64,000 bases of DNA. Origin: an uncultured Crocinitomix sp. Lineage in GTDB: Bacteria; Bacteroidota; Bacteroidia; Flavobacteriales_D; Crocinitomicaceae. The notes beneath the pieces were generated by a model. The model searched no databases. It saw only the letters and a program-made list of their open reading frames with translations, and had not been told where the DNA came from. Numbering within the stretch: the stretch's first letter is position 1; every line of letters begins with the position of its first letter. Positions 1 through 64,000 of this stretch are shown piece after piece. A program made the translations under genes and the position numbers. The stretch is from contig CAJQHR010000001.1 of assembly GCA_905478225.1 (NCBI GenBank), forward strand, positions 1 to 64,000. Direction: 5' to 3'.

Positions 1-289
1 TATATCCTTCCTTGTCAACGGCTCGATACAAATAACGCCACTCTCCTTTAACTTTGATATAGGTTTCATCCATTCGCCAACTCATACCTACTCGCTTCTT
101 TCGTTTTCTAAATTCCTTGTCCAGCATGGGAGTGAATTTGAACACCCAACGTTGAATTGTTGCATGATCTACTTTTACACCACGTATTTCCATCAGTTCT
201 TCTACATCTCGATAGCTTAAACTAAAACGTAATTTAAAATAAACAGCTTGTAAAATGATCGATTTTGGAAAACAATGGTGCTTGAACAT
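1..289 (-). CDS. IS6-family transposase, partial (N-terminal about 96 residues)
   Basis: This is the start of a DDE transposase that moves the insertion sequence; the gene runs off the left edge. The minus-strand reading frame from the ATG at 289 is open to position 1. It contains FKHHCFPKSIILQAV, then SYRDVEELMEIRGVKVDHAT (a helix-turn-helix-like region typical of the IS6/IS26 group), then SWRMDETYIKVKGEWRYLYR, which holds the first catalytic aspartate of the DDE triad. The later D and E residues lie outside the window. The visible part has no frameshift or stop codon, so the copy may be intact. The family call rests on motif recognition and is fairly secure. Confidence 0.85.
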   Translation of the reverse strand, partial: MFKHHCFPKSIILQAVYFKLRFSLSYRDVEELMEIRGVKVDHATIQRWVFKFTPMLDKEFRKRKKRVGMSWRMDETYIKVKGEWRYLYRAVDKEGY

Positions 290-334
290 AATGATTGGTT
301 TTGATCAAATCTAACTATTTTGTGTAAATTTAAA

Positions 335-352
335 AACAGATGCGACAGAACC
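335..352 (-). repeat. Terminal inverted repeat of the IS6-family element
   Basis: Read on the minus strand from 352, the sequence is GGTTCTGTCGCATCTG, the form expected for IS6-family ends. It lies about 60 bp upstream of the transposase start. The matching left end is outside the window. Confidence 0.7.
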
Positions 353-385
353 AACTCATTAAGAAATAGTTTGTGAGCGAATAGA

Positions 386-3331
386 TTACACCACAATATT
401 TACGATCCTTTTAGGAACCACAATTACCTTTTTAGGGGCTTTTCCATCCAAATATTTAGCGGCTTGATCATCAGCTAGCACTGCTGCTTGAACATCTGCT
501 GCCGTCATTTCTGTTGGCAAAGAAAGTTTGAAACGCATTTTACCGTTAAACGAAACGGGATATTCAAAATTAGCTTCAACCAAAAAGTCAGCATTAAATG
601 TTGGAAAGTTCGCTTTCGTAATACTTTCAGTATTACCTAGCTTTGACCATAATTCTTCCGCAATATGCGGTGCATAGCTTGAAACCAAAATCAATAATTC
701 CGATAAAATGGCTTTGTTATTACATTTCTGTTCGGTTAATTCGTTGGTCGCAATCATGAAGTTTGAAACGGCCGTGTTAAATGAAAAACGCTCCAAATCT
801 TCTTGAATTTTTTTGATGGTTTTGTGCAGTGTTTTTAAAGCTGCTTTGTCTGGTTCAGCATCTGAAACTTCGAAATTATTTTCTGCATCATGGAAGAGTC
901 GCCAGAACTTACGCAAGAAGTTGTGCACACCATTAATCCCTTTTGTATCCCAAGGTTTTGCTTGCTCCAATGGTCCTAAGAACATCTCATAACAGCGTAA
1001 GGTGTCAGCACCGAACTTTTCTACTAGGTCATCTGGGGTTTGAACGTTGAATTTTGATTTGGACATTTTTTCAACTTCATGACTTATTGTGAAAATATCT
1101 GTTCCGTTTTCATTTGTTCTAACAAAGTTGTTTTTATACCAGTAGCCTCCTGAACAAATATAAACTGCATTTTTAAAGTCATTATGCCAGTTATTTGCTA
1201 ATTGTAAATTTAATTCATTACCGTCTATAAAATTAACATCCACGTGAATAGTAGATGATTCCATTCCCCAACCAGTCTCGGATTTTGCACACAAATCGTG
1301 ACTAATTAAGATTGGTGTTTGTCCAGGGATATCTAATTCTTCAAGGTAATATCTGGATTTGTGTGATTCAATAATAAAATGCGGTGCATCACTTATGAAC
1401 TCTGAATCTTTAGGGTTTTGAAAAATAGTGTAGGTTCCTAGTCTTTTAACCAACGCCGAATTCCCCAAAATCATCCCCTGATTAATCATTTTTTTGAACG
1501 GCTCATTGAAATTGATATATCCCATATCATTCAAAAATTTCGTCCAAAAACGGGCATACAATAAATGCCCCGTTGCATGCTCCGATCCTCCAATATATAA
1601 ATCAACTTGGTTCCAATATTCCGCTTTTTCTTTCGAAACAAAAGCTTCGGCATTATGCGGATCCATATAACGCAAAAAGTACCATGAAGAACCTGCCCAA
1701 CCTGGCATTGTATTATGCTCCATGCGGTCGCCCATAAATACATTCCAAGCGTCATCCTCTGCTCTTGCCAAAGGTGGCTCCCCATCTTCGGTTGGTAAAT
1801 ATTTATCCACCTCCGGAAGGGTAACTGGCAATTGTTCGTCTGGCACTAAATAAGGCGTGTCGCCTTTATAATAAACAGGGAATGGTTCTCCCCAATAACG
1901 TTGTCTCGAAAAGACAGCATCTCGCAATCTATAGTTCGTTTGGCCTTTTCCAAAGCCTCGTTTTTCAATTTCGTATATCGCTAATTTGATCGCTTTCTTA
2001 GCAGGCAAGTCGTTTAAGAAGTCTGAATCTGTAATTACAGCATCCTTTTCGGTATAAGCCGCTTCTGAGATATCGGTATCCTTAAAAATGTTCTTAATGT
2101 CAATTCCAAAGTGTCCGGCAAAATCATAATCGCGTTGATCACCACATGGAACGGCCATAACAGCTCCCGTGCCATATCCTGCTAATACATAATCCGCAAT
2201 CCAAATTTCGATTTTTTCACCGGTGAAGGGATGCAAGGCATAAGCACCCGTGAAAGCACCACTAATGGTTTTTACATCCGCTTGGCGATCGCGTTCGGTC
2301 TTTAAACTCGTTTGTTTTTGATAGGTTTCTATTGCCGTTTTGAATTTCTCAGTGGTTATTTCTGCCACCAATTCATGTTCAGGTGCTAGAACCATAAATG
2401 AGACACCGTAAATCGTATCAGGACGAGTGGTAAACACTTCAATATCATGTCCGCTTTCTGTTTTAAAAACTACAGAGGCCCCGACTGATTTTCCAATCCA
2501 GTTGCGTTGTTGATCTTTGATAGAATCGGTCCAATCAACTGTATCTAAATCGTTAATTAAACGTTCGGCATAAGCTGTAATGCGCATACTCCATTGGCGC
2601 ATCAATTTTTGTTCTACCAGATGTCCACCACGTTCTGAAACTCCGTCTTTAATCTCGTCATTCGCTAAAACGGTTCCTAATGCAGGGCACCAGTTTACCC
2701 ATGAATCTGCCAAGAAGGTAAGGCGGTAATTCATTAATATTTGCTGACGTTCCACTTCTGAATAACCTTTCCAATCTGCTGCAGAGAAGGTTGGAGTTTC
2801 AGCGCAATCAGCATGAACAGTTCCATTGCCTTCATTTTCAAAAATGACTTCTAGGTTGTCAATGGTCTCTGCTTTTTTGGCGTCTTTATTATACCAAGCA
2901 TTGTATAACTGTTTAAAAATCCACTGCGTCCATTTGTAATAAGACGGATCAGAGGTGCGTACTTCACGATCCCAATCAAATGAAAATCCAATTTTATCTA
3001 ATTGTTTGCGGTAACGGTTGAGATTTGTTTCAGTTGTAATTGCTGGATGTTGTCCTGTTTGAATCGCGTATTGTTCAGCAGGTAATCCAAAAGAATCGTA
3101 TCCCATTGGGTGAAGGACGTTATGGCCAGTTAGTTTTTTATAACGCGCATAAATATCTGAGGCGATATATCCAAGGGGATGACCGACATGCAATCCCGCA
3201 CCAGAAGGGTAAGGAAACATAGATAAACCATAATATTTTGGTTTGTCAGATGTATCTTTTGCGCGATATGTTTTATTTTCCGCCCAATACTCTTGCCACT
3301 TGGTTTCAATCTCCTTAAAATTATACTCCAT
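386..3331 (-). CDS. leuS: Leucyl-tRNA synthetase
   Basis: Cytoplasmic class I aminoacyl-tRNA synthetase that charges tRNA-Leu with leucine. The HIGH-type motif appears as HVGH at residues 48-51 and KMSKS at about 755-759. Between them lies the CP1 editing domain with TTRPDTIYG and GTGAVMAVPCGDQRDYDFA. A C-terminal anticodon-binding region and a small terminal domain ending VVPKRIVNIVV follow. At 981 residues it is about 120 longer than the E. coli enzyme. Much of the excess lies between GMILGNSA (about 620) and IHVDVN (about 697), and just before KMSKS, in the leucine-specific region. The gene stands alone; the IS6 end lies 33 bp past its stop codon. Confidence 0.97.
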   Translation of the reverse strand: MEYNFKEIETKWQEYWAENKTYRAKDTSDKPKYYGLSMFPYPSGAGLHVGHPLGYIASDIYARYKKLTGHNVLHPMGYDSFGLPAEQYAIQTGQHPAITTETNLNRYRKQLDKIGFSFDWDREVRTSDPSYYKWTQWIFKQLYNAWYNKDAKKAETIDNLEVIFENEGNGTVHADCAETPTFSAADWKGYSEVERQQILMNYRLTFLADSWVNWCPALGTVLANDEIKDGVSERGGHLVEQKLMRQWSMRITAYAERLINDLDTVDWTDSIKDQQRNWIGKSVGASVVFKTESGHDIEVFTTRPDTIYGVSFMVLAPEHELVAEITTEKFKTAIETYQKQTSLKTERDRQADVKTISGAFTGAYALHPFTGEKIEIWIADYVLAGYGTGAVMAVPCGDQRDYDFAGHFGIDIKNIFKDTDISEAAYTEKDAVITDSDFLNDLPAKKAIKLAIYEIEKRGFGKGQTNYRLRDAVFSRQRYWGEPFPVYYKGDTPYLVPDEQLPVTLPEVDKYLPTEDGEPPLARAEDDAWNVFMGDRMEHNTMPGWAGSSWYFLRYMDPHNAEAFVSKEKAEYWNQVDLYIGGSEHATGHLLYARFWTKFLNDMGYINFNEPFKKMINQGMILGNSALVKRLGTYTIFQNPKDSEFISDAPHFIIESHKSRYYLEELDIPGQTPILISHDLCAKSETGWGMESSTIHVDVNFIDGNELNLQLANNWHNDFKNAVYICSGGYWYKNNFVRTNENGTDIFTISHEVEKMSKSKFNVQTPDDLVEKFGADTLRCYEMFLGPLEQAKPWDTKGINGVHNFLRKFWRLFHDAENNFEVSDAEPDKAALKTLHKTIKKIQEDLERFSFNTAVSNFMIATNELTEQKCNNKAILSELLILVSSYAPHIAEELWSKLGNTESITKANFPTFNADFLVEANFEYPVSFNGKMRFKLSLPTEMTAADVQAAVLADDQAAKYLDGKAPKKVIVVPKRIVNIVV

Positions 3332-3356
3332 TTCCTTAAATCTTATTTGAAAGGGG

Positions 3357-3364
3357 CAAAGGTA
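3357..3364 (-). promoter_or_regulatory. Putative -7 box for leuS
   Basis: On the minus strand this reads TACCTTTG, the Bacteroidota TANNTTTG -7 consensus, 25 bp upstream of the leuS ATG. TTG triplets occur upstream but at spacings of 14 and 22, so the -33 box is uncertain. Confidence 0.5.
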
Positions 3365-3402
3365 GTAAATTCAATGTTCAATTGTTCAATTATCAATGTT
3401 CA
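3365..3402. repeat. Short degenerate tandem repeat (TTCAATG/TTCAATT)
   Basis: About five imperfect copies of a 7-9 bp unit (variants of TTCAATGTTCAATTG) stand just upstream of leuS. The 278-bp gap between leuS and the next gene holds nothing else recognisable. Confidence 0.5.
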
Positions 3403-3609
3403 ATGCGCTGCCCTAAGTGCTGCATTGGCTTGCTAAATGTAATAGAAGGGTGTTATATACAGTTGTTACTGTCAGATTCCTTTTTAGAGATGAAATAAAA
3501 TGAAGGAATGGGTTTTTGGAAATAGGAAATGAGTAATGCGTTAATTTTACCATTAGGTAACAGTCTTCTATTCAGCCCATCCCCAATATTCCATTCCAAC
3601 GACGAAATA

Positions 3610-3966
3610 CTAGTTCTCAGGGTATCCCTGATCAATCCAGCACTTCATTATTTTAATTTCCTCGGCGGTCAATGAATCAATACCCCAATCGTTTGGCATA
3701 ACGGGCATTGTTTTTTCAACGAATACTTCGTTTTGCCAATTCCCTAAAATTAATGTGGATTTAATTTGCGAGTAATTATCAATCCAAGCGTCATGACAAC
3801 CTGATCCAGCCCCAAGCCCTGTTTTACACGACGACTCTATAATTGGTCGAATTTCTGATTCATAAGAAATGATCGTGTCACAGCCGAACGGGTAAACTTT
3901 GTCTTTTAGACAAGAGGATAAGCTGACCAGTGCAAAAAGCAATATAGAAAGTGTCAAATTTTTCAT
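3610..3966 (-). CDS. Small lipoprotein resembling a c-type cytochrome domain
   Basis: The 118-residue product begins with a lipoprotein signal (MKNLTLSILLFALVSLSSC, lipid anchor at C19), so it is probably attached to a membrane outside the cytoplasm. The mature part has the look of the small Bacteroidota cytochrome-c-like family: EIRPIIESSC, later SGCHD, then MPNDW (a possible axial Met region), LTAEEIKIMKCWIDQGYPEN at the end. The usual CxxCH is missing; the first Cys is separated from CH by nine residues (CKTGLGAGSGCH). Heme attachment is therefore doubtful. I chose the internal ATG at 3966 because it starts exactly at the signal peptide; a start at 3993 would add nine residues in front of it. 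Confidence 0.7.
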   Translation of the reverse strand: MKNLTLSILLFALVSLSSCLKDKVYPFGCDTIISYESEIRPIIESSCKTGLGAGSGCHDAWIDNYSQIKSTLILGNWQNEVFVEKTMPVMPNDWGIDSLTAEEIKIMKCWIDQGYPEN

Positions 3967-3980
3967 AGGGATAAACCAAA

Positions 3981-4021
3981 AACCGCCACTCAAGCATATT
4001 GAAATTGTTTGAGTGGCGGTT
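3981..4021 (-). terminator. Rho-independent terminator of sodA
   Basis: Inverted repeat AACCGCCACTCAA (3981-3993) and TTGAGTGGCGGTT (4009-4021), a perfect 13-bp stem with a 15-nt loop. On the minus strand it is followed by TTTGGTTTAT. It lies 22 bp past the sodA stop. Confidence 0.85.
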
Positions 4022-4042
4022 GTAATGCGCTAATACAACGGC

Positions 4043-4648
4043 TTATTTACTTGCGTTATATCTATTTGAAACTTCATCCCAATTAATCACATTAAAAAAT
4101 GCGTTTACGTAATCAGGTCTTCTGTTTTGATACTTTAAATAGTAAGCGTGTTCCCAAACGTCTAATCCTAAAATTGGTGTTCCACCGCAGCCAATTCCAT
4201 TCATTAATGGATTGTCTTGGTTAGGAGTTGAGCAAACTTCAACTGCTCCCCCTGCGTGCACGCAAAGCCATGCCCAACCTGAACCAAATCGCGTTGCTGC
4301 TGCATTAGAAAAAGTGTTTTTAAACGTCTCAAAATCGCCATAAGCTGCGTTAATTGCTTCTGCTAGTGCGCCTGAAGGTTCTCCACCACCATTTGGTGAC
4401 ATAACAGTCCAAAATAAAGAGTGATTGTAAAAACCACCTCCATTATTTCTTACTGCTGGAGTATCGGCGCAATTTGCAAGGATATCCTCAATTGATTTAT
4501 TTTCTAAATCAGTTCCAGCAATTGCTGCGTTTAATTTAGTGGTGTATCCGTTATGATGTTTTCCATGATGAATTTCCATGGTTTGAGTATCAATATTCGG
4601 TTCTAAAGCGTTATGTGCGTATGGTAATGCTGGTAATTCAAATGCCAT
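4043..4648 (-). CDS. sodA: Superoxide dismutase, Mn-type (or cambialistic)
   Basis: Converts superoxide to oxygen and hydrogen peroxide. The 201-residue protein has the four metal ligands of the Fe/Mn family: H27, H76 (in NHSLFW), D163 and H167 (DVWEH). The active-site glutamine is Q144 in PNQDNPLM and the region before H76 reads NNGGGFYNH. This placement is typical of manganese enzymes rather than iron ones, although Bacteroidota enzymes can use either metal. There is no signal peptide, so it acts in the cytoplasm. It is a single-gene unit with its own terminator and a TANNTTTG box upstream. Confidence 0.95.
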
Positions 4649-4684
4649 TATTATATAGTTTTATAGTTAAAAATTATTCTCTAC

Positions 4685-4692
4685 CAAATTTA
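4685..4692 (-). promoter_or_regulatory. Putative -7 box for sodA
   Basis: Minus-strand TAAATTTG fits TANNTTTG and lies 36 bp upstream of the sodA start codon. No well-spaced TTG -33 box is obvious. Confidence 0.45.
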
Positions 4693-4743
4693 ACAAGAAA
4701 CAACCATATTATGTTCGATTACCGAAAAAATTAAAGTTTTTTA

Positions 4744-4751
4744 TACATTTG
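4744..4751 (+). promoter_or_regulatory. Putative -7 box for the small lipoprotein gene
   Basis: TACATTTG fits the TANNTTTG consensus and lies 20 bp upstream of the ATG at 4772. No clear -33 TTG at the right distance. Confidence 0.45.
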
Positions 4752-4771
4752 GAGTAAATTAAAATCAAAAG

Positions 4772-5071
4772 ATGAAAAAATTTATACTATTAATGATGGT
4801 TGGAGCGACGGTAGCTTTGACATCATGTGGTGGCGAAGAGCCTGCTGTAGAAGAGGTAATTGAAACTACAGATGACGCAAACAACATGTTAAACAACTTA
4901 ATGGAGCAAGGTTTAAATGAAGTTGTTTCAGAAGGAATGGAGCAATTAGGAGATTCTACTTCAGCGTTAAATGGAATGATGGATACTTTGAAAGATGTAA
5001 TCGAAGACAACAAAGATGTGATCGAGGACAAAGTACAAGAAGGAATTGATGCTTTAAACGAATCGTTTTAA
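4772..5071 (+). CDS. Small acidic lipoprotein of unknown function
   Basis: The 99-residue product has a lipoprotein signal ending LTSCGG (C19). The mature part is short, strongly acidic and probably helical, with repeated heptad-like stretches such as NNLMEQGLNEVV and MDTLKDVIEDNKDVIEDKVQEG. I recognise no domain. It is a free-standing unit: TACATTTG lies upstream and a strong terminator lies 28 bp after the stop. A compact monocistronic lipoprotein of this kind could be abundant, but nothing in the sequence gives its role. Confidence 0.8.
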   Translation: MKKFILLMMVGATVALTSCGGEEPAVEEVIETTDDANNMLNNLMEQGLNEVVSEGMEQLGDSTSALNGMMDTLKDVIEDNKDVIEDKVQEGIDALNESF

Positions 5072-5098
5072 GAATAGTTAATTCAATTCAAGAAATTT

Positions 5099-5143
5099 AA
5101 ACCACCTCAGCTGCATTAGGCAGATTTGGGGTGGTTTTTTTTT
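5099..5143 (+). terminator. Rho-independent terminator of the small lipoprotein gene
   Basis: Stem AAACCACC (5099-5106) pairs with GGTGGTTT (5130-5137), followed by an unbroken T tract to 5143. Confidence 0.85.
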
Positions 5144-5265
5144 GGCCGATACTAACGAATCAAGGTTGAAAAATACCGTAACCTCTCTGTTTTCTCACGC
5201 TATTATTCATATAACTTGCCGTCTTATACAAGGCGTAAAGTTTCCACAATGAAATATATGAATAG

Positions 5266-7962
5266 ATGAATCGGGTGAAAAGGGTGTGGAAAGTATTAAA
5301 AAAGACTGCCTTTTGGGTCTTTTTCATAAGTCTATTTCTCGTAACTATAACAACTGTTATTTTACACATTTATGAGGATGACATTAAGGAGTATGCTATC
5401 TCCGAATTAAACAGTCATCTAAAAACAGATGTTAAGGTTAGAAATATGGAAGTGTCCATTTTTCATGACTTCCCAAACGCTTCCATTGCCTTTGAAAATG
5501 TTTTTATTGCAGATTCTTATGAAGAAATAAGGAGTGATGACACGCTGCTTTATGCGGAGGAGATGTTCTTCCATTTTAATTTATGGGACATTTGGAGTGG
5601 TGATTATAAAGTAAAACGCGCTAGCATTCATCAAGGAAAAATCAACCTAAAAACCACAAATACCGGTGACATTAATTATGGCATTATAAAGCCGGTTGAA
5701 GATTCAATTCCCAAAGAAGGTAATTTTTCGTTTTTGCTAGATTTATTAAAGGTGGAGAACGTAGATTTTATGTTCATGAACCGCACGACGAACCAAGATT
5801 ATCGATTAAAAATTCACAACGCTTTGATTCGTGGAGATTTTCCCGAAACAAATTATCAATTAAATGCGCAAGGCGATTTACGTGTTGAAAAATTGAAAAG
5901 TGGCTCATTAACTCTAATTTCTGACAAAGAGGCTGAATTAGATTTGGAACTTGACATAAATACCCTGGATAAATCTTACGTCTTTAATAAAGGGGATTTA
6001 GCAGTTGAAGACATGGGGTTTGATATCACAGGGGTTATTGATTCTTCGCAAATAAATTTAGATGTAGTTGGCAGTAATATTCAAGTTTCAGAATTGGTGA
6101 ACATTATTATTCCTGAAGGATCGGAACATGATGGTAAGTATCAGGGAGAAGGATTGGTCAGCTTCAACGGAAAAATTAGTGGTGGACTTTCACATGTTGA
6201 AATGCCGTCCATTGTCGCTGATTTTTCGGTGGACAATGGTTCTTTGCTAGAGGCTGAAAATAAGCTAAAAATAGAAAGCATTAATGTGCATGGTAATTAT
6301 CAAAACGCTTTTGAAGATCGGAAGGAGATTCTGGATTTCCAGACCTTTAGCTTTAAATTATTAAACAGCCATTTTTCTGGAACTGGAACTATGGAAGACT
6401 TTGCACAGCCGAAACTAACTACCAAAGCTATTGGCGATTTAGATTTAGCCGCATTTCACCGCTTTTTTGGATTTACAAATGTGGAAGAATTAGCTGGGAA
6501 TGTAAAGTTTGACCTGTCATCTGTTGTTTTGTTTTTTGATCCTGAATATAGAAAGGATCAATTTGAAATTCAATCCTCCAATGGCAATATTTCCTTGAGT
6601 AATGTTGAATACAAATCTGTGAATGATGCGTTAAGGTATACAAACATAAGTGGGAATATTTTAGTGCAAGGGAAAGATGCAGCTGCTAAAAATCTCTCCA
6701 TCAAAACTCAAAATTCTGATTTGATTCTGAATGGTGCCTTAAAGAATTTTGTTACGTACGTTGAGGGATCCGGAAGTTTGGGGTTAATTGCTTCGCTAGA
6801 GTCATCCAACTTTGATTTGAATGAGTTTTTGGCCCCTTCGAATAAAGAAAAAGAGGGGCCATTAACCATGTTCCAATTGCCTGGAAATATCAATGTAAAT
6901 ATTCAAATGCACATTGATAAATTCTTGTGGGACAATCATACATTCGAATCCATTACAGGTCAGTTTTTATTGGCAAATAGGAAAGTAACAGTGAACCAAA
7001 TGCGATTAAAAACTCTTGGCGGAAATGTACAAGGTAAATTAGTGTTAGAGAATCGGTTGGAGAATGGAAATGTTATTGATGGGCAAATTGGCTTCAATTC
7101 TATCCATGTCAAAAATCTGTTTAAAGAATGGGACAATTTCCAACAAGAATCCATTACTGACGAGCATATTTCAGGAACAGTGAGCGGAAATGTAGATTTA
7201 CTCTTGCTTTTTAATCCTTATTTCTCTCTAGTGGAAGAACAAATACTTGCCGTTTCTAATATTAAGATTGTAAATGGTGAACTGAACAATTTAGAAACCA
7301 TGAAATCTATTACAGATTATATGCGCTCTAATAATGCGCTTAAAGTAATGTTGAATAAACATATTGATCGTTTCGAGGATAAATTAATGCATTTGAAGTT
7401 CTCTGAAATTAAGAACGCCATTGAAATTAAAGACCGCCGAATAACCATTCCAAAAATGACCATCAAAAGTAATGCAATGGATGTTGATTTATTTGGTTGG
7501 CACGACTTTGATAATAATATTGAATATCACTTTAGTTTCAGGTTTAGACAACTAAAAGCGAAAGCCGAGTACACCGAGTTTGGTCGAATTGAGGATGATG
7601 GATTGGGCATAACGATTTATATGACCATGGCGGGAACAATTGATGACCCTATATTTAGTATGGATTCGGATGAGCGAAAAAACGACATCAAAGAAAACAT
7701 ACAGCTCGAAAAATCGAATATGAAATCCATGCTAAAAACCGAATTTGGTCTATTTCAAAAAGATAGTACGGTGAAAAAAATAAAAGAAGACAATAAAAAT
7801 GAGGTAGAATTTATTTACTATGAAACCGACATTGAAACAGAGGGAGTCGATACGACTTCTAAAAAGAAAAATAAAAAGCGCGTTGGTAAGTTCTTTGATA
7901 AATTAAAAGAAGAAGCCGAAAAAGACAAGGATAAAGCAGAGTACGAGCAAGAAATACAATAA
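5266..7962 (+). CDS. AsmA-like membrane-anchored protein
   Basis: A large protein (898 residues) with one N-terminal membrane anchor (about residues 14-33) and a long extracytoplasmic beta-rich region. The start of the exported part (EYAISELNSHLKTDVKVRNMEVSIF...FPNASIAFENVFIADS) is the classic AsmA opening. The C-terminal third (about 560-800) resembles the AsmA-like C-terminal domain. Proteins of this class are now thought to move lipids between inner and outer membrane, by analogy with TamB and YhdP. The last 70 residues are a highly charged K/E/D-rich tail. It is followed after 39 bp by the sensor kinase gene on the same strand. The exact substrate is unknown. Confidence 0.8.
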   Translation: MNRVKRVWKVLKKTAFWVFFISLFLVTITTVILHIYEDDIKEYAISELNSHLKTDVKVRNMEVSIFHDFPNASIAFENVFIADSYEEIRSDDTLLYAEEMFFHFNLWDIWSGDYKVKRASIHQGKINLKTTNTGDINYGIIKPVEDSIPKEGNFSFLLDLLKVENVDFMFMNRTTNQDYRLKIHNALIRGDFPETNYQLNAQGDLRVEKLKSGSLTLISDKEAELDLELDINTLDKSYVFNKGDLAVEDMGFDITGVIDSSQINLDVVGSNIQVSELVNIIIPEGSEHDGKYQGEGLVSFNGKISGGLSHVEMPSIVADFSVDNGSLLEAENKLKIESINVHGNYQNAFEDRKEILDFQTFSFKLLNSHFSGTGTMEDFAQPKLTTKAIGDLDLAAFHRFFGFTNVEELAGNVKFDLSSVVLFFDPEYRKDQFEIQSSNGNISLSNVEYKSVNDALRYTNISGNILVQGKDAAAKNLSIKTQNSDLILNGALKNFVTYVEGSGSLGLIASLESSNFDLNEFLAPSNKEKEGPLTMFQLPGNINVNIQMHIDKFLWDNHTFESITGQFLLANRKVTVNQMRLKTLGGNVQGKLVLENRLENGNVIDGQIGFNSIHVKNLFKEWDNFQQESITDEHISGTVSGNVDLLLLFNPYFSLVEEQILAVSNIKIVNGELNNLETMKSITDYMRSNNALKVMLNKHIDRFEDKLMHLKFSEIKNAIEIKDRRITIPKMTIKSNAMDVDLFGWHDFDNNIEYHFSFRFRQLKAKAEYTEFGRIEDDGLGITIYMTMAGTIDDPIFSMDSDERKNDIKENIQLEKSNMKSMLKTEFGLFQKDSTVKKIKEDNKNEVEFIYYETDIETEGVDTTSKKKNKKRVGKFFDKLKEEAEKDKDKAEYEQEIQ

Positions 7963-8001
7963 TAACACCTAATTTGCGTTACTTCAAAGCAAGCCTTTAG
8001 C

Positions 8002-9597
8002 ATGAATTTATACAACAAAAAACAACGTTGGAAATTAGCACTTTTAGGAGTCGCAACTATCATGGTGGCGGCTTCTTTGTGGTTTTCATTTCAGATTGTC
8101 CGCAAGGTTCAGAATAAAGAAGTTGACCGTGTACAACAGTGGGCTGACGCCGTTAAAAGAAAGTCTGAATTGGTGAATCTAACCAATACAGCTTTTGACG
8201 AACTTTCAAATACGATTGAAGAGATGCGGGAACGCGATCGCCAAAAAGCTGAAATGTTATCCTTGGCGATTAATGAAGTCAACAAACCTTTGGACGATTA
8301 TTCGTTCGTATTAAAGGTAATGCAAGAGAATGGTGGAGTGCCCATGATTTTGACGGATATGGATGAGAATATTGTGGATCAACATAATATTGAGTGGGTA
8401 TTTGAAGCGATCGAAAATCAGGTGGAAATCGATCATCCCAATTTCTCAGAAACATTGAGAGATTCAGTGTGCGAACAAATAAAAAATGATAGTTTGAAAT
8501 CATTTTTAGCCTTTTGGCGCACGAAAAGAGAACCAATTGTAATTGATATTTTTGATGGTGATCAACAAAAGGTATTTTACTTTGATTCAACCTATTACAG
8601 AACAATAAAACTACAAGAACTTCAGAGGAATAGAGATTCATTGAGTCAAGCTTTTACAAGTGAATTAATTGAAAATGAAAATTTGGTCCCCGTCATGTTT
8701 ATTGATAAAGGCAGCCGAGAAGTCATTGCCACCAATATTCCTGAATATGATTCAACCAATACAGCTGCTATAATCAAAGACTTGGCCTCAAAAAATGATT
8801 CGATAGAGGTGAATTTGGGTGATTTAAAAGAGGGCGTAATTTATTTCGAATATTCGGCTGAAATTACCCAAATGAAGTATTTTCCATTTGTACAATTCTT
8901 TATTATTGGTCTTTTTGTGCTCATTGCTTATATCGTGTTTAGCACCTTTAGAAAAGCCGAACAGGACCAAGTTTGGGTGGGTATGGCCAAAGAAACGGCA
9001 CATCAATTAGGAACACCTATTTCATCATTAATGGCGTGGAATCAATTGCTTGAAGCACAAGGCGTTGACGAATATATAACCAAAGAAATAGATAAGGACA
9101 TTGAGCGCTTGAGTATGGTTACCAATCGTTTTTCTAAAATTGGTTCTGAGGCAGTTCTCGAAGAAGAAAATATGGGTGTTATTTTGGAAGAGATAATTGA
9201 ATATTTACGCAAACGAATTTCCGCCAAAATAAGTTTGAATTACGAAAAGCCTCAACAACTTGTTACGGCAATGGTTAACCGATCGTTGATTGAATGGGTT
9301 GTGGAAAATATCGCTAAAAATGCCGTGGATGCTATGGAAGGTTCAGGTAACATAACCTTCGAAATCACTCAGGGAGATGATTACGTTCAGATTGATATAA
9401 TCGACAACGGTAAAGGAATTCCATCCAACAAGCTAAAAACGGTTTTTCAGCCCGGTTATACGACAAAAAAACGTGGTTGGGGACTAGGGCTTTCGTTGGT
9501 TAAACGAATCGTTGAAGATTTCCACAAAGGAAAAGTATTCGTGTTGAGGTCAGAACCCGGAGTAGGCACAACGTTCAGAATAAACTTAAAGGTTTAA
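8002..9597 (+). CDS. Orphan sensor histidine kinase
   Basis: Membrane-bound two-component kinase of 531 residues. Transmembrane helix 1 (about 13-32) and helix 2 (about 294-314) flank a roughly 260-residue extracytoplasmic sensor region, part of which is coiled coil. The cytoplasmic part has the H-box VGMAKETAHQLGTPISSL with the phospho-acceptor H334. The ATPase domain has N-box VVENIAKNAVDAMEG (near 433), G1 DNGKGIP (near 468) and G2 GWGLGLSLVKRI (near 492). There is no HAMP or PAS domain that I can see. No response regulator gene lies nearby, so its partner is encoded elsewhere. It probably shares a transcript with the AsmA-like gene upstream, which hints at envelope sensing, though that is inference. 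Confidence 0.9.
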   Translation: MNLYNKKQRWKLALLGVATIMVAASLWFSFQIVRKVQNKEVDRVQQWADAVKRKSELVNLTNTAFDELSNTIEEMRERDRQKAEMLSLAINEVNKPLDDYSFVLKVMQENGGVPMILTDMDENIVDQHNIEWVFEAIENQVEIDHPNFSETLRDSVCEQIKNDSLKSFLAFWRTKREPIVIDIFDGDQQKVFYFDSTYYRTIKLQELQRNRDSLSQAFTSELIENENLVPVMFIDKGSREVIATNIPEYDSTNTAAIIKDLASKNDSIEVNLGDLKEGVIYFEYSAEITQMKYFPFVQFFIIGLFVLIAYIVFSTFRKAEQDQVWVGMAKETAHQLGTPISSLMAWNQLLEAQGVDEYITKEIDKDIERLSMVTNRFSKIGSEAVLEEENMGVILEEIIEYLRKRISAKISLNYEKPQQLVTAMVNRSLIEWVVENIAKNAVDAMEGSGNITFEITQGDDYVQIDIIDNGKGIPSNKLKTVFQPGYTTKKRGWGLGLSLVKRIVEDFHKGKVFVLRSEPGVGTTFRINLKV

Positions 9598-9610
9598 TTT
9601 TTTCCAACAA

Positions 9611-9669
9611 CGCGTTTCGAAGGATTTGCAATCCTTCGATTTATACGCAGCAATCCTTCAACAACTAAC
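9611..9669. repeat. Palindromic intergenic repeat, family B, copy 1
   Basis: The core 9618-9638 reads CGAAGGATTTGCAATCCTTCG, almost a perfect palindrome. It is followed by GCAATCCTTCAACAAC (9650-9665), which is close to GCGATCCCTCAACAAT after copy 3. It fills the gap between the convergent kinase and mce genes and could act as a two-way terminator. Confidence 0.6.
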
Positions 9670-9672
9670 TAC

Positions 9673-10071
9673 TTACCCCTTATCCTGGCACAACTCAATT
9701 AAAACCCCATTCGTTGATTTCGGTTGCAAAAATGCAATGCGTTTATTATCGGCACCAGCTTTCGCTTCAGTATGAATTAGTTTAAAACCGCGTTCACCAA
9801 GGCGTTTAATTTCCGCATCAATATCTTCAACTTCAAATGCCATATGATGGATTCCCTCGCCTTTTTTTTCGATAAACTTGGCAATTGGACTATCTGGGGA
9901 TGTGGCCTCTAACAACTCAATTTTGGAAGCGCCCACCTGGAAAAAGGAGGTCTTGACACCTTCTGATTCTACACTTTCAATTTTATAGTGAGGCGCATCA
10001 AATAGTGCTGCAAATAATTCATTTGATTGTTCAATGTCTTTTACCGCAATTCCAATGTGTTCAAGTTTCAT
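9673..10071 (-). CDS. mce: Methylmalonyl-CoA epimerase
   Basis: Interconverts (S)- and (R)-methylmalonyl-CoA in the propionate pathway, feeding methylmalonyl-CoA mutase. The 132-residue product is a vicinal oxygen chelate (glyoxalase-fold) protein with metal ligands expected at H5 (MKLEHIGIAV), the His in GIHHMAFEV and the Glu in VLIELCQ near the C-terminus. The start at 10071 gives the standard N-terminus MKLEHIGIAVKD; the frame also extends 15 codons upstream, but those residues are not family-like. It stands alone, and the mutase genes are not in this window. Confidence 0.92.
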   Translation of the reverse strand: MKLEHIGIAVKDIEQSNELFAALFDAPHYKIESVESEGVKTSFFQVGASKIELLEATSPDSPIAKFIEKKGEGIHHMAFEVEDIDAEIKRLGERGFKLIHTEAKAGADNKRIAFLQPKSTNGVLIELCQDKG

Positions 10072-10093
10072 AATGTCGTTATTTTTTAAATAA

Positions 10094-10126
10094 AAAATCC
10101 GTCTTAGCAGAGCCAAAACGGATTTT
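10094..10126 (-). terminator. Rho-independent terminator of the 10148-10957 gene
   Basis: Perfect 9-bp stem AAAATCCGT (10094-10102) and ACGGATTTT (10118-10126), with T-rich sequence following on the minus strand. It lies between the upstream secreted-protein gene and mce, so mce probably has its own promoter or depends on readthrough. Confidence 0.7.
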
Positions 10127-10147
10127 AATATCGTGTTAAAAGCTGAG

Positions 10148-10957
10148 TTATAGCTTAATAAATTTCTCGTTTTTATTGTCGTAGTTAATATAATACGCTC
10201 CCTTTTTTAAGTTGGAACAATCAACTTCAGACCCGACTCCCTTTTTGACAATATTGCCATAGGCATCATAAATTTCATACTTTGTTTCAATAGGTGTACT
10301 GCCAGATGTAAACGTAATTGACTTTCTAACTTTTTTAGGATTCACCTTTGGCTCAAGAATAGATGTGTTTACAAAGGTAACTGCTTCAGAAGGGCGTTTT
10401 CTTCCCGTATGATCCGTTTGTACAACACGTACCTTATTCTCACCAGAATGCGGCGAAACATTAAATGTATATTCGTTAGTTGTAGCCTCTCCACTTCCGT
10501 CAACTTCTCCAATAAAAACCCATTTATTCCATCTATATTGTTCAATTACGAATGGTAATTTGCCAGATTCACTTGTAGTTGCCCACGTCAATGTACCGTC
10601 TGGAGTGCATTTTATGTCTTGAACTTCAAACGTACTTTTTGGAAGAAGTACTTCAGGATTTAAAACTTTAGGTTTACACCCTAATCCATGTTCTAACACA
10701 ATAAATACAGGATCGCCTATTCTTAAACCGAAAGCAGTAAAGTCTATTTCAAAAGCGCTAGATTGCAACCCATCAACAATCGGATCGCCATTTACAGTCG
10801 CTTTAGTGACACAAAATCCAAAACCATCTTCATCCTCAGGATTTTGAACATAAAGATTTTTGCCTTGGTAATGTCCTTCTAAAGATAAGTCCGCATAAGA
10901 AACGAACGTAGCGCCTAGAAAAACCAAAAGAAACAATATGTTGTTTTTCAATAACAT
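10148..10957 (-). CDS. Secreted protein with type IX secretion sorting tail
   Basis: A 269-residue exported protein of unknown function. A signal peptide (MLLKNNILFLLVFLGATFVSYA) is followed by a beta-rich middle region with several Cys (FCVT, GCKPKV, IKCTPDG) and a fibronectin-like stretch near 130-200. The last about 65 residues (ETKYEIYDAYGNIVKKG, then CSNLKKGAYYINYDNKNEKFIKL) match the shape of the type A C-terminal sorting domain used by the type IX secretion system. It is probably exported to the cell surface. It is transcribed alone and ends in a good terminator. Confidence 0.75.
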   Translation of the reverse strand: MLLKNNILFLLVFLGATFVSYADLSLEGHYQGKNLYVQNPEDEDGFGFCVTKATVNGDPIVDGLQSSAFEIDFTAFGLRIGDPVFIVLEHGLGCKPKVLNPEVLLPKSTFEVQDIKCTPDGTLTWATTSESGKLPFVIEQYRWNKWVFIGEVDGSGEATTNEYTFNVSPHSGENKVRVVQTDHTGRKRPSEAVTFVNTSILEPKVNPKKVRKSITFTSGSTPIETKYEIYDAYGNIVKKGVGSEVDCSNLKKGAYYINYDNKNEKFIKL

Positions 10958-11113
10958 ATAGAAATTATGCGTTTTTTAATACCATTACCAATTGCAATAA
11001 TAAAGTTTACTTAATTAATAAACAAGATAAAACGTCTATTTTTTTAGCTATATGTATTAGTTGAAGGGGTTTAAATTTCCTATAGATAATTAAGGACTTA
11101 TAAAAAAATCATC

Positions 11114-11121
11114 TATATTTG
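11114..11121 (+). promoter_or_regulatory. Putative -7 box for the solute-binding protein / hemW run
   Basis: TATATTTG fits TANNTTTG and lies 34 bp upstream of the ATG at 11156. No clear -33 TTG is present at 17-20 bp. Confidence 0.45.
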
Positions 11122-11155
11122 AAAAGATATCGCACCAAGTGAATTACCTGTTACC

Positions 11156-12898
11156 ATGACAAAATATTTTTATTTAAGTTTGATTGCATCCGTTTTTCTG
11201 CTTTTTAGTTGCGGCGGTGAGCCTATTGAAAACTCTGAGGGCACTGCTGAGAACGAAGACGTTATACCAATGGGTGGCGTATTCAGAATGACAATTGGAA
11301 GCTATTTCAAAGGTGTCCAAATTAACGAAGTTCAAAAACTGGAGGAATCACAAATTTATTGGCAAATATTTGAGGGGCTTGTAAAATACAATGCTAAAAC
11401 ACTCGAAATTGAACCTGGAATAGCCAAAGAATGGTCAGTTTCAGATGACGGTCTAATCTATACGTTCGACTTGCGTGATGATGTCTATTTCCACGATAAT
11501 GTCTGTTTTGAAGGAGGGGAAGGAAGAAAAGTTACGGCAGATGATGTTGTTTTCTCTTTTGAGCAGATTTTTAATATGAAAGCGACGAACAGCGGTTATT
11601 CAATTTTTAAAAATACAATTGCTGGTGGTGATGCCTTTCATGATGGTGAGGCAGAAAGCATTGAAGGGATTTCATTGAATGGCAATCAAGTGATTGTCCG
11701 ATTAGAAGAACCAAGTTTGGCATTTATACAGAAATTGGCCAGTGTTTTTGGATCGATTATAGCAAAAGAGTCTTTAGAAGCTGAAGATTTTTTACTAGTT
11801 GGTACAGGACCATTTGTGTATGATCAGGAGAACTCAAATTCTGAATTAGTCAAATTGGGCAAGAACACGAATTATTATGGGGAAGATGCAAAAGGAAATA
11901 AGCTGCCTTATTTGGATAGCGTTGTTTTTGCATATTATGAGGATAATGATGAGAAAATGGATTTGTTCTGGAATGGCAAATTGAGTTTCATTAGTAAGGT
12001 GCCTATCACAAAAATATCGGAAGTTTTGGAGGAGCGAATTGGAGATTTTGAAAGTAAACCGCCCAAATTCATTTTAAACAGTGAACCTGAATTATTAACT
12101 ACTTATTTGGAGTTGAACATGACCACACCGGTTTTGAAAAAACGGAAAGTAAGACAAGCATTGAATTATGCCATCAACCGTAAAAAGTTGTATGAGAAAA
12201 TCCTTAAAAATCAAGCCTATGAAATTGGGAAATTCGGAATTGTTCCGCCCTTACCTAATGTCTTTAGCGATTATGATTTTGAGGGAGTACTAGACAATTC
12301 TTACACCTACAATCCACAACGCGCAAAGGAGTTGTTGGCTGAGGCGGGCTATCCTGACGGTAAAAATTTCCCTTCCTTGCAAATGCAATTTAAAAGCGGA
12401 AGTTCAGATTATTTAATTGCTTCTGAAATACAAAGTCAACTGCGCAGTGTCTTAAATATTAATTTAGATATTGAAGCGGTTGAGTTTAACAAAATGCTTG
12501 TGAATAAAGCAATGGGTAACGCTGATATATTTAGAACAAATTGGATAGGTGATTATGCAACGCCTGAAGCGTTTTTGACAAATGCTTATGGCAAAGCAGT
12601 CCCTGCTAAAAGGGATGAGCCTTCTTATTTAAATAGCTCGCGTTATCAAAATCCAGCATTTGATGATTTATTCGAGCAGGGAGCCAGAGCAATGGATGCC
12701 GCCGAAGCAAATGAGTTTTTCAGTCAAGCTGAAAAGCTATTGATGGAAGATGCTGTTTTCATTATTTTATGGTATGGTGCAGACATGATGCTGCAACAAG
12801 CGTATGTGAGAGAGTTCGAAACTAATAGTATTGGTTATATCGACTTTAAACAAGTGTATTTTAAAACGCCAACAGCGTCTGAGTATCCAAGCAATTAA
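11156..12898 (+). CDS. Family 5 solute-binding lipoprotein (peptide/nickel type)
   Basis: An ABC-transporter extracellular solute-binding protein of the oligopeptide/dipeptide/nickel group (SBP family 5). The lipobox is LLFSCGG with C19. The body carries the family pattern: GGVFRMTIG, YWQIFEGLVKYN, IEPGIAKEWSVSDDGLIYTFDLRDDVYFHD, VTADDVVFSFEQ, VRQALNYAINRKKL and AKELLAEAGYPDG. No permease or ATPase gene is near it. It begins a tight same-strand run (9 bp before hemW). A paralogue lies at 39182-40966 with the same overall plan. The ligand cannot be read from the sequence. Confidence 0.9.
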   Translation: MTKYFYLSLIASVFLLFSCGGEPIENSEGTAENEDVIPMGGVFRMTIGSYFKGVQINEVQKLEESQIYWQIFEGLVKYNAKTLEIEPGIAKEWSVSDDGLIYTFDLRDDVYFHDNVCFEGGEGRKVTADDVVFSFEQIFNMKATNSGYSIFKNTIAGGDAFHDGEAESIEGISLNGNQVIVRLEEPSLAFIQKLASVFGSIIAKESLEAEDFLLVGTGPFVYDQENSNSELVKLGKNTNYYGEDAKGNKLPYLDSVVFAYYEDNDEKMDLFWNGKLSFISKVPITKISEVLEERIGDFESKPPKFILNSEPELLTTYLELNMTTPVLKKRKVRQALNYAINRKKLYEKILKNQAYEIGKFGIVPPLPNVFSDYDFEGVLDNSYTYNPQRAKELLAEAGYPDGKNFPSLQMQFKSGSSDYLIASEIQSQLRSVLNINLDIEAVEFNKMLVNKAMGNADIFRTNWIGDYATPEAFLTNAYGKAVPAKRDEPSYLNSSRYQNPAFDDLFEQGARAMDAAEANEFFSQAEKLLMEDAVFIILWYGADMMLQQAYVREFETNSIGYIDFKQVYFKTPTASEYPSN

Positions 12899-12907
12899 TT
12901 CCTATTA

Positions 12908-14038
12908 ATGGCAGGCATCTATGTCCATGTACCTTTTTGTAAGGTGAAATGTCACTATTGTGATTTTCATTTTTCAGTTCAACTTAAAAATAGAGCGGCA
13001 CTTATTGCTTCCATCTGTAATGAGTTAGTCATTCGGCAAAATTATATTGGGGATGAACCTGTACGAACGATTTATTTTGGTGGTGGAACACCAAGTGTGA
13101 TTGAAATTGAATTATTGAACGAGATCCTTCAAACCATAAGATTGAATTATACGATTGATCCGGATTGTGAAATAACACTTGAATGTAATCCTGATGATTT
13201 AGAGGAAGAAAAATTGATTGCGCTGCACAAATTTGGAGTCAACCGACTGAGTATTGGAATTCAATCTTTCAATAACAATGTGCTGGAATTTATGAATCGG
13301 GCGCATAACTCAACACAAGCAACAAATTCTGTAATTATGGCTAAGGCCTGCGGATTTGATAACATTACTATTGATTTAATTTATGGTGTTCCAGGTACTA
13401 CAATGGAAACTTGGAAAAATCAATTGGACCTTATGCTTGAGCTGGGCGTGCCGCATCTATCCGCTTATTGTTTGACGATTGAAGAAAATACAGTTTTTGG
13501 AAACTGGCAGAAAAAGGGCAAGCTTAAGCCCTACGAAGATCAAGAAAGTTTGAAACAGTTTCAATATTTGATAGATTTCATGGAAAAAAACGGCTATGAG
13601 CAATATGAGATTTCAAATTTTGCCAGGCCAAGTTTTATTTCAAAGCATAACTCTGCTTATTGGTTGGGTGAGAAATATTTAGGCGTTGGTCCCTCGGCGC
13701 ACTCATTTAATGGTGCTAAAAGAAGTTGGAATGTTGCCAATAATCCAAAATATATTCAACTCATTAAAAAGGAAGAAGCGTTTAACGAGGAAGAAACATT
13801 ATCATTAAAAGACCAGTTCAATGAGTATATATTGACCCGTTTGCGCACAAAATGGGGGATTGCTTTGGCAGATTTAACCGAAATTTCAGCTGAAATGTTA
13901 GCAGATTCTATGCCCGTTTTAATGGACAATATTGCAGAAGGCAACCTCGTTAAAAATGGTGACGTTTATACATTGACCAATCAAGGCAAGTACATTGCAG
14001 ATGGCATTTCTGCCGACTTGTTTTCAGATGTGCCTTAG
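12908..14038 (+). CDS. hemW: HemW, radical SAM heme chaperone
   Basis: A radical SAM protein of the coproporphyrinogen-oxidase-like family; members are now regarded as heme-binding chaperones that deliver heme to respiratory enzymes, not as oxidases. The 4Fe-4S cysteines are C11, C15 and C18 in VPFCKVKCHYCDF. This CxxxCxxC lacks the extra downstream Cys of true HemN. YFGGGTPS, ECNPDD, GVNRLSIGIQSF and the C-terminal HemN-like domain (LKDQFNEYILTRLRTKWGI) follow. At 376 residues it is of normal size. The flanking genes do not belong to heme synthesis. Confidence 0.93.
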   Translation: MAGIYVHVPFCKVKCHYCDFHFSVQLKNRAALIASICNELVIRQNYIGDEPVRTIYFGGGTPSVIEIELLNEILQTIRLNYTIDPDCEITLECNPDDLEEEKLIALHKFGVNRLSIGIQSFNNNVLEFMNRAHNSTQATNSVIMAKACGFDNITIDLIYGVPGTTMETWKNQLDLMLELGVPHLSAYCLTIEENTVFGNWQKKGKLKPYEDQESLKQFQYLIDFMEKNGYEQYEISNFARPSFISKHNSAYWLGEKYLGVGPSAHSFNGAKRSWNVANNPKYIQLIKKEEAFNEEETLSLKDQFNEYILTRLRTKWGIALADLTEISAEMLADSMPVLMDNIAEGNLVKNGDVYTLTNQGKYIADGISADLFSDVP

Positions 14039-14111
14039 CGGCTTGAACTATTTTGTTCAGTCATGCATCCCTATTCCTTCCAAAAACTCTATTTTTGCTC
14101 AAAATAGACGT

Positions 14112-14591
14112 ATGGCGGATGAATTAATCCTTGAAGGAGAAACACGTGAAGAGAAATATCAAACTTTAATTCCACAAATTAAGGCCCTCATTTCTGATGA
14201 ACCTGATTTGGTGGCGAATTGTGCCAATATTGCAGCAGCATTGCGGCAAACGTTTGATTTTTTTTGGGTCGGATTTTATTTTGTAAAAGAAGACGAATTG
14301 GTGTTGGGACCTTTCCAAGGAGACATTGCTTGTACAAGAATTGCTCTGGGTCGCGGAGTATGCGGTAAGGCTTGGCAGAACAAAGAAACGATTATCGTGC
14401 CTGATGTGAATGCTTTCCCAGGACATATTGCTTGCAGTGCTGCAAGCGTATCTGAAATCGTCATTCCTATAATAAACAAGGGCGTTGTGCGTTCAGTACT
14501 TGACGTTGATAGTGATAAAAAAGATGGTTTTAATGCAATAGATCAAAAATATTTAACTGAACTGGCTGAATTAATTTCAGATCGGTTTTAA
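14112..14591 (+). CDS. msrC: Free methionine-(R)-sulfoxide reductase (GAF domain)
   Basis: Reduces free methionine-R-sulfoxide, an oxidative-stress repair enzyme acting in the cytoplasm. The 159-residue product is a single GAF domain with the three conserved cysteines at C74 (GDIACTRI), C84 (GRGVCGKAW) and C108 (GHIACSAAS), plus VSEIVIPI and SVLDVDSD near the end. I chose the ATG at 14112 because it gives a normal-length protein. The open frame extends back over the hemW end but that part has no family similarity. It lies 73 bp after hemW and 3 bp before the next gene, so it is probably co-transcribed. Confidence 0.92.
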   Translation: MADELILEGETREEKYQTLIPQIKALISDEPDLVANCANIAAALRQTFDFFWVGFYFVKEDELVLGPFQGDIACTRIALGRGVCGKAWQNKETIIVPDVNAFPGHIACSAASVSEIVIPIINKGVVRSVLDVDSDKKDGFNAIDQKYLTELAELISDRF

Positions 14592-14594
14592 TAC

Positions 14595-16193
14595 ATGAAA
14601 CGCAAATACATAACATATTGCATTTATAGTTTACTGAGCTTGTTGCTATTTGGTTGCGCGCAAATCAATCCCTTACAAGGGGGCGAGAAAGATGCCTTTG
14701 CGCCGAGGATCGATTCGGCGGGAACTTACCCACAAAACGGTCAAACGAATTTTGCCGGAAATGAAATTGTCATCAAGTTTGAGGAGTATATTGCGCTCAA
14801 TAATCCCAATGAAAACATCATCATAACGCCGCAACTAAAGAATAAGCCAGACATTTCATCAAAAAATAAAACGCTCAAAATAGTTTTTAACGATACTCTG
14901 CAAGAAAACACGACTTACACCATAAGTTTTAATCATGCCATTGCCGATATCACCGAAAAAAATGATTCTATTTTTCAATACGTTTTTTCCACTGGCGATT
15001 ATATTGATTCCTTGATCTTGAGCGGAACTGTGGTGGATGCGTTCACAAATAAACCATCCGAGGGTTATTTAGTCGGTTTGTACAATGCTAATTCTGAATA
15101 TCAATACGATTCAATTCCATTTAAGGAAAGACCGATTTATATTGCACAATCCAATCGAACTGGGAATTTTACCATGAATTATTTGAAGGAAGGCAGCTAT
15201 ATTATTTTTGCTGTTGAGGATCAGAATAGAAACTTAAAATTGGAGCCATTAGAGAGGCGTGCATTTTCACTAATCGACCGAATAAAAATTGACACAACAA
15301 ACGATAGCGTTGAACTTAGGGCTTTTGAGCCAGATGTGAATGAATCAAAACTAATCGACACTAAATTTAAGTCCCCTGGGCGTTTAGAGTTTATTTTTAA
15401 TAATACACCCGAGCAGTTTGAGGTAACCAGTGATTTAATGGAAATAAATCAAGAAGATTCTGGGGAAACAGATTCATTAGTGTATTGGTTAGCGCGCAAT
15501 GCGGAAGGTAGAATGGAATTTATTGTGAATGTCAATGGAGAAGTAGATACGCTAAAACCATTGTTGAGCGGTGTGCCTAAAATTAAAAATGAAACTGGAC
15601 TTGTGTTGACCAACAATTTAATTGGATCCAATTTATTGCCAAATGAACAATTCACCCTAATTTCTCCTGAACCTTATCAGGATATAATTGAACAAGGGAT
15701 CCATTTTATGGACAAAGATTCGGTTGAAATGGATCCAGTCGAATTCAAGATTGAAAATTTGCGTTCATTAGTTTTCGATACCTTAGCTGTCAATGTGAAA
15801 TTTCTTAAAATAGATTCGCTGGCAATTACATCTACTTTTTCGAATTCGGTTTTAAAACAACAATGGCTGACTATTAATCTGCTCCAAGCAGATTATTTTG
15901 GATCCTTAATTTTGAATTTAGACACGGTATTTAATCAACCTACTTACGTGGAATTGCTGAATGATAAAAATGTGCTAGTTGCAACAAAAAAAATGACCCA
16001 ACAAATGGTGTTTACAGAGCTCATTCCCGGAAAGTATCAAATCCGTCTTATCTTTGATGATAATAATGATGGGGAATGGACAACTGGATCCTTGAAAGAA
16101 AAAAGATTGCCAGAAAGGGTAATATACAATCGAGAATTAATTGACATAAAGTCAAGATGGGAAAAAGAGGTAGATTGGATTATTGAAAATTAG
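14595..16193 (+). CDS. Lipoprotein with bacterial Ig-like domain
   Basis: A 532-residue lipoprotein with signal ending LLLFGC (C21). The N-terminal part (INPLQGGEKDAFAPRI, AGTYPQNGQTNFAGNEIVIKFEEYI, LQENTTYTISFNHAIADITEKN) is a bacterial Ig-like (SbsA / Big_5 type) domain widespread in Bacteroidota. It is followed by a carboxypeptidase-regulatory-like beta region (about 135-240) and a C-terminal part of unknown fold with DDNNDGEWTTG. The role is unknown; the family is annotated only as Ig-like domain-containing protein. It starts 3 bp after msrC and ends 4 bp before the next gene. Confidence 0.8.
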   Translation: MKRKYITYCIYSLLSLLLFGCAQINPLQGGEKDAFAPRIDSAGTYPQNGQTNFAGNEIVIKFEEYIALNNPNENIIITPQLKNKPDISSKNKTLKIVFNDTLQENTTYTISFNHAIADITEKNDSIFQYVFSTGDYIDSLILSGTVVDAFTNKPSEGYLVGLYNANSEYQYDSIPFKERPIYIAQSNRTGNFTMNYLKEGSYIIFAVEDQNRNLKLEPLERRAFSLIDRIKIDTTNDSVELRAFEPDVNESKLIDTKFKSPGRLEFIFNNTPEQFEVTSDLMEINQEDSGETDSLVYWLARNAEGRMEFIVNVNGEVDTLKPLLSGVPKIKNETGLVLTNNLIGSNLLPNEQFTLISPEPYQDIIEQGIHFMDKDSVEMDPVEFKIENLRSLVFDTLAVNVKFLKIDSLAITSTFSNSVLKQQWLTINLLQADYFGSLILNLDTVFNQPTYVELLNDKNVLVATKKMTQQMVFTELIPGKYQIRLIFDDNNDGEWTTGSLKEKRLPERVIYNRELIDIKSRWEKEVDWIIEN

Positions 16194-16197
16194 GAAA

Positions 16198-17058
16198 ATG
16201 GGAATGTTCAAAGATTTTTTAAAGAATCGATTTTATATTTTGAAAGTAAGAAATCGGTTTTCTGCAGAAGTACAAATCAGCCAACGAGAACTATTGCTAA
16301 AGTATCAACAATGGCGAAATAAAGGCACCCTTCCTTCAATTGATGACACGGGTTTTCGTGTTTTTTCTCAATACGAGGAAGACGGTAAGCTCCTGTTTAT
16401 TTTGTCTGTTATTGGAATGAAGAATAAGACTTTTGTTGAAATTGGTTCTGATGATGGAATTAATAGCAATTGCGCCAATTTAGCGTTGAATCATGGTTAC
16501 CACGGTTTATTTTTAGACGGAAATCCAAAGGCGATTAAACGTGGTGAACGATTCTATGGAAAGTATCCACACCCATGGATGTATGCGCCCAAATTCAAAT
16601 GTGCTAAAGTACAAGCTGAAAATATTAACGCCTTATTAACAGAAGCGGGTCTGAGTGGTGATATTGATGTGTTATCAATTGATATTGATGGCAACGATTA
16701 TTGGGTATGGAACGCGCTAGAAGCCGTTAGTCCGAATGTTGTTATCATTGAAACACACGTAGAATTTGGAATGCGAAACATTGTCGTTCCTTATGACCCA
16801 AATTATTTCTTCCCAGGCAAACATCCAGTTTATCATGGGGCTTCACCAATCGCTATGGTGAATTTAGCCAAAAAGAAAGGGTACCGTTTAGTCGGTGCAA
16901 ATGAACTCGGCTTTAATTTCATTTTTGTTAAAAACGGACTAGCAGATGATGATATTCCAGAGGTGACTGTGGAGTCTGTGCTCACACATCCGTCAGTAAA
17001 AGAGTCTTGGAAACGTTTTGAACCCATTAAAGATTGGGAATTTTTATCTCCGGAATAA
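16198..17058 (+). CDS. FkbM-like SAM-dependent methyltransferase
   Basis: A 286-residue cytoplasmic protein with the methyltransferase motif I region TFVEIGSDDGINSNC (near 79-92), motif II-like GLFLDGNPKAI, and DVLSIDIDGNDYWVW, which resembles the FkbM-type fold. FkbM members methylate hydroxyl groups on sugars or polyketides, but the substrate here is unknown and there are no glycan genes around. The ATG at 16198 follows the previous stop by 4 bp. A second ATG at 16204 and an overlapping TTG at 16183 are alternatives. It is the last gene of the run that begins at 11156. Confidence 0.7.
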   Translation: MGMFKDFLKNRFYILKVRNRFSAEVQISQRELLLKYQQWRNKGTLPSIDDTGFRVFSQYEEDGKLLFILSVIGMKNKTFVEIGSDDGINSNCANLALNHGYHGLFLDGNPKAIKRGERFYGKYPHPWMYAPKFKCAKVQAENINALLTEAGLSGDIDVLSIDIDGNDYWVWNALEAVSPNVVIIETHVEFGMRNIVVPYDPNYFFPGKHPVYHGASPIAMVNLAKKKGYRLVGANELGFNFIFVKNGLADDDIPEVTVESVLTHPSVKESWKRFEPIKDWEFLSPE

Positions 17059-17070
17059 TGTAAAAGTCTC

Positions 17071-17151
17071 AATTCACTTATTTTTCAGCCGTCCGTGCGA
17101 GGGATTCAGAAAGAACTTGTGAATTGTACCGAGAACAGGGCTGAAAAATAA
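17071..17151. repeat. Long-stem intergenic inverted repeat, family A, copy 1
   Basis: A perfect 13-bp inverted repeat, TTATTTTTCAGCC (17078-17090) and GGCTGAAAAATAA (17139-17151), with AATTCAC (17071) / GTGAATT (17119) also complementary. The right arm contains TACCGAGAAC, shared with other intergenic repeats of this window. It lies after the FkbM-like gene and may end its transcript. Confidence 0.6.
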
Positions 17152-17196
17152 TCCCAATTGTTAATAAGATTCTTCTCAATAACCCATCCCAAAATG

Positions 17197-17204
17197 TAAC
17201 TTTG
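17197..17204 (+). promoter_or_regulatory. Putative -7 box for purD
   Basis: TAACTTTG matches TANNTTTG, 17 bp upstream of the purD ATG. The -33 TTG is not evident. Confidence 0.45.
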
Positions 17205-17221
17205 CATAAAATAATTGACAA

Positions 17222-18508
17222 ATGAATGTATTGGTATTAGGATCTGGTGGAAGAGAGCACGCAATAGCTTGGAAAATCGCCCAAAGTTCTCAAATTGATA
17301 AACTATTTATTGCCCCTGGTAATGCAGGTACAGGGCAAGAAGGAACAAACGTAGATCTGGACGTGAATGATTTTGAAGGAATCAAAGCATTTTGTTTAAA
17401 GGAAAAAATGGACTTTGTGTTTGTTGGACCTGAAGGGCCGCTTGTTAATGGTATTCACGATTATTTTTTGGCAGACGAAGAAATTAAACACATTGCTATC
17501 ATTGGGCCAAACAAAGAAGCCGCACAATTGGAAGGAAGTAAGGACTTTTCTAAAAAATTCATGAAAAGACACAACATTCCTACAGCAAAATATCAAACAT
17601 TTACGAAAGATACGTTAGAGAATGGCTATACTTATTTAGAGAGTTTGAAGCCGCCTTACGTGCTAAAAGCGGATGGATTGGCTGCAGGTAAAGGCGTGCT
17701 GATTTTAGATAATATATCAGATGCAAAAGCTGAGTTAAAAAGTATGTTGAGTGATGCCAAATTTGGTGATGCCTCTTCTCGCGTTGTAATTGAAGAGTTT
17801 TTAGATGGAATTGAACTTTCAGTTTTTGTAGTAACTGACGGAAGATCGTATAAAAAACTACCTGAAGCAAAAGATTATAAAAGAATAGGCGAAGGAGATA
17901 CGGGTTTAAATACCGGTGGAATGGGCGCAGTGTCCCCAGTGGCATTTGCGAAAAAGGGCTTTATGGATAAAGTCGAGAATCAGGTCATTATCCCAACTGT
18001 TAAAGGATTAATTAAAGATGGGATCGATTATCAAGGAATCATCTTTTTTGGATTAATTAACGTAAAGAATGATCCTTTTGTAATTGAATACAATTGCCGT
18101 ATGGGTGATCCAGAAACGGAAGTGGTTATTCCGCGTTTAAAATCGGATATTCTTGAATTATTTGAGGGAGTCGCAACTAGAACCTTATCAGAAAGAGATG
18201 TGGAGATTGATGAGCGCACAGCAACAACGGTGATGATGGTTTCAGGTGGTTATCCCAACGCTTACGAAAAAGAAAAAACGATTTCAGGATTAACTGGTAT
18301 TCACGATTCAATTGTTTTCCATGCTGGAACTAAAAAAGATGGCCCCACAGTTTTAACCGCAGGTGGTCGTGTATTGAGTGTTACATCTTACGGCAAAAAC
18401 AAAGATAAAGCGCTAAAAACAACATACGATAATGTTGAAAAAATCAAATTTGACAAAGCGTATTATCGGAAGGATATTGGACACGATATAATTGAAGAAA
18501 AAAAATAG
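17222..18508 (+). CDS. purD: Phosphoribosylamine-glycine ligase
   Basis: Second step of purine synthesis: joins glycine to phosphoribosylamine using ATP. The 428-residue protein has the N-terminal motif MNVLVLGSGGREHAIAW, FVGPEGPLVNGI, the ATP-grasp nucleotide-binding stretch KADGLAAGKGVLI, VIEEFLDGIELSVF, and the catalytic metal-binding loop EYNCRMGDPETEVV. Length and order are standard. It stands as a single gene between an intergenic repeat and the CBS-domain membrane protein; no other pur gene is in the window. Confidence 0.97.
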   Translation: MNVLVLGSGGREHAIAWKIAQSSQIDKLFIAPGNAGTGQEGTNVDLDVNDFEGIKAFCLKEKMDFVFVGPEGPLVNGIHDYFLADEEIKHIAIIGPNKEAAQLEGSKDFSKKFMKRHNIPTAKYQTFTKDTLENGYTYLESLKPPYVLKADGLAAGKGVLILDNISDAKAELKSMLSDAKFGDASSRVVIEEFLDGIELSVFVVTDGRSYKKLPEAKDYKRIGEGDTGLNTGGMGAVSPVAFAKKGFMDKVENQVIIPTVKGLIKDGIDYQGIIFFGLINVKNDPFVIEYNCRMGDPETEVVIPRLKSDILELFEGVATRTLSERDVEIDERTATTVMMVSGGYPNAYEKEKTISGLTGIHDSIVFHAGTKKDGPTVLTAGGRVLSVTSYGKNKDKALKTTYDNVEKIKFDKAYYRKDIGHDIIEEKK

Positions 18509-18637
18509 TTGACTTTTAATGGGTGGAGCGCTTGAAGCTGATAATAGCTAAGTAAGCTGAAAGTAAATTATAGCCCTAGTCATCAAATAATTGATTATAT
18601 TCGTTAGAGAAATATTTTAAATGGATCCTGACATACA

Positions 18638-19894
18638 ATGACAACCTCGATTGTCATCATAATTACACTTTTCTGTTCCGCGTTTTTTTCAGGAATGGAA
18701 ATCGCCTTTGTCTCCGCAAACAGACTTAAAATTGAGTTGGATAATAAACGCGGTACAACCGCAGGTCGAATTCTGGCATTTTTCGTTAAAAACACCTCCA
18801 ATTTCATTAGCGCCATGTTGTTAGGGAATAATATTTCCTTGGTGATTTATGGTATTTATATGGCCCTCTTACTAGGGCCACCACTTGAAACGTTAATTGG
18901 AGCGGATTACACAGCGGTCATTTTATTGATTCAAACAATTATCTCTACACTAATCGTTTTAATTACCGCCGAGTTTTTACCTAAAGCCATTTTCAGAATT
19001 AATCCGAACGGTATTATGAGCGTGGCAGCAATTCCGCTTTTAATCCTTTATTGGGCCTTTTTTATTCCAGTTTGGATTATTATACTCTTTTCAAACCTGT
19101 TTTTGAAAATAATGAAAACCGATATAGATGATTCTCAGCAAGTTTTTACTAAAATCGATTTGGATCATTATGTACGAGACTTAAATGATCGTATTGAAGA
19201 AGATGCGCACATGGAGAATGAGATTCAAATTTTGAATAATGCGCTCGAGTTTTCAAAAATTAAAGCACGCGATTGTTTAGTTCCTCGAACAGATATTGTA
19301 GCATGTAATATTGAAGACGACATTTCAATGCTCAAAGAAAAATTTATCGCGTCTGGCCTATCAAAAATTTTAATTTACCGCGATACAATTGATAATATTA
19401 TAGGTTATGTGCATGCTTACGAACTTTTTAATAAGCCAGACTATATTAAAAATGTAATGCTGCCAATTGGCGTTGTGCCTGAAGCTATTTTAGCTAAGGA
19501 ATTATTAAAACAGTTTTCTAAAAACAAACGTAATATCGTGGTGGTAGTTGATGAGTACGGGGGTACGTCTGGAATCATAACCGTTGAAGATATTATTGAA
19601 GAGATTTTTGGTGAGATTGAAGATGAGCATGACATCAATGAAACCTTTGAAAAAAAACTGGCTGAACATATCTTCCTTTTTTCTGGCCGAACAGAAATTG
19701 ATCACCTCATTCAACAACATGGCCTTCCTCTAGAACAAAGTGACGAATACGAAACATTAGCAGGCTATGTCATCTCCCATTTGGAGGAAATTCCAAAAGC
19801 AAAAGAATCTTTCGAAACAGATAAACTCATCTTTACTGTTGTTGAGGTAACAGATTCAAAAATCGGAAGTATTAAAATCGAAGTAAAAGAGTAA
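18638..19894 (+). CDS. HlyC/CorC-type CNNM and CBS-domain membrane protein
   Basis: A 418-residue integral membrane protein of the CNNM/DUF21 family, which includes magnesium and cobalt transporters and the gliding protein GldE. The N-terminal DUF21 region (SAFFSGMEIAFVSANRLKIEL, then helices to about 165) is followed by a paired CBS domain (about 210-335; VPRTDIVACNI, VVVDEYGGTSGIITVEDIIEEIFGEI). A C-terminal CorC/HlyC domain comes last. The YGGTSGIVT-type motif is diagnostic. I prefer the general family name to GldE because I cannot separate the subfamilies. A six-codon frame MDPDIQ ends at the ATG used here. Confidence 0.88.
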   Translation: MTTSIVIIITLFCSAFFSGMEIAFVSANRLKIELDNKRGTTAGRILAFFVKNTSNFISAMLLGNNISLVIYGIYMALLLGPPLETLIGADYTAVILLIQTIISTLIVLITAEFLPKAIFRINPNGIMSVAAIPLLILYWAFFIPVWIIILFSNLFLKIMKTDIDDSQQVFTKIDLDHYVRDLNDRIEEDAHMENEIQILNNALEFSKIKARDCLVPRTDIVACNIEDDISMLKEKFIASGLSKILIYRDTIDNIIGYVHAYELFNKPDYIKNVMLPIGVVPEAILAKELLKQFSKNKRNIVVVVDEYGGTSGIITVEDIIEEIFGEIEDEHDINETFEKKLAEHIFLFSGRTEIDHLIQQHGLPLEQSDEYETLAGYVISHLEEIPKAKESFETDKLIFTVVEVTDSKIGSIKIEVKE

Positions 19895-19900
19895 GCGCCC

Positions 19901-20016
19901 CGTCGCTTCGCAGGATTTGTAATCCTGGAAGAAAAACGCCTTGTAAACCCCATACCAAAATCTATCGCCACCGGTGCTTTGCAGGATTTGCAATTCTGCG
20001 ATCCCTCAACAATTGC
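19901..20016. repeat. Palindromic intergenic repeat, family B, copies 2 and 3
   Basis: CAGGATTTGTAATCCTG (19911-19927) and GCAGGATTTGCAATTCTGC (19981-19999) are near-palindromes matching the core at 9618-9638. Copy 3 is followed by GATCCCTCAACAATTGC, resembling the tail after copy 1. They fill the gap between the CBS-domain protein and bactofilin genes. Confidence 0.6.
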
Positions 20017-20066
20017 ATCATTGAATCATTGTTCGTATCTTTACATCCACAATTAAAAAGAAAGAG

Positions 20067-20492
20067 ATGTTTAAAGGAGGTAATGGAAAAGATGATGTGT
20101 CAAATTCACCTGATAAATTAAATCGGTTAGTGGAAGGAACAATTATTAAAGGAGATATTAAAGCGGATAGCAACTTTCGAATTGATGGAAAGCTAAACGG
20201 CTCATTAGATACGCTAGGTAAATTGGTGATTGGACCAACAGGTCGGGTAGAAGGAGATGTTAAATGTTCGAACGCCGACATTGAAGGCGAAATGATTGGA
20301 AACATTATTGTAGACGGACTTTTAAATATAAAATCAACAGCTAAGATTCAAGGAAGCATCACTACCAATCAAATTGGAATGGAAGTAGGGTGTGAGTATA
20401 GTGGTGTATGTAATTACATTGAAAAGAACGAAGCGCCTTTAATTGAACAATCAAAAAAAATCGGCGAACCTGATTCAGAAGTTGTTTATTAG
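20067..20492 (+). CDS. Bactofilin (polymer-forming cytoskeletal protein)
   Basis: A 141-residue cytoplasmic protein with the bactofilin beta-helix: GTIIKGDIKADSNFRIDGKLNGSL, VIGPTGRVEGDVKCSNADIEGEMIGNIIVDGLLNIKSTAKIQGSI. The repeated spacing of Gly and Ile/Val about every six residues is typical. Bactofilins form filaments that help position cell-wall or motility proteins. It precedes the ATP synthase genes, separated by an intergenic repeat, as is common in flavobacteria. Confidence 0.92.
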   Translation: MFKGGNGKDDVSNSPDKLNRLVEGTIIKGDIKADSNFRIDGKLNGSLDTLGKLVIGPTGRVEGDVKCSNADIEGEMIGNIIVDGLLNIKSTAKIQGSITTNQIGMEVGCEYSGVCNYIEKNEAPLIEQSKKIGEPDSEVVY

Positions 20493-20505
20493 TTTAATTC
20501 AAGCC

Positions 20506-20564
20506 GAACGTCAGTTTGAGTGATTTTTTTACCGCGCAGCGGATTAAAAAATAGTATCGAGAAC
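20506..20564. repeat. Palindromic intergenic repeat, family A, copy 2
   Basis: Left arm GTCAGTTTGAGTGATTTTTT, centre ACCGCGCAGCGG, right arm AAAAAATAGTATCGAGAAC. The poly-T and poly-A stretches can pair around the centre. The repeat ends two bases before the GTG start of the AtpZ-like gene. Confidence 0.7.
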
Positions 20565-20566
20565 AA

Positions 20567-20782
20567 GTGAAAAAGTCTAACAAAAACCCTTACTTCATTT
20601 TTTCATCAATGGCCATTCAAATGGGACTAACCATTGGTGCGGGAGCTTATGGCGGAACATTGCTAGATGCCCACTACCAAAACGCAAAACCGATCTGGAC
20701 AATTATTCTTTCATTACTTGGTGTGGCAGTTTCTCTATATTTGTTGATTCGCGGTGCAAAAAGAATCAATGATGATGAGTAA
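20567..20782 (+). CDS. AtpZ/AtpI-family small membrane protein
   Basis: A 71-residue protein with two transmembrane helices (about 10-30 and 42-62). The motif MAIQMGLTIGAGAYGGTLLD is typical of the AtpZ/AtpI family, which is linked to assembly of the F-type ATP synthase c-ring or to magnesium supply. The start is GTG, placed right after a palindromic repeat; no in-frame ATG precedes it. It overlaps the next gene by 14 bp, the usual arrangement at the head of this operon. Confidence 0.85.
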   Translation: MKKSNKNPYFIFSSMAIQMGLTIGAGAYGGTLLDAHYQNAKPIWTIILSLLGVAVSLYLLIRGAKRINDDE

Positions 20783-21185
20783 AAACTTTTTAAGAAATGA
20801 ATTATTAAAAGTTGTGGCTTTTACAATTGTAGTAGCAGCTATTCATTATTTGTTATTGTGGAAATATTTACCTGCAAAATTCGCGGATGCAGCACCGTGG
20901 AGAATTTATGCATTTTTAGTTCCAGCAACAATACTTGGCGTGGTCTTTATTGTGAAGCGGTTTCAGAAGGACCATAAATCAGTTGCGAATAGCTTTATGC
21001 TCTTCACAATTCTTAAAATGATTGCAGCGTTAATTTTTCTTGGAATTATCATGTTTTACATAAAAGAGCCTGCTCGACCAATTGTTTATCAATTTTTCGC
21101 ACTTTTTTTTCCATTCTTATTCCTGGAAACACGCTTATTTGTGCGAATGTTGAGTTATTCTCCAAGCAAATTTGAAAAAAACTGA
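20769..21185 (+). CDS. Membrane protein of the ATP synthase operon, unknown function
   Basis: A 138-residue protein with about four transmembrane helices (residues 10-30, 40-62, 72-92, 100-120). It lies between the AtpZ-like gene and atpB, the position of atpI in other bacteria. Its size and helix number resemble AtpI, but I see no clear family motif. Three in-frame ATG codons (20769, 20772, 20775) all overlap the end of the previous gene, so translation is probably coupled; the exact start is uncertain. Confidence 0.7.
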   Translation: MMMSKNFLRNELLKVVAFTIVVAAIHYLLLWKYLPAKFADAAPWRIYAFLVPATILGVVFIVKRFQKDHKSVANSFMLFTILKMIAALIFLGIIMFYIKEPARPIVYQFFALFFPFLFLETRLFVRMLSYSPSKFEKN

Positions 21186-21225
21186 AAATTCAATTAAAAT
21201 AATTTCTCAGTTTCCTTTTAAGATG

Positions 21226-21233
21226 TATCTTTG
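21226..21233 (+). promoter_or_regulatory. Putative -7 box for atpB
   Basis: TATCTTTG matches TANNTTTG and lies 44 bp upstream of atpB, in the 92-bp gap after the previous gene. This suggests a separate promoter for the structural subunits. No good -33 TTG. Confidence 0.45.
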
Positions 21234-21277
21234 TCGCGGATTTTAATAGCACAGGTTCATTTGAATCAATTTTTGAC

Positions 21278-22357
21278 ATGAAAAATTACGTTAAAGCTTT
21301 ATTACTCGGTTTAGTTGTTATTACAGTAGGTTTCGCATACGCAAACGCTAGCAGTTCTGATGCTGGCACAGTAGCGGTAGACAAGGAGCCTTTTAATGCT
21401 GCAGGTCACGCAGTGCACCACGCTATGGATGCACATGAATTTCATTTTACAGATGGATTTGTAATTCCACTTCCAGTTATTCTTTGGACAGACAATGGTT
21501 TAGTAACCTTTATGTCTTCAGCGTTTCATCATACTGATGACGGGTCGCATGTGCACACCGCAGATGGAATGAACTTCGTTAAAGTACACGAAACTATTTA
21601 TCAACTAGATGCAGGTGCAACTGAAGCACACATGCACAACGGACATTTAGAAAATGGATCTAAAGTGTGGATGGATTTCTCATTGACAAAAAACGTAACA
21701 ACAATTTTCTTGATTGCAATCTTATTAGTATTCATATTCTTTAGGTCTGCAAAAAAATACAAAACAAATAAAGACAAAGCGCCAAGTGGAATTTCAGCTT
21801 GGGTAGAGCCTGTGATATTATTTGTAAGAGAAATTGCTCAGGATAATATTGAAGGAGATAAGCACAAGAAATTTGTACCGTTCCTTTTAACCGTATTCTT
21901 TTTTATCTTATTTGGTAACCTATTAGGACTTTTACCTTTCTTAGCTAATCCAAACGTTACAGGAAGTATCAGTATAACACTATTGCTAGCCTTGTTTACA
22001 TTTATTGTACAACTAGCAAATTCTAAAAAAGCATTCTGGATGCATATCATTGCGCCTCCAGGGGTACCTTGGCCACTATATGTAATTATAGTACCAGTTG
22101 AGATCGCAGGGATCTTTATTAAGCCAGCTTCATTGATGATTCGTTTATTTGCGAACATCACGGCGGGGCACATTATTGTAGTAGCATTAATTTCAATCAT
22201 CTTCGTAAATGAGAGTTTGGCTTGGGCAGGTTTATCTGTACCATTCACACTATTCATTTCGATTTTGGAAATTTTAGTTGCTTTCTTACAAGCGTATATC
22301 TTTACTATGCTTTCAGCATTGTATTTCGGTATGGCAGTGGAAGAAGCACACCATTAA
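21278..22357 (+). CDS. atpB: F-type ATP synthase subunit a
   Basis: Membrane subunit forming the proton half-channels of the Fo motor. The 359-residue protein has an N-terminal signal-like helix and a long histidine-rich extracytoplasmic part (AGHAVHHAMDAHEFHF, AFHHTDDGSHVHTADG, EAHMHNGH), typical of Bacteroidota versions. The conserved membrane core starts near residue 140. The essential arginine is R289 in SLMIRLFANITAGH. It heads the structural part of the operon, 41 bp before atpE. Confidence 0.96.
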   Translation: MKNYVKALLLGLVVITVGFAYANASSSDAGTVAVDKEPFNAAGHAVHHAMDAHEFHFTDGFVIPLPVILWTDNGLVTFMSSAFHHTDDGSHVHTADGMNFVKVHETIYQLDAGATEAHMHNGHLENGSKVWMDFSLTKNVTTIFLIAILLVFIFFRSAKKYKTNKDKAPSGISAWVEPVILFVREIAQDNIEGDKHKKFVPFLLTVFFFILFGNLLGLLPFLANPNVTGSISITLLLALFTFIVQLANSKKAFWMHIIAPPGVPWPLYVIIVPVEIAGIFIKPASLMIRLFANITAGHIIVVALISIIFVNESLAWAGLSVPFTLFISILEILVAFLQAYIFTMLSALYFGMAVEEAHH

Positions 22358-22395
22358 ATTGTAATTTTTTTAATTAATAATAAAGTAAAATCTAA

Positions 22396-22620
<225 letters not shown>

Positions 22621-22632
22621 CAAAAAATTAGA

Positions 22633-22659
22633 TGGATGTCAGGGATTGCCTGACATCCA
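22633..22659 (+). other. Stem-loop in the atpE-atpF gap
   Basis: Perfect 11-bp stem TGGATGTCAGG / CCTGACATCCA with a GATTG loop, 13 bp after the atpE stop. No T tract follows, so it is not a normal terminator. It could block 3' exonucleases and raise atpE mRNA levels relative to the other subunits. Confidence 0.75.
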
Positions 22660-22700
22660 CTATTTACGAATTGTTAATTGAAATTAAAAGAGAATAAGAA

Positions 22701-23195
22701 ATGGATTTAGTTACACCAGCAGTCGGACAATTATTTTGGGGAGGATTAGTATTTATCATCCTTTTGATATTGTTAACCAAGTTCGCTTGGAAACCGATTT
22801 TATCAGCCGTTAACGAGCGTGAAGAAAGTATCCAAGAATCTATGGATATGGCCATCAAAACGAAAGCGGAGATGGAAGCATTGCAAGCGCAAAACCAAGA
22901 TCTTTTAAAAGAAGCGCGTATTGATCGTGATAAAATGATTAAGGAAGCGTCTGAAACTTCTAAACGAATGATTGAAGAATCAAGAGAAGAAGGAAAAGCG
23001 CAACAACAAAAAATAGTTGCTGAAGCACAAAAAATCATTAATGCTGAGAAAGCAGCAGCGATTTCTGAATTGAAAACGCAAGTGGCTTCTTTATCTCTAG
23101 AGATTGCAGAAAAAGTAATTAAAGGAGAATTAGCTTCAGACGATAAACAAAAAGCGTTGGCAGAGCAGATCGCTAACGACATTAGCTTAAACTAA
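22701..23195 (+). CDS. atpF: F-type ATP synthase subunit b
   Basis: Peripheral stalk subunit linking Fo to F1. The 164-residue protein has one N-terminal membrane helix (LFWGGLVFIILLILLTKFAW) followed by a long charged coiled coil (about 40-140), including KTKAEMEALQAQNQDLLKEA. Starts 80 bp after atpE and ends 4 bp before atpH. Confidence 0.95.
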   Translation: MDLVTPAVGQLFWGGLVFIILLILLTKFAWKPILSAVNEREESIQESMDMAIKTKAEMEALQAQNQDLLKEARIDRDKMIKEASETSKRMIEESREEGKAQQQKIVAEAQKIINAEKAAAISELKTQVASLSLEIAEKVIKGELASDDKQKALAEQIANDISLN

Positions 23196-23199
23196 AAAG

Positions 23200-23733
23200 A
23201 TGAGCGTAACAAGAGTAGCACATAGATATGCGCAAGCATTATTGGACCTTTCAACAGAGCAAAACGTTGTAGACAAGGTAAATGCTGATATGTTGCAATT
23301 GTCTAATATTTGCAAAGCACAAGACTTTGCAAATTTATTAAGTAGCCCTATTGTTGATTCAAAAAAGAAAAGCGAAATTTTCAATGCAATTTTTGGATCG
23401 AAAATGGAAAAAATGTCACTGGATTTAATGGACTTAGTGCTTAAAAATTCTCGTGAGGCTATTTTACCGCAAATAACAAATGGATTTGTTAGTCTTTACA
23501 AAAAGAAAAACAACATTTTGGATGTAACAGTAATTTCAGCAACTACGTTAGACAAAGCAACAAAAGATTTAATCATCTCTAAAATCAAAGCAAGCTTTGA
23601 CGCAACAATTGAGTTGATTGAAAAAGTAGATGCATCATTGATAGGTGGATTTATTGTAAGAATAGATGACAAACAAATAGACGCGTCTATTGCAAGTCAA
23701 TTATCAAATTTAAAAAATATTTTATTAAACTAA
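23200..23733 (+). CDS. atpH: F-type ATP synthase subunit delta
   Basis: Connects the peripheral stalk to the top of F1 (OSCP-like). The 177-residue protein has the N-terminal helical domain (VAHRYAQALLDLSTEQ) and the C-terminal signature (IEKVDASLIGGFIVRIDDKQIDASI). It lies 4 bp after atpF and 1 bp before an unknown gene, indicating one transcript. Confidence 0.95.
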   Translation: MSVTRVAHRYAQALLDLSTEQNVVDKVNADMLQLSNICKAQDFANLLSSPIVDSKKKSEIFNAIFGSKMEKMSLDLMDLVLKNSREAILPQITNGFVSLYKKKNNILDVTVISATTLDKATKDLIISKIKASFDATIELIEKVDASLIGGFIVRIDDKQIDASIASQLSNLKNILLN

Positions 23734-23734
23734 G

Positions 23735-24187
23735 ATGAAGAACTTGGTGATCATACTAGCTTTATTATTTGTTGTTCCAGTAATGAGTCAAGACAAGATT
23801 AAAGTAAGATTTAAAATTTCCAAGGAACGTGTATTTGTTAATAAAGTAGAGTGGGCTAAGTTAGAACCTGCTGCAGGTAAATTTTTCCTAAGTACCCTAG
23901 CAGGTGAGGAATTTGTTTCCATTCATAAATTCGAATACGGTACTGGAGGATATGATGTAAATACGGGAAAAGAAATTACGCATAGCTATTGCGAAATTAA
24001 GTTCATTGGAACTGATATTCCAGAATTTGAAGTAGACGCCAATTATAATGAAGCTAATAGCCTGATGTATAAAATGAGTGTTTTGGCTGACGATACGTTT
24101 GTTCAGGAGAATGCAATAAAGTTTAAAGAGAAGTACAAGGAAGAAGTGTCGGAAAAACACTTTTTAACAAAATCAAAAATTACATAA
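23735..24187 (+). CDS. Unrecognised exported protein inside the ATP synthase operon
   Basis: I do not recognise this 150-residue protein. It has a clear signal peptide (MKNLVIILALLFVVPVMSQ, probable cleavage after SQ) and a compact mature part with alternating beta-like segments (KIKVRFKISKERVFVNKVEW, FLSTLAGEEFVSI, CEIKFIGTDIPEFEV). A charged helix (IKFKEKYKEEVSEKHF) closes it. There is one Cys and no lipobox, so it is probably a soluble periplasmic protein. It starts 1 bp after the atpH stop and ends 71 bp before atpA, so it must be made from the same transcript. F1 subunits are cytoplasmic, so the setting is unusual. It could be a cargo gene or an accessory factor. Confidence 0.75.
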   Translation: MKNLVIILALLFVVPVMSQDKIKVRFKISKERVFVNKVEWAKLEPAAGKFFLSTLAGEEFVSIHKFEYGTGGYDVNTGKEITHSYCEIKFIGTDIPEFEVDANYNEANSLMYKMSVLADDTFVQENAIKFKEKYKEEVSEKHFLTKSKIT

Positions 24188-24258
24188 TTTAAAATTAAAT
24201 GTTAGACTACAGAGCAAAGAAAAAGAGCTTTAATCTGACATCTTAAATCTAGAATAAA

Positions 24259-25833
24259 ATGGCAGATGTAAAACCAGCAGAAGTTTCCGCAATCTTAAGA
24301 GAGCAACTCTCAGGATTTAAATCGGAAGCAGAATTAGAAGAAGTTGGAACCGTCCTTCAAGTAGGAGATGGTATTGCTCGTATTTATGGATTATCTAGCG
24401 TTCAATACGGTGAGATGATCGAATTCAAATCAGGATTAAGAGCGATCGTTCTTAACCTTGAAGAGGATAACGTAGGAGCTGTATTATTAGGAAAAGGGAA
24501 TGACATTAAAGAAGGCGATACAGTTAAACGTTTACGTTTAATTGCTTCTATTCAAGTAGGAGAAGGTATCGTTGGACGTGTTGTTGATACAATGGGAATT
24601 CCAATTGATGGAAAAGGGCCGATTGAAGGTGAGACATTTGAAATGCCATTGGAAAGAAAAGCACCAGGAGTTATCTTCCGTGAGCCAGTAACTGAACCAC
24701 TCCAAACAGGGATTAAAGCAATTGATGCTATGATTCCAGTAGGAAGAGGACAACGTGAGTTGGTAATTGGAGATAGACAGACCGGTAAAACTACAGTTTG
24801 TATTGATACGATTATCAATCAAAAAGAGTTTTACGATAAAGGTGAACCAGTATACTGTATCTATGTTGCAATTGGACAAAAAGCTTCAACTGTTGCAGGA
24901 TTAGTAGCTAAGTTAGAAGCTGCAGGCGCAATGGCTTATACAACTATTGTTGCTGCAAACGCATCTGATGCCGCTCCATTACAGTTTTACGCGCCATTCG
25001 CAGGTGCTGCAGTTGGTGAGTATTTTAGAGATACTGGTAGACCAGCATTAATTGTATTTGATGATTTATCAAAACAAGCAGTTGCTTACCGTGAGGTTTC
25101 TTTGTTATTAAGAAGACCACCGGGACGTGAGGCTTACCCTGGAGATGTATTCTATTTGCACTCGAGATTATTAGAGAGAGCTGCAAAAGTGATCAATGAT
25201 GATACAATTGCTGCTTCTATGAATGATGTTCCTGCTTCTTTAGTTGGGAAAATCAAAGGTGGTGGTTCATTAACGGCATTGCCAATTATTGAAACACAAG
25301 CGGGTGATGTATCTGCATATATCCCTACCAACGTAATTTCAATTACAGACGGTCAAATCTTCTTGGAGTCTAACTTGTTTAATGCAGGTGTTCGTCCAGC
25401 GATTAACGTAGGTATTTCTGTATCTCGTGTTGGAGGGAACGCACAGATTAAATCAATGAAAAAAGTATCTGGTACTTTGAAACTAGATCAAGCACAATAT
25501 AGAGAGTTAGAGGCATTTGCTAAATTCGGTTCGGATTTGGATGCTGCTACTAAATCTGTATTGGATAAAGGAGCAAGAAACGTTGAGATTTTGAAACAAA
25601 ACGAGGGAGATCCATTCCCAGTTGAGAATCAAATTGCAATCATTTATGCTGGTACTAAGGGATTATTAGGTAATGTGCCTATTGATCAAGTTAAAGCATT
25701 CGAAAAGGAATTCATTAACTATATGAATGCAAACCATAAAGATGTAATGAACACATTAGCATCAGGTAAATATGGTGATGATTCAACGTCAGTATTAGAA
25801 AAAGTAGCTTTAGAACTAGCTTCTAAATATTAA
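24259..25833 (+). CDS. atpA: F-type ATP synthase subunit alpha
   Basis: Non-catalytic nucleotide-binding subunit of F1. The 524-residue protein shows the Walker A loop GDRQTGKTT at residues 171-179, [48 protein letters not shown] (quoted in parts: [26 protein letters not shown]) and the arginine finger region ISVSRVGG. Length and order are normal. Confidence 0.97.
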
Positions 25834-25857
25834 AAAATAGAACAAAGACAATTACAC

Positions 25858-25890
25858 CTCCGTACATTGAGGCACTCGAAGTGCACGGAG
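25858..25890 (+). other. Stem-loop in the atpA-atpG gap
   Basis: CTCCGT (25858-25863) pairs with ACGGAG (25885-25890), and inside it GCAC (25872-25875) pairs with GTGC (25881-25884) around TCGAA. The segment CATTGAGGCACTCGAA resembles CATTGAGGCTCTCGAA in the repeat near 46600, so it may be a remnant of repeat family A. Confidence 0.5.
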
Positions 25891-25913
25891 TTTAGCTTTA
25901 ATCTAAAAATAGC

Positions 25914-26792
25914 ATGGCTAACTTAAAAGAAATTAGAAATAGGATTACTTCAGTATCTTCAACTATGCAGATTACTTCTGCTATGAAGATGGTTTCTGCT
26001 GCTAAGTTAAAACGAGCGCAGGATGCCGTAACGAAGATGATGCCGTATTCTCAAAAATTGCAAGAAATGTTATCTAGCATGTCATCTGCTTTAGATGGTG
26101 CTGATAATGTTTATGCATCTGATCGTGAGGTTAAAAATGTGGTATTGGTTCCAATTACATCAAACAGAGGTTTGTGTGGTGGTTTCAATAACTACATTGT
26201 GAAAGAAACGTTACGATTGGCGAGTAATGAATACAAAGATCAAAATGTTTCTATTGTTAGTATTGGTAAAAAGGCGACAGATGCTTTTAAGAAAACACCT
26301 ATGTTTGCTTCTGCTGATTTTTTACCGACTGATTTAGATGAAATCTGGAATGAATTAACTTATGCAAATGCAACTCCAATAGCTGAAAAGTTAATGGCTG
26401 CGTATGCTAATAAGGATATTGATAAGGTTGTAATTATTTATAATCACTCTAAAAACGTGGCAACTCAAATTGTTCAGGCAAGTCAATTATTACCTGTTGT
26501 TCAAGATGAGACTGAAGAAGCAAAATCGGAATTAGATTATATCTTTGAGCCTTCTAAAGAAGAGATTGTTGCTGAATTATTACCGAAGACCTTGAAGACA
26601 CAATTGTATAGCATTCTTTTAGAATCTTATGCTGGTGAACACGGTGCTCGTATGACAGCAATGCATAAAGCAACTGATAATGCTTCAGAATTGAATAAAG
26701 CGCTTAAATTGGAATACAATAAAGCACGTCAAGCAGCTATTACGAACGAAATTTTAGAGATTGTTGGTGGTGCTGAAGCATTGAACGGATAA
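25914..26792 (+). CDS. atpG: F-type ATP synthase subunit gamma
   Basis: Central rotor shaft of F1. The 292-residue protein has the conserved N-terminal helix (LKEIRNRITSVSSTMQITSAMKMVSAAKLKRA), TSNRGLCGGFN and the C-terminal helix (AMHKATDNASELNKALKLEYNKARQAAITNEI; quoted in part). It is the last gene of the operon here and ends at a strong terminator. atpD and atpC are not in the window, as in many flavobacteria where they sit elsewhere. Confidence 0.96.
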   Translation: MANLKEIRNRITSVSSTMQITSAMKMVSAAKLKRAQDAVTKMMPYSQKLQEMLSSMSSALDGADNVYASDREVKNVVLVPITSNRGLCGGFNNYIVKETLRLASNEYKDQNVSIVSIGKKATDAFKKTPMFASADFLPTDLDEIWNELTYANATPIAEKLMAAYANKDIDKVVIIYNHSKNVATQIVQASQLLPVVQDETEEAKSELDYIFEPSKEEIVAELLPKTLKTQLYSILLESYAGEHGARMTAMHKATDNASELNKALKLEYNKARQAAITNEILEIVGGAEALNG

Positions 26793-26812
26793 GACAAATC
26801 AAAATTATAATT

Positions 26813-26855
26813 AAAATCCCGTTTGAACATTTCAATGTTTGGCCGGGATTTTTTT
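26813..26855 (+). terminator. Rho-independent terminator of the ATP synthase operon
   Basis: AAAATCCCG (26813-26821) pairs with CGGGATTTT (26844-26852), and an inner AACATT/AATGTT stem strengthens it. A T run to 26855 follows. Confidence 0.9.
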
Positions 26856-27057
26856 ATGCATTATCTGGTATACTTTCAGATCATTTTTTCGAAAACTATT
26901 CAATGGTATTTTCTGGAATGCAGCTAAAAGAGAAGCAAGAAACGTTGGATTAGCTTAAATTGATGTGTACAATAGTGTAACTCGTCGAATTTCACTAAAA
27001 TCGTGTAACTTCAAACTTTAAATTGGCGTATCTTAATAATACACGAAAACCAACCGC

Positions 27058-27407
27058 ATGACTTTAGGAGAGAGAATTCAACAATTACGCAAAGAAAAGC
27101 GTTTGACGCAAGCCGCGTTGGCATCAAACATTGGTGTTTCTGTGGCGCAATTAACACGTTATGAAACACAAGGTGTATAGCCAAATGCCGACGCGTTAAA
27201 ACGCATGGCAATGGTCTTTGGTATTACAATTGATTTTTTAGTCAACGGAACTACGGTTCAAAAAGCTGAAAATGCGATTACGGACTCAAAATTAATCGGC
27301 CTGTTCAAACAAATTGAAAACTTGGAAACAGAAGATAGACAAGTCGTGGCAAAACTAATTGAGGCCTTCGCAATTAAAAAAAAATGGAAAAGATGCTCAA
27401 GAACTAA
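27058..27407 (+). pseudogene. XRE-family helix-turn-helix regulator, broken by a stop and a frameshift
   Basis: The frame from ATG 27058 reads MTLGERIQQLRKEKRLTQ, ALASNIGVSVAQLTRYETQGV and then TAG (27178-27180). In the same frame it continues PNADALKRMAMVFGITIDFL, and on to LETEDRQVVAKLIEAFAIKK. The helix-turn-helix is the XRE/Cro type, and the stop replaces one codon between its recognition helix and the following helix (CAG to TAG would explain it). Near the end the frame runs past a run of nine A (27376-27384); one extra A would give KKKMEKMLKN and a TAA at 27405-27407. Two independent lesions point to a decaying gene, unless both are sequencing errors. Confidence 0.75.
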
Positions 27408-27988
27408 GCATGACCCTTCATCATCTTCTTAACATATTTACCGATAATATCGAACTCTAGGTTCACTTTTGATCCTACTTCTAAAGTATGGAAATTCGTA
27501 TGTTCAACTGTATAAGGTATAATATGAACGGAGAATAATCGATCTTCGGATTGGACAACTGTCAAGCTTACTCCATTTACTGTGATTGATCCTTTAGAGA
27601 CAGTGACATCATCATAGTCATATTCGAAAACGTACTCTGTACTTCCATCCATTTCAATTATTTCAACGCAGGTTCCAACGGTATCAACATGTCCTTGTAC
27701 TATGTGTCCATCTAACCTTGAGCCTACTTTTGTGCAGCGTTCAAGGTTTACAACGTTTCCTGTTTGAAGTAATCCTAAATTTGTTCGTACTAAGGTTTCG
27801 TCAATAGCGGTTAATGTGTAGTTTGCTCCGTCAATTGCAACAACGGTTAAGCAGGTACCATTGTGTGCAACACTTTGGTCAATTTTTAATTCATTCGTAA
27901 ATCCGCATGAAAAGGTGAAGTGAACGTTTGTCCCTTCTTTTTCAATTTTTTCAACGCGTGCTAATGTCTCAATGATTCCTGTAAACAT
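27404..27988 (-). CDS. ribE: Riboflavin synthase, alpha chain
   Basis: Makes riboflavin from two molecules of 6,7-dimethyl-8-ribityllumazine. The 194-residue protein has two lumazine-binding repeats: MFTGIIETLARVEKIEKEG ... LKIDQSVAHNGTCLTVV, and RLDGHIVQGHVDTVGT ... SKGSITVNGVSLTVV. The start at 27988 (MFTGIIE) is the standard N-terminus; the frame extends eight codons upstream but these are not family-like. It is convergent with the broken XRE gene, and their stop codons overlap. No other rib gene lies nearby. Confidence 0.95.
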   Translation of the reverse strand: MFTGIIETLARVEKIEKEGTNVHFTFSCGFTNELKIDQSVAHNGTCLTVVAIDGANYTLTAIDETLVRTNLGLLQTGNVVNLERCTKVGSRLDGHIVQGHVDTVGTCVEIIEMDGSTEYVFEYDYDDVTVSKGSITVNGVSLTVVQSEDRLFSVHIIPYTVEHTNFHTLEVGSKVNLEFDIIGKYVKKMMKGHA

Positions 27989-28009
27989 GTTGGTGATTTT
28001 AGATATATG

Positions 28010-28017
28010 CAAAAGTA
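28010..28017 (-). promoter_or_regulatory. Putative -7 box for ribE
   Basis: Minus-strand TACTTTTG fits TANNTTTG and lies 21 bp upstream of the ribE ATG. There is no visible FMN riboswitch between it and the start, as the leader is too short. Confidence 0.45.
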
Positions 28018-28347
28018 AGTACTTTTCATTTGATTCATCCGAAAAAATCGGAGAGATATGAGGTGTTGTTCGAACATATTTTATTTTTTGAGCATATGAA
28101 CCAACTATTCAAGGGTGTTTATCTTTCTTTAGATTAAGTCAATTGCCAATAGGATGCATATTATAAAAAAGATTGCCGAACGGCTCGCCAGTTTTATTTC
28201 ATGATTAGAAATGGCTCAAATTGAAAATGTTAAGTGGGTGCGATATAACGACTCTATTGATTAACCGAAGCGCAAAAATCAAGGCCGAGTATTGAGGCTC
28301 TCGCTTTGCTATGCTGAAGCTTTCTGAAAACAAGGAAATGCGGAATA
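28018..28347. other. Gene-free stretch between ribE and the secreted protein gene
   Basis: No open frame or RNA gene is seen in these 330 bp. The segment 28281-28335 contains GAGTATTGAGGCTCTCG, resembling the repeat at 46596-46608, so it is probably a degraded member of repeat family A. Nothing else is recognisable. Confidence 0.4.
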
Positions 28348-30942
28348 CTACTCCCTGTTTATAATCTGAATATTCCCGTGGAATGCCCGAGGAACTAAAC
28401 CAGAAAGTTTGATTTCATTTACAACAATCGTGTAAAAGTAGACCCCATCTGGGCAAAGCTTTTCACTTACTTGATCCGTGCCATCCCAATATATGAAAGG
28501 ATTTGTTGTTTCAAATACAGTTTGTCCCCAACGGTTTTGAATTTTAAGTTCAATGCTCTCAACAAACTTGAAAGGAAGCAGTGGATGATAAAGATCGTTA
28601 ATCTCATTTTGATCTGGACTAAAAATATTAGGCAGCTCATAATAACCGTCGCAGTTATCAATGCAGACGATATTAGAAGGTAGGCTTTCATTATTATACT
28701 GGATTGAGTCAATGGCCGTAACATAATAACAACCGGCGATACTTCCTCTATCTTTATGGGTAAAGAACATGTCTAAATCACTATCGAATGCGGTTAAAAA
28801 TTCAATGCTGTCTCCTTCAAAAGGCGCAAAGTAAAGGTTGTAGCGTGTTACATCATCAGCACAACTATTGTTTGGATTGGTCCAGTTTAAATACGTTTCT
28901 TCCAAATCACAATCCCCACTTATAGTCAATATTGGTGGGCAAGGCGGTGTTAAATCAATGGGAATGCCACAGGTTTCTTGCGACCAGTTTTCAATTGGAT
29001 TCACAATTCCATCAGCTGTATAACCACCAATGCTTTTAATTTTATAACAATAGGTGGCTCCGTTCACTAATCCAGTATCGACATAACCTATACTTGTTGT
29101 ACTACCAACAAAATCAAAGACCCCACTTCCGGTCGGGTTTTCTCTATAAATCTCGTACAATGTATTGGTCCATGGTGTGTTTTCTGTCCAGAAAATGCCC
29201 AATTCATTATCATTTGGCACTAGCGTAATGTAAATGGATGAAGCCGTGATTGAACTGCCAATTAATGTTCCATCATTATACAATTCTACCTGATAGGTAT
29301 AGGGCATGTCTTCGGTGTTTAAACCACTATCGTAAAAAACAGTATCCGGATTGATGATGGAAACTTGTTCGGCTGATGTGTAAATCAATTCATTTGGCCC
29401 CTCTAAATTTTCTTGTCGGTAAAGTCTATAGTGATAAGGTCCTGGATATAAAACTTCATTGAGTTCTTTTGGATAAGACCAATAAACGGAATCTTCTCCA
29501 ACTACCGGGTCGGTGATGGAAATTGAGACATGTGTTAAAACTGGAATTTCAAATTTTAAATGATTACATATTTGTTCTGAAACGCAACTTTCAACGCCGC
29601 TTTCATTAATTGCGGTCACCATATAACAATACTCATTTCCTACAATAAGCAAATCCGTATCCACATAATCTGTGGTGTTTGAAGTTCCAATTAATTCGTA
29701 ACCCATAAGTTCAGGGGTACCTTGTTCGCAACACTCGTCATTCACCTCCGAACTGTCAATTGAGCGATAAATATTATAGCTCACAATTCCATCACATTCC
29801 GACGGATCCCAATCCAATAACATGGTATTACCTGCTGGGTCTACAGTTAAGTTTTCAATAGGTGGTAAATTCACCTTTATTCTAAAACTAGAAAAAACAG
29901 TTATCTGATGTTCAGGATGATTGTTTTTTGCATGTACATTAACTGTATAATAGGTTGCTGAAGCCTCTGCACATTCAGGATTCCATAAAAACACGCCAGT
30001 CGCATCTTCACTCCCGCTATCCTCTATAAATATTGCCGGGTTATCTGGCAAGCTAAAAACGGCTCCTGTTGCAGACACCGTAATCCCATTAGCAGGATCA
30101 CTTCCTGTAACTGTTAAGCTTAAGCTAGAACCTGCGAACACGCAAGTGTCTGGTAAATCTTCAACTAAAGGAGGGTCATAGGCGCAATCTACTACAGTAA
30201 ACTGCATATCTTGAATCACTGATCCTACGTAAAATCCGTTTCTATATTCAGAAATTTTTATGGCAATATTATACTCTCCTTTTACTGCAGGTGAATCCCA
30301 ACACATTGTACCTGTAACTGGATCAATGGACATAACTCCGCCTCCCACGTCCTGAGGCCACTGATAAATGGCAGGTATGCTCATTTCAAGGCAGTTTTCA
30401 CCACGACAGGGCACTAATGCATAACTTAAACTGTCACCATCTGGGTCGTAAGCCGATACATTGTAACAATATATTCGATTGACACATGCAAATTCGGGAC
30501 AGGGGCAATCTTCTATAATCAATGAGTTATTCGGAGAGCCCATGAAAGGGGATATAATTAATTCGGTTTGAATGCAAAAGACCTTGTCAACAGAATTTGT
30601 AATATTATTCACACCAGAATTACGATTGGGGTCTTCAACCTCAATAATATATGAGTCTGGTCCTGTGAATGTATGAATTCCGATATAGGTGTTTTTCTGT
30701 ACATTATAGACTTCAACAGTGTCTCTTGTGCTGCGTGGAAGGGTGTCAATTGACCCATCTCCCCAACGAACTTCTAATTCTGGACGATCTGCTTCTGTAG
30801 GAAATTTGGTGCAAGTGGTTACCGTAAACTCATAAGTCGTGCCGTATAAATGAACATAACTAATTGAACCTGAGCGATTGTGAGTTGCAAGGCTGCTTAA
30901 TGGAAGCAGCAAAAACAAAATGAGATATGTAATGGAACGCAC
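28348..30942 (-). CDS. Large secreted protein with fibronectin-like repeats and type IX (type B) sorting domain
   Basis: An 864-residue exported protein. A signal peptide (about 1-19, ending LSSLATHN) is followed by a PKD/Ig-like region with several Cys pairs. Four fibronectin-type-III-like modules span about 365-765, each with a pattern such as YNIYRS...DYVDTDL...YCYMVTAINESG. The C-terminus (about 769-864; LPNIFSPDQNEINDLYHPL, ELKIQNRWGQTVFET, WDGTDQV, CPDGVYFYTIVV) is the gliding-motility-associated CHU_C domain. This type B sorting signal sends proteins through the type IX system to the cell surface. It is probably a surface adhesin or matrix protein. It is transcribed alone. Confidence 0.85.
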   Translation of the reverse strand: MRSITYLILFLLLPLSSLATHNRSGSISYVHLYGTTYEFTVTTCTKFPTEADRPELEVRWGDGSIDTLPRSTRDTVEVYNVQKNTYIGIHTFTGPDSYIIEVEDPNRNSGVNNITNSVDKVFCIQTELIISPFMGSPNNSLIIEDCPCPEFACVNRIYCYNVSAYDPDGDSLSYALVPCRGENCLEMSIPAIYQWPQDVGGGVMSIDPVTGTMCWDSPAVKGEYNIAIKISEYRNGFYVGSVIQDMQFTVVDCAYDPPLVEDLPDTCVFAGSSLSLTVTGSDPANGITVSATGAVFSLPDNPAIFIEDSGSEDATGVFLWNPECAEASATYYTVNVHAKNNHPEHQITVFSSFRIKVNLPPIENLTVDPAGNTMLLDWDPSECDGIVSYNIYRSIDSSEVNDECCEQGTPELMGYELIGTSNTTDYVDTDLLIVGNEYCYMVTAINESGVESCVSEQICNHLKFEIPVLTHVSISITDPVVGEDSVYWSYPKELNEVLYPGPYHYRLYRQENLEGPNELIYTSAEQVSIINPDTVFYDSGLNTEDMPYTYQVELYNDGTLIGSSITASSIYITLVPNDNELGIFWTENTPWTNTLYEIYRENPTGSGVFDFVGSTTSIGYVDTGLVNGATYCYKIKSIGGYTADGIVNPIENWSQETCGIPIDLTPPCPPILTISGDCDLEETYLNWTNPNNSCADDVTRYNLYFAPFEGDSIEFLTAFDSDLDMFFTHKDRGSIAGCYYVTAIDSIQYNNESLPSNIVCIDNCDGYYELPNIFSPDQNEINDLYHPLLPFKFVESIELKIQNRWGQTVFETTNPFIYWDGTDQVSEKLCPDGVYFYTIVVNEIKLSGLVPRAFHGNIQIINRE

Positions 30943-31101
30943 CAGTTTTTCTTAATTGTGAGGATATCAAATATACGAAAAAGCAATCGTACCTTCTGCT
31001 ATATAACGTAAAAAGGACTCATTTAGTTGAAGAGAATGACTAATCTGTATCAGATTTTAATTGAGTGGAAAAAATGATACCTTTACAAAAAAATTTCTTT
31101 G

Positions 31102-32526
31102 ATGCTTATTCACGTTAAAAAATCTGCAAAAATTCAATCAGAAAACAGAGTTTTCTTAGTTCGTAATTTGAGTGAACTTAAAAAGTTGAATCTCTCCACT
31201 AAGGAGGGTGCTTATTTTGTTGCGGAGTTAAAAGACAATAAATGGGCGTTTACAAATAACGCAGGTGTTTTCACATTTGTATGTATCGTTGAAAAATTAA
31301 GCGATTGTAAAGGTCGTGAGGCGGCAAGAAAACATGGTTTTAGCGTGTATGAAGTGGCTAAAAACAAGTGTAAAAACCTTAGCATAATTAGTGATTCTGC
31401 CGCAGGTGTTGAGTTATTTGCTGAAGGATTATCACTTTCATCTTACCGATTTGAAAAATACTTATCGAAAGATCGAAAAGAAAAAACGACTTTATCAAAA
31501 GTAACGACTACCAATGCAGATGCGGATTTAAAATCAGTGTCAAACATTATTGATGCAACAGTTTGGTCAAGAGATTTGGTGAACGAACCGCTTTCATACC
31601 TTACCGCCACAAAATTATCTGAAGAAATTAAAGAGAAATGTGGCAAAGCGGGTGTTAAGGTTGAAGTTTTTAAAAAATCTAAGATTGAAAGTCTTAAAAT
31701 GGGCGGACTCTTGGCAGTGAATAAAGGTTCTATTGATCCGCCAACATTTACAATTTTGGAATGGAAACCTAAAAAGGTCTTGAATTCTAAACCAATTGTA
31801 TTAGTGGGTAAGGGAATTGTTTATGATACTGGCGGTTTAAGTTTAAAGCCAACTGCCAATTCAATGGACTTTATGAAAAGTGATATGGGTGGGGCTGCGG
31901 CAATGGTTGGTGCAACTTTGGCTATTGCAAAATTAAAACTACCACTGCATGTTATCACATTAATTCCTGCTACTGATAATAGACCTGGAGGCAATGCATA
32001 TGTACCGGGCGATATCGTCACTATGTTTGACGGAACAACAGTAGAAGTTTTAAATACGGATGCAGAGGGTCGTATGGTTTTGGCAGATGCTTTAGCATAC
32101 GCTAAGAAATATGATCCAGAATTGGTAATTGATGGAGCTACCTTAACAGGGTCTGCCGCAAGAGCTATTGGCATATTCGGAATTTGTGCCATGGGCAATG
32201 CACTAAAAAAGGAGTTTGCTTTATTGGACAAAGCCGGGATGCAATCGCATGATCGTATTGTTCAATTTCCTTTTTGGGATGATTATGCTGAAGAGATGAA
32301 ATCGCCTATTGCAGATTTAAACAATTTAGGGAGTCCATACGCGGGGTTAATTACAGCAGGCAAGTTTTTAGAACACTTTACAGATTACCCATATATCCAT
32401 TTGGATATTGCCGGACCAACTTTTATGCATAAAAGAGACAATTATAGAGGTCTTGGCGGAACAGGAGCAGGGGTGCGCTTATTGGCGGAATTTTTCCGAA
32501 GTAAGGCAAATGAATTGAAAAAATAA
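31102..32526 (+). CDS. pepA: Leucyl aminopeptidase (peptidase M17)
   Basis: Removes N-terminal amino acids from peptides, using two divalent metals. The 474-residue protein has an N-terminal domain of weak conservation (1-150) and the M17 catalytic domain with LVGKGIVYDTGGLSLKP (lysine and aspartate metal-site residues) and NTDAEGRMVLADAL (metal-binding DAE). No signal peptide is present, so it is cytoplasmic. I used the ATG at 31102; an in-frame TTG lies just upstream. pdxA follows 13 bp after the stop, so the two are probably co-transcribed. Confidence 0.93.
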   Translation: MLIHVKKSAKIQSENRVFLVRNLSELKKLNLSTKEGAYFVAELKDNKWAFTNNAGVFTFVCIVEKLSDCKGREAARKHGFSVYEVAKNKCKNLSIISDSAAGVELFAEGLSLSSYRFEKYLSKDRKEKTTLSKVTTTNADADLKSVSNIIDATVWSRDLVNEPLSYLTATKLSEEIKEKCGKAGVKVEVFKKSKIESLKMGGLLAVNKGSIDPPTFTILEWKPKKVLNSKPIVLVGKGIVYDTGGLSLKPTANSMDFMKSDMGGAAAMVGATLAIAKLKLPLHVITLIPATDNRPGGNAYVPGDIVTMFDGTTVEVLNTDAEGRMVLADALAYAKKYDPELVIDGATLTGSAARAIGIFGICAMGNALKKEFALLDKAGMQSHDRIVQFPFWDDYAEEMKSPIADLNNLGSPYAGLITAGKFLEHFTDYPYIHLDIAGPTFMHKRDNYRGLGGTGAGVRLLAEFFRSKANELKK

Positions 32527-32539
32527 AAAGAATTTAAAC

Positions 32540-33577
32540 ATGATTAAAGTAGGAATTTCTATAGGTGACATTAATGGAATTGGGCTTGAAGTTGTCATTA
32601 AGGCCTTATCAGACTCGAAAGTATATGCGAACTCGATTCCAATTATTTACGGATCATCAAAGGCCATTTCATTTCACGAAAAGACAATTGATTCGCCAGA
32701 TTTTCAATATTTAGTAATTAAAAATGCAGAAGAGGCAAAGCCTAAAAAGGTGAATTTAATTAACTGTTGGGAAGAGGAAGTGAAAATTGTAATGGGAGAG
32801 AAGAATGCAAACGGAGGTAATTATGCGTTAAAATCATTAGAAAAAGCTACGGCGGATTTGAATGATAAAAAGATTGATGTATTAGTTACGGCACCTATCA
32901 ATAAAGATTGCGTGCGTGATGCTGGATTCGAATTCCCTGGTCATACTGAATATTTAGCCAGCATGTCTGGAACAGAAGATGTTTTAATGTTTATGGTAGC
33001 AGATACATTGCGCGTTGGTGTGGTAACAGGACATGTGCCTTTAAAGGATGTTGCAGCATTGGTCACAAAAGAAGCCGTGGAAAATAAATTGCGATTAATG
33101 TTGCAATCTTTGCGTCAAGATTTTTTGATTCAAAAGCCAAAAATTGCGGTACTCGGACTTAATCCTCATGCTGGTGATCGTGGAACTTTAGGGGATGAAG
33201 AAATTGAGATCATTAATCCGGTTATTCAAAAATTGCGCGAGGAAGGCGAATTGGTTTACGGTTCGTATTCTTCCGACGGCTTTTTCGGGTCATCTAACCT
33301 TAAGAATTTTGATGCAATCTTATCTATGTATCACGATCAAGGTTTAACAGGATTCAAATCTATCTCTTTTGATGAAGGTGTAAATTTTACAGCAGGACTG
33401 CCAATTGTGCGTACTTCGCCCGATCATGGCACGGCTTACGATATTGCTGGAAAAGACAAAGCATCAGCCAGATCATTTAGAAACGCCTACTTTTTGGCTT
33501 GTGATGTGCATGATCGAAGATTTCGTTATGCGGAATTGCACGAAAATCCGCTTAAAAAACAAACCACTAAAAAATAG
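32540..33577 (+). CDS. pdxA: 4-hydroxythreonine-4-phosphate dehydrogenase
   Basis: A step of the DXP-dependent pyridoxal phosphate pathway: NAD-dependent oxidation and decarboxylation of 4-phosphohydroxythreonine. The 345-residue protein has KVGISIGDINGIGLEV, TAPINKD, FPGHTEYLA, the metal-binding region LGLNPHAGD, and SMYHDQGLTGFK with the conserved histidine. These form the expected order. It lies 13 bp after the aminopeptidase gene, and 145 bp before the next gene, which has its own promoter. Confidence 0.95.
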   Translation: MIKVGISIGDINGIGLEVVIKALSDSKVYANSIPIIYGSSKAISFHEKTIDSPDFQYLVIKNAEEAKPKKVNLINCWEEEVKIVMGEKNANGGNYALKSLEKATADLNDKKIDVLVTAPINKDCVRDAGFEFPGHTEYLASMSGTEDVLMFMVADTLRVGVVTGHVPLKDVAALVTKEAVENKLRLMLQSLRQDFLIQKPKIAVLGLNPHAGDRGTLGDEEIEIINPVIQKLREEGELVYGSYSSDGFFGSSNLKNFDAILSMYHDQGLTGFKSISFDEGVNFTAGLPIVRTSPDHGTAYDIAGKDKASARSFRNAYFLACDVHDRRFRYAELHENPLKKQTTKK

Positions 33578-33679
33578 TTAGCTATTAACTAAACGGCTGA
33601 TGACCATTGATTTATGCATGAAATAGAGCAAGATTTAAAATTTTTGCAGATATTTCTAAGAGAAATTAAAAAACGCTTG

Positions 33680-33708
33680 TTGAAATTAAAATATTATTAA
33701 TACCTTTG
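33680..33708 (+). promoter_or_regulatory. Promoter of the yceD-rpmF unit
   Basis: TTG (33680-33682), an 18-bp spacer and TACCTTTG (33701-33708) match the Bacteroidota promoter consensus TTTG-N17-20-TANNTTTG closely. The start codon lies 14 bp downstream, so the leader is very short. This is one of the best promoter matches in the window. Confidence 0.7.
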
Positions 33709-33722
33709 CGCTCTGTTTTGAT

Positions 33723-34268
33723 GTGGGAAAGAAAAGTGAATATGTTATTGGATTTTCAAGTTTACTAGACGGTAAGCACGATTATCACTACAAAATAGGG
33801 AGTGAGTTCTTTGAACATTTTGAATATTCGGACATAGAAGGCGCAGATCTTACCTTGGATCTTTTAATTGAAAAGAAACCCAATATGATGATCGCAAGTT
33901 TTAAGGCCGAAGGAAACATTAAAGTAATGTGCGACAAATGCACGGATAGTTTTGAATATCCAGTTGCAGGAGAAGATGAAGTTATTTATAAATTCGCAGA
34001 GGAAGACCTAGGGGATGAAAAAGTAATTAGTATCCTCCCTAACGAAGTTGAAATTGATCTAACAATTCCAATTTTTGAATTCACATCTTTACTACTTCCT
34101 CCCAGAAGGATTCATCCAGAAGGGGAATGCAATGAAGAAATGCTAAAAGAAATTGATAATTATTTGATGGTTGAATCGGATAGCTCCGAAACTGAAAACG
34201 ATCAGGCCAAACCAGAAGATGACGATGAAATTGACCCAAGGTGGTCACAATTGAAAGATTTAAAGTAA
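33723..34268 (+). CDS. yceD: YceD-family protein (DUF177), linked to 23S rRNA
   Basis: A 181-residue acidic cytoplasmic protein of the DUF177/YceD family, which affects 23S rRNA accumulation in plants and bacteria. The start is GTG (33723), as the ATG at 33721 is in another frame. Visible features are VIGFSSLLDGKHDYHYKIG near the start, a CDKC pair (CxxC) in IKVMCDKCTDSFEYP, and an acidic C-terminus ending PRWSQLKDLK. It always lies beside rpmF, here 84 bp away. Confidence 0.88.
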   Translation: MGKKSEYVIGFSSLLDGKHDYHYKIGSEFFEHFEYSDIEGADLTLDLLIEKKPNMMIASFKAEGNIKVMCDKCTDSFEYPVAGEDEVIYKFAEEDLGDEKVISILPNEVEIDLTIPIFEFTSLLLPPRRIHPEGECNEEMLKEIDNYLMVESDSSETENDQAKPEDDDEIDPRWSQLKDLK

Positions 34269-34352
34269 TTAACTGAAATAAGAATATCGGACAAAAACAA
34301 TGAAGAGTCGCTCATATGACGATTTAAAGTGAAAGTCTAAAAAATAGATAAA

Positions 34353-34544
34353 ATGGCACATCCTAAGAGAAAAATATCTAAACAAAGAAGAGATAAAAGA
34401 AGAACACACGTAAAAGCTGTTGCGGACAATATTTCAACTTGCCCTACAACAGGTCAACCGCATTTGTTTCACAGAGCGCATTGGCACGAAGGGAAACTTT
34501 ACTATAAAGGTAAAGTTGTAATGGAAAAAGAAATTGCTGTTTGA
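34353..34544 (+). CDS. rpmF: 50S ribosomal protein L32
   Basis: A 63-residue basic ribosomal protein. The N-terminal [19 protein letters not shown] is the usual L32 signature. Only one cysteine remains ([17 protein letters not shown]), so this is the zinc-free form, seen in many flavobacteria. It lies between yceD and fabH, the conserved gene order, and is followed by a strong terminator. Confidence 0.95.
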
Positions 34545-34858
34545 TACAACCCTAATTAGGGTCGGTAAAACCGGCATTTCTATAAAAAATTCAGGATAAT
34601 AAAGGCGTGCTTCGGGATGTTTTTTATTATCCTTTTTTTGGTTTTAGGCTGTTTGAACCCAGTTTTATTTGTCAAACCAAAAAAGGGGGTTTTATTGAAA
34701 ATTGAAGAAAAAGATGATTTTTTCAATAGAATTACTAAAAAATGGTTCATTCTAAGGTTTTTTTGATAAATTTAGTCCCATTAAAATTATGTCAAACATT
34801 TACATTAAGCATTTGCCAGAGTAATCTTAAAGATTACATTTGATAACCAATTAATCGT
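34545..34858. other. Gene-free stretch between rpmF and fabH
   Basis: Contains a 12-bp perfect palindrome CCCTAATTAGGG (34550-34561) and the terminator at 34593-34639. The last 200 bp is AT-rich and is presumably the fabH promoter region; I see no convincing TANNTTTG box. No open frame or RNA gene is visible. Confidence 0.5.
34593..34639 (+). terminator. Rho-independent terminator after rpmF
   Basis: AGGATAATAAA (34593-34603) pairs with TTTATTATCCT (34623-34633), followed by seven T. It separates yceD-rpmF from fabH-accBC. Confidence 0.85.
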
Positions 34859-35845
34859 ATGACGAAAATTACAGCAGCTATAACTTCCGTTCAAGGATAT
34901 GTCCCAGAAAAAATCCTTTCAAACAAAGATTTGGAAACTATGGTGGATACAAATGATGAGTGGATCACCTCTAGAACTGGCATCAAGGAACGAAGATTGG
35001 CGGCTCCCGGCGAAGCACTTTCTGACTTTGGGGTAAAAATCATTGAAGGGATTTGCAAGAAAAGAGGCATTTCTCCTTTAGAGATTGATATGATCGTTGT
35101 TGGATCAATAACGGGTGATTATCGTTTCCCAAGCAGTGCCAATGTTATGTGTGATAAAGCCGGATGTAAAAACGCTTGGGGATTTGATTTAAGTGCGGCA
35201 TGTTCAGGGTTTTTATATGCCTTAGACGTGGGTCGTGTTTATGTTGAAAATGGAACATATAATAAAGTGATTGTAATTGGTGCTGACGTCATGTCAAGTA
35301 TCATTAACTATAAAGACCGCGCAACCTGTATCATTTTTGGTGATGGCGGTGGTGGCGTTCTATTAGAGCCGAACGAAGAAGGATTGGGATTACAAGATTC
35401 TATCTTAAGATCTGATGGAGCGGGAAGACAATTCTTATTTCAAGAGGTTGGTGGTTCAAAAGAGCCGTTGACAGCTGAAAATGTTCATGAAAACAGACAG
35501 TATGTATATCAAGAAGGCCAAACCGTATTTAAAAATGCGGTACGTAATATGGCTGATGTTGCAGCTGAGATCATGGAAAACAACAACCTCGAAAGTGACG
35601 ACGTTGCTTGGTTAGTGCCGCATCAAGCAAATCTTAGAATTATTGATGCTACTGCAAACCGCATGGGGCTTGGTAAAGAAAAGGTAATGGTCAACATTCA
35701 AAAATATGGAAATACAACTGCAGGCACAATTCCACTTTGCCTGTGGGAATGGGAAGATAAATTAAAAAAAGGCGACAACATTGTGCTAGCATCATTTGGT
35801 GGTGGCTTCACGTGGGGCGCAATTTATTTAAAATGGGCGTATTAG
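34859..35845 (+). CDS. fabH: 3-oxoacyl-ACP synthase III
   Basis: Starts fatty-acid synthesis by condensing acetyl-CoA (or a branched primer) with malonyl-ACP. The 328-residue protein has the catalytic triad: C115 (DLSAACSGFLYAL), the His in LVPHQANLRI and the Asn in KYGNTTAGTIP. The N-terminus (ITSVQGYVPEKILSN, DEWITSRTGIKERR) is typical. It is followed by accB after 56 bp. plsX, often found between rpmF and fabH elsewhere, is absent here. Confidence 0.96.
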   Translation: MTKITAAITSVQGYVPEKILSNKDLETMVDTNDEWITSRTGIKERRLAAPGEALSDFGVKIIEGICKKRGISPLEIDMIVVGSITGDYRFPSSANVMCDKAGCKNAWGFDLSAACSGFLYALDVGRVYVENGTYNKVIVIGADVMSSIINYKDRATCIIFGDGGGGVLLEPNEEGLGLQDSILRSDGAGRQFLFQEVGGSKEPLTAENVHENRQYVYQEGQTVFKNAVRNMADVAAEIMENNNLESDDVAWLVPHQANLRIIDATANRMGLGKEKVMVNIQKYGNTTAGTIPLCLWEWEDKLKKGDNIVLASFGGGFTWGAIYLKWAY

Positions 35846-35901
35846 CTCAATAAAAATTAAAACTAGTTTAACCAGTCGAATTAAAAATCATTGAATAGAT
35901 T

Positions 35902-36399
35902 ATGAGTATGGATAGCAAAGAAATTCAAAGCCTAATTAAGTTCGTGTCAAAATCGGGCGTTAATGAGGTAAGCATTGAACAAGGTGAATTTAAAATCACC
36001 ATTAAAACTGATTCAGGACCACAAGAACAACATTATATTGTTCAAAATCCTCAGCAAGTTCAACAAGCTCCAGTGCAAGTTGCACCTCCTGTGGCTGCTG
36101 CGCCAATTGCAGCTGCACCTCCAGCTGAGACGGCACCTGATTCTGCAGCAAACGGAAACTACGTTGAAATTAAATCACCAATGATTGGTACTTTCTACAG
36201 AAAGCCATCTCCAGACAAAGATTTGTTTGTGAATATCGGTGACACGATTAATGTTGGAGACGTTATTTGCGTTGTTGAAGCAATGAAGTTGTTTAACGAA
36301 ATAGAATCAGAGATTTCTGGTAAAATCGTTAAAGTATTGGTTGAAGATAATTCACCAATTGAGTACGATCAACCACTATTTTTGGTAGATCCTTCATAA
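35902..36399 (+). CDS. accB: Acetyl-CoA carboxylase biotin carboxyl carrier protein
   Basis: Carries biotin that moves carboxyl groups from biotin carboxylase to the transferase. The 165-residue protein has an N-terminal domain, an Ala/Pro-rich flexible linker (about 55-85) and a C-terminal biotinyl domain with biotinylated K129 in VVEAMKLFNEIES. Followed by accC after 101 bp. Confidence 0.96.
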   Translation: MSMDSKEIQSLIKFVSKSGVNEVSIEQGEFKITIKTDSGPQEQHYIVQNPQQVQQAPVQVAPPVAAAPIAAAPPAETAPDSAANGNYVEIKSPMIGTFYRKPSPDKDLFVNIGDTINVGDVICVVEAMKLFNEIESEISGKIVKVLVEDNSPIEYDQPLFLVDPS

Positions 36400-36500
36400 A
36401 ATCACACAAATACTCCAATTTATAGGAGTGAATGAAGAGTGATAGGTATTAACAAAGATCCGTTTCATCATTAAATGTATAAAACAGGACTTTATAATTA

Positions 36501-37853
36501 ATGCAAAAAATGTTTGAGAAGATATTAATAGCAAATAGAGGTGAAATTGCACTACGTGTAATTAGAACCTGCAAAGAAATGGGGATTAAAACCGTGGCGG
36601 TATATTCAACTGCGGATCGCGACAGCTTACATGTGCGTTTTGCGGATGAAGCAGTATGTATAGGTCCTCCTCAAAGTTCAGAATCGTATTTAGATATAGC
36701 ACGAATTATTGCGGCTTGTGAAATTACGAATGCAGATGCTGTACACCCCGGATATGGATTCTTGTCTGAAAACGCCGCTTTTTCAAAAGTTTGCGAAGAA
36801 AACGGAATTAAATTTATTGGTGCATCACCAGAAATGATTGATGGTATGGGAGATAAAGCTTCGGCTAAAACGACTATGATAAAGGCGGGCGTTCCATGTA
36901 TTCCAGGTTCCAAGGGAATATTAAAGGATTTTGCTGAGGCTAAAAAATTAGCAGAAGAGATTGTATATCCTGTAATGCTAAAAGCTACTGCCGGTGGTGG
37001 CGGTAAAGGAATGCGTGCAGTTTGGAAAGCCGAGGATCTAGAAGAAGCTTGGAATTCTGCTAGAACAGAATCTAAAGCAGCTTTCGGAAACGACGGCATG
37101 TACATGGAGAAATTGATTGAAGAGCCACGTCATATTGAAATCCAAATTGCAGGAGATAAATATGGTAACGCTTGCCACCTTTCTGAAAGAGATTGTTCAA
37201 TTCAAAGAAGACACCAAAAATTAGTAGAAGAAACACCTTCTCCATTTATGACCACTCGTTTGAGATCAAGAATGGGTAAAGCGGCGATCAAAGCTGCCAA
37301 GGCGGTGAATTATGAAGGGGTTGGAACGGTCGAATTCTTGGTAGATAAAAACCGTGATTTTTATTTCATGGAAATGAATACTAGAATTCAGGTGGAGCAT
37401 ACAATTACCGAAGAGGTAATCAATTATGATTTGATTAAAGAGCAAATTAAATTAGCTGCTGGGGAAAAAATTACTGGTAAAGAATACTTTCCAACTATGC
37501 ACGCCATCCAATGCCGAATTAACGCAGAGGATCCATTAAACGATTTTAGACCAAGCCCAGGAAAAATCATAGAATATCATGAGCCAGGTGGCCACGGAAT
37601 TAGAATTGACACGCATGTTTATGCAGGTTATGTTATTCCTCCGTACTATGATTCAATGATTTCTAAGTTGATTACCGTAGCGCAAACACGGGAAGAAGCC
37701 ATAACAAAAATGGAACGCGCGCTAGACGAATATTTCATTGAAGGTGTTAAAACAACCATTCCTTTTCACATCCAATTAATGAAGGATGAGAATTTCAGAA
37801 AAGGGAATTTTACCACTAAATTCATGGAAGATTTCGTAATTGAGAAATATTAA
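36501..37853 (+). CDS. accC: Acetyl-CoA carboxylase biotin carboxylase
   Basis: ATP-dependent carboxylation of biotin on AccB. The 450-residue protein has the N-terminal [20 protein letters not shown], the ATP-grasp glycine loop [29 protein letters not shown], and [16 protein letters not shown] with the catalytic residues. The start may be 36501 or the ATG at 36510, which gives the more common N-terminus. It ends the fabH-accB-accC unit at a terminator 23 bp after the stop. Confidence 0.96.
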
Positions 37854-37876
37854 GAATTATCCTATTATAATAGTTG

Positions 37877-37909
37877 AGCTCAGTTACCTATGGCGGACTG
37901 GGCTTTTTT
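37877..37909 (+). terminator. Rho-independent terminator of accC
   Basis: AGCTCAGT (37877-37884) pairs with ACTGGGCT (37897-37904), followed by T6. Confidence 0.8.
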
Positions 37910-38066
37910 ATGCGCTCAATTTACAATTGCGCTTCAAAGTACGGAAAACTATCTCTATACAATCCTTCTTCAAGTAACCCAAACACTATTCCTAATCGAC
38001 CAATAACTTGCATAAACCTTAACAATTCGGTAACTTTATCCCTAATCGTTAAGTATACAAACCAAG

Positions 38067-39125
38067 TTGATTAAACACCTCCTATATCTCTGCTTTTTAA
38101 TTGCGCCCTTTTGCTCAAATGCGCAGGATATTCACTTTTCTCAATTTACACGAACACAGTTTTTAATAAACCCGGCGTTTACGGGAACTTTTAGTGGCAA
38201 TGTCAGAGCGACAATGAACTGGAAAGATCAATGGAGATCAGTCAATAAAACGTTTCGAACTTACGCCACATCTGCCGAAGTTTCTTTTGCAAAAGGCCGT
38301 GCAAGAAGACCCACGTTTTATGCTTTAGGAATTCATATGGCAAAGGATGTTTCAGGTGATATTCAACTTGGAACAACTACTATTGGGGCAAGTTTTGCAT
38401 CCTTAATTCAATTATCGAGGAACCAACGTTTATGTCTAGGAGTTCAAGGAGCATTTGGAAAATCTGGAATTAGTACCGCTAACATGCAATGGGGCAGTCA
38501 ATATTCAGGTTTGAATTTCGATCCAACGTTATATGACGGAGAAGGCATTGAGTATTTACCGCAGCAGTATTCAGATTTTTCGGCGGGTATTGGCTATTGG
38601 TATCATAAAAACGACCGAAGCGTAATTTTCGCCGCTGCCCAAGATGCAAAAATAGGCCTTGCAGTATATCATATTAATCGACCAGAGAATGCGTTTACCG
38701 TAAGTGGAAATTCTAGGGTCCCAATGCGAGTGGCTTTTCACGCATCTGCAGTTTTGGCTACTCCAGCGTCAAATTTATATGTATATCCTAATTTTACAGC
38801 ACAATTTCAAGGACCACAGCATGAGTTCTTTTTTGGTGCAATAATGAAATATGTGATTAAATCAGGCTCTAAAATGACGGGTATGACAGCTGATATGTCA
38901 GTGGCTGGTGGGCTCAATTTTCGGGTGAACAACGTTTTTGATGCTATTGTACCACAAGTTTTCTTTGATTTTCAGGCTTTTTCAGTTGGAATGTCTTACG
39001 ATATAAGCGTTTCAGGTCTCAAAGCTGCATCCTCTTATCGCGGTGGGTTTGAGCTTTCTTTAAGGTTTACAAATCCGGATAGATATACGCATAGAAATCC
39101 GCAAAGAAGAGGAGTGACAATTTAA
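38067..39125 (+). CDS. PorP/SprF family outer-membrane protein
   Basis: Member of the PorP/SprF family, beta-barrel proteins of the type IX secretion and gliding apparatus. The 352-residue product has a signal peptide (IKHLLYLCFLIAPFCSNA) and the family opening QDIHFSQFTRTQFLINPAFTGTFSGNVR, with NWKDQWRSV soon after. A TTG at 38067 is taken as the start: an in-frame TAA lies 24 bp upstream and no ATG lies between. SprF proteins often pair with a large adhesin gene, but the neighbours here are accC and a solute-binding protein. Flavobacteria have many copies; which adhesin it serves is unknown. Confidence 0.88.
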   Translation: MIKHLLYLCFLIAPFCSNAQDIHFSQFTRTQFLINPAFTGTFSGNVRATMNWKDQWRSVNKTFRTYATSAEVSFAKGRARRPTFYALGIHMAKDVSGDIQLGTTTIGASFASLIQLSRNQRLCLGVQGAFGKSGISTANMQWGSQYSGLNFDPTLYDGEGIEYLPQQYSDFSAGIGYWYHKNDRSVIFAAAQDAKIGLAVYHINRPENAFTVSGNSRVPMRVAFHASAVLATPASNLYVYPNFTAQFQGPQHEFFFGAIMKYVIKSGSKMTGMTADMSVAGGLNFRVNNVFDAIVPQVFFDFQAFSVGMSYDISVSGLKAASSYRGGFELSLRFTNPDRYTHRNPQRRGVTI

Positions 39126-39149
39126 AGTAGAATATTAAAATAGAATTTA

Positions 39150-39157
39150 TATATTTG
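39150..39157 (+). promoter_or_regulatory. Putative -7 box for the second solute-binding protein
   Basis: TATATTTG fits TANNTTTG, 24 bp upstream of the ATG at 39182. Confidence 0.4.
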
Positions 39158-39181
39158 TTTGCCTTAAATTAAACCACGTTC

Positions 39182-40966
39182 ATGAAAATAATTCATACGC
39201 TTAGCTGTCTTGCTTTATTGATCGGTCTTGCTTCGTGCGGCGGTGATAGTAAAGAAGGAGATGACGATTTATCAGATCCAAATGCACTTAGTAAAGTTGA
39301 AGGGGGGAAATTCGAAGGAGGAATATTAAGATTAAATTCAATTGAAGATTATACAAGCTTATTTCCTGCGGCAATTAATGATATTTATTCTACACATATT
39401 GCTAGCCAAGGTTATGAAGGTTTGTTACGTTTAAATCAGAAAACGTTAGAAGTTGAACCTTGTTTGGCCGAGTCTTTTAATATCGATAAGGATAAAAAAA
39501 CCTATACATTCCATCTTCGTAAAGAGGTGAAGTTTATTGATGATGAATGTTTTGCTGATGGCAAAGGGCGTGAGGTAAACGCGAATGACTTTAAATACTG
39601 TTTCGAATTTTTATGTTCAAATAATCCTGAAAATAAATGGACTTCTCTTTTTAGAGATCGTTTAGTTGGTGCAAATGAATATGCTGATGGAAGTGCAAGT
39701 TCGGTTGCCGGAATTAAAGTGATTGATGATTATACGTTAGAACTAGAATTGATCAATCCATTTTCTGGATTCCCAAACTTATTAACCATTTTGGCAGCAG
39801 CGGCTTATCCTAAAGAAGCTATTGATGCTTATGGATATGATGGTATGCACAACAAAATTGTGGGCTCTGGACCATTTATTCCAACTTTAATCGAAAATGG
39901 GTCCCAAGTTACTTTTGAAAAAAATCCAAACTATTGGAGAAAAGATGAATTTGGTAATCAAATGCCGTTTTTAAACCAAATAGAATTTTCGTTCATTAAA
40001 GATAAAAATGCGGAGTTAAAAGCTTTTCAAGATGATGAATTAGACATTCTATGGGGAATACCTGTTGAAGAGATCCAGAATATAATGGGAAGTTTAGAAG
40101 AGGCAAAAGATGGATTAAACAAAGAATTTGAAGTACAATCAATCAACAGTTTAAATGTCCAATACTATGGATTTTTATATACAAGCGAGGTGTTTTCTGA
40201 TGTGAGAGTGAGACAGGCCTTCAATTATGCTGTGGATCGAGATTCACTAACAAGTTTTGTATTGCAGGGTGAAGGTAGCCCGGCGCATAATGGATTTGTT
40301 CCTGAAATGTCCGGTTATCCAAGCGAAACGGTAGCGGGCTTTGATTATAATCCTGAAAAGGCTAAAAAATTGATGGAAGAAGCAGGTTTTCCTGATGGGC
40401 AAGGTTTCCCTGAAATTACGTTGAACCTAAACGCAAGTGGCGGAGTTAATCAAAAAATCGCGGATGCCATCACTTATATGTTGAATAAAAATCTAGGAGT
40501 TAATATAGCTTTGAATGTAATACCAATGTCTGAATTGCATCCAAAAGTTGAACGCGGTGAGGTAGATTTTTGGCGTTTTGGATGGATTGCCGATTATCCA
40601 GATCCATCAAACTTCCTATACCTATTTCATGGTAAAAATATCATTGAAGGAAAAGAGTCTTCAATTAACTACTTCCGCTATTCAAATCCTGACTTTGATA
40701 AAGTGTATGAAGAAGCCTTAGTTGAAATTGATACTGAAAAAAGAATGAAACTTTATGCTCAGGCTGATCAAATTTTGATGGATGATGCAGTTATCATGCC
40801 GCTCTTCTTCAATATTGACATCCGTCTTATTAATCCAGATGTCCAAGATTTCGACATTAACGAAATGGAATACCGTGATCTATCAGTCGTTTATTATAAG
40901 AAAATGAACAGAGATAACGTCCGTGTTTATGATAATTTAGAAGCGGAAGAAGATTCCATAGAGTAG
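39182..40966 (+). CDS. Second family 5 solute-binding lipoprotein
   Basis: An SBP family 5 protein of 594 residues, paralogous to that at 11156-12898. The lipobox is IGLASCGG with C19. Shared features are GGILRLNSIEDYTSLFPA, YEGLLRLNQKTLEVEPCLAESF, KKTYTFHLRKEVKFIDDECF, VRQAFNYAVDRDSLTSF and AKKLMEEAGFPDG. There is no permease or ATPase gene nearby. The ligand is unknown; a peptide is the usual guess. Confidence 0.9.
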   Translation: MKIIHTLSCLALLIGLASCGGDSKEGDDDLSDPNALSKVEGGKFEGGILRLNSIEDYTSLFPAAINDIYSTHIASQGYEGLLRLNQKTLEVEPCLAESFNIDKDKKTYTFHLRKEVKFIDDECFADGKGREVNANDFKYCFEFLCSNNPENKWTSLFRDRLVGANEYADGSASSVAGIKVIDDYTLELELINPFSGFPNLLTILAAAAYPKEAIDAYGYDGMHNKIVGSGPFIPTLIENGSQVTFEKNPNYWRKDEFGNQMPFLNQIEFSFIKDKNAELKAFQDDELDILWGIPVEEIQNIMGSLEEAKDGLNKEFEVQSINSLNVQYYGFLYTSEVFSDVRVRQAFNYAVDRDSLTSFVLQGEGSPAHNGFVPEMSGYPSETVAGFDYNPEKAKKLMEEAGFPDGQGFPEITLNLNASGGVNQKIADAITYMLNKNLGVNIALNVIPMSELHPKVERGEVDFWRFGWIADYPDPSNFLYLFHGKNIIEGKESSINYFRYSNPDFDKVYEEALVEIDTEKRMKLYAQADQILMDDAVIMPLFFNIDIRLINPDVQDFDINEMEYRDLSVVYYKKMNRDNVRVYDNLEAEEDSIE

Positions 40967-41116
40967 TAAACACAAGTCTTTTGCTCACATTTATTATCTG
41001 AATTAAAGTCCGCATACTTTCAAAACGCAACGCCGTGAAATCTACCAGGCAGGAACGAACGCGTTCCTAAGTCAGCGCCCATTAAATCATTGAATCCCCA
41101 ATTCAAGCTACATTAA

Positions 41117-41243
41117 ATCATCAACCAACTCACTTCGAGTGATTGTGACGAAGGAGCAATTGCATTGAGAAGTATCAAATAATCGAATCATCAAACAAGC
41201 CACTTCGAATGATTGTGACGAAGGAGCAATTGTATCGAGAAGC
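41117..41243. repeat. Tandem pair of intergenic repeats, family A, copies 3 and 4
   Basis: Two 57-bp copies start 70 bp apart (41117-41173 and 41187-41243). Each contains CACTTCGAGTGATTGTGACG (AATGA in copy 4), then AAGGAGCAATTG and TATCGAGAAG or CATTGAGAAG. Each can fold on itself through CAATTG-type palindromes and TTCGA/TCGA arms. They lie between convergent genes and the second ends at the asd stop codon. Confidence 0.75.
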
Positions 41244-42232
41244 TAGCCAACTAGACCCTTCTCAATCACATAAGCCGCTATCTGTACCGCATTCGTCGCC
41301 GCTCCTTTTCTCAAGTTATCCGCAACTATCCAAAGGTTTAATGTATTCGCTTGGCTTTCATCTCTTCGAATTCTGCCTACAAAAACGTCATCTTTACCTT
41401 TTGCATATAAAGGCATGGGGTAAGTGTTTGTATCTGGATTATCTTTTAAAGTAACGCCTTCTGTTTCATGAAGTATTTTACGAACTTCAGCCAATTCAAA
41501 GTCAGATTCAAATTCGATATTTACTGCCTCGGAATGCCCTCCTGAAACTGGAACACGGACTGCCGTTGCTGTAACATTGATTGAAGGATCAAGTATTTTC
41601 TTTGTTTCGTTGGTAAGCTTCATTTCTTCTTTCGTATAACCGTTTTCTGTAAATGAATCACAATGTGGTAAACAATTCCCGTCTATTGGGTAAGGATAAG
41701 CCATTTCCCCGTTTACACCGTTTTTTTCGTTTTCTAATTGGCGCATTGCTTTCATACCAGAGCCTGAAATGGACTGATATGTAGAAACAACTGCGCGTTT
41801 TACACCATATTTTTTATGAAGTGGTGCTAAAACCATTACCAATTGAATAGTTGAACAATTCGGGTTGGCAATTATTTTGTCTCCGCGTTGCAATAAACTG
41901 GCGTTAATTTCTGGAACAACTAAACGTTTGTCAGCATCCATTCTAAATGCGCTCGAATTATCAATAACTGTTGTTCCAACCGCTTCAAATTTAGGCGCCC
42001 ATTCAAGTGACGTTTCTCCTCCTGCTGAAAATATGGCAATGTTTGGTTGCTTTTCAACGGCTGCGTCCAAACCAATTATTGTATAGGTTTCATTGTTGAA
42101 TTGAATCGGTTTACCTGCCGATCTTTCTGATGCAACAAAATAATATGTATCCACAGGCAACTTGTAAGCTTCTAAAACGGCAATTATTTCCGTTCCAACC
42201 ATTCCCGTTGCCCCTACTATTGCTACTTTCAT
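41243..42232 (-). CDS. asd: Aspartate-semialdehyde dehydrogenase
   Basis: Makes aspartate semialdehyde, the branch point to lysine/diaminopimelate, threonine and methionine. The 329-residue enzyme has the NADP-binding loop VAIVGATGMVGTEI, active-site C126 in IANPNCSTIQ, and SISGSGMKAMRQLE. The start at 42232 is the family-standard MKVAIVGATG; the frame extends eight codons further upstream without similarity. It is a single gene with a TANNTTTG box just upstream. Confidence 0.96.
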   Translation of the reverse strand: MKVAIVGATGMVGTEIIAVLEAYKLPVDTYYFVASERSAGKPIQFNNETYTIIGLDAAVEKQPNIAIFSAGGETSLEWAPKFEAVGTTVIDNSSAFRMDADKRLVVPEINASLLQRGDKIIANPNCSTIQLVMVLAPLHKKYGVKRAVVSTYQSISGSGMKAMRQLENEKNGVNGEMAYPYPIDGNCLPHCDSFTENGYTKEEMKLTNETKKILDPSINVTATAVRVPVSGGHSEAVNIEFESDFELAEVRKILHETEGVTLKDNPDTNTYPMPLYAKGKDDVFVGRIRRDESQANTLNLWIVADNLRKGAATNAVQIAAYVIEKGLVG

Positions 42233-42253
42233 ACTTAATTTTTTTAGATCAAG

Positions 42254-42270
42254 CAAAAGTAGTATATTTA
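42254..42270. promoter_or_regulatory. Divergent putative -7 boxes for asd and the lamin-tail gene
   Basis: On the minus strand 42254-42261 reads TACTTTTG, 21 bp upstream of asd. On the plus strand 42263-42270 reads TATATTTA, 21 bp upstream of 42292. The boxes are two bases apart, so the two promoters overlap. Confidence 0.4.
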
Positions 42271-42291
42271 GCAGTTGAATAGAGCACCATT

Positions 42292-44847
42292 ATGAGATTT
42301 TATTTAACAGCCGTTTTTTTATTCGTGACGTTTATAACGAGCGCTCAGTTCTCTGATGACTTTGAGGACGGGGACTTCAGCGTCGATCCAACTTGGACAG
42401 GAATGGATGCAAATTTCGAAGTTGATGAATTAAATCAACTGCATTTATTGGCTCCTGCCGAAGAAGACACTTCGTATTTGTCTGTTTTCACAACCTTGAT
42501 TGATGATGTGACTTGGGATTTTTGGTTGAATATGGACTTTAATCCATCATCTGGCAACAATACACGGGTCTATTTAGTTTCAGACCAAGAGAATTTGAAG
42601 GAAAGTTTGAATGGTTATTTTGTGATGATCGGAAATACAGATGACGAAATTAGCCTATATCGCCAAACTGGAGAAAGTATTACAGAAATTATTGATGGCA
42701 CAGATGATGCCACAGATCTTGATGATGTTGAGGTACGTGTCCGTGTAACGCGAGATGCTGCTGGAAATTGGGAGTTATTACGCGATACCCTTGGGGGTTA
42801 TGCTTTTGTATCGGAAGGGACAATTTTGGATGCAACATATACGACCACCACTTACTTTGGAGTTTTTTGCAAATACACTTCTTCTCGTTCTGAGTTGTTT
42901 TATTTTGATAATTTAGGAAACCCCTATGTGGATGCAATTCCTCCTGTATTAGAAGGTGTTACTGTAGTTTCTGCTACAGAATTAGACGTGCAGTTTTCAG
43001 AACCTGTTGATCCAGTTACAAGTATTGTGCTTTCTAATTATACGATTGATGGCGGAATTGGAAATCCGACTGGTGCAACTGTGGATGGGGTAGACCCGGC
43101 GCTTGTGCATTTAACCATGGCAACTGCTTTTACAAATGGTGAAACTTATGAATTGAGTGTTGAGAATGTAGAAGATTTGGATGGTAATACGATCGAATCG
43201 CCTGCAACGCAACCCTTTTTATATTTTGTTCCAGAAACGGCAGCAGAAAATGATGTAATTATTACTGAGGTTTTAGCTGATCCCAATCCTGTAAGTGAAT
43301 TGCCTGAAGTGGAATTTTTCGAAATCTATAACCGATCGGATAAGATTTTTGATTTGGCCAATTGGACCATTAATGATAATTCTTCCACGGCAGATTTTGA
43401 ATCCTATATCTTGGGACCTGATGAATATGTGGTGATTTGCGGACCTGATGAAGGGGTGTTATTTGGGATTACCAATTATCTAGAAGTAGAGGGTTTACCA
43501 ACTTTAACAAACTCGGAAGATGATTTGGTTTTGAAAGACAATGTTGGATTAGAATTAGATTCTATCCATTATTTTCTGTTTTGGTATGATGATACTGAGA
43601 AAGTTTACGGCGGTTGGACATTGGAAAGAAGACATTTGAATTCACCATGCAGCGATTATAACAATTGGGGAGCATCTATTAACTCGAATGGAGGAACACC
43701 CGGCGAGCAAAACTCAATTTGGACGGATGAAGATGATGTGACTCGCCCAACGGTTAACGATCGATCTGTGATTAGTGAAACCGAGATTATTTTAACTTTT
43801 TCTGAATCACTTGACACATTATTTCCAATATCCTTAGAAATTTCGCCTTCTGTTGGTGCATTGTCTGGATCCTTTTTAAGTCTAGACACGTATCAGGTTA
43901 ATGCCTTCACTTTGGTTGAAAACGAAACATACATCCTCGGATTATTTGATGGTCAAGATTGTTGGGGAAATCTATTGCATGATTCTGTTCATTTCGGTTT
44001 ACCAGGTGATATTCAGCCGGAGGATATTATTCTAAATGAAATTTTATTCGATCCTAAAACAGGTGGATCTGATTTTGTGGAGGTGTATAACGTGTCAGAA
44101 AAAATATTGGACTTGCATCAACTGTATTTGGCAAATTGGGATGATAGCATCACCAGCTTTGAACAAATTGGATCAGATCAATTTTTGTTATTCCCAGGAG
44201 AATATGCGACGTTGACAGAAGATTCTACCGATATAATTAATGATTTTGCCATTTACGGAATTGGACGTTTTATAGATACAGAATTACCAACTTATCCGAA
44301 TGACTCAGGAACGGTTTATTTGCTGAGAGGAGATTCAACAATCATTGATTATTTCCATTATGATGATGATTTTCATTTTGCATTGTTAAACACCGAAGAT
44401 GGAAAATCTTTAGAGAGAATAACCTTTGGTGGAGGAATGAATAATCCGGACAATTGGCACACGGCCTCTGAAAATGTAGATTGGGGAACCCCCGGTTACT
44501 TAAATTCGCAGGCGGCAATGCCTCTAGCTGTCGGTGATGTTAGTATCGACCCTCAACTCTTTTCACCCGACAATGATGGTTATAATGATGTGGTCACCAT
44601 CAATTTTGATTTAACAGATACTGACAATGTTTTAGATGTAACCATTTATGATAATCAAGGCCGCCTAATTCGATTGTTAAAAGACAATTACTTTATTGGC
44701 CAAACCGGTGTTCTGACATGGGACGGAATAAATGATGATGGCGAAAAAGCTGCTATTGGGTCCTACATTATTTTAGTATCCGTTAAAAACACAAATGGAG
44801 ACGAGACACAATTTAAGTTGGTAACTGTTTTGGCTGGGCAGCTGTAA
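42292..44847 (+). CDS. Large secreted lamin-tail domain protein
   Basis: An 851-residue exported protein with signal peptide (ending FITSAQ). It has an N-terminal region (20-215; FSDDFEDGDFSVDPTWTG) that resembles a concanavalin-like lectin fold. Two bacterial Ig-like segments (about 215-315 and 480-570) alternate with two lamin-tail domains. These start near 321 (VIITEVLADPNP...EFFEIYNRSDKIFDLANW) and 578 (IILNEILFDPKTGGSDFVEVYNVSEK). The C-terminus (from about 752; LFSPDNDGYNDVVTINFDL, TWDGINDDGEKAAIGSYIILV) is a FlgD/CHU_C-like tail that could serve type IX export. The function is unknown. Confidence 0.8.
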   Translation: MRFYLTAVFLFVTFITSAQFSDDFEDGDFSVDPTWTGMDANFEVDELNQLHLLAPAEEDTSYLSVFTTLIDDVTWDFWLNMDFNPSSGNNTRVYLVSDQENLKESLNGYFVMIGNTDDEISLYRQTGESITEIIDGTDDATDLDDVEVRVRVTRDAAGNWELLRDTLGGYAFVSEGTILDATYTTTTYFGVFCKYTSSRSELFYFDNLGNPYVDAIPPVLEGVTVVSATELDVQFSEPVDPVTSIVLSNYTIDGGIGNPTGATVDGVDPALVHLTMATAFTNGETYELSVENVEDLDGNTIESPATQPFLYFVPETAAENDVIITEVLADPNPVSELPEVEFFEIYNRSDKIFDLANWTINDNSSTADFESYILGPDEYVVICGPDEGVLFGITNYLEVEGLPTLTNSEDDLVLKDNVGLELDSIHYFLFWYDDTEKVYGGWTLERRHLNSPCSDYNNWGASINSNGGTPGEQNSIWTDEDDVTRPTVNDRSVISETEIILTFSESLDTLFPISLEISPSVGALSGSFLSLDTYQVNAFTLVENETYILGLFDGQDCWGNLLHDSVHFGLPGDIQPEDIILNEILFDPKTGGSDFVEVYNVSEKILDLHQLYLANWDDSITSFEQIGSDQFLLFPGEYATLTEDSTDIINDFAIYGIGRFIDTELPTYPNDSGTVYLLRGDSTIIDYFHYDDDFHFALLNTEDGKSLERITFGGGMNNPDNWHTASENVDWGTPGYLNSQAAMPLAVGDVSIDPQLFSPDNDGYNDVVTINFDLTDTDNVLDVTIYDNQGRLIRLLKDNYFIGQTGVLTWDGINDDGEKAAIGSYIILVSVKNTNGDETQFKLVTVLAGQL

Positions 44848-44982
44848 TCAACTCTAGCAGCATTTATCAATAAAGGTCAACCGCGTAAATCATTCGCATT
44901 TTCCACCACAGCTGGTGCGCATTTTATAGCGTGTCCAAGTTAAATCATCACATCATCAAACAAATCTAAGTGCCAAGCGCGC

Positions 44983-46401
44983 CTAGACATAACTCAACTT
45001 TACCATATTCGATTTCCCTTTGTCTTCAATAGGAACGGAAGCAATATTAATAACGATATCGCCGTCGTCAACAAGTCCCATTTTTTTCAAAATATACTTA
45101 CTGTCGCTAATTGTATGATCTGTACTTACCATTTTGTCGTAGAAATAGCCTTTCACGCCCCACACCAAATTCAACTGGGTCAAAATTTGCTCATTTACAG
45201 TGAACACAAACGTGTCTGATTTTGGGCGTTGTGATGAAATTTTATAAGCCGTGTATCCTGAAAACGTCATGGTAATTATTCCCCTGGCTTCAACTCGCTG
45301 AGCTAAACGCGTAGCGTTAAAGCAAATTGAATCTGTGATAAAACGCTCTTGGTTTTTTTCTGGCAATTCTTCTTTGTGATAAATGGAATCTTCTTTTTCA
45401 ACCTCCAACACAATTTTGCTCATGGCTTTGATGACCTTGAGCGGGAATTTTCCAACAGAGGTTTCGCCTGACAACATTACCGCGTCGGCGCCGTCTAAAA
45501 CTGCATTCGCAACATCATTAACTTCAGCTCGAGTGGGCGTATAATTTTCTATCATACTTTCCATCATTTGGGTGGCTACAATAGTTGGCTTGGCATATTT
45601 ACGGCATTTTTTTATCATCATTTTTTGTAGACTCGGAACAGTTTCCATTGGAACCTCTACGCCTAAATCTCCGCGGGCTACCATCAAGGCATCTGTAGCA
45701 ATAATAATGTCTTCAATATCCGCAATCGCTTCAGGTTTTTCAATTTTAGCAATAACCTTCGCGTGGCATTTGTTGATTTGTATAATGTGTTTTAATTCGA
45801 TAATATCGCGTGCTGATCGAACAAACGATAGCCCAATCCAATCTACTTTATGCACCATAGCAAATTCTAAATCAGCGCGATCTTTTTCAGTTAGACAAGG
45901 CAGTGAAATTGAAGTATTGGGCAGATTAACTCCTTTTTTTGAACGAAGCTCTCCGCCATGAATAATCTTTGTGACGACTTCGTCTTTATTATTTGTTGCA
46001 GTGACCTGCAGTTGCAATTTTCCGTCATCCATTAAAACCAAATCACCAATTGATACGTCTTTAGGAAATTCTTGGTAGGTGATAAACACTTTTTCACTGG
46101 TGCCTAAACATTCCTTTGTAGTGATGATGAGTGATTCGCCATCCACTAATTTTACTCCATTATCCGCTACCTCGCCAATTCTAATTTTTGGACCTTGTAA
46201 ATCCGCTAATATCGAAATGTGAAATCCTTCTTCTTTATTTATTTCTCGAATCATTTTAATGGTGTTCAAATGATTCGTATGTGTGCCATGCGAAAAGTTT
46301 AATCGACAAACATTAACACCTGCCATTATCATTTGACGCAATACTTCCTTTGAAGAAGTAGATGCTGGTCCCATTGTTGCTACTATTTTCGTCTTTTTCA
46401 T
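44983..46401 (-). CDS. pyk: Pyruvate kinase
   Basis: Final step of glycolysis, PEP plus ADP to pyruvate plus ATP. The 472-residue enzyme has KTKIVATMGPAS, CRLNFSHGTH, ADLQGPKIRIG, IAKIEKPEAI (metal and PEP site), VARGDLGVEVP and ATQMMESMI. The C-terminal allosteric domain (about 350-472) is present but short. The upstream IPExxxVDY gene on the same strand is its usual partner in Bacteroidota. The 223-bp gap between them holds a family A repeat. Confidence 0.96.
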   Translation of the reverse strand: MKKTKIVATMGPASTSSKEVLRQMIMAGVNVCRLNFSHGTHTNHLNTIKMIREINKEEGFHISILADLQGPKIRIGEVADNGVKLVDGESLIITTKECLGTSEKVFITYQEFPKDVSIGDLVLMDDGKLQLQVTATNNKDEVVTKIIHGGELRSKKGVNLPNTSISLPCLTEKDRADLEFAMVHKVDWIGLSFVRSARDIIELKHIIQINKCHAKVIAKIEKPEAIADIEDIIIATDALMVARGDLGVEVPMETVPSLQKMMIKKCRKYAKPTIVATQMMESMIENYTPTRAEVNDVANAVLDGADAVMLSGETSVGKFPLKVIKAMSKIVLEVEKEDSIYHKEELPEKNQERFITDSICFNATRLAQRVEARGIITMTFSGYTAYKISSQRPKSDTFVFTVNEQILTQLNLVWGVKGYFYDKMVSTDHTISDSKYILKKMGLVDDGDIVINIASVPIEDKGKSNMVKLSYV

Positions 46402-46535
46402 TTATTAATTTTTTATCTATTTCTCTCATCTTTAACTAAAAGGATGAAAGTTCTTTTTTAAATTCCGTGGGCTAACTTATTACAATACGAATAAAATGGA
46501 TTTTTGTTCGCAATCGAGCTAAAGTATCAAGAGGT

Positions 46536-46629
46536 GTGTCAGATCGAGTGCTTGTGATGCACAACCACCATGATAACATTGCATGGCGAGAGGACATTGA
46601 GGCTCTCGAAATACCGTATCGAGATCAGA
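46536..46629. repeat. Intergenic repeat, family A, copy 6
   Basis: Left arm GTCAGATCGAGTGCTTGTGA and right arm CCGTATCGAGATCAGAAC, with an internal part CATTGAGGCTCTCGAAATA. These match the other family A arms (GTCAG..GAGTGA, TATCGAGAAC). It lies between pyk and the IPExxxVDY gene and overlaps the end of the latter. Confidence 0.65.
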
Positions 46630-47041
46630 ACACCAAATTCGCTTTTGATTTTAATTCGTCCGGGTCAAAAATAAACGCAGTTAAGATACTCTCAACCCGT
46701 TTAAGGGACGCCAAGATATCATTAATTTCAAGAGTAAAGTTATTCTTGATAACTAAAAAATAGTCTACTTGGTTCTTTTCTGGTATCAGGTGACGGTAGT
46801 TATTGGAGACGTTTTTAACCAGATAATATTCGATATGCTCAAACTCATCATAGTAGGAATAGAATGAGAATAAATGATCGCCTTCCTTTTTTACATGTAA
46901 ACTTAAATCTTCATCTTTATGTAATGCAATAGACAAACCTTTGTTAATGCCCCAAGTTAATCGATAATCGGCATTACTTGAGCAAATGCCAATTAGGTCG
47001 AATGAAAAATCATCATCTAATATCAGTTTGTGTTTGGCCAT
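46625..47041 (-). CDS. IPExxxVDY family protein
   Basis: A 138-residue cytoplasmic protein of unknown function named for its signature, here LIPEKNQVDYFLVI (near 86-100). It is specific to Bacteroidota and almost always adjacent to pyk, as here. Its N-terminal half contains DDFSFDLIGICSSNADYRLTWGINKGLSI. The link to pyruvate kinase is only by position; no biochemical role is known to me. Confidence 0.85.
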   Translation of the reverse strand: MAKHKLILDDDFSFDLIGICSSNADYRLTWGINKGLSIALHKDEDLSLHVKKEGDHLFSFYSYYDEFEHIEYYLVKNVSNNYRHLIPEKNQVDYFLVIKNNFTLEINDILASLKRVESILTAFIFDPDELKSKANLVF

Positions 47042-47128
47042 AAGTTTATTTCACTTGCAAAGATATTTATTATTCATGACATGTGAATTCAGAAACTCAA
47101 TGTCTGTAACTGAATTTTATTTTTAGCG

Positions 47129-47136
47129 TATATTTG
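47129..47136 (+). promoter_or_regulatory. Putative -7 box for the cyclase-family gene
   Basis: TATATTTG fits TANNTTTG, 20 bp upstream of the ATG at 47157. Confidence 0.4.
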
Positions 47137-47156
47137 AATTCACTTAGAATATATAA

Positions 47157-47921
47157 ATGCGTTTCTACATCAATAAATCCCAATACATTTTAACTGAAGA
47201 AGGGATTGATTTGTCCATTCCTATTATAACAGGGGAGAGTAATGTAAATGCTTGGTATTGTCCTCCTGTTTCAATTGAACCAGTAATTAATGATCAGTTT
47301 ATTGGAGATGTAAATCGAGGCGGAGCTGTCAATTTCAGAAACATAAAATTGAATCCACATGGTAACGGAACGCATACAGAATGCGTGGGTCATATCTCAA
47401 AAGAGGACTACACGATTAATCAGTGTTTAAAAGAGTTTCATTTTTACGCTAAAGTCATTTCTATTAAACCAAGTGAATTTTGGAATGAAGAATTTCAAGA
47501 AAATGATCAAATTATTGATCGGCACCAAATTGAAGATGCGACTAAGAATTGGTCAGGCGAAAAGACATTAATTATAAGAACCCTTGAGAATAATAGCACT
47601 AAAATACACCAGCAATACTCAAACTCTAACCCAACATACCTCACAAAAGGAGCAATAGATTTAATTAATCAATTAAAGGTGGATCATTTAATGGTTGACG
47701 TTCCTTCTTTAGATAGAGAATTGGACAATGGATTGCTAATTGCACATAAGGCTTTTTGGAACTATCCTGAAAATCCGCAGACGCATAAAACAATTTCTGA
47801 ACTCCTTTACGTACCTAATATATTGAAAGATGGTACATATATAATCCAAATTCAAATTATGAGTATTGAAAGTGATGCATCTCCAAGCAAAATCATGGCG
47901 CATATAATCCATCAGGACTAA
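47157..47921 (+). CDS. Cyclase-family (kynurenine formamidase-like) hydrolase
   Basis: A 254-residue cytoplasmic protein of the PF04199 cyclase family, metal-dependent hydrolases including kynurenine formamidase. The metal-binding motif is PHGNGTHTECVGH with His at 68, 73 and 79; the usual form is HxGTHxDxPxH. Later features are MVDVPSLDRELDNG and HKAFWNYP. The substrate is unknown. It is divergent from the IPExxxVDY gene and not obviously part of a pathway cluster. Confidence 0.82.
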   Translation: MRFYINKSQYILTEEGIDLSIPIITGESNVNAWYCPPVSIEPVINDQFIGDVNRGGAVNFRNIKLNPHGNGTHTECVGHISKEDYTINQCLKEFHFYAKVISIKPSEFWNEEFQENDQIIDRHQIEDATKNWSGEKTLIIRTLENNSTKIHQQYSNSNPTYLTKGAIDLINQLKVDHLMVDVPSLDRELDNGLLIAHKAFWNYPENPQTHKTISELLYVPNILKDGTYIIQIQIMSIESDASPSKIMAHIIHQD

Positions 47922-47968
47922 AAATAAACCCGTGCAATTTTTCATCCTATAAAATCTTAACTAAAACG

Positions 47969-47999
47969 TTGGATAATTGGCTTAATCTATATATATTTG
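47969..47999 (+). promoter_or_regulatory. Promoter of the rimP-nusA-infB operon
   Basis: TTG (47969-47971), a 20-bp spacer and TATATTTG (47992-47999) fit the Bacteroidota consensus. It is followed by about 58 nt of leader containing a long palindrome. Confidence 0.65.
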
Positions 48000-48022
48000 C
48001 ACCGTAAAAGACAAGAAAACAA

Positions 48023-48052
48023 GAAAAGAGGGGACAATTGTCCCCTCTTTTC
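48023..48052 (+). other. Perfect 30-nt palindrome in the rimP leader
   Basis: Two 15-nt arms, GAAAAGAGGGGACAA and TTGTCCCCTCTTTTC, are exact reverse complements, starting 24 bp after the -7 box. In RNA this gives a GC-rich hairpin with a short loop. It ends 11 bp before the rimP ATG and is followed by GTACTTC, not a T tract. It may act as an attenuator or processing site for the operon that encodes NusA. Confidence 0.75.
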
Positions 48053-48063
48053 GTACTTCGGAA

Positions 48064-48540
48064 ATGATTAAAAAAGAGACGGTAATAGAATTAGCAGAGG
48101 AGCGCATTGCAGAGCTTAATAATGGCGTTTACATTGTAGAATTAAAAATCAACAATGGCAACCAAATTTTTTTAGAGCTTGATAAAGCGGAAGGAAATAT
48201 TGCCATTGAAGATTGTATGTCGGTAAGTAGAAATATCGAACACAATTTAGATCGTGAGGAAGAAGATTTTTCTTTGGAAGTTTCCTCAGCGGGTATCGAC
48301 CAGCCGTTTAGAGTATTAAAACAATATTTAAAAAATATTGGAAAAGAAGTTAAAGTGCAAACCTTAGAACATGGGCGAGCAATTGAAGGTCTTTTAAAAA
48401 ATGCGGATGAAGGAGGTGTTTTAATTGAGGTGAAGGAGAAAAAAAGATTAGAAGGAAAAAAGAAAAAAGTGTGGGTGACTGATGAAATAAAGCTGAATTA
48501 CAGCGAAATAAAAGAAACTAAATTGATAATTACTTTTTAA
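48064..48540 (+). CDS. rimP: Ribosome maturation factor RimP
   Basis: Helps assemble the 30S subunit. The 158-residue protein has the N-terminal RimP domain (IEDCMSVSRNIEHNLDREEEDFSLEVSSAGIDQPF) and the C-terminal SH3-like domain (about 95-158). The GIDQP motif replaces the more common G(L/I)DRP. Followed 75 bp later by nusA. Confidence 0.93.
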   Translation: MIKKETVIELAEERIAELNNGVYIVELKINNGNQIFLELDKAEGNIAIEDCMSVSRNIEHNLDREEEDFSLEVSSAGIDQPFRVLKQYLKNIGKEVKVQTLEHGRAIEGLLKNADEGGVLIEVKEKKRLEGKKKKVWVTDEIKLNYSEIKETKLIITF

Positions 48541-48615
48541 GTAAAATGGAGGGTGAAAAGAGGAATGGTATCACTTTCCTTTTGAAATCTAACCACTAAA
48601 CATAAATACAAAGAG

Positions 48616-49851
48616 ATGAATGCGTTGGAATTAATCGAATCCTTTTCGGAATTTAAGGAGTTTAAAAACATTGACAGAGAGACAATGATGAACATCTTGC
48701 AAGATGTTTTTAGATCAATGCTCAAGAAAAAATATGGTACAGACGACCATATTGATGTGATTATTAACCCTGACAAAGGTGATGTTGAAATCTGGATTAA
48801 CAGAGAAATTGTGCCTGATGGTGAAGTTGAGGATGAAAACATTGAAATTGCTTTATCAAAAGCCGTTTTAATTGAGCCTGATTTTGAAGTTGGTGAAGAA
48901 GTTGCGGAAGGGGTGAAGTTAGATGACTTTGGAAGACGTAACGTGCTTTCATTGCGTCAGAACTTGATTTCCCGTATTTTGGAATTAGAAAAAGATCATA
49001 TCTACAAAAAATACAAAGAACGTATTGGCGAAATTATTACTGGAGAAGTTTACCAAGTTTGGAAAAGAGAAATTTTGGTATTGGATGATGAAGGAAATGA
49101 GTTGATTTTACCGAAGCAAGAACAAATCCCATCAGATTACTTCAAAAAAGGTGAATCTGTAAGAGCAGTTGTTGCTCGTGTTGATTTAAGAAACAATAGT
49201 CCGATCATTATTCTTTCAAGAACAGCAACAGAATTCTTAGAGCGTTTGTTCGAACTAGAAGTTCCTGAAGTGTTTGATGGATTGATAACAATTAAGAAAA
49301 TTGTAAGAGAACCAGGTGAAAGAGCGAAAGTAGCAGTTGAGTCTTATGATGACAGAATTGATCCAGTTGGAGCATGTGTCGGTATGAAGGGGGCTAGAAT
49401 TCACGGAATTGTGCGTGAATTGAAAAACGAAAACATTGATGTAATTAACTATACATCTAACGATAAATTATTTATACAAAGAGCATTGTCTCCGGCAAAA
49501 ATTACTTCAATTGAATTGGATGATGAAACTGGTAGAGCAGATGTTTATTTGAAAACGGACCAAGTGTCATTGGCAATTGGTAAAGGCGGACACAATATTA
49601 AATTAGCTGGTAAATTAAGTGGCTATGAAATTGATGTGTATCGTGAAGGAGCGGAGGATATTGAAGATGTAGATTTAGATGAGTTCTCTGATGAAATTGA
49701 AGGATGGGTGATTAAAGAATTAAAATCAATTGGTTTAGATTCTGCAAAATCTGTACTTGGATTAGATGCGGATGAATTAACAAAACGTACAGACCTAGAA
49801 TTAGAAACTGTTGAAGACGTGTTGAGCGTACTGAAGGCAGAATTTGAATAA
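48616..49851 (+). CDS. nusA: Transcription termination/antitermination factor NusA
   Basis: Binds RNA polymerase and RNA during pausing, termination and antitermination. The 411-residue protein has the N-terminal polymerase-binding domain (1-125), an S1 domain (about 135-200; GEVYQVWKREILVLDDEGNELI) and two KH domains (VGACVGMKGARIHGI near 255, LAIGKGGHNIKLAGKLSGYEID near 325). The C-terminal acidic repeats of E. coli NusA are reduced to one short region. Lies in the conserved rimP-nusA-infB order. Confidence 0.95.
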   Translation: MNALELIESFSEFKEFKNIDRETMMNILQDVFRSMLKKKYGTDDHIDVIINPDKGDVEIWINREIVPDGEVEDENIEIALSKAVLIEPDFEVGEEVAEGVKLDDFGRRNVLSLRQNLISRILELEKDHIYKKYKERIGEIITGEVYQVWKREILVLDDEGNELILPKQEQIPSDYFKKGESVRAVVARVDLRNNSPIIILSRTATEFLERLFELEVPEVFDGLITIKKIVREPGERAKVAVESYDDRIDPVGACVGMKGARIHGIVRELKNENIDVINYTSNDKLFIQRALSPAKITSIELDDETGRADVYLKTDQVSLAIGKGGHNIKLAGKLSGYEIDVYREGAEDIEDVDLDEFSDEIEGWVIKELKSIGLDSAKSVLGLDADELTKRTDLELETVEDVLSVLKAEFE

Positions 49852-49927
49852 AGTTTGAATTATAGTAACAAATAGAAGGAATAGTCGTAAGATATCCTAA
49901 CTAAAAGGGCAGTAAAGTTTACAAAGA

Positions 49928-52750
49928 ATGGCAGGTAAGGCAAAAAGGTTAAACAAGGTAGCAAAAGAGTTCAACATTAGTATTTCTACTATTGTTGAGT
50001 TTCTTGGTACCAAAGGAATTGAGATAGATTCCAAGCCGAACACCAAGATTGAGGCAGATATTTTAGGTGTATTGGACGAGGAGTTTGCGGATGACCGAGA
50101 GGCGAAGCAAAACTCTGAGACCGTTGATGTTGGTAGAGAGAAGCGCGAGTCAATTTCGTTGAAAGATGTGAAAAAAGACGCCGCGGTAGTAAATGACGAG
50201 GATGAAGACGAGGATGATGAGCACGATCATGTTATTGATAAGCCTGTGGCTAAGCCCATAGAGGAACCCGTAGTTGAAGAGGTAAAAGCCCCGGAACCTA
50301 TTATCGTTGAAGAAAAACCAGTTGCTCCAGAAGTGATTGAAACTCCAAAAGAGGAACTGCCGCCTCTTGTAGCCGAGGAAAAATCGGAGACTGTTGTTGA
50401 AAAGAAGCCTGAGATTGAGGAAGATAGTAAGGTTAAAAAAGTAGCCGTAGTCGGTAATATTGATTTAGATGCCATTAATCAAAAGACGCGCCCTGCTAAA
50501 AAGAAGAAAGAAGAACCTGCTGCCAAAGAGGTTAAAAAGGAAACAGTTAAAAAGGAGCCTGCAAAAGAGGTAAAACCTGCTGTAACTCCTGAAGCGACGA
50601 AGGAAACTAAAAAACCTGAGGCGATTACGACTATTAAAGCAACTTCAGCCAAATTAACAGGTCCTGTTGTTGTTGGTAAAATTGTTTTACCGGTTGAAAA
50701 ACCTAACTCTGACTCAAACTCTCGGAAGAAAAGAAAGCGGATCAAAAAGGTTAATGTTGAAAAACAAGCCAACAGACCGGCACCTAGTCAAGGGAGCAGA
50801 CCGGCTCATAAAGGAAAAGGAAAGTTTGGCAAAAAGGAAAAGCCTGTCGTTACTGACAAGGAAATCCAAAAAGAAATTAAAGAAACGCTTGCAAGATTGC
50901 AAGGCGGTGGTAAGAAAAAAGGTGCTGCTCACCGTCGTTCGAAAAGAGAAAGTGTAGCAGAAAAAAGAGCAGAAGAGCTCGAACAAGAAGAGCTCGAAAA
51001 GAGCATCTTGAAAATTACGGAATTCGTAACGGTTTCGCAATTGGCAACTATGATGAATGTTAGCCCGACTGAAGTTATCGCGGCTTGTATGAGTATGAAC
51101 GTATTTGCTTCTATTAACCAACGTTTGGATAGCGAAACAATTGACCTTGTCGCGACAGAGTTCGGTTTCGAAACTGAATTTATTAGTGCTGAGGTACAAG
51201 AATCTATCTTAGTTGAGGAAGATGCTCCGGAGGATTTAGTAGATCGCCCACCTATAGTTACCGTAATGGGTCACGTGGATCATGGTAAAACATCTTTATT
51301 GGATTATGTCCGTAAAGCAAATGTAATCCAAGGTGAGGCGGGGGGAATTACCCAACACATTGGTGCGTACTCAGTAAAAACAAAAGGTGGAAAACAAGTT
51401 ACGTTCCTAGATACACCCGGTCACGAAGCCTTTACTGCAATGCGTGCTCGTGGTGCTCAAGTAACAGACATTGCAATTATTATTATTGCAGCTGATGATG
51501 ATGTAATGCCTCAAACAAAAGAGGCTATTTCTCACGCTAAAGCTGCTGAAGTGCCAATTGTATTCGCAATCAATAAGATTGATACTGTAGGGGCTAATCC
51601 AGATAAAATTAAAGAGCAACTTTCTCAAATGAATATTTTGGTTGAGGAATGGGGCGGTAAATACCAGTCTCAGGAAATTTCAGCGAAAAAAGGGGAGAAC
51701 ATTGAAGAATTATTAGAGAAAGTATTGCTTGAAGCAGAATTACTAGAATTGAAGGCAAATCCAAATAAGCGTGCAAACGGAACAGTTGTTGAATCTTTAC
51801 TAGACAAAGGTAAAGGTTATGTGACAACCTTATTGGTTTCAGCTGGTACTTTGAAAGTGGGTGATCCAATTATTGCGGGTAAAAACTACGGAAGAGTAAA
51901 AGCCATGCATAATGACAAAGGTCAATTGGTGAAAGAGGCTGGACCTTCTACCCCGGTTTCAATCTTAGGATTTAATGGCGCGCCAAGTGCTGGAGATCAG
52001 TTCAATATTTTAGCTGACGAAAGAGAAGTAAAACAAATCGCTTCGAAACGTGAGCAGTTGCATAGAGAACAAGCGCAACGTACTCAAAAGAAATTAACAT
52101 TAGAAATCATAGGCGATCGTTTGAAAATTGGAGACTTCCAAGAATTAAACTTAATTGTTAAAGGTGATGTTGATGGTTCAGTTGAGGCCGTATCGGATTC
52201 ATTATTGAAATTGTCTACAGAGAAAATTCAAGTCAATGTTATTCATAAAGGTGTTGGTCAAATTTCTGAGGCAGATGTAACATTAGCAAGCGCTTCAAAC
52301 GGTATCATTATCGGGTTCCAAGTTCGCCCTTCTGCAATTGCGCGTCGAGCTGCTGAATTGGAAGGGATTGATATTAGACTTTATTCTGTAATCTACAAAG
52401 CAATTGAAGAGATTGAGGAAGCTATGAAGGGAATGCTTGCTCCTGAATTCAAAGAAGAGATTGTGGGTGTTGCAGAAATTAGAGAAACATTTAGAATTTC
52501 TAAAGTTGGTACAATCGCAGGTTGTTACGTAACTGAAGGTAAAATCATGCGAAACTCTAAAGTAAGATTGATTAGAGATGGAGTTGTTAAGTTTGATGGA
52601 TTGTTAGGTTCATTAAAACGTTTCAAAGATGATGTGAAAGAAGTAAAAAACAATTACGAGTGTGGATTGAATATCGATAAATTCAACGACATTAAAGTTG
52701 GTGACCTTGTAGAAGCGTATCAAGAAATTGAAGTAACACCGAAATTATAA
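49928..52750 (+). CDS. infB: Translation initiation factor IF-2
   Basis: GTPase that brings initiator tRNA to the 30S subunit. The 940-residue protein has a short N-terminal IF2N domain (1-50), a long charged Pro/Glu/Lys-rich linker (60-380), a second IF2N-like segment, and the GTPase domain with G1 GHVDHGKT at 448-455, DTPGHEAF and NKID. The beta-barrel and C-terminal tRNA-binding domains follow. Ends the operon at a strong terminator. Confidence 0.96.
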   Translation: MAGKAKRLNKVAKEFNISISTIVEFLGTKGIEIDSKPNTKIEADILGVLDEEFADDREAKQNSETVDVGREKRESISLKDVKKDAAVVNDEDEDEDDEHDHVIDKPVAKPIEEPVVEEVKAPEPIIVEEKPVAPEVIETPKEELPPLVAEEKSETVVEKKPEIEEDSKVKKVAVVGNIDLDAINQKTRPAKKKKEEPAAKEVKKETVKKEPAKEVKPAVTPEATKETKKPEAITTIKATSAKLTGPVVVGKIVLPVEKPNSDSNSRKKRKRIKKVNVEKQANRPAPSQGSRPAHKGKGKFGKKEKPVVTDKEIQKEIKETLARLQGGGKKKGAAHRRSKRESVAEKRAEELEQEELEKSILKITEFVTVSQLATMMNVSPTEVIAACMSMNVFASINQRLDSETIDLVATEFGFETEFISAEVQESILVEEDAPEDLVDRPPIVTVMGHVDHGKTSLLDYVRKANVIQGEAGGITQHIGAYSVKTKGGKQVTFLDTPGHEAFTAMRARGAQVTDIAIIIIAADDDVMPQTKEAISHAKAAEVPIVFAINKIDTVGANPDKIKEQLSQMNILVEEWGGKYQSQEISAKKGENIEELLEKVLLEAELLELKANPNKRANGTVVESLLDKGKGYVTTLLVSAGTLKVGDPIIAGKNYGRVKAMHNDKGQLVKEAGPSTPVSILGFNGAPSAGDQFNILADEREVKQIASKREQLHREQAQRTQKKLTLEIIGDRLKIGDFQELNLIVKGDVDGSVEAVSDSLLKLSTEKIQVNVIHKGVGQISEADVTLASASNGIIIGFQVRPSAIARRAAELEGIDIRLYSVIYKAIEEIEEAMKGMLAPEFKEEIVGVAEIRETFRISKVGTIAGCYVTEGKIMRNSKVRLIRDGVVKFDGLLGSLKRFKDDVKEVKNNYECGLNIDKFNDIKVGDLVEAYQEIEVTPKL

Positions 52751-53126
52751 TAAGAGCGTTATATAAATTATAAACCCTCGACATTCAAGGTCGAGGGTTT
52801 TTTTATGCCATAAATTCCCTAATAACAAAAAACATTCAATTGGTCCCAATGATTTAATCAACGAAAATTTATATTTCAACAAAAAAGCACCGCTGGTTCG
52901 CGATCCCTATGATGCGCGATTCCTGTCGCGTATCCAAGTCAAACTGAGTGTCTAGGTCAAACCCGCAACCACCACAATCAAAAGTCCGCCCACAAAAGAA
53001 CAACAAAGCTGAAATTTAAAAAACCAAGAGATAATTAGAAAAAACAGGATGAATGAAAGTCAAGGCTCGTCATATTGAGTGATTTAGTTTCGACAACGCC
53101 GAAATTAAATTGTATCGAAATCGAGA
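52751..53126. other. Gene-free stretch between infB and the SPOR-domain gene
   Basis: Holds the infB terminator (52772-52804), a GC-richer segment with GTTCGCGATCCC and GCGATTCCTGTCGCG (52898-52938), which may be a degraded repeat, GTCAAACTGAGTGTC at 52949-52963, and a family A repeat at 53066-53127. No open frame or RNA gene is visible. Confidence 0.5.
52772..52804 (+). terminator. Rho-independent terminator of infB
   Basis: Perfect 11-bp stem AAACCCTCGAC (52772-52782) and GTCGAGGGTTT (52790-52800) with seven T from 52798. Confidence 0.92.
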
Positions 53127-53127
53127 C
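53066..53127. repeat. Intergenic repeat, family A, copy 5
   Basis: Left arm CTCGTCATATTGAGTGATTT, right arm TTGTATCGAAATCGAGAC, with TTTCG/CGAAA complementarity in the middle. It matches copies at 20506 and 41187 and abuts the stop codon of the SPOR-domain gene. Confidence 0.65.
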
Positions 53128-53603
53128 TACTCCAAATTTGGTAATTGAATCTTATCCACTACAATAACCGACGTAGGAAAAAATGCAAGTAATTCCGCTT
53201 TCAAACTTTCGGCCTCTAAACGAGTTCTAAAGTTCCCAACGCGCACTCTGTAATTTGGCGCTACATAATCTACATAGGCTTTATGCTCGTTATAACGAGC
53301 TAAAAAATTGGCTTTTTGCTGCGAAACAGCAGATTTGTCTTGATCAAAGAAAATAACAATGCGATATCCGTCAATTTGAACTCCTTCTACGCTTTCTTCT
53401 CCTGAACGTACAAAATCGGTTAATTTGTCTAGTCGGGCATCTTTATGCACCGTTACTTTACCCTTTTTAGCAGAATAATCCAATTTTACAGGTTGCGCCC
53501 GAACTGAATCTTTTTTGTTGATAGGGAATTTAAGCCAACCATCTTGCGCATTTGCAAAGGTGCTTCCAATAAAAATTGCCGTTATAAATACTATTATTTT
53601 CAT
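53127..53603 (-). CDS. SPOR-domain exported protein
   Basis: A 158-residue exported protein with signal peptide (MKIIVFITAIFIGSTFANAQ). A C-terminal SPOR domain (about 70-150; GYRIVIFFDQDKSAVSQQKANF, YRVRVGNFRTRLEAESLKAEL) binds denuded glycan strands at division sites in known members. The start at 53603 is the ATG giving the signal peptide; 14 upstream codons in frame are not needed. Confidence 0.85.
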   Translation of the reverse strand: MKIIVFITAIFIGSTFANAQDGWLKFPINKKDSVRAQPVKLDYSAKKGKVTVHKDARLDKLTDFVRSGEESVEGVQIDGYRIVIFFDQDKSAVSQQKANFLARYNEHKAYVDYVAPNYRVRVGNFRTRLEAESLKAELLAFFPTSVIVVDKIQLPNLE

Positions 53604-53873
53604 ATGCTTTATATCAATTGCTAAACAAAGGTATAAAAATACCAATTCAACCGTTTCTAAAGGTGATCAACTTTTAATCATTTTTATTAAACAAACTGTG
53701 CAATTTATTATTCTTTAAGAGTTTGCGATTATTTGCTTATTTAGAATGGTTTTAAATTAGCATTTCACTTCTCAAAAAGTAACCCAAACTATAGGCTTAC
53801 TCTGAGTTTGTGCTAATTTTGTACGTGATTATGTATCGCGTATATCAACGAAAAAAGGAATAAAATTTTTCAA

Positions 53874-55235
53874 ATGAATATAAAAAGTTTGTTCATCTCT
53901 AACAAAATCAAGCATTTAGCACTAGTGGTGCTTGCGTTTTTCTCTTTTACTTACAATCTTCATGCCCAAGACGGGGATGTTGCATTAGGTGAGACATTAT
54001 TCAAGGCCAATTGTGCCGCATGTCACTTTCCTGATAAGGATATGACCGGACCAGCACTGAAGGGTGCTAGGGAGCGCTGGATAGAAAACTCTTCCGAAGA
54101 GAACTTCTATAAATGGGTTAAAAATTCGAAAAGCGTTATTGATGCTGGAGATCCTTATGCAAATAAACTGTATAAAGATTGGAATGGTACAGCAATGACT
54201 GCTCAAAATTTAGATGACGCAGGAATTGATGCCGTTTTCGCTTATGTAGAGATATATGAGCCGACTACTGCACCTCCACCACCAAAGGGTGAGATGACCT
54301 CGCAGGGGCCTGTTGAAACTTCTTCTCTATACTGGTGGCTTTTAGCAGGTTTGTTGATTGTTGTAATTGCAGTTATTGCAGGTGTTAAAGGAAACTTAGC
54401 AGCTATAGCTAGAGATAAAGACGGAGAAGAACAGCCGGAGCAATTAACTGTGGGTCAATCTGCACGTTCATGGGCTTGGAATAACAGAGGTTGGTTTGGT
54501 GTAACTGTTTTTGGTTGCATTATTCTTTTGCTTGCTGTTGGAATGGTGAAATGGTTGGATCTTGGAGTATATGAAAATTATAAACCAGAACAGCCTATTG
54601 CGTATTCTCACGAACTACATGCGGGTAATTTAGGTATTGACTGCAAATATTGTCACAACGCAGTAACAAAATCGAAGCATGCTACAATTCCATCTGTAAA
54701 CGTTTGTATGAACTGTCATAAAACGGTGAATGAAGGAAAAGATAGTGATGGTACAGCAGAAATCGCTAAGATTTACGAAGCGGCTGGATATGATGTAGAT
54801 ACTAGAACGTATACAGGTGAAACAAAGCCTATTAAATGGGTGAAAGTGCACAATCTTCCAGACCACGTTTATTTTAATCACTCACAGCACGTTGTTGCGG
54901 GGGGTGTCGATTGTAAGCAATGTCACGGTAACATGAAAAAAGAAGACGTTGCAAGAGTAATGTCAACTGAAGATTTGAATAATGTGGGTGTAACAGATGA
55001 TGATTGGGATGAAAATGATGTGAAATTCACAAAACCTACTTTAACAATGGGTTGGTGTATTGAGTGTCACAGACAATCAAGTGTTGATCTAGCAGGTGCG
55101 CCTGACGGAAGTTATTATAATGAAATTCATGAACGTTTGTTGAAAGACAAAAAAACGTATAAAAGATATTTAGAAGATGATGTTGTTACAGTTGGCGAGC
55201 TAGGTGGCTTGGAATGTGCAAAATGTCATTACTAA
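53874..55235 (+). CDS. actA: Alternative complex III subunit ActA (multiheme cytochrome c)
   Basis: Electron-transfer subunit of the quinol-oxidising alternative complex III. The 453-residue protein has a signal-like N-terminus (18-32), an N-terminal mono-heme cytochrome domain with CAACH (47-51), two membrane helices (about 153-170 and 208-226) and a C-terminal multiheme domain. The latter has CKYCH (257-261), CMNCH (278-282), CKQCH (347-351), CIECH (395-399) and CAKCH (448-452). Six CxxCH motifs in all: a pentaheme ActA domain preceded by one extra cytochrome domain. It opens the operon; actB starts 28 bp later. Confidence 0.93.
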   Translation: MNIKSLFISNKIKHLALVVLAFFSFTYNLHAQDGDVALGETLFKANCAACHFPDKDMTGPALKGARERWIENSSEENFYKWVKNSKSVIDAGDPYANKLYKDWNGTAMTAQNLDDAGIDAVFAYVEIYEPTTAPPPPKGEMTSQGPVETSSLYWWLLAGLLIVVIAVIAGVKGNLAAIARDKDGEEQPEQLTVGQSARSWAWNNRGWFGVTVFGCIILLLAVGMVKWLDLGVYENYKPEQPIAYSHELHAGNLGIDCKYCHNAVTKSKHATIPSVNVCMNCHKTVNEGKDSDGTAEIAKIYEAAGYDVDTRTYTGETKPIKWVKVHNLPDHVYFNHSQHVVAGGVDCKQCHGNMKKEDVARVMSTEDLNNVGVTDDDWDENDVKFTKPTLTMGWCIECHRQSSVDLAGAPDGSYYNEIHERLLKDKKTYKRYLEDDVVTVGELGGLECAKCHY

Positions 55236-55263
55236 TTAGGATTAAAGAGGCTTATATATAGAT

Positions 55264-58200
55264 ATGGGAACAAATAAAAAATACTGGAAAGGTCTTGATG
55301 AATTAAACGAAACGCCGGAGTTTGTAGCTTCGACGAAAAGTGAATTTCCTCAAGAATTAAGTGTTGACCAATTTTTGGCTGAAGATAAGTTAAAAGAGTC
55401 ATCAACAGGTAGAAGAGATTTTCTAAAGTTTCTAGGATTTAGCGTTGCTGCAGCTACTGTTGCTGCTTGCGAAGCTCCTGTTATTAAGGCAGTGCCGTAT
55501 GCAGTTAAACCAGAGGATATTACTCCGGGTGTAGCCAATTGGTACGCGTCTTCTTATTATGATGGTGAATCTTATGCAAGTGTTTTAGTAAAAACACGTG
55601 AAGGTCGTCCTATTCATATTAAAGGAAATAAAAAGAACGGTTTTACAAACGGCGGAACGAATCCAAGAATTATTAGTTCTGTATTGTCATTATATGATGG
55701 TGAGCGTTTGCAAAATGCTCAATTAAATGGTGAAGCTGTTACTTGGGGTGCTGCTGATGAAGCCATTATGAAACAATTAAAATCTTCTGTTGATAAAGGG
55801 AAGAAAGTTGTTTTATTATCTAATACTATTATTAGTTCTTCAACACAAACCATTATTGGTGAGTTGAAAACTGGCTTAACTGGCGGAGGTGTTCAAATGG
55901 CACCTGTTGAAGGTGCTGCCGAGGATATTGAACTTGCGGCTGTTCCCGCAGTTGATAATTCTAAATTTGAACATGTTCAGTTTGACGCTATTTCTTATAA
56001 CGGAATGCGCGAAGCTAACTTGGAATCTTTCGGAAAAAGAATTATTCCTGATTATGATTTCTCTGCAGCTGAAACAATTGTAAGTGTTGGAGCTGACTTC
56101 ATGAATACTTGGGTATTGCCTACACAATTCTTAGGAGATTATATAAAAGGAAGAAATCCAGACAATGACTGGATGTCACGTCATCACCAATTTGAGACAA
56201 ATATGTCAATGACTGGTTCAAATGCGGATGTACGTTCAATGATTAAACCTTCTGAACAAGGTAGAGTATTAGCTTTACTATTGAAAGAAATAGGTGGAAG
56301 CGTTAGTGCAAGTGCTGAAGGTTTATCTGAAACAGTTGTTGCAAATATTAAATTAGCCGCAATTGATTTAAAAGCTGCTAAAGGCAAGTCAATTGTCGTT
56401 GCAGGATCAAATAGAAAATCAGTTCAAGTTATTGTAAATGCTATCAATAGCAAATTGAACAACTATTCAAATACAATTAACTTAAACAACCCAATTAACT
56501 TACACCAATCAGAAGATGCTAAAATGGATGCCTTGGTAAAAGACATGCAGGCAGGTAAAATTGGTGCTATTATTTCTTGGGATACAAATCCAGTTTATTC
56601 TTATGGCAATGCCGCAGGTTTTGCTCAAGGATTAACTAAAGTTGGTTTAACGGTTTCAATGGCAAAATATGCGGATGAAACAGCGTCTTTATTCCAATAC
56701 ATTTGTCCAGATAGTCATGCTTTAGAGTCATGGAATGATTTTAACCCTAAAGCAAGTCACTACTCTGTTTCACAACCTACAATCCGTCCGCTTCATGACA
56801 CTCGTCCTGCAGCTGAATCTTTAATGATTTGGGCTGGTTTGGCTTCACATGTTGGAAAAGATAGTAAGAATTATCACGATTATATCAGTGCTATTTGGAA
56901 GCAATGGGGTTACCCAGGACAAACTGAATATACTGACTTCCATTCATATTGGTCAGCTACAGTTCACAATAGTTGTAGCGCTGACACTGTTGTTCCAGCT
57001 TCAGCATTGCCATTTAATGGTAATTTAAATAAAGCAGTAACGGCTGAAAAGAATTTAACTGGCGTTGGAACTGAGATCGCGTTTTATCAAAAAGCAGGTT
57101 TAGGTTCAGGAATTCACGCAAACAATCCTTGGTGCCAAGAGTTGCCAGATCCAATTTCAAAAGTGACTTGGGACAACTATGCTACTATGGCTCCTTCTGA
57201 TATGGAAGGAAAGTATAATACAGGTGTTGGACAAAGACAAGAGCAAAGTGTTGTATCTATCGCTGTTGGAGATGCTTCAATTGATTTACCTGTTTATCCT
57301 CAACCAGGACAAACGCCAGGTACAATTGGTGTTGCTTATGGATATGGTCGTGGAGCAAACCAAGAAAAAATTGGTAAATCAGCTTATCAACAAGCTGGTA
57401 TTTACGGAGAAGCTTCAACCGAAATGATTGGAGCAAATGCCTTTTTAATTGCTAAAGGTGGAGTATCAGAAGTGTTTGAATCATCTGTTACAGATACTGG
57501 CAATAAATATACCTTAGCTTGTACTCAAACGCATTCAACCGTGATGGGAAGAAATTCCATCATGAAAGAAACAACGTTTGCTACATATAAAGATGAGCAT
57601 GTTGATCCATCTCACTCTTATAACCACAGACATAAATTACATACAGGTTGGGATCATGAAGAGAAACTAACTGAGGAATTTGATTTATGGGAAGAGCATC
57701 CTGTAGAACATGTTGGGCACAGATGGGGAATGTCGATTGACTTGAACCTTTGTGTAGGATGTGGATCTTGTGTTGTCGCTTGTGGATCTGAAAATAACGT
57801 GCCAGTAGTAGGTAGAGATGAGGTAAGAAGAGGAAGAGAAATGCACTGGATGCGTATCGATAGATATTATGCTTCGGATATTGAAGCAACAGTTGGAACA
57901 AGAGTTCCTGAAGAGTTTGCGGAAGAAGGTTTCGGTGGTTTGAAAATACCTGCTGATAACCCGAAAGTGGCGCACATGCCTATGTTATGTCAACACTGTA
58001 ATCACGCACCTTGTGAAACAGTTTGTCCGGTTGCTGCAACAACGCATTCAAATGAAGGTTTAAACCAAATGACGTATAACAGATGTATTGGTACAAGATA
58101 TTGTGCAAATAACTGTCCTTATAAAGTACGTCGATTTAACTGGTTTAATTACCCTTCTTATAGAAAATTCACAGAAGTTAATCCTGCTCAAGATGATCTA

Positions 58201-58680
58201 GGACGTATGGTATTAAATCCAGACGTTGTAGTAAGAACGAGAGGGGTAATGGAAAAATGTTCTTTCTGTGTTCAGAAAATTCAAACAGGAAAATTGGTTG
58301 CTAAGAAAGCATACCGTCCTTTAGTTGATGGAGATGTTACAACTGCTTGTTCAGATGTATGTCCGTCTAACGCAATTACTTTCGGAGATTGGAATGATGT
58401 AGAATCTGATATCCGTAAGTCTTCTGAAGAGAAAAGATCATATCAAGCATTAGAAGAAATTGGAGTTAAACCAAATATTTGGTATAAAGTAAAAGTGAGA
58501 AATGAAGTGAACGAAGAGTTGGTTGAAATTCAAACAGCACATGGACACGGAGAATCTCATGGTGATGAGCACGGAGACGCCGGACATGACGCAGGCGACA
58601 ATCATGGAGATGGTGGAAACCACGACCTTGATACAGGACACGGAAACGGAGAAGGAGATCATCAACCATCTGGCCATTAA
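55264..58680 (+). CDS. actB: Alternative complex III subunit ActB (molybdopterin-like and iron-sulfur subunit)
   Basis: A 1138-residue fusion of a molybdopterin oxidoreductase-like domain and a ferredoxin-like subunit. The N-terminus has an internal twin-arginine-like segment (TGRRDFLKFLGFSVAAATVAAC; RR at 50-51, C69 as lipid-like Cys). The Fe-S part from 830 has CVGCGSCVVAC (830-840), CQHCNHAPCETVCP, CIGTRYCANNCPY and CSFCVQKI...CSDVCPSNAI, suitable for four clusters. Family members lack the molybdenum cofactor. The last about 45 residues form a His/Gly/Asp-rich tail with around ten His. It lies 36 bp before actC. Confidence 0.95.
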   Translation: MGTNKKYWKGLDELNETPEFVASTKSEFPQELSVDQFLAEDKLKESSTGRRDFLKFLGFSVAAATVAACEAPVIKAVPYAVKPEDITPGVANWYASSYYDGESYASVLVKTREGRPIHIKGNKKNGFTNGGTNPRIISSVLSLYDGERLQNAQLNGEAVTWGAADEAIMKQLKSSVDKGKKVVLLSNTIISSSTQTIIGELKTGLTGGGVQMAPVEGAAEDIELAAVPAVDNSKFEHVQFDAISYNGMREANLESFGKRIIPDYDFSAAETIVSVGADFMNTWVLPTQFLGDYIKGRNPDNDWMSRHHQFETNMSMTGSNADVRSMIKPSEQGRVLALLLKEIGGSVSASAEGLSETVVANIKLAAIDLKAAKGKSIVVAGSNRKSVQVIVNAINSKLNNYSNTINLNNPINLHQSEDAKMDALVKDMQAGKIGAIISWDTNPVYSYGNAAGFAQGLTKVGLTVSMAKYADETASLFQYICPDSHALESWNDFNPKASHYSVSQPTIRPLHDTRPAAESLMIWAGLASHVGKDSKNYHDYISAIWKQWGYPGQTEYTDFHSYWSATVHNSCSADTVVPASALPFNGNLNKAVTAEKNLTGVGTEIAFYQKAGLGSGIHANNPWCQELPDPISKVTWDNYATMAPSDMEGKYNTGVGQRQEQSVVSIAVGDASIDLPVYPQPGQTPGTIGVAYGYGRGANQEKIGKSAYQQAGIYGEASTEMIGANAFLIAKGGVSEVFESSVTDTGNKYTLACTQTHSTVMGRNSIMKETTFATYKDEHVDPSHSYNHRHKLHTGWDHEEKLTEEFDLWEEHPVEHVGHRWGMSIDLNLCVGCGSCVVACGSENNVPVVGRDEVRRGREMHWMRIDRYYASDIEATVGTRVPEEFAEEGFGGLKIPADNPKVAHMPMLCQHCNHAPCETVCPVAATTHSNEGLNQMTYNRCIGTRYCANNCPYKVRRFNWFNYPSYRKFTEVNPAQDDLGRMVLNPDVVVRTRGVMEKCSFCVQKIQTGKLVAKKAYRPLVDGDVTTACSDVCPSNAITFGDWNDVESDIRKSSEEKRSYQALEEIGVKPNIWYKVKVRNEVNEELVEIQTAHGHGESHGDEHGDAGHDAGDNHGDGGNHDLDTGHGNGEGDHQPSGH

Positions 58681-58716
58681 GAATAATATTTTTTAGATAA
58701 AACTAAAACGACACGA

Positions 58717-60531
58717 ATGCAAAAGGAAGCTTCAATTAGAGAACCGTTAATTTTAGGTCATAAGACGTATCATGACATTACAGAAGACGTCTGTCGATCT
58801 ATCGAAGGAAAGGCTCCAAAAACTTGGTACGTAATTTTTGGAGTAGCCCTAATTTTAGGTTTATTCGGAATTGGATGTATCTTATACTTGCTAGGTACCG
58901 GTATCGGTACTTGGGGATTGAACAAGACTGTACAATGGGCTTGGGATATTACTAACTTCGTTTGGTGGGTAGGTATTGGTCACGCCGGAACATTAATCTC
59001 GGCTGTATTATTACTCTTCCGTCAGAAATGGAGAATGGCAATTAATCGTGCCGCTGAGGCCATGACAATTTTCGCCGTATTTATGGCGGGTCTTTTCCCT
59101 CTAATTCACATGGGTCGTCTTTGGGTTGGATACTGGGTTATGCCTATTCCAAATCAATTTGGATCGCTTTGGGTAAACTTTAACTCCCCGCTTCTTTGGG
59201 ATGTATTTGCGATCTCAACCTATCTATCGGTTGGTTTCGTTTTCTGGTATATTGGTCTTTTACCTGATTTTGCCACAATTCGTGATCGTGCTAAAAATCC
59301 TGTTTCTAAAAAAATGTACTCCATCTTATCATTCGGTTGGTCGGGTAGAGCAAAACACTGGAATCGATTTGAAATTGTATCATTAGTTCTAGCCGGTTTG
59401 GCAACTCCTTTGGTATTCTCGGTTCACTCTATTGTATCTTTTGATTTCGCCACTTCTGTCATACCTGGTTGGCATACCACGATTTTCCCACCTTATTTCG
59501 TTGCGGGTGCGGTATTCTCTGGATTTGCCATGGTACAAACTATAATGTTGGTGGTGCGAAAAGGACTAAAATTAGAAGCATATCTACACGTAAAACATAT
59601 CGAATACATGAACATTGTAATTATGGTTACAGGTTCAATTGTTGGGGTAGCTTATTTAACTGAGCTCTTCATGTCATGGTATTCTGGTGTTGAGTATGAA
59701 TCTTATGCATTTATTAATAGAGCAACTGGACCATATTGGTGGGCTTATGCCGCTATGATGACTTGTAATGTTGTTTCACCGCAGTTAATGTGGTTCAAAA
59801 AACTAAGAAGAAGTTTATTATTCACATTCTTTATTTCCATTGTCGTAAATATCGGAATGTGGTTTGAGCGCTTTGTAATTATTGTAACATCACTTCACCA
59901 AGATTATTTACCTTCTTCTTGGAGTATGTTCCACCCAACTTGGGTAGATATAGGTATCTATATCGGTACAATTGGATTATTCTTTGTGTTCTATCTGGCA
60001 TTTGCTCGATATTTCCCAATCTTACCAATTGCCGAACTGAAAACAATCTTAAAATCTTCAGGGGAATCGTATAAAAACGATACAGCTCCTGGCAGAAACA
60101 AACCGGTCCCAGCTCTTGCGGCGGCGGCTGCTGCAGTGCAAGAAGTTGTTGCTCCTGTTGCAGAGATTGAAACTCCAAAAGTGGAAGCTCCTGAAGTTGA
60201 CGTTGTTATCCCTCCAGTTGAAACACTGAAATCAACAGCTAAACCAGCTAGCGAAACAGTATCAGCTGAAGAGAAAGAAAACCGAATTTCTAGCTTAATT
60301 GAAAAATTGGGGAAAGGTTCTGCTGATTCGAAAGATGATCTGAAATTAATAAGTGGAGTTGGACCAAAATTAGAAGGAACATTGAATGACATTGGAATCT
60401 ATACTTTCGAACAAGTAAGTAAAATGTCAAAAGCAGAATATGATTTGTTAGACTCAATTACCGGAACATTCCCAGGAAGAGCGGAAAGAGATAATTGGGC
60501 CGAACAAGCTAAAACATTAATGAATAAATAA
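58717..60531 (+). CDS. actC: Alternative complex III subunit ActC, with helix-hairpin-helix tail
   Basis: Integral membrane subunit of the NrfD/PsrC family that binds quinol. About ten transmembrane helices fill residues 40-440. It begins ASIREPLILGHKTYHDITEDVC and includes FVWWVGIGHAGTLISAVLLLF and HMGRLWVGYW. After the last helix comes an Ala/Pro/Val-rich linker (about 455-535) and then LKLISGVGPKLEGTLNDIGI (near 541-560), YTFEQVSKMSKAEYDLLDSI, FPGRAERDNWAEQAKTL. This tail looks like a helix-hairpin-helix domain (GVGPKLE). ActC proteins usually end soon after the membrane part, so the tail is an addition. Followed 7 bp later by actD. Confidence 0.95.
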   Translation: MQKEASIREPLILGHKTYHDITEDVCRSIEGKAPKTWYVIFGVALILGLFGIGCILYLLGTGIGTWGLNKTVQWAWDITNFVWWVGIGHAGTLISAVLLLFRQKWRMAINRAAEAMTIFAVFMAGLFPLIHMGRLWVGYWVMPIPNQFGSLWVNFNSPLLWDVFAISTYLSVGFVFWYIGLLPDFATIRDRAKNPVSKKMYSILSFGWSGRAKHWNRFEIVSLVLAGLATPLVFSVHSIVSFDFATSVIPGWHTTIFPPYFVAGAVFSGFAMVQTIMLVVRKGLKLEAYLHVKHIEYMNIVIMVTGSIVGVAYLTELFMSWYSGVEYESYAFINRATGPYWWAYAAMMTCNVVSPQLMWFKKLRRSLLFTFFISIVVNIGMWFERFVIIVTSLHQDYLPSSWSMFHPTWVDIGIYIGTIGLFFVFYLAFARYFPILPIAELKTILKSSGESYKNDTAPGRNKPVPALAAAAAAVQEVVAPVAEIETPKVEAPEVDVVIPPVETLKSTAKPASETVSAEEKENRISSLIEKLGKGSADSKDDLKLISGVGPKLEGTLNDIGIYTFEQVSKMSKAEYDLLDSITGTFPGRAERDNWAEQAKTLMNK

Positions 60532-60538
60532 GAATCAC

Positions 60539-61084
60539 ATGGCTGACAGAGTAATATACGCAATGTATGATGATGATATGGTTCTTCTAGACGGAGCTAA
60601 GAAATTAGTGTCTGAAGGAGTTCATATTACAGACGTGTTCTCACCGTTTCCAATTCATGGTATTGATCCTGTGATTGGAGTGAAGCATACCCGTTTAGGA
60701 ATTGTTTCTTTCATGTTTGGATTATTAGGAATGGCACTTGCCGTTATCGGATTCAAATATATGATGATTGACAATTGGCCAATGAATATTGGAGGTAAAC
60801 CAAACTTTACTTTAATGCAGAACTTTCCTGCCTTTGTTCCAATTACATTTGAGTTTACTGTACTATTTGCAGCACACGGAATGGCAATTACTTATTTATT
60901 GAGAAATAAAACATTACCAGGAATGCCAGCTGATAATCCTTATCCAAGAACAACAGATGATCGTTTTGTAATGGAAATTAGATTGTCAGATAATACAAAG
61001 TTTTCTGCGAGTGAATTACACGCAAAAATTAAGGAAACTGAGATAATAGAAATTGAAGAGAAAGATTACGTTGTTATTAAGTAA
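60539..61084 (+). CDS. actD: Alternative complex III subunit ActD (DUF3341)
   Basis: A 181-residue membrane subunit of the DUF3341 family with two transmembrane helices (about 58-80 and 100-122). The N-terminal part (YAMYDDDMVLLDGAKKLVSEGVHITDVFSPFPIHGID) is the signature. ActD links the complex around the membrane. Starts 7 bp after actC; actE begins 45 bp on. Confidence 0.95.
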   Translation: MADRVIYAMYDDDMVLLDGAKKLVSEGVHITDVFSPFPIHGIDPVIGVKHTRLGIVSFMFGLLGMALAVIGFKYMMIDNWPMNIGGKPNFTLMQNFPAFVPITFEFTVLFAAHGMAITYLLRNKTLPGMPADNPYPRTTDDRFVMEIRLSDNTKFSASELHAKIKETEIIEIEEKDYVVIK

Positions 61085-61129
61085 CAATTGAGAAAGTACC
61101 ATTTGATAGTGAATGATAATATTGAGCAA

Positions 61130-61900
61130 ATGAAACTGAAAGCATTTAAAATTTTAACAATAGCGTCCATAGCCATATCAGGAACATTAGTTTCTTGTAA
61201 AGCGGATAGCAATTCTCCAGGGTTAGAATACATGCCTGACATGTATCGTTCTCCTGCCGTAGAAGCGTATGTTGATTACGGTGAAGTAGAGGGAAGATAT
61301 GATGAGGACGCGCAGACTATGGTTGAAGAGAAGTTCTCTTACCTACCACCGCTTGGCACAGTTCCTTATAACGGAAACAATTATATGACACCATATAACC
61401 ATGGCGGACCAATTGGCGTTGATAAAACGCACGGATTATTCGAAGTAGCACAAGATTCTGCTGGTCGTGATGGCGCTAAGGCGGATGTCAATCCTATTGC
61501 ATGGTCAGAAGACGTAGTGGCAGAAGGAGAGGAACTATTCGGAATTTTCTGTATTCATTGTCATGGTGAAGCTGGTGATGGACAGGGGTCAGTAATTACA
61601 AACAGTAATGGTAAATACCCAACTCCCGGACCATATAAAGCAGAATTAACTGCGGGTGAAATTTACTATACAATTACTTATGGTAAAAATGCAATGGGAT
61701 CACATGCCTCGCAAGTGAATCCAGTTGAGAGATGGAAATTAGTTCATTATGTAGAGAAATTAATTGGTAAAGAACAAGGTGAACCTACTCTAGCGCCTGC
61801 TGATGCAGATGCAATGGTGAATGAAGGCGAACTAATTGGAATCGAATTATTGGATGCAGTTATTGACACTGCAGCGGCAATTATTGATCCACAACACTAG
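61130..61900 (+). CDS. actE: Alternative complex III subunit ActE (mono-heme cytochrome c lipoprotein)
   Basis: A 256-residue lipoprotein cytochrome. The signal ends GTLVSC (C23). The early part (EYMPDMYRSPAVEAY, SYLPPLGTVP) is typical of ActE, followed by one heme motif CIHCH at 141-145 and a downstream methionine candidate in GKNAMGSHASQV. The frame runs back to a TTG at 61088, but the ATG at 61130 gives a proper signal peptide. It may hand electrons to a cytochrome oxidase. Confidence 0.93.
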   Translation: MKLKAFKILTIASIAISGTLVSCKADSNSPGLEYMPDMYRSPAVEAYVDYGEVEGRYDEDAQTMVEEKFSYLPPLGTVPYNGNNYMTPYNHGGPIGVDKTHGLFEVAQDSAGRDGAKADVNPIAWSEDVVAEGEELFGIFCIHCHGEAGDGQGSVITNSNGKYPTPGPYKAELTAGEIYYTITYGKNAMGSHASQVNPVERWKLVHYVEKLIGKEQGEPTLAPADADAMVNEGELIGIELLDAVIDTAAAIIDPQH

Positions 61901-61931
61901 GAAGTTTAATAATATTTAGAAATAAAGGTAC

Positions 61932-63188
61932 ATGGAATTTCAAATTTCTACGAAGGCTAAAAAAACTATTTTCGGAGTAATCGGAGTCGGCTTGCTGGCT
62001 TTCATTATCGGAATTGTTCAACATAGCGCAGACGCTTCATTCGGAACTCGACTAATGTCGAACTTCCTGATTGATGGATTTTTCTTCTTTGCAATTGCTT
62101 TAGGAGCACTATTCTTCTTGGCTTTGCAGTATGCAACTGAAACAGGTTGGTCTGTCGCAGTTAAACGTGTTGTTGAGGGAGTCGCCTCTTATGTCTTAGT
62201 CGGTATTGGTATCCTCGTGGCTATCTTTTTAGTACTAACATTTACTGATGGTGGATTTTTTGGACAGGAAACATTGAATAATTCTTCCGGACACATTGTA
62301 AACACCGGACACATTTACCAGTGGATGGATCCAGCTTATACTGATATCGAAAGTCATTCATACGATCCGATCATTGCCAATAAAGCACCGTTTTTAACAA
62401 AATCATTTTTCTGGGTAGTTTCAATTATTTATTTTGCAACTTACTTCTTGTTCTATAAAGGATTCAGAAAAAGAAGTTTGGCTGAGGATTTAGAAGGTGG
62501 AACAAAAATTCACTTCAAAAACTTTTCAAAAGGAGCCTTATTCTTAGTATTGTTCGGTTACTTTAGTTCAACATCATCTTGGCATTGGATTATGTCAATT
62601 GATGCACACTGGTTCTCTACACTTTACGGTTGGTATGTGTTTGGCGGAATGTGGTGTACCGCAATGACCACTATTTTATTAGTAGTACTTTACTTAAAGA
62701 AAAAAGGACACTTACAACAAGTAAACGATAGCCATATTCATGATATCGGAAAATGGATCTTCGCAACAAGCTTCTTGTGGTCTTATTTATTCTTCTCTCA
62801 GTTCATGCTATATTGGTATGCTGATATTCCTGAGGAAGTAATTTATTACGTAGAACGTATTTCTGATTATCCATATATCTTCTGGGGAATGTTTATGATT
62901 AACTTCATTATTCCAATGTTGATCTTAATGTCAGCAGACGCTAAACGTAATGCAGGTATCTTAATGTTTGTTTGTTTTGCAATCATTATTGGTCACTGGA
63001 CAGATGTATATATGTTAATTACTCCAGGTTCAATGCATGAGCATGGTACAATTGGATTTATGGAAATTGGATTGTTCTTAACATTCGCTGGAATATTTAC
63101 ATACTTTGTTCTAAACACGTTAACCAAGGCACCATTAATGCCGAAGAATCACCCGTATTTGGACGAAAGTAAACACCACCATATTTAA
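61932..63188 (+). CDS. actF: Alternative complex III subunit ActF (NrfD-like)
   Basis: A 418-residue NrfD/PsrC-like membrane protein with about ten helices, the second quinol-pocket-like subunit, similar in plan to ActC. Features are FLIDGFFFFAIALGALFFLALQYATETGWSVAVKRVVE and SSWHWIMSIDAHWFSTLYGWYVFGG (quoted in part). Followed 27 bp later by coxB. Confidence 0.95.
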   Translation: MEFQISTKAKKTIFGVIGVGLLAFIIGIVQHSADASFGTRLMSNFLIDGFFFFAIALGALFFLALQYATETGWSVAVKRVVEGVASYVLVGIGILVAIFLVLTFTDGGFFGQETLNNSSGHIVNTGHIYQWMDPAYTDIESHSYDPIIANKAPFLTKSFFWVVSIIYFATYFLFYKGFRKRSLAEDLEGGTKIHFKNFSKGALFLVLFGYFSSTSSWHWIMSIDAHWFSTLYGWYVFGGMWCTAMTTILLVVLYLKKKGHLQQVNDSHIHDIGKWIFATSFLWSYLFFSQFMLYWYADIPEEVIYYVERISDYPYIFWGMFMINFIIPMLILMSADAKRNAGILMFVCFAIIIGHWTDVYMLITPGSMHEHGTIGFMEIGLFLTFAGIFTYFVLNTLTKAPLMPKNHPYLDESKHHHI

Positions 63189-63215
63189 GTTATTATCGAG
63201 ATTAAAAAGGAAGAA

Positions 63216-64000
63216 ATGGGAATGAAATTTGTTGTTTTAGTCGTAATCGTATTAGCTGTCATAGCAATTGCACAGATAATGCGTGTTTATGAACTTTCCT
63301 CGAAAATTAGAGGTAGTAGAGAAGAAGACATTGACTTAAGAGTTAATAATATCAACGCATCATTAATGATGGTGTTCTTGATCATATTCTTTGGATCTTT
63401 TTTATGGATGTGGTCTACATATGGGAACGGAATGTTGCCAGAACCAGCGTCAGAAGTAGGTGTTGAAATTCACTGGTTATTTAACGTGAACTGGGTTATT
63501 GTAATTGCAATCTTCTTCTTAACAAATGGTTTACTATTTGTATTTGCTTGGAAATATTCTTACCATCCAGATCGAAAAGCACATTGGTTTCCGCATGATA
63601 ATAAACTGGAAATGATTTGGACAGTTGTTCCTGCGGCTGTTTTAGCTGTAATCATTATTTTAGGTTTAATGACTTGGAATCAGGCTACTGGACCTGCTTC
63701 TGATGATGCAGTTGTGGTTGAGCTTTATGCGAAGCAGTTCGACTGGACAGTACGTTATTCTGGCGACGATAACAAATTAGGTTATGCTGACTATAAATTA
63801 GTTGGTTCTGCAGAGGATAAAAATTCTGGAGATTCATACGCTAACCCACTAGGATTGGTAACTGATAATAGTGTGCGTTGGAGAGTACTCGGATTGAACA
63901 ATGAAATTAGTGCACTTGACGCGAACATTAGAAAAGAGGCAAACGATTCAGTTGCATATTCGCAAGCGAATTTGAATAAGATGATTGCTAAGGTAGAAAA
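63216..64000 (+). CDS. coxB: Cytochrome c oxidase subunit II, partial (N-terminal part)
   Basis: The first 261 codons of a subunit II of a heme-copper oxidase; the right edge cuts it. It has an N-terminal helix (MKFVVLVVIVLAVIAIAQI), a second membrane segment near 60 and a third near 85-105. Then comes the typical stretch HDNKLEMIWTVVPAAVLAVIIILGLMTW, followed by AKQFDWTVRYSG. The copper A site lies beyond the edge. The start may be 63216 or the ATG at 63222. It follows actF after 27 bp, so oxidase and alternative complex III are probably co-transcribed. Confidence 0.93.
   Translation, partial: MGMKFVVLVVIVLAVIAIAQIMRVYELSSKIRGSREEDIDLRVNNINASLMMVFLIIFFGSFLWMWSTYGNGMLPEPASEVGVEIHWLFNVNWVIVIAIFFLTNGLLFVFAWKYSYHPDRKAHWFPHDNKLEMIWTVVPAAVLAVIIILGLMTWNQATGPASDDAVVVELYAKQFDWTVRYSGDDNKLGYADYKLVGSAEDKNSGDSYANPLGLVTDNSVRWRVLGLNNEISALDANIRKEANDSVAYSQANLNKMIAKVE

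Follow-up and report, generated by a model that had tools for sequence, protein, structure and literature searches.

A putatively exported, apparently optional protein encoded between atpH and atpA in Crocinitomix and a second bacterial family

Bacterial ATP synthase operons are strongly conserved. Three proteins associated with them, AtpI, AtpZ and Atp1/CGL160, are membrane proteins, and the atp operon of Rhodopseudomonas blastica holds an unassigned gene, URF6, between the genes for its gamma and beta subunits. The stretch of DNA analysed here (the window) comprises 64,000 nucleotides from an uncultured Crocinitomix sp., and upstream of its atpB are two small open reading frames that we take to be AtpI-like. 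Our subject is another gene of the same operon. Between atpH (delta subunit; 23200..23733, + strand) and atpA (alpha subunit; 24259..25833, + strand) lies a gene for a putatively exported protein of 150 amino acids (23735..24187, + strand, stop included), recognized from its open reading frame, its orthologues and its homologues in the same slot of a second family. The frame is intact, running for 150 codons from an ATG at 23735 to a stop at 24185-24187. Its start lies where the original prediction had placed it, 1 nt past the atpH stop (23731-23733), and 71 bases separate its end from atpA.

The N-terminus of the product, MKNLVIILALLFVVPVMSQDK, reads by inspection as a signal peptide, in agreement with what had been proposed; it spans residues 1-18 (23735..23788, + strand) and is presumed to be cut before Q19. 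The mature slot proteins are hydrophilic (GRAVY -0.45 to -0.79, n=6), with no additional hydrophobic stretch visible by eye. The last 22 conserved codons (24107..24172, + strand), ending in SEKHFLTK, are the best-conserved stretch across both families, as judged by alignment and codon comparison. The two sister orthologues, both of which are also present in Crocinitomix records CAKZON010000070.1 and WTCE01000066.1, terminate at this FLTK; the window copy alone runs on beyond their stop with a SKIT extension of four codons plus its own stop (24173..24187, + strand). Codon usage in the gene (0.620) is close to the median of the 35 other open reading frames in the window (0.618) and slightly under that of the atp genes (0.651-0.758), which fits a gene that is not tuned like a core subunit.

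The original prediction could name no family for this protein, and we fared no better. Searched against Pfam with E allowed as high as 10, the window protein matched no family. NCBIfam gave nothing above cut-off among five slot proteins (its one match scored 12.7 against a required 620 bits). The PDB held no match for the window protein, and a profile of six slot proteins reached E values there of at least 0.6. Two AlphaFold2 runs of three sequences each returned mean pLDDT values of 47.2 and 47.7, too low for fold comparison; both models hint at strands, a helix between strands and two C-terminal helices. Nor did the literature help: among the matches listed, as far as the accessible portions of those papers go, there is no report of the gene.

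It had been argued that the gene must be translated from the ATP synthase transcript, which we would likewise infer from its placement. Promoter-like sites are not enriched in 19900-27500 (25, against a shuffle mean of 26.5), and the most likely route would be reinitiation on the atp mRNA after atpH. Bacteroidetes rely little on Shine-Dalgarno sites, reinitiation included (PMC6728339).

The same operon has a small structural element of its own. Between atpE and atpF is a hairpin (22633-22659, + strand) of 11 bp with the loop GATTG. This loop, with a paired stem, also occurs in six other Crocinitomix genomes and in one labelled G027, several of them with a different stem sequence, and among eight aligned sequences 7 of the 11 pairs carry two-sided changes with pairing kept. 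In G007, a Crocinitomix genome, the loop is present and the stem is interrupted; G016, G139 and six operons of the second family (f13) have no such hairpin between atpE and atpF. Rfam at gathering scores matched nothing in 20500-27000.

How widely is the slot filled? Our Crocinitomix sample comprised nine genomes, eight with atpH; the ninth (G008, 67% complete) gave no atpH match and is not counted. The gene is carried by three of the eight: the window, G004 (74-75% identity to the window protein) and G001 (60%). The other five (G006, G002, G007, G003 and G005) have an uninterrupted junction, with 50-121 nt between atpH and atpA. For the family at large, we took those of 240 genomes in which both atpH and atpA appeared among the matches listed and lay on one contig, leaving out genomes with only one of the two among those matches or with the pair on two contigs. 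That gave 112 genomes. Measured between aligned ends rather than exact stop and start codons, the gap exceeds 140 nt in 3 of the 112, all of them the Crocinitomix carriers, so the original prediction was right that an insertion at this point is rare.

G006 is one of the genomes without the gene. A tree built from atpF, atpH and atpA, with the divergent atpA end of this genome included, groups the carriers and G006 together (support 100 with nucleotides, 51 with proteins), and in it G006 is the sister of the carrier G004 (100 and 97, respectively). The two are 96-99% identical in atpH and the first 1200 bases of atpA, and the genes for AtpB, AtpE, AtpF and AtpH, at 89-98% DNA identity, show no gross change. 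Past about base 1200 of atpA, identity drops to 57-72% through atpG (locus L051), a change that reflects either recombination or a mis-joined assembly. Within Crocinitomix, the simplest history is one gain and one loss in G006; a secondary loss is what the tree favours, the scar in the G006 gap having been read by eye only. The gap sequence had raised the idea that the gap came from a G002-like lineage, which was dropped, since both flanks of the slot in G006 are like those of G004.

The gene is not confined to one genus, although its distribution in the first family at first implied that it was. Searching an order sample of 399 genomes, with E up to 1e-5, gave six matches: the window, G004 and G001, together with G276, G272 and G280 from the second family (genus g37), the latter at E values of 2e-34 to 8e-28. 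In these three, the start of the gene follows atpH by 5-6 nt, and 9 nt separate its end from atpA. All six members, from two families, sit between atpH and atpA, and all six frames are open. The atp-linked position is therefore found in more than one lineage, Crocinitomix and g37, with three genomes in each, and its recurrence in a second family gives the placement more meaning than a single-genome oddity would have. Class samples of 395 and 187 genomes, overlapping the earlier ones, contained no further in-slot member, and a distant relative that they did contain (in G625) lies next to genes other than atp; a further order sample (8 of 213) also overlaps the earlier ones.

Presence in the second family is patchy too. 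A wider profile matches four of six f13 genomes. The fourth of these matches, in G267, is a longer and distant relative whose locus contains no atp gene; the atpH-atpA junction of G267, in which atpH was read in part, appears uninterrupted at about 18 nt. G051 and G057 are uninterrupted, with 28 nt between atpH and atpA when the end of atpH is extrapolated from the alignment. Two of the six f13 genomes are then without the slot gene, or three if the partly read G267 is counted. G276, G272, G280 and G051 belong to one genus. By eye, the N-terminal region of AtpB in G276 and G272 resembles that of G057, and in G280 it resembles that of G051 and G267 (L074-L079). Such a mix across one genus looks like another sign that atp operons are mosaic.

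The slot proteins have relations elsewhere. A plain protein search finds a single copy in the genome of the window, and a profile search adds one distant relative at another locus. Built from the three orthologues and one distant relative, the profile matches 27 of the 240 family genomes at E <= 1e-3, carriers included. Beyond the slot members, these are weak and divergent matches, the profile E going down to 2e-16 (L020 excepted, which is part of the query). Aligning the six slot proteins with 20 relatives reveals similarity over most of the length, and the wider family (L020-L039, L044, L045) shares with the slot proteins a signal-peptide-like start, a similar length and an alignable core in which L55, F90 and E99 are nearly invariant. 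Judged by eye, it would have an N-terminal signal peptide and no lipobox cysteine. What sets the slot proteins apart is a GTG motif and the ending SE[KR][RH]FLTK; 15 of the 20 others, in a count made by eye, have an IIINN-like tail instead. In a tree of the 26 sequences, from which L033 (its protein repeats L031), L036, L040, L041, L042 and L043 were omitted because they were duplicates, longer, split or weak, the slot proteins make up a single clade with support 100, apart from the 20 relatives.

None of those 20, and none of the profile matches in the family other than the slot genes of the three carriers, has an atp gene around it (about 1.5 kb each side, less at contig ends), and the neighbourhoods of 11 relatives, which we inspected, place the more distant homologues at scattered loci. 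The association of the six slot proteins, and none of the 20 relatives, with the slot gives a Fisher p of 4e-6, which serves only as a guide because the sequences share ancestry and some of them were found with the help of slot members. Two of the distant relatives, L044 (from the window's own genome) and L026 (from G006), adjoin a similar neighbouring gene, presumably for an HflX-like GTPase judging from its sequence. The original prediction wondered whether homologues keep the atpH-atpA position, and held scattered homologues, or close relatives with an uninterrupted junction, against a special tie to the operon. The outcome is divided. The nearest homologues do keep the position, in two families; the more distant ones are scattered, and five of the eight Crocinitomix junctions are uninterrupted. 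As the sequences stand, the best explanation is that the slot gene would be an optional member of a small (about 150 amino acids) exported-protein family.

Our leaning, held with modest confidence, is that the slot houses an optional, exchangeable envelope protein, non-essential and under selection, in a fixed place within the atp operon. An exported-protein family would have settled right after the atpH stop, there to be translated along with its neighbours. Its product would leave the cytoplasm by the signal peptide that we read by eye and, about 130 residues long and soluble, would work in the cell envelope. Selection keeps the gene where it is present, and the ATP synthase would do without it; that the gene is dispensable for the enzyme is suggested by close relatives that lose or lack it while the atp genes compared show no gross change. 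Lineages would probably swap copies by homologous recombination, with the conserved atp flanks as the regions of homology, and this would account for the same slot in both families as well. We find it somewhat more likely that the protein acts independently of the enzyme and merely borrows the expression of the operon than that it takes a direct part in ATP synthase, although such a part is possible.

That direct role deserves a hearing. Its fullest form is a dedicated, non-essential accessory, exported to the periplasmic face of Fo, where it would bind subunit a, the c-ring or subunit b and tune assembly, stability or proton access; the gene would be retained in the operon because its protein serves the ATP synthase. 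We hold this tentatively, as a minority view. Co-encoded ATP synthase assembly factors exist, purifying selection (below) fits such a role, and the contrast between the six members of the subfamily, all in one slot, and 20 aligned relatives, all lacking atp neighbours within about 1.5 kb or less, speaks for it; a real functional tie would likewise produce one position shared by two families. Against it stand the junctions without the gene: five of eight in Crocinitomix, 109 of 112 in the family (by distance) and two or three of six in f13. G006, too, does without the gene and yet shows no gross change in AtpB, AtpE, AtpF or AtpH relative to G004. An assembly factor, as the original prediction suggested, may still be entertained if it is non-essential; an essential one is at odds with the uninterrupted junctions of Crocinitomix. 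For a core subunit there is neither a match to any subunit family model nor a constant presence at the junction. A role tied to the histidine-rich side of AtpB, also suggested, found no support. The histidine-rich N-terminal region was compared in 14 operons, six from carriers and eight from genomes that lack the gene, and is there in every one; histidine counts in the first 150 residues overlap (11-13 in the carriers, 11-19 in the other eight), so we rejected an AtpB partner as a specific idea.

A separate question is how the gene came to be in both families, and here the comparison of three g37 genomes is telling. The slot proteins of G276 and G280 are 41% identical, their AtpH proteins 79%, and the distance between their partial AtpA sequences is 0.015. 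Between G276 and G272 the order is reversed (91% for the slot protein, 83% for AtpH), and the gene is therefore not simply fast-evolving. Across the two families, slot-protein identity is 38-47%, a range that takes in the 41% of the G276-G280 pair and is near that of AtpH (about 43%). The gene tree puts G276 and G272 with Crocinitomix and not with G280 (support 97). Within the G276-G280 pair, the last 22 codons are conserved at 86% of residues and 83% of bases, the other segments at 18-44%, and so sharp a change at the 3' end is as expected for a swapped allele. Replacement of alleles in g37 through flanking atp homology is, on these sequence comparisons, probable. The conserved 3' end could alternatively be due to nearness to the atpA translation start, or to constraint on the C-terminus of the protein. 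In the last 66 bases of the G276-G272 pair (L059/L060), 21 of 22 identical residues use the same codon, against 64 of 111 elsewhere in the gene (Fisher p 0.0004); added constraint close to where atpA begins could have kept these codons alike, as could recombination.

The rival history, compatible with either function, is that the slot gene was ancestral to both families and lost many times, with fast evolution behind the large g37 divergence. We hold it, too, as a minority view. Vertical descent in g37 is not rejected by an AU test (p 0.096; 0.079 without the signal peptide), and for that reason the case for exchange rests on the distances and the sharp 3' change; the cross-family identity of the gene, so near that of AtpH, also suits descent. 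Vertical descent would need many losses, however, given 6 matching genomes in 399 of the order, and the leap in the ratio of gene to AtpH distance, from about 0.5 (G276-G272) to about 6.7 (G276-G280), counts against it. A blend of the two themes, in which the slot is exchangeable and its divergent alleles, dropped in some lineages, act in others on the periplasmic side to modulate the enzyme, strikes us as unlikely.

Among the three Crocinitomix copies dN/dS is 0.05-0.22 (NG86) or 0.10-0.26 (YN00, two of three pairs), and for G276-G272 it is 0.03 (0.039/1.269), values that are rough because synonymous sites are near saturation. Purifying selection in the orthologues and in the second-family homologues means that the gene is real, and the notion that it is not a gene was ruled out. 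Least credible of all is a pure passenger, a functionless, neutral and short-lived insertion. Patchy presence and scattered relatives would suit it, but in both families dN/dS lies well under 1, which, with open frames in six copies, makes it very improbable. Mobile-element cargo found no support: tblastn against plasmid and phage collections gave no match to the gene, and no match in viral contigs was confirmed. When atpA was searched against the viral contigs, one of them matched.

Sister species that differ in whether this slot is occupied by a selected, putatively exported protein, as seen across two families, offer a natural experiment on whether ATP synthase in these bacteria has optional envelope partners, and on the gain and loss of genes in essential operons. 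Set beside the known systems, the slot gene is like those for AtpI, AtpZ and Atp1/CGL160 in that it lies in or beside the atp operon and does not encode a core subunit. Unlike those membrane proteins, its product looks as though it would be soluble after export. It is like URF6 in position: there too an unassigned gene is inserted between two atp genes, although the genes that flank it are not the ones that flank the slot.
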